Shown here one piece after another: positions 1-23,495 of a DNA stretch of 23,495 nt (position 1 is its first letter; each line of letters starts with the position of its first letter). Under the pieces are notes generated by a model. The model did no database searches. It had not been told where the DNA came from and saw only the letters and a program-made list of their open reading frames with translations. The stretch is from a virus, in IMG/VR virus record IMGVR_UViG_3300021963_000659, positions 1 through 23,495 of that record, one strand, 5' to 3'. The position numbers and the translations under genes are program-made.

Positions 1-147
1 ACACCAAGCAATTGCCTTAAATGGAAAAGAGTTATCGTGCTTTATGCCTGATAACTTCTCTTCTTCTATTGCACATATAACTTTACCATCTATTACTATT
101 GAAGCTGCTGAATCGTGGTAGAAAGCTGAAATTCCTAATTGAATCAT
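1..147 (-). CDS. Carbamoyltransferase, NodU/CmcH family (5' end only)
   Basis: Forty-nine codons from the start codon run off the left window edge. The N-terminus reads MIQLGISAFYHDSAAS, then an IDGK turn, IEEEKLSGIKHD and SFP. This is the opening of the NodU/CmcH/TobZ O-carbamoyltransferase family, whose N-terminal YrdC/Kae1-like domain starts with G-I-S-x-x-H-D-S-A-A and an E-E-R/K-x-x-x-x-K-H-D stretch. Family members transfer a carbamoyl group from carbamoyl phosphate (through carbamoyl-adenylate) to hydroxyls of sugars or antibiotics. It lies 4 nt after the sigma-like gene and is probably co-transcribed. In a phage it may decorate a glycan or modified nucleotide, which fits the glycan-modifying genes further right. 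The family call is firm; the substrate is unknown. Confidence 0.85.
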   Translation of the reverse strand, partial: MIQLGISAFYHDSAASIVIDGKVICAIEEEKLSGIKHDNSFPFKAIAWC

Positions 148-151
148 AGTG

Positions 152-841
152 TTAAATTTTAATATCACCCATATCTTCAAATTCGTTAAATAACTCCATT
201 TGTCTTTCTTTCATTTTATTGACAACTTTCGTTATGTAATGAGTTGGGTGACCAGTCATCTCTCTAATAAGTAGATAAAGAGATTTTTTATTGAAATTTT
301 CTATGTATTCTGCTCTCCTAAATAATTCCAAAACCGCATCAGCAATCTGCATATCACGTTTCTTTGGAAAATAATTTTCTAAATGGACATCCCAATATGC
401 CAACATCCTTTGATTAAAAGTTCTGAATTCATCGTTTCTAATTTCTTCTTTGAAATTGTTTTCAGTATCAAAGTGTTCAGGTAACGAAGATAGAATATCA
501 GTATCTTTATATCGTTTGTAGTTTGCGTTATTATTTAAGATAAGGTAATTTCTAGCAACAATTGTAAAGTAACTAAATGCTTTACCTTTACCATTTTTGT
601 ACATATGAATTTTTTCTACCATAAATGCAACAACTTCCGCCATTACATCTTGTGGGTCATCATCAAAATAGGTAAACTTCCATTTATTGTAAACTATTTC
701 AGCCAGTTTATCAAATGCAGGTTTAATTCTATCCCTGTATAATAAATCTTTTTCTCTCTGTGATTCTGATAAATTATACTCTATGATTGCATCCTCTGTA
801 TCCTTTGTAAAGTATTGTTTACTTTTTGCTTTTCTTGCCAT
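152..841 (-). CDS. Late-transcription sigma-like factor (gp55-like)
   Basis: The protein has 229 aa. Residues about 60-110 look like sigma-70 region 2: an acidic D-D-D-P-Q-D-V helix, then F-M-V-E-K-I, a GKGKAFSYFTIVARNYLI segment matching the G-x-x-F-x-T-Y-A-x-x-x-I-R core, and a basic N-Y-K-R-Y-K helix. The C-terminal part (about 165-215) is helical and basic and could be a DNA-binding helix-turn-helix. Size and layout resemble T4 gp55, which directs host RNA polymerase to late promoters. It shares a tight minus-strand cluster with the deformylase and a small membrane protein. The sigma call is by motif only; no separate late-promoter sequence could be assigned to it. Another host-takeover transcription factor is possible. 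Confidence 0.65.
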   Translation of the reverse strand: MARKAKSKQYFTKDTEDAIIEYNLSESQREKDLLYRDRIKPAFDKLAEIVYNKWKFTYFDDDPQDVMAEVVAFMVEKIHMYKNGKGKAFSYFTIVARNYLILNNNANYKRYKDTDILSSLPEHFDTENNFKEEIRNDEFRTFNQRMLAYWDVHLENYFPKKRDMQIADAVLELFRRAEYIENFNKKSLYLLIREMTGHPTHYITKVVNKMKERQMELFNEFEDMGDIKI

Positions 842-842
842 T

Positions 843-1082
843 TTAAATGTTTTTGAATCTTTCGATAGTTTCTTTTATTTGGTAAAATATAGAACCTACG
901 TCATCATCCTTCTCAAACATTTCACGACTATCTATCTGTCTTAATGCTTCCAGTAATGCCTGGTTTTTAGTTGTTTCTTCTTCTATAAAATCTTCGTATC
1001 TTTCTAACTTTTTTAGAAGATTATAAATTCCGTATATTGCTGCTAATAAACAAGCAATTACAATTCCTATTATAATTTCCAT
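843..1082 (-). CDS. Small single-pass membrane protein with coiled-coil tail
   Basis: A 79-aa protein of unknown function. Residues 2-22 form one strongly hydrophobic segment (IIIGIVIACLLAAIYGIY). A charged, heptad-like helix follows (LLKKLERYEDFIEEET, then ALLEALRQID) and an acidic-to-basic tail. It probably sits in the inner membrane with a cytoplasmic helical tail. It lies 1 nt before the sigma-like gene and 2 nt after the deformylase gene, so it belongs to that operon. No family was recognised. Confidence 0.75.
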   Translation of the reverse strand: MEIIIGIVIACLLAAIYGIYNLLKKLERYEDFIEEETTKNQALLEALRQIDSREMFEKDDDVGSIFYQIKETIERFKNI

Positions 1083-1084
1083 AA

Positions 1085-1726
1085 TTAAACTATTTCGTAT
1101 CCTTTTAAATAATAATCATTTGCTTTCTTATACTTAACTTCAACCAATTCTCCCTCTGGTGATTTCATCACTACAATTGAGTTTCTACCAGGTGTTGCTT
1201 TGACTGTACGAGTTGTTGAATATACCCTATCTTTGATAGTGATACCATCTAAGTGGTCAATCTCATGCTGAACAATAACTGTCATCATAGTTTCTACCGA
1301 AACCTGTTCTTTATCTCCTTCTCTGTTAATTTCAAAAGTTAATTCACCAAAATTATCTGTTTGAACTACAACTTTACAAGCTCTAATTGTTCTTAAAGGA
1401 TTTTCTACTGTTTTTGGAATAGATAAGCATCCTTCATAAAAAATAAACCCATCATTAGAGCGAGATGTAATAACTGGATTTAATAAAAATAGCTCTCTAC
1501 CATTTTCTTCATCTCCAAATTTAATATAACAAGCTCTTTTCTTAATACCTAATTGAGTTGCAGAAATACCTAAACCTGGATATTCTTTCAATCCATCTTT
1601 TAATAATTGTTCTAATTCATCTGCTTCTTTTGCAGTAATTTCTGTTTTTGGAGTTGGTGTTAAAAGAAACTCTCTAAATTGTGGGTTAAGTAAACCGTTT
1701 TTACCCTTGTCTGTAATTAATGTCAT
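1085..1726 (-). CDS. def: Peptide deformylase with C-terminal extension
   Basis: The protein has all three deformylase motifs: GLGISATQ at 51-58 (G-x-G-x-A-A-x-Q type, with Ser-Ala-Thr), EGCLSIP from 98 with metal ligand Cys100, and HEIDH at 154-158 with both His ligands and catalytic Glu155. It removes formyl groups from nascent proteins. Phage deformylases are known in marine T4-like phages and are thought to support heavy synthesis of phage or host proteins. At 213 aa it exceeds typical bacterial enzymes (about 150-190). About 40 residues follow the catalytic core and end in a VVMKSPEGELVEVKYKKA stretch and YYLKGYEIV. This tail may be a small ribosome- or partner-binding add-on (inference). 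It is co-transcribed with the genes on both sides. Confidence 0.93.
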   Translation of the reverse strand: MTLITDKGKNGLLNPQFREFLLTPTPKTEITAKEADELEQLLKDGLKEYPGLGISATQLGIKKRACYIKFGDEENGRELFLLNPVITSRSNDGFIFYEGCLSIPKTVENPLRTIRACKVVVQTDNFGELTFEINREGDKEQVSVETMMTVIVQHEIDHLDGITIKDRVYSTTRTVKATPGRNSIVVMKSPEGELVEVKYKKANDYYLKGYEIV

Positions 1727-1727
1727 A

Positions 1728-1943
1728 TTATTTTGTTTTATCGTTTAATCCGTATTTTATAAATTTATACCATATTCTTTCGTGGATATAGTATTGTATT
1801 GGTTTCCAAACTAATTCTGCTATTCCAAACGCTGCTCCCCATTTAATAGAACCAGTTATTGCCCACATAGTTAAGAATCCAATCGATGTACTAAGTATTC
1901 TATAACTAATAGTTTTAGCTATATGTCTTTTATAGTGAACCAT
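1728..1943 (-). CDS. DUF2061-family membrane protein
   Basis: Seventy-one residues match the DUF2061 pattern: a basic N-terminus with A-K-T-I-S-Y-R-I-L, a hydrophobic segment with W-A-I-T-G-S, a second hydrophobic stretch with G-I-A-E-L-V-W-K, and the Y-Y-I-H-E-R-I-W motif near the end. Two transmembrane helices are expected. DUF2061 proteins often occur near nucleotide- or sulfate-activation genes, but no biochemical role is firmly known to me. The start codon overlaps the last codons of the upstream nucleotidyltransferase by 14 nt. This suggests coupled translation and perhaps a shared task. Confidence 0.8.
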   Translation of the reverse strand: MVHYKRHIAKTISYRILSTSIGFLTMWAITGSIKWGAAFGIAELVWKPIQYYIHERIWYKFIKYGLNDKTK

Positions 1944-2268
1944 TTCTTATAGCAGTTCCACTTATTAAACCAATTTCAGTTGGTGGTTCGTGGTATATAA
2001 CATCATATCCAACATATCTTCCGTAATTTACAGATTCAATATCTGGTATAATTGAAATATATAACCTACCTTCTTCCAATTTATCTTGCAATAAATGAGT
2101 TAATTCAATTAATACTTCTTGTGCAGATTTTGGATTATTATCATCTTGCGGAACATCTCTAATTGCTATCCAAACGTTTTTACCTTTATCGTATTGTTGA
2201 GATATTAACCAATCATGTCCTTCATGCCATGTCTGCCATCTTCCGATGAATAATGCGTATTTTTTCAT
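1930..2268 (-). CDS. Small HxGH nucleotidyltransferase (cytidylyl/adenylyltransferase-like)
   Basis: A 112-aa protein with both signatures of the HxGH nucleotidyltransferase superfamily. FIGRWQTWHEGH at 7-18 gives the nucleotide-binding H15-x-G-H18, and ISGTAIR at 102-108 is the ISxTxxR motif. Such enzymes join NMN, pantetheine phosphate, glycerol phosphate or sugar phosphates to AMP or CMP. The GRWQ-x-x-H-x-G-H form is most like NMN adenylyltransferase-type or phage adenylyltransferases. The chain is short: it ends four residues after the ISxTxxR motif, where the family normally continues with a helix. The stop lies inside the start region of the DUF2061 gene. It may act as an oligomer or with its neighbour (inference). 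Substrate unknown. Confidence 0.75.
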   Translation of the reverse strand: MKKYALFIGRWQTWHEGHDWLISQQYDKGKNVWIAIRDVPQDDNNPKSAQEVLIELTHLLQDKLEEGRLYISIIPDIESVNYGRYVGYDVIYHEPPTEIGLISGTAIRNGSL

Positions 2269-2269
2269 A

Positions 2270-3166
2270 TTATAAAAATGGTAATATTGCTAATTCTTTT
2301 GCTTTTGCTTCTACCATAATATCTACAACATTGCCGTATAAGTTGGGTAGTTGTTTAATATAATCGGAGTGAGCTTGTGGCTTTAATTTACTATTTTCTT
2401 CGTGCAATGCTTTTGATTCCGAATAGTGAACTTCTGGTGTAATACCTTTTGGCCAAGTTGTAGATGCTAACTCTAATGCAAGTTGTTCTGATAAATCACC
2501 TGTGCAAAATTGATGGTGGTGATAATCGAATACAATAGGAATACCAATCTTTTTGTGAATATACATCAAATCTACAACAGAGTACATAGATGCTTTATCA
2601 TCATTCTCTATTGTCAATCGTTTCTTTACACTGTCAGAGAGTTTCTCAAAGTTAGCACAGAATCTATCCATAGCGGAGATTTTATCTCCGTAGACACCGT
2701 TACAATGAATATTGATATTGTTATATGGAGTTTTAGATAACCCCATCATATCAAATACTTTACCATGCAGTTCTAAATCTACAATAGTATTTTGTACTAC
2801 CTTTGGATTAGGAGAAACTAACACATTGAAAGGACCTGGATGTGAGTTAATACGCAAACCGTTTTCTTTGGCATAAGTACCACAACCTTTTAAGATATTT
2901 GAGATTTTATTGTAATCTGGCAAATCTTCTAAATTGTATTCACTTGCCCACGGAAACATATCGGATGATATACGAAATAATTTGATGTTATTTGCTACAT
3001 TCCATTTGAGAATCTCAAATAAATCACGAGAGTTTTGTAGTGCAAGTTCAGAAGCGTAAGAAATACCTTTTTGTGTAAAAGTTTTCTTAACCATACTACG
3101 ATTTGTAGTAATTTTAGGAGTTTGTTCTCCTAGTGTCATATTGATGCAAGCGTATCCTATATTCAT
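2270..3166 (-). CDS. uvdE: UV DNA damage endonuclease (UvdE/UVE1 family)
   Basis: The 298-aa chain shows the UVDE TIM-barrel landmarks in order: MNIGYACIN at the start, FRISSDMFPWAS around 64-75, HPGPFNVLVSP at 109-119, IHCNGVYGDK at 153-162, LTIENDD at 184-190, FDYHHH at 213-218, HYSE at 247-250, HSDYI at 266-270 and a closing DIMVEAKAKELA. The metal-binding His, Glu and Asp positions are present. The enzyme nicks DNA 5' of UV photoproducts and some other lesions and starts alternative excision repair. A phage in sunlit water would benefit. A promoter-like element ends only 4 nt upstream of the ATG, so the mRNA may be leaderless. Confidence 0.93.
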   Translation of the reverse strand: MNIGYACINMTLGEQTPKITTNRSMVKKTFTQKGISYASELALQNSRDLFEILKWNVANNIKLFRISSDMFPWASEYNLEDLPDYNKISNILKGCGTYAKENGLRINSHPGPFNVLVSPNPKVVQNTIVDLELHGKVFDMMGLSKTPYNNINIHCNGVYGDKISAMDRFCANFEKLSDSVKKRLTIENDDKASMYSVVDLMYIHKKIGIPIVFDYHHHQFCTGDLSEQLALELASTTWPKGITPEVHYSESKALHEENSKLKPQAHSDYIKQLPNLYGNVVDIMVEAKAKELAILPFL

Positions 3167-3170
3167 AACC

Positions 3171-3201
3171 CAAATATAAGAAATTTATTTCACAAATCCA
3201 A
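3171..3201 (-). promoter_or_regulatory. Bacteroidota-type promoter before the UV endonuclease
   Basis: On the minus strand a TTG (3199-3201) is followed by exactly 20 nt and then a perfect TATATTTG (3171-3178). This fits the Bacteroidota TTG / TAnnTTTG consensus. The -7 box ends 4 nt before the ATG, so transcription would begin at or next to the start codon. The -33 box is a few nt past the stop codon of the upstream membrane-protein gene. Confidence 0.75.
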
Positions 3202-3206
3202 GCCTT

Positions 3207-4277
3207 TTAATAAGTTTTTATATTTTCTTCCTCACTTTTGATTTTATTGAGTTCTCTTGCAGTACCTCCTTTTGAATTTAACCAATAATTTACGGCTTTT
3301 GGATTATTTATCCATAATTTCTTATTATTCCAATTAAATTCTGGATGCATAAAATCTTCCCATTGTAATTTTGGCAATTCTTCAATTTGTTGTGGAATAT
3401 TTTCCACTAAAACTTCGGATTTTTCCTCAATTGGTAAATTTTTTCCACTATCTCCGTAAACTTGATAAATTTTTTCCACTAATTCGGAATCTTGCCGAAT
3501 TGGTTCATCTAATTTGACATTTTCTGTTAAATTTTCTTCTTCTTTTCGGATTTTTACTGAAACTAACCCATTGAATGCAATAATTAGAGCAACTGCAAGA
3601 GGGTCAAACACTATAACGATGAGAAAAATGAAAAATTTCACTACATTTTTCAATTCCATATTAAATGCTTCTGCTACAAATCGAAATCCACCAACTTCTT
3701 TTTCTAAACCTAAGTTGGAAATCTTAATTTGGTTAATTTTTTCAGTTTCTTCGGCATTTTGGTTCTGTAAATCTGAAATTTTATCGTTAATTTTAGAAAT
3801 TTGCTTATCTCTATTATCAATTGAACGGATAAGACGAGAGTTTACCTTACCACCATCTAATATTTTACCCTGATTTGAGTTAAATTCGGTAATTTGAGTG
3901 GAAAGTTGAGTAATTTGGGTGTTATTTTGGTCTATTTTAGTTTGATGAACTGCAATTTCTCTATCTACCTGTTGTAATTGAAGTGATTGTGCCTGAAAAG
4001 CATTAGATAAATAACCAAAAATACCAGCAGATGTAATTAACATAAGAACTCCAACTGAAATAGTTAAATACCATTTGTTGAATCCTTCTAATTCATCCCA
4101 TTTTTGTTTTAGATAGGTAGCAGCAACTAATTTTGCTAACTCCAAAGAAGATGCCATTACCATAACAGATACAGATGCTCCTGCAAAAAGAACACCTAAA
4201 CCGGTTACGGAAAAATAAGCTGCACATCCTGCTATAATTAAAGCAGAAATACCAACTAAAACTTTAAGCCAATTCAT
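3207..4277 (-). CDS. Four-helix membrane protein with long coiled coil
   Basis: A 356-aa protein of unknown function. Hydrophobic segments lie at about 4-23, 26-47, 72-92 and 212-238. Between the third and fourth is a long heptad-rich region (about 95-195) full of Gln, Asn, Ile and Lys, which should form a coiled coil outside the bilayer. The last helix holds an FDPLAVALIIAFN motif that I associate with conserved membrane proteins of marine myophages. The C-terminal 110 residues are soluble and acidic, with Trp-rich patches. It could organise a membrane-bound phage complex or alter the host envelope (inference). Its start overlaps the stop of the 61-aa gene upstream (TAATG). Confidence 0.85.
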   Translation of the reverse strand: MNWLKVLVGISALIIAGCAAYFSVTGLGVLFAGASVSVMVMASSLELAKLVAATYLKQKWDELEGFNKWYLTISVGVLMLITSAGIFGYLSNAFQAQSLQLQQVDREIAVHQTKIDQNNTQITQLSTQITEFNSNQGKILDGGKVNSRLIRSIDNRDKQISKINDKISDLQNQNAEETEKINQIKISNLGLEKEVGGFRFVAEAFNMELKNVVKFFIFLIVIVFDPLAVALIIAFNGLVSVKIRKEEENLTENVKLDEPIRQDSELVEKIYQVYGDSGKNLPIEEKSEVLVENIPQQIEELPKLQWEDFMHPEFNWNNKKLWINNPKAVNYWLNSKGGTARELNKIKSEEENIKTY

Positions 4278-4462
4278 TATTCTTTTTCAATATTGATTAA
4301 TTCTGCGATTCTTTCATTTACCTTCTGTGTATCCTTAATGATTTGTAGGATTTCAGCGTGTGATAACTGCATTGCTCCTGTGGCAGCTCCTTCGATTATT
4401 CTTAATTTGCCTTTCATAACTTCCGTCATATTAAGAACTTGTTGTTTGTACATCATACCCAT
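4277..4462 (-). CDS. Small helical protein, unknown function
   Basis: About 61 aa, starting MGMMYKQQVLNMTEVM and ending INIEKE. It is mostly amphipathic helix, with an IIEGAATGAMQLSHAEIL segment in the middle. The frame stays open upstream to 4516, but that part would read through a terminator hairpin (4484-4517) and lies downstream of a promoter. I therefore take a Met at 4462, or possibly 4456, as the start. The stop overlaps the ATG of the coiled-coil membrane protein, so the two are probably coupled. Confidence 0.7.
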   Translation of the reverse strand: MGMMYKQQVLNMTEVMKGKLRIIEGAATGAMQLSHAEILQIIKDTQKVNERIAELINIEKE

Positions 4463-4483
4463 AGTAATAAATATTTTATATAT

Positions 4484-4517
4484 AAAAAATGAGTGGAACA
4501 TAATTGCCCCACTCATT
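4484..4517 (-). terminator. Rho-independent terminator after hsp20
   Basis: On the minus strand AATGAGTGG (4517-4509) pairs with CCACTCATT (4496-4488). The loop is 12 nt and a run of T residues follows at once (4484-4489). It sits 23 nt past the hsp20 stop codon. Its 5' arm directly abuts, by one base, the -7 box of the next promoter. Confidence 0.75.
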
Positions 4518-4547
4518 AAATATACGAAAAATAACCCAAATTACCTA
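4517..4547 (-). promoter_or_regulatory. Probable promoter for the 61-aa and coiled-coil genes
   Basis: A TATATTTA -7 box lies at 4517-4524, with a weak -33 (TAG instead of TTG) at 4545-4547 and a 20-nt spacer. The TTTTCGTATATTT context is shared with the promoter at 5749. The -33 side lies inside the end of hsp20. Transcription would start inside the terminator's 5' arm. Confidence 0.5.
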
Positions 4548-4933
4548 ATATTAATAGATAATTTTTTTGCCTTTCTTTCATCTTTTTTATCTATGATGAT
4601 AGAAAGTACCCCATTGTTGAATTTAGCTTCCGATTTTGTACCATCGTAATCCTTACCTAATTTGAAGCTAAAATCAATATCTTTAATTAAAGTAGATGCA
4701 TCTTCTGGTTTTGTGGATTTAATTGTAACCCTGTCTTCCGTTGCTTCTAAATTAATTTTTTTAGGGTCGTGACCCAATACATTTACTGATAATTCGATTT
4801 TACCATCTTGTAATTCTTTTGTAGTATAATCAGAAAATACGTTTTGTTTAGCGTGGGAGAATAGATTATCCCAATCTAAAAATAAATCGTCTAAATTTGC
4901 TTTGTAGCCAGTTGTACTTTTGAATGTGCTCAT
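4541..4933 (-). CDS. Hsp20/alpha-crystallin small heat shock protein
   Basis: The 130-aa protein has an alpha-crystallin fold pattern. An N-terminal helical arm (1-38) is followed by beta strands starting at GKIELSVNVLGHDPKKINLEA and RVTIKST. The NGVL of the A-x-x-x-n-G-V-L signature is at 107-110 and a C-terminal I-x-I motif at 127-129 (SINIR). Such proteins hold unfolding proteins as oligomers without ATP. Hsp20 genes are a frequent feature of T4-like marine phages and probably protect phage proteins during assembly. A promoter-like pair lies upstream and a terminator downstream, so it may be its own transcription unit. Confidence 0.88.
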   Translation of the reverse strand: MSTFKSTTGYKANLDDLFLDWDNLFSHAKQNVFSDYTTKELQDGKIELSVNVLGHDPKKINLEATEDRVTIKSTKPEDASTLIKDIDFSFKLGKDYDGTKSEAKFNNGVLSIIIDKKDERKAKKLSINIR

Positions 4934-4953
4934 AATAATAATTGTTTAAGGTT

Positions 4954-4983
4954 TAAATATAAAGGTTCAATTTTTATACCAAA
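4954..4983 (-). promoter_or_regulatory. Probable hsp20 promoter
   Basis: Minus-strand TTTG (4980-4983), an 18-nt spacer and TATATTTA (4954-4961) end about 20 nt before the hsp20 ATG. The spacer is 2 nt shorter than in the other promoters here, so the call is weaker. Confidence 0.5.
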
Positions 4984-4985
4984 TG

Positions 4986-5013
4986 AAAAAAGTATGACAT
5001 TTTGTCATACTTT
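4986..5013 (-). terminator. Rho-independent terminator after the HD-domain gene
   Basis: A perfect 11-bp stem (4989-4999 with 5003-5013) has a 3-nt loop. On the minus strand T residues (4986-4990) follow directly. It lies 7 nt after the stop of the HD-domain gene. The centre contains TGACA-N3-TGTCA, a motif repeated at 15755, 16291 and 16667. Confidence 0.8.
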
Positions 5014-5019
5014 CTATTC

Positions 5020-5676
5020 CTACTTTTGAGAATTTCGGAAATTTTGTCGTTCTATGATGGTACTCATATAATCTGCCCAATGCATAATATACTGAATATT
5101 GTATCTTAAACTCTTAGTAATATCGTGCGTTTTGTAGTATTTAATATTTTCCTCATCAAACATACCATCTGTAAGTTTAATACCAAAATACTCTTTCTCA
5201 TTATAAGTAATACCGTAGTGATTTAAAGTAAAGAATGTTCTATCAGTAAGTGTCATATATGAATTATCTGTATTCATCTTAAACACATCTCCTTTATTCT
5301 TTACATGCCAATCGGAATCATTTTGAACATAATGTAAATTACCCTTTGTTCCTAACTTACCTAAATCGTGATGTAAAGCAGTAAATACTAACTCTTCATC
5401 AGTAAAATCAATTTCACCACCTGCGGCAGCAAAAGTTTCCTTCATTCGTAGAGCATTTTTGGTAACATTAAAAATATGGTCAATATACCCACCAATATAT
5501 GCGTTATGATAATTTGCGTTACCACTTGCTGGTGCTAGTGTTAGGTTGATACCCAACTCTTCTTCTGAATACATATGAAGCAGTTTTTCTAACCTCTCTC
5601 CTGTAAAGTATTTGTTAAGGATTCCTATGAACCTTGTGTAGTTTTGTTTTAATTCTTGTTCTGTTTTTTGAATCAT
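5020..5676 (-). CDS. HD-domain phosphohydrolase-like protein
   Basis: In this 218-aa protein the HD-superfamily metal ligands appear in order: H67 in GGYIDHIFNV, the HD pair H103-D104 in LHHDLGKLG, H153 in LNHYG, and D202 in HWADYM. The GGYIDHIFNV / HHDLGK arrangement resembles HD proteins that hydrolyse nucleotides, cyclic nucleotides or phosphate esters. The substrate cannot be read from sequence. Possible roles are cleaning up the nucleotide pool or breaking down a host signal during infection. It has its own consensus promoter with a leader of about 70 nt and its own terminator, so it is likely monocistronic. Confidence 0.82.
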   Translation of the reverse strand: MIQKTEQELKQNYTRFIGILNKYFTGERLEKLLHMYSEEELGINLTLAPASGNANYHNAYIGGYIDHIFNVTKNALRMKETFAAAGGEIDFTDEELVFTALHHDLGKLGTKGNLHYVQNDSDWHVKNKGDVFKMNTDNSYMTLTDRTFFTLNHYGITYNEKEYFGIKLTDGMFDEENIKYYKTHDITKSLRYNIQYIMHWADYMSTIIERQNFRNSQK

Positions 5677-5748
5677 TGTTTGAAAGTTTAAGTTATTGAA
5701 AAGTTGTGAAGCTGCTAAGCTGCTTTATGCTACTATAAAAAGATACCT

Positions 5749-5780
5749 CAAATATACGAAAATTATTTTACTTTTCCAAA
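5749..5780 (-). promoter_or_regulatory. Consensus Bacteroidota promoter for the HD-domain gene
   Basis: Minus-strand TTTG (5777-5780), exactly 20 nt, then a perfect TATATTTG (5749-5756). The leader to the ATG at 5676 is about 70 nt and holds a GCAGCTTA / GCAGCTTC direct repeat. Confidence 0.8.
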
Positions 5781-6098
5781 TCATTTCAGAAAAATATCTT
5801 TTTTTGTTAAAATTTTATAAAGTATTTCTACTTCTTCTTCCGAAGTCATTTCAGGAAGGTCTTCATCGAATAGCCTGATAGTATAGATGGGATTACCTTT
5901 ATCATCTAAGAACTCACCTGATTCTGAACTATAAAGTGCAGGTGCGTATTCCATTTCTGGTATTTCATCTTCATCAATATCGATTAAGGGTATTATGTAA
6001 TAGTGAAAGGAGTCTTCTCCATCCTCTACTTCTAATCTATGACACTTCCATTTGTTGAAGCTAGATTCTGTTATGGGTGTTTGTGGAACTATAATCAT
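5781..6098 (-). CDS. Acidic protein of unknown function
   Basis: A 105-aa protein rich in Asp, Glu, Pro and Tyr. It starts MIIVPQTPITESSFNKWKCH, has an acidic I-D-E-D-E-I-P-E-M centre and ends in a short basic helix (YKILTKKDIFLK). The beta-like hydrophobic pattern suggests a small soluble fold. No family was recognised. A promoter-like element ends 4 nt before its ATG, so it may be read from a leaderless message. Its 3' end abuts the promoter of the HD gene. Confidence 0.75.
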   Translation of the reverse strand: MIIVPQTPITESSFNKWKCHRLEVEDGEDSFHYYIIPLIDIDEDEIPEMEYAPALYSSESGEFLDDKGNPIYTIRLFDEDLPEMTSEEEVEILYKILTKKDIFLK

Positions 6099-6102
6099 AC
6101 TA

Positions 6103-6134
6103 CTAATATACTAAAAAATTTTGTAATTTACAAA
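6103..6134 (-). promoter_or_regulatory. Promoter-like element before the 105-aa gene
   Basis: Minus-strand TTTG (6131-6134), 20 nt, then TATATTAG (6103-6110), one mismatch to TAnnTTTG. Only 4 nt separate the -7 box from the ATG, as at the UV endonuclease gene. Confidence 0.65.
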
Positions 6135-6147
6135 TTAAATAATGTTT

Positions 6148-6936
6148 TTAGGTTTTTTTAATATTAGGTATATAGGATGGAAATTCTGATGAAATATAAT
6201 TAAATAATGTTTCTGCGTATTTTTTGTTATGAATAGGTCCATGATGCCCACCATCAACTGCCTTATCTATAACCGTAGCAAAATCACCATCAAATCTATT
6301 AAATTCTTTATAATCGGTTGGTATATTCATAGAACCGTTCCACAACCAATTAGCTCCTTTTGATTCTAAAAAATATTTTATTAATAAATGGTTTTTATAC
6401 CAATTTATAAAATCTGAATTTTCATTTTGTAAAGCAACCATATTATTTTGAATATTCTCCCCATTGGTTGTTTCTAATAAATATCCCCAAGATGATTGTG
6501 GCATAAACGGTTCTATCCCACCCTCATCTGTATATATTTCTCTACGGCATATATCTGGATATACTATCAAAACCAAATCAGGTTTAACATAATCATAATA
6601 AGTTAATAAACATCTTGCAATAAAATCATTACTTCTACCACCTGTTCCAAAATTTAAATTAACACCGTTTGGTATATACTTACAAAATATTTGAGGCCAA
6701 GTATCTACATAATTAACACCAACTCCTTCTGTGTGAGAACATCCCAATGATAAAACTTTAAACCCCTTTCGAGTAATACTATCACCTCTAAATCCTAATT
6801 CGTTATAACTGTATGAGCATAATTCGGTGTTATCAGAGCCAGATGTTTTATAAGTTTTATTAACCCTATCTGATAGATTAAATTTATACGTTGATATTTC
6901 AAACGAGTCTACATTCCAATATTTTAATACCTCCAT
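6148..6936 (-). CDS. SGNH/GDSL-type hydrolase, first copy
   Basis: The 262-aa chain shows SGNH blocks: VLSLGCSHTEGVGV at 61-74 with nucleophile Ser67, GTGGRSND at 97-104 (the block with catalytic Asn), and a C-terminal DGGHH at 228-232 giving the Asp-x-x-His pair. SGNH enzymes remove or transfer acyl groups on sugars, lipids or peptidoglycan. Two SGNH genes in tandem next to glycosyltransferases suggest trimming or acylating a glycan on the virion or host surface (inference). There is no signal peptide, so it should act in the cytoplasm or as part of the virion. It ends in NIKKT and lacks the Ser-Leu-Ile tail of its neighbours. Confidence 0.8.
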   Translation of the reverse strand: MEVLKYWNVDSFEISTYKFNLSDRVNKTYKTSGSDNTELCSYSYNELGFRGDSITRKGFKVLSLGCSHTEGVGVNYVDTWPQIFCKYIPNGVNLNFGTGGRSNDFIARCLLTYYDYVKPDLVLIVYPDICRREIYTDEGGIEPFMPQSSWGYLLETTNGENIQNNMVALQNENSDFINWYKNHLLIKYFLESKGANWLWNGSMNIPTDYKEFNRFDGDFATVIDKAVDGGHHGPIHNKKYAETLFNYISSEFPSYIPNIKKT

Positions 6937-7632
6937 TTAAATAATAGATTTGTTACCACTAACTATGTTATATAAAAAATGAGCAAAGTTAAAATGACCA
7001 TTGAAAGAAAAATGTGTATCATTTACTGCACCATTTGTTGCATCATATATTGTTTGAAAAGATGCATAAATCCCTAAATCTTCTTCCAAAGACCATAGAT
7101 AAACAAACCTAACATCTCTTTCTTTTAATAATCTGTTTTTAATAAAATTAAATCTTTTAGTATGTCTATCTTTATAAAATTGATGATTTGAAAAATAATA
7201 TTGAAAATTTATTAAAGCTTCTATTTTTTCATCATCTGTTTCATTTGTTTGGTTTTTAGCATGATTAATTTGTGGTTCTTTTTCATCCATAGATTTTTTA
7301 TTTTTTTCATATCCACAAAGAATATCATATGTACCATCTTTAAATGGAACTTCTATTCTACCATGTAATGTCATATTAATAACAACGACATCATTTGGTT
7401 TAATATTATTAAAATTATCTATTATGCAATCCAATATGTAATCATTAGATGCACCATTTTTTCCTAAATTAATAACATCGTAATCTAACATTTTAGATAA
7501 ATGATTAGACCAAATATCATCTCCTTCTTTTTTATAAGGTAAGTATTCTAATCTGGTATTAGATTTACAATCTACATTACACCCATGTCCAAAAGTCATT
7601 GAATCGCCAAAAGTCCATACAGTATTTTTCAT
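6937..7632 (-). CDS. SGNH/GDSL-type hydrolase, second copy
   Basis: A 231-aa protein starting MKNTVWTFGDSMTFGHGC. GDSMT at 9-13 carries nucleophile Ser11, NLGKNGASND at 55-64 is the Gly-x-Asn-Asp block, and NDTHFSFNGH near 204-213 supplies the Asp/His pair. It is only distantly similar to the first copy and carries a lysine-rich insert in the middle (YEKNKKSMDEKEP). Start and stop overlap its neighbours tightly: 4 nt with the glycosyltransferase-like gene and 0 nt gap to the first SGNH gene. The extreme C-terminus is GNKSII, a variant of the basic-Ser-Leu-Ile tail shared by several proteins of this block. Confidence 0.82.
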   Translation of the reverse strand: MKNTVWTFGDSMTFGHGCNVDCKSNTRLEYLPYKKEGDDIWSNHLSKMLDYDVINLGKNGASNDYILDCIIDNFNNIKPNDVVVINMTLHGRIEVPFKDGTYDILCGYEKNKKSMDEKEPQINHAKNQTNETDDEKIEALINFQYYFSNHQFYKDRHTKRFNFIKNRLLKERDVRFVYLWSLEEDLGIYASFQTIYDATNGAVNDTHFSFNGHFNFAHFLYNIVSGNKSII

Positions 7633-8321
7633 ATCAATTGCTTATTTATTACAAAATTACCAACCATATTTTTTTCCGATAAATGACATACACCATTTTT
7701 ATTCAAATTTTCAAATGACGGGTTTTCATCAAATAAGTAGTTTACATTATCAAAATATAAATTTGGATACTGTTGATTTAATGTAATAGGTGGTATTGTG
7801 TTATATCTACTTAAAAAGAAATCATAGTTAGTATCTATAACATTTAATACTTCATTATACGATTGATTAATTAATGCATAATTTTCCGTACCTATAATCG
7901 ATGTATTATTCAAACATTCAAAGTTGAGTTCTTTGTTTGAATATTTTTTAAAAATATAAACAAAAGTGTTTACATCATTAACGGAGTGTTTGTAGCATAT
8001 ATTTAATGCTTTTGGATTTATTATATTTAATAACTTATTAAAATCTTTTACAATTAAATCGTTATCTAAATGTACGAATGGTTTATCAATTATTGATAAT
8101 ACTTTTAATTTTGGATAAGACCATAAAGTATCTATTTTGTATTTAGAATCAATATCAAACTTAATCCATCTATACTCTAAGTTGGTATATATAAAATAGT
8201 CTATATCAGAGTAAATTATTGGTATTATACCATTATTATTTAAATTAGTAATTGAATATTTTAAATAAATTTCAGTAACCTCTTTTAATCTTATTGGTAG
8301 ATATGTAAACACTACTTCCAT
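7629..8321 (-). CDS. Glycosyltransferase-like protein (GT-A type, DUF6734-like)
   Basis: A 230-aa protein. The segment LWSYPKLKVLSIIDKPFVHL followed by DNDLIV places a D-x-D motif at D86-D88, typical of the metal and nucleotide-sugar site in GT-A enzymes. The W-S-x-x-K-x-x-x-L / P-F-x-H-x-D-N-D pattern is like DUF6734 proteins of Bacteroidetes. A late His in GVCHLSEKNM (about 210-219) may be another metal ligand. It should transfer sugar from a nucleotide-sugar in the cytoplasm. The start overlaps the preceding gene by 1 nt and the stop overlaps the SGNH gene by 4 nt. The C-terminus, INKQLI, is a diverged form of the shared tail. Confidence 0.65.
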   Translation of the reverse strand: MEVVFTYLPIRLKEVTEIYLKYSITNLNNNGIIPIIYSDIDYFIYTNLEYRWIKFDIDSKYKIDTLWSYPKLKVLSIIDKPFVHLDNDLIVKDFNKLLNIINPKALNICYKHSVNDVNTFVYIFKKYSNKELNFECLNNTSIIGTENYALINQSYNEVLNVIDTNYDFFLSRYNTIPPITLNQQYPNLYFDNVNYLFDENPSFENLNKNGVCHLSEKNMVGNFVINKQLI

Positions 8322-9571
8322 TATAACAAAGATTTTTTTATTAAAAAATCAGTTTTCAATCCTCCATCAATTATTAAATCCAACAAAGAATTTTCATTTT
8401 CTATTTTATACATTAATTTATTATGTACCAAATCTGACCATTCTTTGCATAATTTAAAATTTTCATCAAAGTTTTTTAAGAATCCATCTACAAATTCAGC
8501 AAATAACTTACCATTTGTTTTACACATACTCGATTCATTGTAAAAAGGATGTGGTGGAACATCTAACATTATTTCAATCATTTTTAATGGATATTCGTGT
8601 GTTGATATAAATGGAATTCCTGCCAACAATAATCCAAATGTTTTTTCTGAAAGATATTGTGATGTAAATTTTTGATTACCCCAAGACCAACTTTCACATA
8701 ATATTTGCATTTTAGCTTTTGGTAAAACTCTGAAAAATACATCCATATAACCGTGATGATTTGATATATAACTTATATCTTCAAAATCAATTTTACCGTA
8801 AATTGAATTTGTATTTATATGAGATATAGTAGATGCTCTTTGTATAAAATCAGGATTCTGTAAAGCATCTGTATGTTGTAAATATAATCTATTATTATTT
8901 AATTTACTTAATTCATTTATGATTTTAACACGATTAATTTTATGATTTTTAATACTATACATTAAATCATATTCAAAATTTAATTTATCGTACACTTGTT
9001 TAAATTCATAATACCATCTAATATTCCAATTATGATTCCATTGAAATAATGTGTTTGTCAACGTGTAATAAAAATTTGGATAAACAGATTCAACTGATTT
9101 ATCTAAAAAAATATTATCCGTAATTATGTGATGATTTTTTAATTTACCGATTAAAGATTCTATTTCAAGCCAGTTTTTATCAAAATAATCAATATCACTT
9201 GTTTGAAGTATTTTTTCTGTTCTTAAATAACTTATTATCCATTTTTGGTTTTTAGGACAATCTTTTAATAAATTAATAAATATTTTTAAAATTTGTTGGC
9301 TTTCTCTTTCCATATAATCCCTATCGGGAAATATATATCCAATTTTTGAATCTTGGTTTCCGTAAAAAAATGAGGTGAAATAATCTAAAATATGATAGCC
9401 ATCTTCTTCAAAACTTATTTCTTTTTTAAATATAAATTCTATATTAGTATCTTTATATTTACATAAAATACTTCCTTCATTATTATCTATATGATACTCC
9501 CTATCAGTAGTATTGTGAGCTAACGTATAAAATATTTGCTTTTGATACGGATGATGTATATATAACTTCAT
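8321..9571 (-). CDS. Glycosyltransferase-like protein (GT-B/exostosin-like C-terminal half)
   Basis: A 416-aa protein. Residues about 285-330 carry MQILCESWSWGN, then YLSEKTFGLLLAGIPFIS. This E-x-x ... S-E-K-T-F-x-x-x-x-A-G-x-P-F-I signature is seen in GT-B-like transferases encoded by marine phages and in capsule gene clusters, where it binds the nucleotide-sugar. The N-terminal half is diverged and rich in Asn, Ile, Lys and aromatics. It is coupled to the downstream GT-A-like gene (TAATG). The chain ends IKKSLL, a member of the shared C-terminal tail set. The precise sugar and acceptor are unknown. Confidence 0.65.
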   Translation of the reverse strand: MKLYIHHPYQKQIFYTLAHNTTDREYHIDNNEGSILCKYKDTNIEFIFKKEISFEEDGYHILDYFTSFFYGNQDSKIGYIFPDRDYMERESQQILKIFINLLKDCPKNQKWIISYLRTEKILQTSDIDYFDKNWLEIESLIGKLKNHHIITDNIFLDKSVESVYPNFYYTLTNTLFQWNHNWNIRWYYEFKQVYDKLNFEYDLMYSIKNHKINRVKIINELSKLNNNRLYLQHTDALQNPDFIQRASTISHINTNSIYGKIDFEDISYISNHHGYMDVFFRVLPKAKMQILCESWSWGNQKFTSQYLSEKTFGLLLAGIPFISTHEYPLKMIEIMLDVPPHPFYNESSMCKTNGKLFAEFVDGFLKNFDENFKLCKEWSDLVHNKLMYKIENENSLLDLIIDGGLKTDFLIKKSLL

Positions 9572-9593
9572 AAATTATGTAAAATTATATTTT

Positions 9594-10331
9594 TTAAATT
9601 AATGATTTATTTCTTTTATACATACCATCTATGTATGTATCTACAAAAGAAACAAGTTCATCCGTTTTAGTCACCGCACAGTAATCTATTATTGTTTTAT
9701 TTTGATGTATTAATTTAAAATCAATACCCAATTGAATAGATATATAATCCTCAAATTCGTTTAATCTATCAAAATGAAATTGTTTAACTTTTACTCTATC
9801 ATTTAAAATCCATCTGTATTGAGATAGAAAAGACCAAATGTGAGTTCGATACTGTTTTTTGAATCTATCAGTAATATTTAAATACTCATGGATTTCCATT
9901 TTTTTTAGTAATATAACTAACAAATCTTCGTTAAGAGATTTTAAATTATAACAAGATGGTAGTTTTGAGTAGTTTTCTTTTATAAATTCCATTACAAAAC
10001 TGTTATCAAAATTTTTAATTTTATTTGATAACACTTCGTTATTTAATTCATATTCCATAGATGATATGAAATATTTCCAAGCAGAAATAAATCTATCAGT
10101 TGAATTTCTTACAATTGAAACATATTCAAGATTATCACCAAATTTATCTAATAATTGGTCGATAGTAGAATGTATATGCCTTTCAGGTACTTTAATATCC
10201 ATTCGTATGGAATTTTCCCATAAAGCATCTGTGTATTTTAAATCTAATTTATACTTTACACATGTATCTTCTACCGACCAAGATGCATTCTTTGGTATCG
10301 GTATAAATGCAATTTTGTCATTTATAACCAT
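9594..10331 (-). CDS. Sulfotransferase family protein
   Basis: The 245-aa protein has both PAPS-binding elements of carbohydrate sulfotransferases. PIPKNASWS at 11-19 corresponds to the 5'-phosphosulfate loop (IPKNAGTS type), and VRNSTDRFISAWKYF at 74-88 corresponds to the 3'-phosphate site (VRNPxDRxxSAY type). It should move sulfate from PAPS to a sugar hydroxyl. It lies directly upstream of the two glycosyltransferase-like genes, which supports a sulfated glycan product. It ends KRNKSLI, one of the clearest examples of the shared C-terminal tail. Confidence 0.82.
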   Translation of the reverse strand: MVINDKIAFIPIPKNASWSVEDTCVKYKLDLKYTDALWENSIRMDIKVPERHIHSTIDQLLDKFGDNLEYVSIVRNSTDRFISAWKYFISSMEYELNNEVLSNKIKNFDNSFVMEFIKENYSKLPSCYNLKSLNEDLLVILLKKMEIHEYLNITDRFKKQYRTHIWSFLSQYRWILNDRVKVKQFHFDRLNEFEDYISIQLGIDFKLIHQNKTIIDYCAVTKTDELVSFVDTYIDGMYKRNKSLI

Positions 10332-10341
10332 TTAGTTTGTA

Positions 10342-10455
10342 TTATTGAGTTACATCAGCATATATCAGAGCCGCAACTTCTTGCATTATTACTGCAATAT
10401 TTGCATTTACTGTTGTATCTGTTAATACAATTTCTTCGTGAATTATCTTATCCAT
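10342..10455 (-). CDS. Small 37-aa protein between fibre and sulfotransferase genes
   Basis: A 37-aa reading frame fills the gap between the fibre-like gene and the sulfotransferase gene (2 nt after one, 10 nt before the other). The peptide starts MDKIIHEEIVLTD, has NANIAVIMQEVAALIYAD and ends VTQ. It is likely a short amphipathic helix. The tight fit and codon use like its neighbours argue that it is real. No family was recognised. It might be a small structural or chaperone-type partner of the fibre protein (speculative). Confidence 0.55.
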   Translation of the reverse strand: MDKIIHEEIVLTDTTVNANIAVIMQEVAALIYADVTQ

Positions 10456-10457
10456 TA

Positions 10458-12203
10458 TTATAATTTTTTAAATTCAACATCAATTTTACTATAATCAACT
10501 AAATATTTTCCATCTTCATTTAAAGATAATGCAGATTCATATTCAGTTCCTATCAATTCTTGTGCAACTATACCTTCATACAATCCTTCTTCACCTATAT
10601 AATTGAATTGATATATGTTAATTCCTAATGGCGATTTTCCAATTAAATTTAAATTTTCTTTAAAAGAAATATCTGATTTTTGGTCGCAGAAATAACATCC
10701 TGAACAATACCAATCCCAGCAAGCACCACTCCAACACCAACCATTACATTGTCCGTTGTGTTGTACAAATGCTAAACCTAATTCAGTATCGGCAATTGGT
10801 AAAAATATATCATTTGATTCAACATTTAATTCGTATATTAAACGAGTTAAATAAACAACTTCTAAACCTGTTATTTTCGATTTTACCAATGTATTATTAT
10901 TATAATCAAAAAATACAATTGAGTCATTAATTCTGAATCGGTTAGTAACTTTAAATGTTGTTCTTAAAGTATCGTATTCTTCGATTAACATATCACTATT
11001 TGGCAAATCCTCATATGTGATTCCATTTTCTAATGTAACTTTAATCATCAAAGCTTCTTTGGTTTGACTACCCATATCAACAACAGATGCCGTACCTGTT
11101 GTAAACGTACTTAAATCAGCAGCAAAACTTCCAGAGTTTACGCCTGATATGTATATCGGTGTACCATTTTCATCAGTTTCATTTTCAGGAACCCAAGGTA
11201 ATGATAATGTTTTTACCACATCATCTACTAACATCTCATTTGGATATTTTAGAGAACCATCTGCATATATAATTGGAGTATCATTATCCATAATATATCC
11301 ATTTGTGATTTTTTTATAATGAGGTCCTTTTGTCATCCATAATAATCTAGATTTTTGTGACATTAAACCACTCTCATCATACTCCGTTTCCCATTGGTCA
11401 TTTGGTATTGCTGATGTAGCCATATAAGAACCAAGATGTAAACAACTTAAAGTTGGTCCGTATAATATATCTAAACTTCTAATTGCACCAATTTTATTAT
11501 TTATAAAGTTGGCATCATTTAGATGATACTCTTCCATAAATTCGGAATCTGTTAAAGAAGATTTTAAAGATTCTAAATCTTCCAAAGATGCTACTTTATA
11601 AAATTTTGGATAATTGATATAATCCGTAGTATGTGGTGCTCTTGTTTTAATAACATAGTTTGGAGCATCTCCATCGGTTAAATGTAATTCAGTAAGATTA
11701 TCTACATTTAAAGATGCATCACTATCCGAATGATAATATATTTTAGTTGAGTATTCCTTACCAGAAATTAATCTATGAAAATTAACTTTATCTTTTGTAT
11801 ATTCTTCATCAACAATAGCAGTTGTATCGTATGATGTTCTAATAATTAAAGTATCTTCCGCATCTTCAATAAATGGAACTGTTATGGAGTTTTTGGCAAC
11901 TGTATGTGCTTCGTATGTCCCACCAAGTTCTGCCATTATTTCCTGCATCTTATCTTCCATAGAAACATTTGGTGTTGTCGTATCAAATGGATGTAGTAAG
12001 TCATCACTACCAATAAGATTACCATCTGTATATATGAAATGTAATTTTGATATTGAATTATCAATTAAAAATTGTTTAAATGATACCCAATCTAAATTAG
12101 GTGTCATTTTATTATGAACTCCCACATTTGTGTTAGTTTCAATTATCCTTAAATTACCATCTGAATCTTTTAGAAAATCAGTTCCGATTATAAGTGCTTT
12201 CAT
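10458..12203 (-). CDS. Fibre-like protein: ATP-grasp-like N-terminal region, Cys-rich segment, S74 self-cleaving chaperone
   Basis: The 581-aa protein appears to have several modules. The N-terminus (MKALIIGTDFLKDSDGNL, then RIIETNTNVG) looks like the metal-binding E-x-N strand of ATP-grasp enzymes. Later pieces look like other ATP-grasp strands: DKVNFHRLI near 138-146, VIKTRAPH, and EFMEEYHLND. The order is unusual, as if circularly permuted. Residues 486-509 hold six Cys with many Trp and Tyr. The last 72 residues, from S510-D511 (SDISFKENLNLIGKSPLGIN, later EGIVAQEL and VDYSKID), are a peptidase S74 intramolecular chaperone, which trimerises fibre domains and then cuts itself off at the Ser-Asp junction. 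It is probably a tail fibre or virion protein. Confidence 0.75.
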   Translation of the reverse strand: MKALIIGTDFLKDSDGNLRIIETNTNVGVHNKMTPNLDWVSFKQFLIDNSISKLHFIYTDGNLIGSDDLLHPFDTTTPNVSMEDKMQEIMAELGGTYEAHTVAKNSITVPFIEDAEDTLIIRTSYDTTAIVDEEYTKDKVNFHRLISGKEYSTKIYYHSDSDASLNVDNLTELHLTDGDAPNYVIKTRAPHTTDYINYPKFYKVASLEDLESLKSSLTDSEFMEEYHLNDANFINNKIGAIRSLDILYGPTLSCLHLGSYMATSAIPNDQWETEYDESGLMSQKSRLLWMTKGPHYKKITNGYIMDNDTPIIYADGSLKYPNEMLVDDVVKTLSLPWVPENETDENGTPIYISGVNSGSFAADLSTFTTGTASVVDMGSQTKEALMIKVTLENGITYEDLPNSDMLIEEYDTLRTTFKVTNRFRINDSIVFFDYNNNTLVKSKITGLEVVYLTRLIYELNVESNDIFLPIADTELGLAFVQHNGQCNGWCWSGACWDWYCSGCYFCDQKSDISFKENLNLIGKSPLGINIYQFNYIGEEGLYEGIVAQELIGTEYESALSLNEDGKYLVDYSKIDVEFKKL

Positions 12204-12239
12204 TCTATATGTTTTATTTTATTATAAATATATGAGTTT

Positions 12240-12881
12240 TTAAATTAAACTACGTTTTTGTTTTACATATTCAAAACCAACATTACCTGCAATTACTATT
12301 CTATCTTTTGTTGATTTTGGAGCCAAACTTGGTGAGTGTGGTACTTCACCACCCATAATAACTAAATCACCAACTTTTGGTAAGTAATAATATCTATCAT
12401 TCTTTCCTCCGATTATCAATGTCCCATCATTTTCAGACAAGTTATCTGGCATTTGTGTATAGTAAACAAAGGTATATGTTGGGTAGAATGATTCATTTTC
12501 ATTTTGAATATCTACATGGTTATGTAATACAACATCTCCATTTCTTTTGAAATATTCGGATTGTCTGGGATTCTTAGTCCTAAGTAGGTTTACCCAAACA
12601 TCCAAATTTATTTTGTTAAAAATTTTATTATTTTGATTCATTAAATCCATACACTTTAATACGGATAATTTTACAATTTCATCTACACCATTATTGATAC
12701 TTATTTCATTTTCAAAATCAAAAATACTCAGCTTTTTAACATACCCGTAATTATCTTTTGGTGAATAACCTGTTGTTTTTAAAAATGATTTGGTAGCAGT
12801 TAATATTGGTTCATTAAAATCATACGAACCTAAATTGGTTTGATATATATAAACCCCGTCTTCAAATTCAATCTTTTCCAT
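12240..12881 (-). CDS. 2OG-Fe(II) oxygenase (prolyl-4-hydroxylase-like)
   Basis: In this 213-aa protein the facial triad can be read: H122-x-D124 in VVLHNHVDIQNE, H182 in GEVPHSPSL, and R194 in STKDRIVIAGN, which binds the 2-oxoglutarate carboxylate. It should hydroxylate a protein side chain or small molecule using O2 and 2-oxoglutarate. Such oxygenases are common near tail-fibre genes in T4-like marine phages. It lies directly upstream of the fibre-like gene and could hydroxylate that protein or a sugar on it. The chain ends KQKRSLI, one of the shared C-terminal tails. Confidence 0.85.
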   Translation of the reverse strand: MEKIEFEDGVYIYQTNLGSYDFNEPILTATKSFLKTTGYSPKDNYGYVKKLSIFDFENEISINNGVDEIVKLSVLKCMDLMNQNNKIFNKINLDVWVNLLRTKNPRQSEYFKRNGDVVLHNHVDIQNENESFYPTYTFVYYTQMPDNLSENDGTLIIGGKNDRYYYLPKVGDLVIMGGEVPHSPSLAPKSTKDRIVIAGNVGFEYVKQKRSLI

Positions 12882-12884
12882 AAC

Positions 12885-13172
12885 CTATATTAATGATTTT
12901 CTCTTTTCCTTTAATATTGACTTATATTTTTCTTCTAAGGTATTCCACTTCTTTTCAGGACAAGACCCAAATTGGTCTGTAAATATCTTCTTTTGTATAG
13001 GGCATCCACAACTACCACAAATAGCAGACCACTCTTTATTGTGTATGACCTCTTTTCTGAAATCACATTCCATACAAACATCCAATCTTTCCTTTGCAAG
13101 TTCAGTTTGTATTTCGTTAGGATTTGCAGCAGTAATCCACGCATTTATAATTTCTAATGGATTGAATTTCAT
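12885..13172 (-). CDS. Zinc-ribbon protein with appended C-terminal tail
   Basis: A 95-aa protein. Metal-type cysteines are C33-x-x-C36, C52-x-x-C55 with C57, and C71 in a C-P-x-K-K-W motif. It is a clear paralog of the next gene upstream: the RLxxCxxC, CGxCGCPxxKKIF and CPxxKW pattern matches along the full zinc ribbon. Unlike that neighbour it continues about 19 residues beyond K-K-W as a charged helix ending KEKRKSLI. It could bind nucleic acid, protein or a metal-dependent partner. The added tail, ending like the surrounding enzymes, suggests a role as a shared subunit or adaptor (inference). It lies 1 nt after its paralog. Confidence 0.78.
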   Translation of the reverse strand: MKFNPLEIINAWITAANPNEIQTELAKERLDVCMECDFRKEVIHNKEWSAICGSCGCPIQKKIFTDQFGSCPEKKWNTLEEKYKSILKEKRKSLI

Positions 13173-13173
13173 A

Positions 13174-13392
13174 TTACCACTTATTTAATGGACAGGGTTG
13201 TTCTACTTCTGAAAATATCTTTTTACCTAATGGGCAACCACATTGTCCACATATATATCCAAACACAACTGATTCTTGTCTTTTCTCACAACTGTTGCAT
13301 ATTTCTAATCTACGTTGTGCTTCCTTTGATTGTTCTTCGGTAGGACTAAATGATGTCCACCAACTTTTAATGATGTCTTTTATACCACTCAT
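13174..13392 (-). CDS. Zinc-ribbon protein, tail-less paralog
   Basis: A 72-aa protein with C32-x-x-C35, C48-x-x-C51, C53 and C67. RRLEICNSC, ICGQCGCPLGKKIF and CPLNKW match the next gene downstream. The N-terminus (IIKSWWTSFSPTEE) is an amphipathic helix with two Trp. It stops right after the final CPxxKW motif, so it lacks the basic-Ser-Leu-Ile extension of its paralog. The start overlaps the stop of the 100-aa gene by 4 nt. Function unknown; the fold is probably a small zinc-stabilised module. Confidence 0.78.
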   Translation of the reverse strand: MSGIKDIIKSWWTSFSPTEEQSKEAQRRLEICNSCEKRQESVVFGYICGQCGCPLGKKIFSEVEQPCPLNKW

Positions 13393-13691
13393 AACACTTT
13401 AATTAAATCATCTATTCTTTTACAATTTTCGAAAAACTCATATCTAATCATTCGTTCATACATCCAATCTAACAAATCCTTATATTCAGTTTTTGGAATA
13501 GTAATGTAAGCAGGAATACCTTCAAACCTGAATATCACCAATTCTTCTGTATTTTTATTGAACTTAAACACATCAATTAAATCAATGATGGTTTCCATAT
13601 GTTCTCTGGATAGTTCGATTTTGTGGATGTAGTTCTTCCAATCTAATTGGATGTAACCCTTTTCGAGTTTGTGTAACGCATTAATGTTCAT
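13389..13691 (-). CDS. Unknown 100-aa protein, first gene of the glycan/fibre operon
   Basis: A soluble mixed alpha/beta protein starting MNINALHKLEKGYIQLDW. The middle has beta-like ELVIFRFEGIPAYITIPK and the end is helical (YERMIRYEFFENCKRIDDLI). No family was recognised. It is the first gene behind a consensus promoter at 13723-13754. No terminator was seen before 6148, so it may head the whole downstream block. Confidence 0.75.
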   Translation of the reverse strand: MNINALHKLEKGYIQLDWKNYIHKIELSREHMETIIDLIDVFKFNKNTEELVIFRFEGIPAYITIPKTEYKDLLDWMYERMIRYEFFENCKRIDDLIKVL

Positions 13692-13722
13692 TAGTAACGA
13701 AGATGTAGTTGTAGGAGTATAG

Positions 13723-13754
13723 TAAATATACTAATAATTATCCACATTTCCAAA
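13723..13754 (-). promoter_or_regulatory. Promoter of the glycan/fibre operon
   Basis: Minus-strand TTTG (13751-13754), exactly 20 nt, then TATATTTA (13723-13730). It lies 31 nt before the first gene of the block running to 6148. It is the only clear promoter found for that block. Confidence 0.72.
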
Positions 13755-13786
13755 AAATTGAACCATTATTTTTAGGATTATTTTGA

Positions 13787-13804
13787 GGGGGCGGGGGTTG
13801 GGGG
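13787..13804 (+). other. G-tract (three runs of five G), possible G-quadruplex
   Basis: The plus strand carries G5, C, G5, TT, G5 in an otherwise AT-rich region. It lies in the 110-nt gap between the 56-aa gene and the operon promoter at 13723. With one run split it could form a two-layer G-quadruplex on the non-template strand for leftward transcription. The gap shows no convincing gene. Confidence 0.4.
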
Positions 13805-13863
13805 AAACCTCGTCAAAAAGAAAAATTTGTCGTAAAGAAATATCTTTACCTCTATTGATAGTA

Positions 13864-14034
13864 TCAGGCTTGGTTGTTGTTGTGAGTGCTTTTAATTCGT
13901 TTTTTAATGAATCGAGAAACCCACCATGGTACAAAATGGAAAATACCACCCACAATAAAGACAAGAATACCCACAACCCAAAAGGGAATACTCAATATCC
14001 CCATTACCACATTCTTTATAATGAACTTTACCAT
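13864..14034 (-). CDS. Small two-helix membrane protein (56 aa)
   Basis: The peptide starts MVKFIIKNVVMGILSIPFWV, continues with a second hydrophobic stretch (GILVFIVGGIFHFVPWWV) and ends in a basic tail (RFIKKRIKS, HNNNQA). A longer frame exists upstream, but the ATG at 14034 overlaps the stop of the preceding gene as ATGGTAA. This coupling and the hydrophobic start decide the choice. Other frames over this stretch give low-complexity products and are rejected. Function unknown. Small membrane proteins beside each other in phages include holins and envelope-altering proteins, but no holin signature is visible. Confidence 0.65.
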   Translation of the reverse strand: MVKFIIKNVVMGILSIPFWVVGILVFIVGGIFHFVPWWVSRFIKKRIKSTHNNNQA

Positions 14035-14270
14035 GAGTTTAGAATGCCAACTATACCCACAATCAACCAAAATAGATTGAGAGCAACATACGATGGATTC
14101 TTTCTCCACCAAGCACAATAAGTTAAGATAACGGCATCGATAGTATTGACAATCCACATAGCCAAAAAGGGAGTGTCTTTGTTTAAGATTGAGAGGACAC
14201 CAAAGGCAAGGATTCGCATGGCAACCCCAAGTCCTTCCAAAAAATTGATTAATCTTTCATTTATATTCAT
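14028..14270 (-). CDS. Membrane protein, about three helices (80 aa)
   Basis: An N-terminal helix (MNINERLINFLEGLGVAMRI) is followed by hydrophobic segments near 18-30, 36-53 and 61-78, the last being ALNLFWLIVGIVGILNSW. Its stop overlaps the start of the 56-aa membrane protein by 7 nt, so the two are probably made together. No family was recognised. A holin-like or envelope role is possible but unsupported. Confidence 0.72.
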   Translation of the reverse strand: MNINERLINFLEGLGVAMRILAFGVLSILNKDTPFLAMWIVNTIDAVILTYCAWWRKNPSYVALNLFWLIVGIVGILNSW

Positions 14271-14276
14271 AACTTA

Positions 14277-15317
14277 TTATTTAGTTTGTTTTTCATCTCT
14301 TAGTGATTGTCTAAATTTGTCCCAACCACCTTGTTGACGGATATAATCGGTTATACCACCCGCATCAGCTATTCTTTCTTTTAGGGATTTTTGTTGGGTC
14401 TTTAAAGCATCGGTTTCTATTTTAAGTGCTTCGGCAGCTTTGGTAGCCAGTTCTTCGGTTGCTTTCTTTTGAGCATCGATTGCTTTATCACCAGGGGTTT
14501 GTTGTACCGATGTAGTAGTAGAACTCTTCTTAGTGTATGTATCCCCACCAAAGGTAGTATCATCTTGTGCAGAAGCAACTTGGTTCTCTATTTTAAGAAT
14601 ACCCTTAGAAGCAGGGGCTATACCCGCATAGAAGGTATCACGAATCATATCAAAATCTTGTTGGAGAATCTTCAACCTGTCCTTAGTTCCCATCAAAAAG
14701 GATTCTAATTTTCCCTTATCAAACATACCATCTTCTTGCGTTGTAGTAACGATAAGAGGTGCAATGGAGTATGCCGAAGCATCAGCTAATTTGAGGTCGT
14801 ACAACTCAAATGTATCACCCGGTCTCGTCGTTTCTCCCAATGTGTAGTTTATCTGCTTAATTAAATTGTTGGATACCCCGTCTGTTGTTTTACCTTCGTA
14901 TATGTAATCTACTGATTTAACACCTGCGTTCTGATTAACCAAATCCCTCTGAGTACCCTTTGATGAAAACTGAGTATCATCAATCGAAATTATGGGGATT
15001 GTCTTCCCTATCGTAACTTGTTTAGTTTTAACGGGTATCTGTCCGTTTGCTACTATATCATAATGAGGATTGTTTGAATCCTTAATAACCTTTAATGTAT
15101 TCTTAGAACATAGGTATTGAGTACCTATTTTAACGAGAATGCCATCTACATCTAATACTGCTTTGATTCCATCTAATGGTAGACCCACATCGAATCTAAG
15201 AGGTTTGATTTCTCTTTTTTGCTTTTGAGTAGCAGGTTTAGGAAGTGCAGATATTACCCATGTACTATCTTCCTTCGAATACCTCTCTGGGTTTTGTGTT
15301 TGTGTTGTTATTTCCAT
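14277..15317 (-). CDS. Unknown 346-aa protein, possibly a virion component
   Basis: A soluble protein with beta-rich N-terminal two thirds: LRFDVGLPLDGIKAVLDVDG, LVKIGTQYLCSK, then repeated I-x-V and T-x-Q patterns. The C-terminal third is low-complexity Ser/Thr/Gln followed by an Ala/Lys-rich helix (about 275-320, AIDAQKKATEELATKAAEAL) likely to be coiled coil. The layout suits a phage baseplate or head structural protein, but no family was recognised. The start overlaps the upstream gene by 53 nt, unusually long for this genome. A later start would remove the overlap, but the chosen one keeps the longest open frame. Confidence 0.7.
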   Translation of the reverse strand: MEITTQTQNPERYSKEDSTWVISALPKPATQKQKREIKPLRFDVGLPLDGIKAVLDVDGILVKIGTQYLCSKNTLKVIKDSNNPHYDIVANGQIPVKTKQVTIGKTIPIISIDDTQFSSKGTQRDLVNQNAGVKSVDYIYEGKTTDGVSNNLIKQINYTLGETTRPGDTFELYDLKLADASAYSIAPLIVTTTQEDGMFDKGKLESFLMGTKDRLKILQQDFDMIRDTFYAGIAPASKGILKIENQVASAQDDTTFGGDTYTKKSSTTTSVQQTPGDKAIDAQKKATEELATKAAEALKIETDALKTQQKSLKERIADAGGITDYIRQQGGWDKFRQSLRDEKQTK

Positions 15318-15606
15318 TTGTTACTATATCCCATGCTCTGTTATAAATAGTAAGTTCTTTGATTTTCCGATTACCATTATTCTTTTTAACCTTATACAAA
15401 GATAACTGTAAATCCCTATATTTTAGAGTATCTATTGCCTCTCCTATGATTCCGTTAATCTTTAAATCATCTGTGTATTGGTTGTATAGGGTTTTGGGTA
15501 CATCCGATTTAATATCCGTTATAGGAGATACACTCATTATGTTAGCTACACCAATAGATACTCCGAATCTATCAGATACTTTCTCATATACCTCTGGTCT
15601 TATCAT
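15265..15606 (-). CDS. Unknown 113-aa protein
   Basis: Starts MIRPEVYEKVSDRFGVSIGV, with a middle of VPKTLYNQYTDDLKINGIIG and a basic helix (YRDLQLSLYKVKKNNGNRK). The C-terminus is Asn/Thr-rich and low in complexity (NGNNNTNTK) and overlaps the next gene by 53 nt in another frame. The N-terminal part could be a small DNA- or structure-binding helical domain. No family was recognised. The upstream leader is long (over 200 nt) and holds several inverted repeats. Confidence 0.65.
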   Translation of the reverse strand: MIRPEVYEKVSDRFGVSIGVANIMSVSPITDIKSDVPKTLYNQYTDDLKINGIIGEAIDTLKYRDLQLSLYKVKKNNGNRKIKELTIYNRAWDIVTNGNNNTNTKPREVFEGR

Positions 15607-15842
15607 AATCCTAGCTCTTTTAATTTTATCTCAATACCCCCAATACGTTAAATAGAGGGGGTTTTATAGTTTTAGTGTATCACACTATTATGTCAAAAAG
15701 GGTTTCCACCACAAAAATCCTGGCCCCGATATTTAAACGAGTCAGACCGATGTATGACAACTTGTCATGCTCTGAGTTACACGAAATTCAGTTGCCCCCT
15801 CCCCCTATCTAATTAGTCTTTTAACTAAATATACAAATGTAC
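15607..15842 (-). other. Long leader with inverted repeats and C/G tracts, no gene seen
   Basis: No credible reading frame is visible here. The stretch holds three inverted repeats: ACCCCC/GGGGGT at 15636-15662 (loop about 15 nt), TAGTGT-ATC-ACACTA at 15673-15687, and TGACA-N3-TGTCA at 15755-15767. Two C5 runs at 15795-15805 read as GGGGGAGGGGG on the minus strand. A promoter at 15826-15856 would transcribe it, giving the 113-aa gene a structured 5' leader of about 210 nt. It could be a regulatory leader (inference). Confidence 0.45.
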
Positions 15843-15856
15843 AAAAAAAGTAGCAG
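15826..15856 (-). promoter_or_regulatory. Probable promoter overlapping a terminator
   Basis: Minus-strand CTG (15854-15856, near TTG), 20 nt, then TATATTTA (15826-15833). A TACATTTG lies next to it and could be an alternative -7 box. The -33 part is inside the hairpin at 15843-15875. Confidence 0.5.
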
Positions 15857-15875
15857 AGCAATGCCCCACTACTTT
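15843..15875 (-). terminator. Rho-independent terminator after the 72-aa gene
   Basis: A 7-bp outer stem (AAAGTAG / CTACTTT) extends through wobble pairs to about 13 bp around an ATT loop. A run of seven T follows on the minus strand (15843-15849). It lies about 95 nt past the stop of the 72-aa gene. The AGTGGGGCA in its 5' arm also occurs in the terminator at 4484. Confidence 0.75.
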
Positions 15876-15972
15876 CTATACTCAAAATGAAAAATCAAAA
15901 CAAATTAAACCATATCTCTATACCTTATGTCTACTGTGGACTTAGGTAATATTATTTCTATTCATGTCCGCA

Positions 15973-16191
15973 TTAGCGAACCACCTCACCTCTTTGTAGC
16001 CAGAACGCATCATTACGTCTAGCATTCAACTCCCACTTTGCCTTCTCATACATCTCATCAGAAATCAAACCACGCTCGAAGCAATACTCCATATTCAACT
16101 CAAAGGGGGAAACACGCAGGTGCATTGCACGACTCAAAACAAAGTCACAATACTCATTAACACTCATACCACGCACGTCTAAAAGTTCCAT
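15973..16191 (-). CDS. Unknown 72-aa protein
   Basis: A mainly helical protein (MELLDVRGMSVNEYCDFVLS, then a helix with NMEYCFERGLISDEMYEKAK and ELNARRND). Base composition is more GC-rich than the neighbouring glycan block. It has its own promoter at 16239-16269 and its own terminator. Short, independently transcribed genes in such a zone are often early phage proteins that alter the host, but nothing here shows its target. Confidence 0.7.
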   Translation of the reverse strand: MELLDVRGMSVNEYCDFVLSRAMHLRVSPFELNMEYCFERGLISDEMYEKAKWELNARRNDAFWLQRGEVVR

Positions 16192-16238
16192 AACAAAAGG
16201 GGTTAAATCAGAGGAGGAACGTCCCTCACTCTATACAA

Positions 16239-16269
16239 TAAAGATACAAAATAAATCAACACAAGTCAA
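16239..16269 (-). promoter_or_regulatory. Promoter of the 72-aa gene (cassette copy A)
   Basis: Minus-strand TTG (16267-16269, in CTTGACTT), 20 nt, TATCTTTA (16239-16246). It shares CTTGACTT, TTTTGTA(T/C)CTTTATTGTAT and an upstream TGACACATTGTCA with the promoter at 16614, so it is one of two related cassettes. Confidence 0.75.
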
Positions 16270-16281
16270 GCAATTCTTAAA

Positions 16282-16473
16282 TTATTTTACTGACAATGTG
16301 TCAGACTTAGATAATGAAGAATAAATCAGCTTATCGATGGCATCAGCTGGTTTTAATAATTTCTCTAAGCGAGTCATCTCTGTACCATCACTACTCACCC
16401 TACCACCGAAGTAATAGAACGTATTGAACACTTCCATATCTGTATCATCAAGAATTAAAAAATCATCAGCCAT
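16282..16473 (-). CDS. Unknown acidic 63-aa protein
   Basis: Starts MADDFLILDDTDMEVFNTFY, continues YFGGRVSSDG, has a helix EMTRLEKLLKPADAIDKLI and ends SKSDTLSVK. The frame is open further upstream to 16581, but that part overlaps another short gene and has an unlikely Cys/Trp-rich product. The ATG at 16473 lies 4 nt after that gene's stop and is preferred. The last codons contain the DNA motif TGACACATTGTCA, which is also found upstream of another promoter. Function unknown. Confidence 0.62.
   Translation of the reverse strand: MADDFLILDDTDMEVFNTFYYFGGRVSSDGTEMTRLEKLLKPADAIDKLIYSSLSKSDTLSVK
16291..16303 (-). repeat. TGACACATTGTCA inverted repeat, copy A
   Basis: A 13-nt interrupted palindrome (TGACA-N3-TGTCA) lies 21 nt upstream of the -33 box at 16267. 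It is identical to the copy at 16667-16679, including the following GTAAAA. It overlaps the end of the 63-aa gene. A regulator-binding site is a reasonable guess. Confidence 0.5.
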
Positions 16474-16477
16474 ATTA

Positions 16478-16609
16478 TTATCTTTTAGGTTTAAAACAAA
16501 CTTCGGTTTTAGGAATATATTCAGCCTCAATAGCTCGCACACGCATACGGCAGGGTTTCTCCATAACCATAAGGAACACAATCAGAAGGGCTGTCAATCT
16601 CTCTCTCAT
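16478..16609 (-). CDS. Short 43-aa protein, probable leaderless gene
   Basis: The peptide starts MRERLTALLIVFLMVMEKPC, then RMRVRAIEAEYIP and ends KTEVCFKPKR. The N-terminal third is hydrophobic, like a short membrane anchor or weak signal; the rest is basic. The ATG lies exactly 4 nt after the -7 box of a promoter, the same distance as at the UV endonuclease and 105-aa genes. The stop is 4 nt before the next start. Position and spacing support a real gene, although it is below usual length cut-offs. Function unknown. Confidence 0.5.
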   Translation of the reverse strand: MRERLTALLIVFLMVMEKPCRMRVRAIEAEYIPKTEVCFKPKR

Positions 16610-16613
16610 ACAA

Positions 16614-16644
16614 TAAAGGTACAAAAAAAGAATACATAAGTCAA
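16614..16644 (-). promoter_or_regulatory. Promoter of the 43-aa and 63-aa genes (cassette copy B)
   Basis: Minus-strand TTG (16642-16644, in CTTGACTT), exactly 20 nt, TACCTTTA (16614-16621). The TTGTATGAGAG that follows parallels copy A's TTGTATAGAG. In copy B this gives an ATG start; in copy A the same place reads ATA. Confidence 0.75.
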
Positions 16645-16651
16645 GTCTTTT

Positions 16652-16717
16652 TTAATTTATTTTTACTGACAATGTGTCATACTCTACGGGGTATGCGTTT
16701 AAGAACCCGCCCTCCAC
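16652..16717 (-). CDS. Possible 21-aa leaderless micropeptide
   Basis: A GTG-started frame begins 4 nt after the -7 box at 16722 and ends at 16652. Its last residues are EYDTLSVKIN; the 63-aa protein downstream ends SDTLSVK. The similarity may be only DNA-level, since both cover the TGACACATTGTCA motif. Weakly supported. Confidence 0.25.
   Translation of the reverse strand: MEGGFLNAYPVEYDTLSVKIN
16667..16679 (-). repeat. TGACACATTGTCA inverted repeat, copy B
   Basis: Same 13-nt palindrome plus GTAAAA as at 16291, here 22 nt upstream of the -33 box at 16642. Nearly equal spacing in both copies suggests a regulator site belonging to the promoter cassette. Confidence 0.5.
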
Positions 16718-16721
16718 TCCC

Positions 16722-16752
16722 ACAATATACGAAATAAATCTGATATAATCAA
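16722..16752 (-). promoter_or_regulatory. Third promoter of the tandem set
   Basis: Minus-strand TTG (16750-16752, in GCTTGA), exactly 20 nt, then TATATTGT (16722-16729), a one- to two-base variant of TAnnTTTG. It feeds leftward into the two cassettes above. Confidence 0.6.
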
Positions 16753-17168
16753 GCCATTCAGCAATTATTTTTAACCGTTAAATAAATTCTTAGAATAATT
16801 TTTCTACTTAACATAATGTAAATTATATAACAAAAGGGCATCGGAATAATACAATTTCTGCTTTGTGGAAAAAGTTTTATCTCGTAGTGGGGGAAAGTTA
16901 TCGTATGAGCTGCTATGAACGTTTAGACATTTGTTTAAATATCTATACAGGCTTGGAATAATACAACAAATAGGTGTTTACAAATGTAAAATGGGTTTAC
17001 TTATGTAAATTTTTTTTGCTTGCGAAGCGTGAATGGGTGGGATGCTTTAAGTTCTCGTGCTATACTTTTACTGCTTTACTCTTTCTTTATAGTGTGTTAG
17101 TATATCATCATTCATTATGACACACAGAAACCCTCTACCACACTTTATACCTATTTTTCAGTAATTTG
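16753..17168. other. Gene-poor stretch with short repeats
   Basis: No convincing gene. GGAATAATACAA occurs twice (16843-16854 and 16955-16966). A GCTT-GCG-AAGC inverted repeat sits near 17020 after a run of T. Only tiny minus-strand frames were found: 27 codons at 16758-16841 and a 15-codon one near 17106. Neither has start-site support. The region may hold regulatory DNA or an early-region boundary. Confidence 0.4.
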
Positions 17169-17200
17169 TTTGGTAAATGGATTCTGCTATACTATCTTTG
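17169..17200 (+). promoter_or_regulatory. Consensus plus-strand promoter
   Basis: TTTG (17169-17172), exactly 20 nt, then a perfect TATCTTTG (17193-17200). It is the best consensus match in the window and the only one facing right. TGACACATTG, a partial copy of the motif at 16291 and 16667, follows at 17207-17216, near the expected transcription start. Confidence 0.72.
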
Positions 17201-17247
17201 GGTATTTGACACATTGAGTTATGTGAGCAGGGAACGTAGGGTTCTGA

Positions 17248-17349
17248 ATGGATTATCCTTTGAGGATTGAGTGTCTATACTCCCTTATGTATCTTATGTA
17301 TGTACGTTATGTACTGTATCTTATGTATGGTATTCTTTATATAGTTTAG
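17248..17349 (+). CDS. Hydrophobic 33-aa peptide, only plus-strand gene
   Basis: The frame starts MDYPLRIECLYSLMYLMYVR and ends YGILYIV. It has one tyrosine-rich transmembrane-like segment, encoded by repeated TTATGTA units. A consensus promoter ends 48 nt upstream. It converges on the sulfotransferase-like gene at 17394. Small Tyr/Leu/Met membrane peptides can act as toxins, lysis helpers or modulators of membrane proteins, but no family was recognised. The repeats alone might be the function, so this is tentative. A noncoding RNA from the same promoter is the main alternative. Confidence 0.4.
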   Translation: MDYPLRIECLYSLMYLMYVRYVLYLMYGILYIV

Positions 17350-17379
17350 TAGTCCTTGCTGAATTATTTTTATTGTATG

Positions 17380-17394
17380 TGTCAGATTTGGTTT
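17380..17394. repeat. 15-bp direct repeat flanking the sulfotransferase-like gene, left copy
   Basis: TGTCAGATTTGGTTT, identical to 17939-17953. The two copies bracket the 178-aa gene almost exactly. Here it lies just past the gene's stop codon. Confidence 0.6.
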
Positions 17395-17930
17395 TAAATC
17401 AAAATATCTTTTCTCATCTTGCCACCTATACTCAGTAGGTATTCGTATTGTGTATCCTTTATACCTAAATAGTCTTTCAGAATTTGCAACTCTTCACCTG
17501 TCTCATATATCCCTTCGTAGGTCAGTTTTAATCCAGCATATTCAATCTTATCTATAATCTCATTATGTTTAGATATAAACGATTCATTCTCTCTTATATG
17601 GGATTCGTTATCTCTTATCCACTCATCGGTTATCATATAGGGTGAATGAAATCGGTTGTTCTTATCAGCAAAGGTTATACTCTCTGCTGCTTTTCTTATA
17701 TCATTCCTTTTCAAGGTTATAACCGTATCCCAATCATTAGGGTCAAAATCATTGTACGGTTGAATATCTTCATATAGTATCGTATGAACCAAATGTTTAA
17801 CCACTATATTATCCCCAGCAACATACCCACTATTTGGCTCTTCTATGCAAGTGTATTTCAATTCTTTTGAAATCCATTCATTTAAATTTCTACCACCTGT
17901 CCTTTGTGTTGCTATGATTAGTATTCTCAT
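17394..17930 (-). CDS. Sulfotransferase-like P-loop protein (second)
   Basis: A 178-aa protein. MRILIIATQRTGGRNLNEWI resembles the N-terminal PAPS-binding loop of sulfotransferases (A-T-x-R-S/T-G-x-x-x-L). VVKHLV and then DTVITLKRNDIRKAAESITF near 68-87 resembles the 3'-phosphate site (L-x-R-x-x-x-x-x-x-x-S). Length is short for the family (usually 220-300), so it may be a minimal phage form or a different P-loop enzyme. It is bracketed by a 15-bp direct repeat and separates the regulatory zone from the paralog array, as if inserted. It ends RKDILI, which is not the Ser-Leu-Ile tail. Confidence 0.6.
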   Translation of the reverse strand: MRILIIATQRTGGRNLNEWISKELKYTCIEEPNSGYVAGDNIVVKHLVHTILYEDIQPYNDFDPNDWDTVITLKRNDIRKAAESITFADKNNRFHSPYMITDEWIRDNESHIRENESFISKHNEIIDKIEYAGLKLTYEGIYETGEELQILKDYLGIKDTQYEYLLSIGGKMRKDILI

Positions 17931-17938
17931 ATTATATC

Positions 17939-17953
17939 TGTCAGATTTGGTTT
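17939..17953. repeat. 15-bp direct repeat, right copy
   Basis: TGTCAGATTTGGTTT again. Here it overlaps the last codons (Asn-Gln-Ile-stop) of the 113-aa array gene, whereas the left copy is after a stop. This difference argues for duplication by recombination and against shared coding. Confidence 0.6.
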
Positions 17954-18282
17954 AGGATTCTGTCCATCAAATTTCCTATTCTCCTTTGCACCTCCAACAT
18001 ATCATTCAAATCCTCCTTACCTAATGCTTCTACTATCAGTTGGTTTGGTTTCTCTTCATAGTATAGTTCCCAACCATTATGTAATACTTGTGGATAGGGT
18101 ATCTTCTTTCTATTTAGGTATAAACTATATTCATATACACCGTTAGGGTTTTCTATCTTTATTCTAAACTCATATCTGTTATCTATCCACTCAATGACAT
18201 CTTCTATTTTTGCTAATCTTAGTGGTACACTCATAGGGATACTCTTACCTACTATCTTACTTATGTTCTGTATTGTCATCAT
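17941..18282 (-). CDS. Paralog-array protein 1 (unknown family)
   Basis: A 113-aa protein starting MMTIQNISKIVGKSIP, the array's common start (T-I-x-N-x-x-K-I/L). Beta strands follow (YEFRIKIEN, YEYSLYLNRKKIP, GWELYYEE) and a C-terminal helix (MLEVQRRIGNLMDRIL). This plan of a T-I-x-N opening, a strand sheet with L-x-R and a closing helix is shared by six of the genes from here to 22493. Function unknown. It is the last gene of the array and overlaps the basic protein gene by 4 nt. Confidence 0.75.
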   Translation of the reverse strand: MMTIQNISKIVGKSIPMSVPLRLAKIEDVIEWIDNRYEFRIKIENPNGVYEYSLYLNRKKIPYPQVLHNGWELYYEEKPNQLIVEALGKEDLNDMLEVQRRIGNLMDRILNQI

Positions 18283-18563
18283 TTCTTTCGAATTCTAGTC
18301 CTACTTCTAGCAGTCTTTTGTTGCTTCAATTCCATCTTCATTTTCTTTATCTCTTCTATCCTTTGTTGCTCTTCACTCAAAGGTGTCTTCATGGGTTTCA
18401 AAGGTAGTATGGGTTTACTACCATCAAACATACCCGTATATGCTCCTTCTCTCCTTCTACCATCCAATTGTGATGTAGGTATTACCTTTGTAGGTTTAGA
18501 TAACCATTTCAGCTTTGAATCTACTATCTTACCTCTCTTACGTTTGTTCTTATTCTTTACCAT
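18279..18563 (-). CDS. Very basic 94-aa protein
   Basis: Rich in Lys and Arg throughout: MVKNKNKRKRGKIVDSKLKW at the start, GRRREGAYTG in the middle, and a helix with EEQQRIEEIKKMKMELKQQK closing in RSRTRIRKK. The ends would bind nucleic acid or acidic protein. The middle is probably disordered, with Pro and Gly. It is not related to the paralogs around it. It might be a DNA-associated virion protein or a partner of the array products (inference). Confidence 0.7.
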   Translation of the reverse strand: MVKNKNKRKRGKIVDSKLKWLSKPTKVIPTSQLDGRRREGAYTGMFDGSKPILPLKPMKTPLSEEQQRIEEIKKMKMELKQQKTARSRTRIRKK

Positions 18564-18568
18564 ATCTA

Positions 18569-18973
18569 TTATATCTTAAATCCAGCAGGTGGGTTATAGG
18601 ATTGTGTTATACGATTATTACCGGCATATATCTGCTCATTTGATTGTTGTAATAGGATTTTATTCACCATCTCAGATGCTACCATTAGAAATCCCATCTT
18701 AGTTTTGAATTCATTTCTATTCAACACTGTCTGCCACTTATGATTTTTATACATACCACCGGCGTGTATAGTGCAAGTGTAATTATCCATATCCCCCCTA
18801 CCATCATAGTTAGAATCTCTATTTACTTTCAAAACCATTTTAACCGTATGGTTGTAGAATACATCGAACTCATATTCATGCTCTTCACTCTTACCCCAAC
18901 TAATACTATACCCATCCAATCTGGGTAGTTTACGGTCTGCTATATGGTCTATGTTTTTTATTGTCAGTCTCAT
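18569..18973 (-). CDS. Paralog-array protein 2
   Basis: A 134-aa protein starting MRLTIKNIDHIADRKLPRLD. Strands HEYEFDVFYNHTVKMVLKV and NYTCTIHAG are followed by NRNEFKTKMGFLMVASEMVN, the closing helix. A polar tail (IYAGNNRITQSYNPP) is added beyond it. The T-I-x-N opening and F-x-x-x-M-G-x-L/M helix tie it to the neighbouring genes. It overlaps the upstream member by 4 nt. Function unknown. Confidence 0.75.
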   Translation of the reverse strand: MRLTIKNIDHIADRKLPRLDGYSISWGKSEEHEYEFDVFYNHTVKMVLKVNRDSNYDGRGDMDNYTCTIHAGGMYKNHKWQTVLNRNEFKTKMGFLMVASEMVNKILLQQSNEQIYAGNNRITQSYNPPAGFKI

Positions 18974-19332
18974 GCTTTGCTATCTATTATTTCCGTTAGT
19001 CCGTCTAAAATATGCCCACAAAACCCTTGCAAATCTTTCAACTCATCCAGTTTAATCGCATTCGTTATCTCTACATTATCGGCAAGCATATACTTAAATG
19101 TCAGTTTTACATTATAGTGGGGTCTAAAATTATATGGGTTATGAATCATCTGGGTTTTCCTATCTATAACAAGTTGAAATCTATCCCATACTAAGGATGA
19201 ATCATTCTGAAATCCAAATACATATATGTCTTCCCAGGTGTTAGCAGTTGCTCTATATTTAACCACCCATTCAGGTGCTATATCCTTAAAAATTTCAATC
19301 AGTTTGTCTGGATTATTTATAGTTATTCTCAT
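18970..19332 (-). CDS. Paralog-array protein 3
   Basis: A 120-aa protein starting MRITINNPDKLIEIFKDIAP, with the same T-I-x-N-x-x-K-L opening as its neighbours. Strands include WDRFQLVIDRK and YNVKLTFKY. The closing helix is LKDLQGFCGHILDGLTEII. Sequence identity to the other members appears low outside the opening and the helix, so the copies are old or fast-evolving. It overlaps neighbours by 4 nt on both sides. Confidence 0.75.
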   Translation of the reverse strand: MRITINNPDKLIEIFKDIAPEWVVKYRATANTWEDIYVFGFQNDSSLVWDRFQLVIDRKTQMIHNPYNFRPHYNVKLTFKYMLADNVEITNAIKLDELKDLQGFCGHILDGLTEIIDSKA

Positions 19333-19682
19333 TTCTTCGGTGTTATCTTTTCTAACATCACTCCTAATCTATTCACCATCCCCTCTACGGTGTTCAATTC
19401 TTGCTTAGAAAACCACATCTGTTCTGCTTTATTCTCTTCCAAATTCCATGCCCATAACTCATATAAGAATACCATATCATCAGGGTTATATTTGCTTGGT
19501 TCTCTTTTCAATTGTATCTCTGCGTGTTTGAATCTACCATTACTTGCTAATTCAAAATAGTAAGCATTACTATCTCCCTCTACACTTTGAACTGCCCAAC
19601 CATAGGTGCCAGGTATCCACTTTGAATACATCTGTCTACCCCATATCTTTTGTATGTTTTCTATCGTTAGTTTCTTATCCAT
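19329..19682 (-). CDS. Paralog-array protein 4
   Basis: A 117-aa protein starting MDKKLTIENIQKIWGRQMYS. Strands include AYYFELAS and HAEIQLKREPSKYNPDD; the YNPDDMVFLYELWAWNLEEN segment has several Trp. The closing helix is LNTVEGMVNRLGVMLEKI. The L-K-R-E-P step is shared with the member at 20167 (L-M-R-E-P), the best local match in the set. Confidence 0.75.
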   Translation of the reverse strand: MDKKLTIENIQKIWGRQMYSKWIPGTYGWAVQSVEGDSNAYYFELASNGRFKHAEIQLKREPSKYNPDDMVFLYELWAWNLEENKAEQMWFSKQELNTVEGMVNRLGVMLEKITPKK

Positions 19683-19684
19683 TT

Positions 19685-20167
19685 CTAAAACGGTAATGAT
19701 ATAGGGTTTGATTCAGCTAATATCAGTTCATACATCTCTTTCATTAAAAGGGACGGACTCTCTATTATCTTACGTGGTAGGGTTACAAATGCTTTATTAT
19801 CTAATGTCAACCTGTATAGTTTTAAGTCCTTTACCTCCGGCACTCGTCTCAAACGGAATAGGTGTGAATCATTAGGTGTTCCCGGATGCACCCAACTCTC
19901 TACCATAAAGGTATAGTTACCCATAGATTCATGTGCTGAATGAACCTTATACTCTCCACCGAACCTTAAACCTTTCAGCTTTTCGTAGTTCTGTATCGTC
20001 AGTAATTTAGCTGCATTCTCACCGAATTGGTCCTGTAATGCTTGTATCATTGGATTTGTATTCATATCATCTATTTCCTTTGCAAATGCCCTTGCTTTAT
20101 CAGTTAGGGATGTCCCACCACCATTTATTCGTCTTGAAAGTGTCTTTATAATATCGTCTACTATCAT
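19685..20167 (-). CDS. Paralog-array protein 5 with N-terminal extension
   Basis: A 160-aa protein. About 54 helical residues (MIVDDIIKTLSRRINGGGTS, then FAKEIDDMNTNPMIQALQDQ) precede the array domain, which starts LLTIQNYEKLKGLRFGG. Strands NYTFMVESWV and LFRLRRVPEVKDL follow, then a closing helix SPSLLMKEMYELILAES. The added segment could position the domain or make an oligomer. A 1-nt overlap (TAATG) links it to the upstream gene. Confidence 0.75.
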   Translation of the reverse strand: MIVDDIIKTLSRRINGGGTSLTDKARAFAKEIDDMNTNPMIQALQDQFGENAAKLLTIQNYEKLKGLRFGGEYKVHSAHESMGNYTFMVESWVHPGTPNDSHLFRLRRVPEVKDLKLYRLTLDNKAFVTLPRKIIESPSLLMKEMYELILAESNPISLPF

Positions 20168-20544
20168 TAGTTTTTGGAGTATGAATGTCCGTATCGTATG
20201 TAAAATGTAGTTACTGCGTTTATTATTGCAGACTTAAAAGTATCCATATCTTCTATGTCCTCTTTACTCAAAAATAATGCTCTATTCATATCTCTTCTGT
20301 CATCTCTGAATAGAAATCTATGCATAAATCCTACCTTATTCTCCCAATTTACATGCTCTGGTTCTCTCATCAGAGTCATATGATAAACTGCTTGTGGGGT
20401 ATCGGTAGTATAAACTGCCCAATAGTAGTTCTTTTTATCAGATGAAAACCAATCATTCACACCTAACCACATAATAGAATGCTCCACTCCATCTATCAGA
20501 AAGGAAAACTTATCTAGCTCTTGTGGATTTACTATGTTTATCAT
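20167..20544 (-). CDS. Paralog-array protein 6
   Basis: With the start at 20544 this is a 125-aa protein beginning MINIVNPQELDKFSFLIDGV. That ATG overlaps the stop of the SGNH gene as ATGA and matches the opening of the other paralogs. A longer frame from 20565 would overlap the SGNH gene by 25 nt and is rejected. Strands YYWAVYTTD and VYHMTLMREPEHVNW are followed by a charged turn (FRDDRRDMN) and a closing helix FKSAIINAVTTFYI. Function unknown. Confidence 0.75.
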   Translation of the reverse strand: MINIVNPQELDKFSFLIDGVEHSIMWLGVNDWFSSDKKNYYWAVYTTDTPQAVYHMTLMREPEHVNWENKVGFMHRFLFRDDRRDMNRALFLSKEDIEDMDTFKSAIINAVTTFYIRYGHSYSKN

Positions 20545-21125
20545 TCTAAATTCTTCAACACCCAACTGCTAAATTTTCTATGCCCACTTGCTTTTAGGTG
20601 AACCCCATCGTCCGAATCACTACGGTCAATCGTATTATCCATCGGTATCACATTACACCCTCGAATATCTCTTTGAATTCGTTTCTGTAATTTGATGTAT
20701 CTATTCCTACATTTAGTCTCAACCTCATTAGAATATCCTGTATTTCTATTTACTTTATCCGCATTATACCCTACAATTACGATAGGTTCTGCACCCATTT
20801 CCTTTGCAGTATATACCATATCTTGGATATTCTCAATCGTTTCGTCCTCTTTAACACTACTGAATGAATCGTTGATACCTCCATAGATTATCACTTTGGT
20901 ATAACCATTTGAATTGTCGGATAGTTTATTCAGTTCCTTTACCATCCATTTAGTCCTCTTGCCTCCTTTCGATATATTATCGTATTTGGAATGGAGCATT
21001 CTGGCAACCTGATGTTGCCAACCACCTCTGTATGCTGTCAAAGAGTCACCTACAAATAGGATTTTATCGTCTTCTTTTTTGAATGCTGATAGAGTCAGAC
21101 ACAGAATTAGTGCTAGTTTTTTCAT
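20541..21125 (-). CDS. SGNH/GDSL-type hydrolase, third copy, possibly exported
   Basis: A 194-aa protein. The N-terminus MKKLALILCLTLSAF is hydrophobic behind two Lys, like a short signal peptide or membrane anchor. FVGDSLT at 24-30 has nucleophile Ser28, SKGGKRT at 52-58 the Gly block, YGGINDSF at 81-88 the catalytic Asn, and DDGVH at 172-176 gives D173-x-x-H176. The chain is a complete, canonical SGNH hydrolase. If exported it could remove acetyl groups from cell-wall or surface polysaccharide, unlike the two leaderless copies near 6-8 kb. Its 5' end overlaps a single-pass membrane protein gene by 62 nt. Confidence 0.85.
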   Translation of the reverse strand: MKKLALILCLTLSAFKKEDDKILFVGDSLTAYRGGWQHQVARMLHSKYDNISKGGKRTKWMVKELNKLSDNSNGYTKVIIYGGINDSFSSVKEDETIENIQDMVYTAKEMGAEPIVIVGYNADKVNRNTGYSNEVETKCRNRYIKLQKRIQRDIRGCNVIPMDNTIDRSDSDDGVHLKASGHRKFSSWVLKNLE

Positions 21126-21264
21126 CGTCTTGAAAGAGTTTTAGTTGTGATTTTAAGTGTAAAATATAGAAGGTCTGAAATAGTGTAGCAGCTGCCATAA
21201 TAGAAAATACTACCCATATTGCCATCCACTCGTCAAATTTTACTTTTATTCGTTTCCAATTCAT
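21064..21264 (-). CDS. Single-pass membrane protein (66 aa)
   Basis: MNWKRIKVKFDEW is followed by a transmembrane stretch (MAIWVVFSIMAAATLFQTFY), then a polar tail ending SISIQKRRR. I take the ATG at 21264, 1 nt after the stop of the small upstream gene; an upstream TTG would overlap that gene. It overlaps the SGNH gene by 62 nt in another frame, which recalls nested lysis genes. No spanin features such as a proline-rich periplasmic domain or lipobox partner are visible. Function unknown. Confidence 0.62.
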   Translation of the reverse strand: MNWKRIKVKFDEWMAIWVVFSIMAAATLFQTFYILHLKSQLKLFQDDEKTSTNSVSDSISIQKRRR

Positions 21265-21265
21265 T

Positions 21266-21382
21266 TTATCCAAAAATTAAGGTTAGTGCTTGTTCTAATA
21301 TCCAAATAGCAGCTAAGACACCACCTATGTAGATTAGGCATCCGATGCCAAAGTCTTTAAAATCATTCAGTTTCTGATTCAT
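21266..21382 (-). CDS. Membrane microprotein (38 aa)
   Basis: Starts MNQKLNDFKDFGIGCLIYIG and has a hydrophobic segment to GGVLAAIWILEQALTLIFG. The stop is 1 nt before the next ATG and the start lies inside the end of the 70-aa gene, a coupling usual for this genome. One transmembrane helix. No family was recognised. Confidence 0.55.
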   Translation of the reverse strand: MNQKLNDFKDFGIGCLIYIGGVLAAIWILEQALTLIFG

Positions 21383-21575
21383 TTTTTATTATATTTAAAT
21401 GCATTTGTATCAATCCCAATTCGTATCCCTCCTTACACCCATCATACCATTCCTCCGATTTACATATCAAAAAGTGTTCGTTTGCATTGCGTAAGGATTC
21501 TATGAATTTCTTAGATTCATTCTGTATTCCGGTCATCACATCGATGCCTAAACTCATAGGTTTTTTCTCTGCCAT
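21363..21575 (-). CDS. Unknown 70-aa protein
   Basis: A soluble helical protein: MAEKKPMSLGIDVMTGIQNE, then KKFIESLRNANEHFLI and CKSEEWYDGCKEGYELGLIQ. It has two Cys in a C-K-S-E-E-W-Y-D-G-C stretch. It overlaps microprotein genes on both sides (20-22 nt). No family was recognised. Confidence 0.65.
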   Translation of the reverse strand: MAEKKPMSLGIDVMTGIQNESKKFIESLRNANEHFLICKSEEWYDGCKEGYELGLIQMHLNIIKNESETE

Positions 21576-21673
21576 TTCTTTGCTTTTCTTTTATTTACAC
21601 TTCTAATTTCTAACCATTTTAATATCCCAATTGTCAGAAATACGCCAATTACAACTCCTAATTTATACACCAT
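21554..21673 (-). CDS. Membrane microprotein (39 aa)
   Basis: MVYKLGVVIGVFLTIGILKW forms one helix and a very basic tail follows (RSVNKRKAKKWQRKNL), so the C-terminus should stay in the cytoplasm. The start lies 1 nt after the stop of the 64-aa gene. The end overlaps the 70-aa gene by 22 nt. Coupling and composition support a real gene. Confidence 0.5.
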   Translation of the reverse strand: MVYKLGVVIGVFLTIGILKWLEIRSVNKRKAKKWQRKNL

Positions 21674-21674
21674 A

Positions 21675-21869
21675 TTATTCCCAACCATCTTGCATTTTCT
21701 CATTCAGTAATTTCATTGCTTGTTTACACAACTCCATACCTTTTAACTGATTACCTTTCTGAATTGTATTATTCTCATATTTGTCACACCACTCAATGTG
21801 AATTGCTCTCCAACTATATCCTAATATAACCCTAAATTCTTTAACAAATTCTGCCTGTTCTATTGTCAT
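21675..21869 (-). CDS. Unknown 64-aa helical protein
   Basis: MTIEQAEFVKEFRVILGYSW, then RAIHIEWCDKYENN and NQLKGMELCKQAMKLLNEKM. The E-F-x-x-x-x-R-x-x-x-G-Y-S/T-W-R and G-M-E-L-C patterns recall small conserved proteins of T4-like marine phages, without known function. Its start overlaps the next microprotein gene by 4 nt (ATGA). Confidence 0.68.
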   Translation of the reverse strand: MTIEQAEFVKEFRVILGYSWRAIHIEWCDKYENNTIQKGNQLKGMELCKQAMKLLNEKMQDGWE

Positions 21870-21949
21870 TTCTTATCAAATGTATCCAAATAATCAAACC
21901 ATAAAATTATACCCACACACAGGGCAACCGTTGTTATTGTTTCTATCAT
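21866..21949 (-). CDS. Membrane microprotein (27 aa)
   Basis: MIETITTVALCVGIILWFDY is one helix, ending in LDTFDKK. It begins 1 nt after the upstream stop and ends with an ATGA overlap to the 64-aa gene, filling the gap exactly. It is the third such peptide in this stretch. Confidence 0.48.
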   Translation of the reverse strand: MIETITTVALCVGIILWFDYLDTFDKK

Positions 21950-21950
21950 A

Positions 21951-22493
21951 TTATCTAAATTTACTTATTACATCTATAATCAATCCCATAAACGTTTGAA
22001 AGTCAGTAAATTCATCCATTTCATAATTCCTACTTTCAGAACCACCAAATTGATGTTCAAAATCAATACAAACTCTACCATCTAATTTATCCTTTTTTAT
22101 AAGTATTTCCCCTGCAATATTAGGTTTAGTTCTTACTCTGTAAGTATAAACATACGATGTTTCAGTTTGTCCCATATAGACTATTTTAATACTATCTCCA
22201 CTCAATAGGGCATAATCTCTTGCCAACTTTTCAGGGTTAGATATGTTTATAGAATTGGACTTTTCTAATACAGATGAATCGGTTGGATATTTGGATAAAA
22301 AGGCTTGATATGAAGCTTCAAACTCCGTATCACCTTCAAGTGATTTCATCAACACATCGTGCCAATGTTGCGCAACTGCCATATTAGCTTGGGATTTTGC
22401 TTGTTGTAAAGCTAGATGTGCATTGGTGATACTCATTTGTCGTAAGTAGTTTGAGTCGGCCAATCCAAAAACTTCGTATTCTTTTTGCTCCAT
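21951..22493 (-). CDS. Paralog-array-type protein with long helical N-terminus
   Basis: From 22493 this is a 180-aa protein. The ATG overlaps the stop of the upstream gene (TAATG); the longer frame to 22544 would intrude into that gene and is rejected. Residues 1-79 are helical and rich in Ala and Gln (NAHLALQQAKSQANMAVAQH). From about 80 the array domain follows: SINISNPEKLARDY, strands YVYTYRVRTKP and AGEILIKKDK, then VCIDFEHQFGG and a closing helix FQTFMGLIIDVISKF. It is separated from the main array by about 1.4 kb and shows that the domain is used with different N-termini. Confidence 0.75.
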   Translation of the reverse strand: MEQKEYEVFGLADSNYLRQMSITNAHLALQQAKSQANMAVAQHWHDVLMKSLEGDTEFEASYQAFLSKYPTDSSVLEKSNSINISNPEKLARDYALLSGDSIKIVYMGQTETSYVYTYRVRTKPNIAGEILIKKDKLDGRVCIDFEHQFGGSESRNYEMDEFTDFQTFMGLIIDVISKFR

Positions 22494-22828
22494 TACTTCC
22501 AAAAGATTTGTATAACAACCACAGATAATGCCAATGCAATACACACACCCGTTTTGATTGTTAGGGGTTCTCTAAACATAATCCAACTCATTACTGAAAA
22601 CATAATGATACCGATTGCTTGTCCGATTAATCTACCAGGCCAAGTTTCACCAGTAATTTCGTTGATAATCCCAGTCGATTTGATAAATAGAAAACCAATA
22701 GGTAATCCAAAAAACATCATAACCAACGGATTATCCTTTGCCCAGGACCACTTAACTTGCCCTTGCAATTGTATAAAAGACATGATTTGAGCAAGTATAA
22801 TGATACCAATTCCATTTAATAGTTTCAT
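22493..22828 (-). CDS. Four-helix membrane protein conserved in marine phages
   Basis: A 111-aa protein. Hydrophobic segments lie at about 4-20, 34-51, 66-84 and 91-109. Motifs include SFIQLQGQVKWSWAKDNPLV, the WPGRLIGQAIGIIMF loop and a C-terminal FREPLTIKT before a last helix ending QIFWK. Size and layout recall the small multidrug resistance/EmrE group, but the membrane Glu of that family is not obvious. I believe this family is common in T4-like marine phages; its role is unknown. Confidence 0.75.
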   Translation of the reverse strand: MKLLNGIGIIILAQIMSFIQLQGQVKWSWAKDNPLVMMFFGLPIGFLFIKSTGIINEITGETWPGRLIGQAIGIIMFSVMSWIMFREPLTIKTGVCIALALSVVVIQIFWK

Positions 22829-22829
22829 A

Positions 22830-23195
22830 TTAATCTATGTTTAATTCCTTTCGGATGTTTCTTTTTGGTTTAACAACTACTGGTTTCAACTCATTATGTA
22901 ATTTTTCAATACGTCTATGTGCCGATGAAAACCGAAATACTCTACCCACACCATACACATAATACTTACCAAAAAATCCAGCAGGAACAGTTTGAATTTG
23001 ATGAGTCATTTTTCCAATTCTGATTATATCATCATCAAACCAATTCAATTGACTTCCGTTTGGAATATGTTTATCCAATGCTTCATTTAATAAATCGTTT
23101 GGGATAAACCACCCACAAGTAATAAATGCTGCCAATTCAAATGCAAATACAACCATTATAAATGCAATAATAAATGTCAATAATATACTTTCCAT
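22830..23195 (-). CDS. Membrane-anchored protein, unknown function
   Basis: A 121-aa protein. Residues 3-26 are one transmembrane helix (ILLTFIIAFIMVVFAFELAA). The rest is soluble: GWFIPNDLLNEALDKHIPNG, a FDDDIIRIGKMTHQIQTVPA strand set, and a basic helix with RRIEKLHNELKP. It lies 1 nt from the next membrane protein gene and 10 nt after the zinc-finger gene. Confidence 0.7.
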   Translation of the reverse strand: MESILLTFIIAFIMVVFAFELAAFITCGWFIPNDLLNEALDKHIPNGSQLNWFDDDIIRIGKMTHQIQTVPAGFFGKYYVYGVGRVFRFSSAHRRIEKLHNELKPVVVKPKRNIRKELNID

Positions 23196-23205
23196 AATTT
23201 AATTT

Positions 23206-23466
23206 TTAATTGTGTTTCATTCCCTTACATACCCCATACCCTTGTCGTTGTGATAAACGAATTAGGTTTTCAGCTACTGATTTAGGGACAATCTGAATAG
23301 TATTTCCTGTTTTGTGGTTTGTAATAGGGACACCACCCACCCTTTCGGTTGTGCTGCAACTCACACATGATTTGAACCCATAAACTGCAAATCGTAATGC
23401 GGGCATATCACACCCGCATTTTATACACTCTACACATTCCATATTAGTACCAATTTTTAGGTTCAT
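23206..23466 (-). CDS. Zinc-finger protein (DksA/TraR-like)
   Basis: An 86-aa protein. Two Cys pairs, C14-x-x-C17 (with C11 and C19 close by) and C34-x-x-C37, frame a MPALRFAVYGFKSCVSCS segment like the DksA/TraR zinc finger (C-x-x-C ... P-x-x-R ... C-x-x-C). A TNHKTGNTIQIV strand and RLSQRQGYGVCKGMKHN follow. Such proteins bind RNA polymerase or DNA. The start could also be the Met at residue 9, which directly precedes the first Cys. The product may tune host transcription (inference). Confidence 0.72.
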   Translation of the reverse strand: MNLKIGTNMECVECIKCGCDMPALRFAVYGFKSCVSCSTTERVGGVPITNHKTGNTIQIVPKSVAENLIRLSQRQGYGVCKGMKHN

Positions 23467-23495
23467 AATAGTCTACATTTGCGTACAATCTGATA
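23463..23495 (-). CDS. 3' end of an upstream gene (partial)
   Basis: The last ten codons (YQIVRKCRLL then TGA) run in from the right edge. The stop overlaps the zinc-finger gene's start as ATGA, the usual coupling in this genome. That is the only support. Confidence 0.4.
   Translation of the reverse strand, partial: YQIVRKCRLL

Follow-up and report, generated by a model that had tools for sequence, protein, structure and literature searches.

A C-terminal peptide shared by unrelated enzymes of one phage cassette, and its probable role as a docking tag

Six neighbouring proteins encoded in the window, a stretch of 23.5 kb (23,495 nucleotides in all) from a longer virus record, end in the same kind of short basic and hydrophobic peptide, and this ending recurs on many unrelated enzymes encoded by related phages, where it is concentrated in one gene cassette. 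Selection acts on the tag peptide and not on the DNA, and the ending is probably a C-terminal docking tag for enzymes of one phage pathway. The actual receptor may be c2, an untagged central protein of the cassette, which we propose tentatively from its gene position and co-occurrence with the tag.

A sequence-only reading of the window had described the six tails, and all are present, on the minus strand (Table 1). The six proteins, whose folds it had called unrelated, have their homologues in six separate BLAST clusters (c1, c22, c11, c4, c3 and c6). The pattern [KRN][KR][SQ][LI][LI]$, which was widened post hoc so that INKQLI counts, is matched by 6 of the 42 genes in the window. Composition predicts a rate of 7e-5 per gene, and counting every 5-mer within these proteins gives 9e-4, so that P is about 2e-12. 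Some genes within the block lack the tag, namely the SGNH-like gene at the cassette edge, c2 and a zinc-ribbon paralogue. The latter (42% identity to its tagged neighbour; PHROG 13558 match, E=5e-10) consists of the domain alone, and the neighbour of the domain, a linker and the tag (alignment A7), so that the pair provides a control within the window. Outside the block, a sulfotransferase-like protein (17394-17930) ends in RKDILI, which is tag-like only.

Table 1. Tagged and untagged genes of the cassette in the window, with the regions assigned to c2
Feature	Position	Strand	C-terminal end	Tag codons	Family and fraction tagged, or remark
SGNH-like protein, cassette edge, untagged	6148..6936	-	..PNIKKT		weak DUF6071 match
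SGNH/GDSL-type hydrolase	6937..7632	-	..SGNKSII	6940-6960	c1, 82%
GT-A-like protein (DUF6734)	7629..8321	-	..VINKQLI	7632-7652	c22, 100% (n=14)
GT-B-like protein (putative)	8321..9571	-	..LIKKSLL	8324-8344	c11, 100% (n=22)
Sulfotransferase-like protein	9594..10331	-	..KRNKSLI	9597-9617	c4, 97%
c2, untagged, 581 aa	10458..12203	-	FKKL		four regions, below
c2, ATP-grasp-like N-terminal domain	11304-12203	-
c2, Hint domain	10755-11297	-	HN
c2, Cys/Trp/Tyr-rich tail	10677-10754	-			GQCNGWCWSGACWDWYCSGCYFCDQK
c2, S74-type chaperone domain (putative)	10461-10676	-
2OG-oxygenase-like protein	12240..12881	-	..VKQKRSLI	12243-12263	c3, 86% (n=78)
Zinc-ribbon protein with linker	12885..13172	-	..EKRKSLI	12888-12908	c6, 83% (n=71); alignment A7
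Zinc-ribbon paralogue, untagged	13174..13392	-	..CPLNKW		ends at last conserved Trp

Using Pfam, the SGNH/GDSL-type hydrolase was matched to Lipase_GDSL_2 (E=3e-4) and the GT-A-like protein to DUF6734 (E=1e-5), with no match for the putative GT-B-like protein. In 15 IMG/VR relatives of the latter (identity 73-82%) the ending K-[KN]-[ST]-[LI]-[IL] is kept, and among cultured phages no relatives of this type were found. The sulfotransferase-like protein matched a PHROG galactose-3-O-sulfotransferase (E=4e-6), and when its AF2 model, in which the last four residues have a pLDDT <50, was examined with Foldseek, SULT enzymes ranked top with a weak score (E=0.06), which is the expected family. Scans using this protein and the 2OG-oxygenase-like protein as single-protein queries gave no match, and alignment queries were therefore used. 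One relative of the 2OG-oxygenase-like protein has a weak 2OG-FeII_Oxy_3 match (E=0.08), and the [ST]LI tail is conserved in the alignment of its relatives (A2).

Because the window is itself a fragment, the genome-wide test was run on relatives. Across 163 related phage loci, [LI][LI] ends 46% of 1591 non-redundant ORFs, compared with 1.4-3% at internal control positions, and 19 families without mutual BLAST matches are mostly tagged (732 proteins), whereas a further 52 families of these phages are untagged. The consensus is K-x-x-[KN]-[STKN]-[LI]-[IL]-COOH (logo KL of 2.5, 2.4, 1.1 and 1.4 bits at positions -1 to -4), with Ile or Leu as the last residue in 92%, and Ser or Thr in 47% and Lys or Asn in 36% at the third-last position; within families, a linker varies before the conserved end. 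In three phage contigs, which measure 288, 238 and 93 kb, the ending [LIF][LI] was found in 8/11, 10/11 and 12/14 cases inside the cassette, and in 14/333, 13/263 and 6/76 outside it. The tag is far above expectation in the relatives' contigs, and homologues keep it with no random loss, so that neither of the two refuting outcomes named in the earlier reading occurred. The tag also occurs on a few scattered genes outside cassettes, and some cassette genes lack it.

The carriers of the cassette are a group of uncultured large T4-like phages, and their tagged enzymes comprise Trp halogenases, 2OG oxygenases, sulfotransferases, radical-SAM enzymes, glycosyltransferases (GTs), SGNH hydrolases and methyltransferases. 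In Pelagibacter and cyanobacterial phages, Trp halogenases and 2OG enzymes are largely without the tag, as are enzyme clusters elsewhere in the tag-bearing phages, where similar GT and SGNH genes are mostly untagged.

Selection at the level of the peptide is seen in how the tag is encoded. In the window the tag codons differ among the six genes and the stops TAA, TGA and TAG are all used. Ser(-3) is encoded by TCN in 62% and by AGY in 38%, codon use in the tag is near that of the gene body, the same three stops recur, and the next start after a tagged gene lies at -4, -1 or +1. Overlapping genes were tagged in 16/16 cases inside the cassette versus 11/100 outside, core families show no bias, and the excess of ATA as final codon would be expected from ATGA overlaps. 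The codon test thus shows the opposite of one conserved nucleotide string, in agreement with the earlier argument that a copied DNA element does not explain the tails.

We then consider the link between the tag and c2. Of the genes one to three positions away from c2, a fraction of ~0.83-0.93 is tagged, and at distances of more than ten genes this drops to ~0.2 or less, in both directions, in a set of loci of which half were collected by searching with c2. Among 64 loci found via the tagged 2OG family and not via c2, c2 is present in 53, and the 11 without it are mostly short or truncated. Likewise, a homology-free scan of IMG/VR with the tag as DNA gave 11 analysed contigs with at least three tagged genes, all of which carry c2 or c2-cassette families. 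No c2 relatives were found in the bacterial genomes of GTDB or among cultured phages.

Structural modelling and profile searches indicate that the middle domain of c2 has a Hint fold. Using Foldseek, the AF2 model (pLDDT 81) matched BIL, intein and Hedgehog structures from E=4e-7, with a TM-score up to 0.76 by target length, members of the family matched Intein_splicing (7e-9) and Hint (9e-9) in Pfam, and there was a profile match to the KlbA intein (E=0.003). In an alignment of 58 relatives (A4), E22, N24, R122, D126, K186, E225, R242, H482 and N483 are invariant. The position of Cys1, placed by alignment inspection, is mostly His or Ile, and the residue following the terminal His-Asn varies between Ser, Gly, Ala, Pro and Thr. 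Because Cys1 is missing and no Cys, Ser or Thr is required after Asn, c2 is not expected to splice as an intein with an N-terminal Cys/Ser nucleophile would, and only C-terminal cleavage is predicted; c2 is probably self-cleaving. The N-terminal domain gave a weak Foldseek match to the glutathione-synthetase-like structure 5oev (E=6e-5, TMq 0.24) and two family members a weak Pfam RimK match (0.06). E22xN24, K186, E225 and R242 are invariant in this domain and would correspond to the metal/ATP residues of an ATP-grasp enzyme; by sequence the assignment is weak. Peptidase_S74 was matched by Pfam in 3/58 c2 members (best E=1e-4). The c2 of the window has no Pfam match, its residues 510-574 match PHROG 6121, and its end aligns by eye with the S74-like ends of relatives; the putative S74 fibre-type domain appears in this protein and a few relatives.

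The Hint domain is followed by a tail with a median length of 29 aa, which contains 21% Cys, 9% Trp and 10% Tyr, versus 0.6, 0.7 and 5.5%, respectively, in the rest of c2. A C[WYF]CP motif, chosen after the tails were seen, is present in the tail of 23/25 c2 proteins with a halogenase versus 1/24 without. This association follows phylogeny closely: the c2 tree shows two apparent joint losses, and only about two events are independent. A simple link between Trp count in the c2 tail and the halogenase was not significant (p = 0.28), and no c2-tail correlate was found for the other enzyme families.

Docking, or co-assembly of the enzymes of one pathway, had been among the earlier suggestions and is the best explanation of a peptide-level tag, from which we infer binding. 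The tag, carried on a variable linker, would mark the enzymes of one phage pathway, and their free C-termini would be held by the ATP-grasp-like domain of c2 or by a complex that assembles on this domain. This would concentrate the halogenase, 2OG oxygenases, sulfotransferases, radical-SAM enzyme and glycosyl- and methyltransferases on the Cys/Trp/Tyr-rich tail, after which the Hint domain would cut at the invariant His-Asn junction and set the modified tail free; in proteins that have an S74 domain, it would act as a chaperone. Recognition might then be reversed, the peptide being on the enzymes and not on the substrate, with c2 as the reader that collects them, a tail of ~29 residues that is halogenated, oxidised, sulfated and modified in other ways before Hint frees it, and new enzymes joining by gaining the tag, a scheme that we regard as speculative. 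Of the glycan-modification complex also suggested from the window, co-assembly stands and the restriction to glycans does not, as relatives add Trp halogenases, 2OG oxygenases, radical-SAM enzymes and methyltransferases. Because these added enzymes surround an ATP-grasp-like/Hint protein with a Trp/Tyr/Cys-rich tail, the enzyme set around c2 suggests that a peptide or protein tip is being tailored.

The tag could instead be read by another partner of phage or host (for example a component of the virion or baseplate, or a protein of the host), with the enzymes acting on host-surface or fibre glycans and c2 only a fellow member. SGNH hydrolases, GTs and sulfotransferases typically act on glycans, and with its putative S74 fibre-type domain c2 could be a fibre tip, but only c2 is a constant neighbour, it sits at the centre of the tag peak, and most of the similar GT and SGNH genes in other parts of these genomes are untagged, which makes this rather unlikely. 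A PDZ-type ligand, raised from the window, is not supported, as PDZ domain PF00595 was not found in 11 phage contigs, with the control positive in all 14 reference genomes, and Lys or Asn is third-last in about a third of tags. By analogy with encapsulin cargo-loading peptides (CLPs), which load diverse enzymes into HK97-fold shells (PMC7355545), or with T4 capsid targeting, the tag might package enzymes into the capsid or virion; this is improbable, since in the loci seen the cassette is not next to capsid genes and many cofactor-dependent enzymes would need to be carried or injected. Still less probable is a signal for degradation or unfolding, by which ClpX of the host or a similar protease would remove the enzymes at a set time. 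The tag resembles the MuA degron RRKKAI (PMC8138137) in having basic residues ahead of a hydrophobic C-terminus, but such a signal would not need confinement to one cassette in the three large phage contigs, and it is largely missing from homologous enzymes encoded elsewhere. We give very little credence to the tag as a substrate, whose C-terminal carboxylate the ATP-grasp-like domain of c2 would activate and join to an amine or extend with amino acids: RimK-type ATP-grasp ligases act on protein C-termini, protein tagging has been predicted for the R2K clade (PMC4431377) and c2 has the invariant E-x-N, Lys, Glu and Arg, but its catalytic assignment comes from weak fold similarity and conservation. 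Finally, although the cassette genes are AT-rich and tightly packed, a copied or shared gene-end DNA or RNA element (translational coupling, recombination linkers) or base composition is effectively ruled out by the codon, stop, spacing and overlap controls.

If the docking tag is true, a plug-in peptide common to 19 sequence-unrelated enzyme families would be a natural scaffold system with which to build multi-enzyme pathways, and it would hint at phage peptides or fibre tips of a heavily modified class not described before. It also offers a reading rule for cassettes, in that a tagged gene probably belongs to the pathway, and what Trp halogenases, 2OG oxygenases and sulfotransferases do in these aquatic phages becomes testable.

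Among open papers, we found nothing matching a phage system of this kind, RiPP-like phage clusters or such a C-terminal enzyme tag. Peroxisomal targeting signal 1, an SKL-type tripeptide, likewise places a C-terminal polar or basic residue and Leu on many unrelated enzymes; it is eukaryotic and read by PEX5, whereas no PEX5-type receptor is expected in these phages. In encapsulins, short C-terminal peptides bind a hydrophobic pocket of the HK97-fold shell, and their conservation was shown by bioinformatic operon comparison (PMC7355545). The likeness is a short C-terminal peptide common to unrelated enzymes encoded beside a protein that binds them or, in our case, may bind them; however, the conserved neighbours of our cassette suggest no shell gene, and the tag has a different sequence, spans 19 families and occurs in phages. 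The MuA ClpX degron shares a basic stretch and a hydrophobic last residue, whereas our tag is confined to one pathway, ends in [LI][LI] and favours Ser, Thr, Lys or Asn before this. Inteins, BIL and Hedgehog Hint proteins share the middle fold and invariant terminal His-Asn of c2, which differs in being without an N-terminal Cys and in not requiring Cys, Ser or Thr after Asn. RiPP systems such as proteusins with a flavin brominase, whose structured leaders can act as substrates (PMC10858898), and ATP-grasp graspetides resemble the cassette in that flavin halogenase, radical-SAM and tailoring enzymes are clustered with a protein bearing a small C-terminal tail rich in modifiable residues. Unlike these, the proposed recognition element here is on the enzymes and not on the precursor, and the precursor-like c2 has ATP-grasp-like and Hint domains. 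The principle of C-terminal targeting peptides is known, while the phage system is new as far as open papers reach.

All six of the related basic-Ser-Leu-Ile tails that the sequence-only reading had claimed for proteins at 6937-13172 were found in the sequence as described. The pattern [KRN][KR][SQ][LI][LI]$, broadened post hoc so that INKQLI fits, was matched by 6 of the 42 window genes, with at most 9e-4 expected per gene (P = 2e-12). As the window is only a 23.5 kb fragment of the virus record, the genome-wide count proposed in that reading was made on relatives. A single scan queried with the GT-B-like protein gave 15 loci in which nearly all cassette genes, clustered around an untagged central protein (c2), end with the motif while adjoining core genes do not, and alignment-query scans with c2 and the 2OG-like protein brought the total to 163 loci from IMG/VR records that are mostly fragments. 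With ORFs called mechanically (ATG starts, longest non-overlapping), [LI][LI] endings were far commoner (725 of 1591 non-redundant ORFs) than at internal control positions (22–50), and [KR]S[LI][IL] was C-terminal in 151 ORFs versus 0 at internal controls.

BLAST clustering gave 19 tagged families (≥3 members, at least half tagged; 732 proteins), 52 untagged families (no more than 10% tagged; 490 proteins) and 11 intermediate families. Because single-linkage clustering can split remote homologues, a common fold recurs among some of the 19 families (2OG in several groups, sulfotransferase-like in two, SGNH-like in two), and by present assignments the 19 would reduce to about eight distinct superfamilies. 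Using per-family weighting, the tag showed K (0.40) at position -7, K (0.56) or N (0.19) at -4, S/K/T/N at -3, L (0.68) or I (0.24) at -2, and I (0.76) or L (0.16) at -1, with nothing comparable at these positions in the untagged families. The -1 and -2 signals are partly by construction, since families were sorted on [LI][LI], while those at -4, -3 (polar) and -7 are independent of this sorting.

Features of the window, cassette and related phage loci
Feature	Position	Evidence or observation
SGNH hydrolase	6937-7632	Pfam 3e-4
DUF6734	7629-8321	Pfam 1e-5
GT-B-like protein	8321-9571	putative; label from sequence-only reading
Sulfotransferase	9594-10331	putative; PHROG match, weak fold matches
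c2	10458-12203 (-)	581 aa
2OG-like protein	12240-12881	putative; weak 2OG match; PHROG match to family named DNA endonuclease V
Zinc ribbon, tagged	12885-13172	
Zinc ribbon, untagged	13174-13392	
Sulfotransferase-like, outside block	17394-17930	ends RKDILI; tag-like but without K/N at -4
Trp halogenase	cassette families	Pfam 3e-88
2OG oxygenases	cassette families	Pfam 1e-13, 2e-12
Radical SAM	cassette families	Pfam 1e-4
FkbM and other methyltransferases	cassette families	Pfam 1e-11, 4e-5
Upstream clusters (c16, c24, c28, c69)	L099:2-6817 and similar	largely untagged radical-SAM, 2OG, GT-like genes adjoining tagged cassette; c16 often ends KLI/KLL, c28 YF-x-H-x
G006 (IMGVR 3300021962_000021)	94330-96937	two neighbouring tagged genes (IQKSLI, AKQTLI), ~20 kb off main cassette
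G001 (IMGVR 3300021963_006415)	14742-42065	long, nearly untagged run of sugar-nucleotide, glycosyltransferase, SGNH-like genes; probably a distinct module for surface or virion glycans

On contigs of 288, 238 and 93 kb the tag was concentrated in a single cassette each. By distance from c2, tag frequency was 0.83–0.93 at the three genes either side and fell to background both ways. Families present both near and far from c2 were tagged in 389/446 versus 39/106 cases, an odds ratio of 12 that pools some core families and counts as far several tagged genes of long cassettes. In locus L099 a second cluster, lying upstream and sharing its radical-SAM and 2OG families with the cassette, was largely untagged. 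The tag was also absent from the Trp halogenase and 2OG genes in HTVC008M, P-SSM2 and S-RIM44. A homology-free IMG/VR scan, with the tag written as DNA as query, gave at least 11 analysed loci with three or more tagged genes, 11/11 carrying c2 or c2-cassette families; other analysed loci among the matches listed had mostly none or one.

The view of the sequence-only reading that no copied DNA element explains the tails was borne out by mixed Ser codons at -3 (TCN 62%, AGY 38%), use of TAA, TGA and TAG stops, and a following ATG at -4, -1, +1 or further. Lys and Asn codon use at -4 matched the protein body. Some last-position codon biases were significant (ATA 73% vs 47%), which ATGA overlaps would produce; among same-type gene overlaps 16/16 were tagged inside the cassette versus 11/100 outside. 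Within families the last residues are kept and preceding residues vary. The untagged zinc ribbon terminates at a conserved Trp, whereas the tagged one and its relatives run past it into a variable linker, then the tag; these neighbouring paralogues form a natural control for binding tests.

Over its N-terminal 300 residues c2 resembles ATP-grasp enzymes: it is weakly similar to RimK and to a glutathione-synthetase-like effector, and E-x-N, Arg, Lys and Glu residues are invariant. Its middle is a Hint domain by sequence and fold evidence, lacking the N-terminal Cys but with His-Asn invariant (58/58), so that, by analogy with inteins, C-terminal cleavage without splicing is expected. The tail after His-Asn (median 29 residues; Cys 21%, Trp 9%, Tyr 10%) runs on into a putative S74-type chaperone domain in the window protein, and the AF2 model has pLDDT 81 overall and under 50 in the tail. 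This architecture, sometimes with S74, occurs in about 80 phage loci, and c2 had no relative in the cultured phages and GTDB genomes searched.

The tag may dock tailoring enzymes onto c2, whose own tail would be their substrate, and this is compatible with position, co-occurrence and enzyme set. A C[WYF]CP tail motif accompanied the halogenase (23/25 against 1/24), and the c2 tree has both apparently lost jointly about twice; this is suggestive only, because ancestry confounds it and the motif was picked after the tails were seen. Docking itself is on firmer ground than the choice of c2 as receptor. Apart from this model, c2 could be a self-processing precursor or a fibre tip.

Baseplate, portal and terminase of these phages are T4-like. 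The genome stretches examined of Flavobacterium phage immuto and Microcystis phage Mel-JY01 held no such cassette or tags, and theirs are the closest cultured terminases (about 53% identity), from which our guess is a Bacteroidota host.
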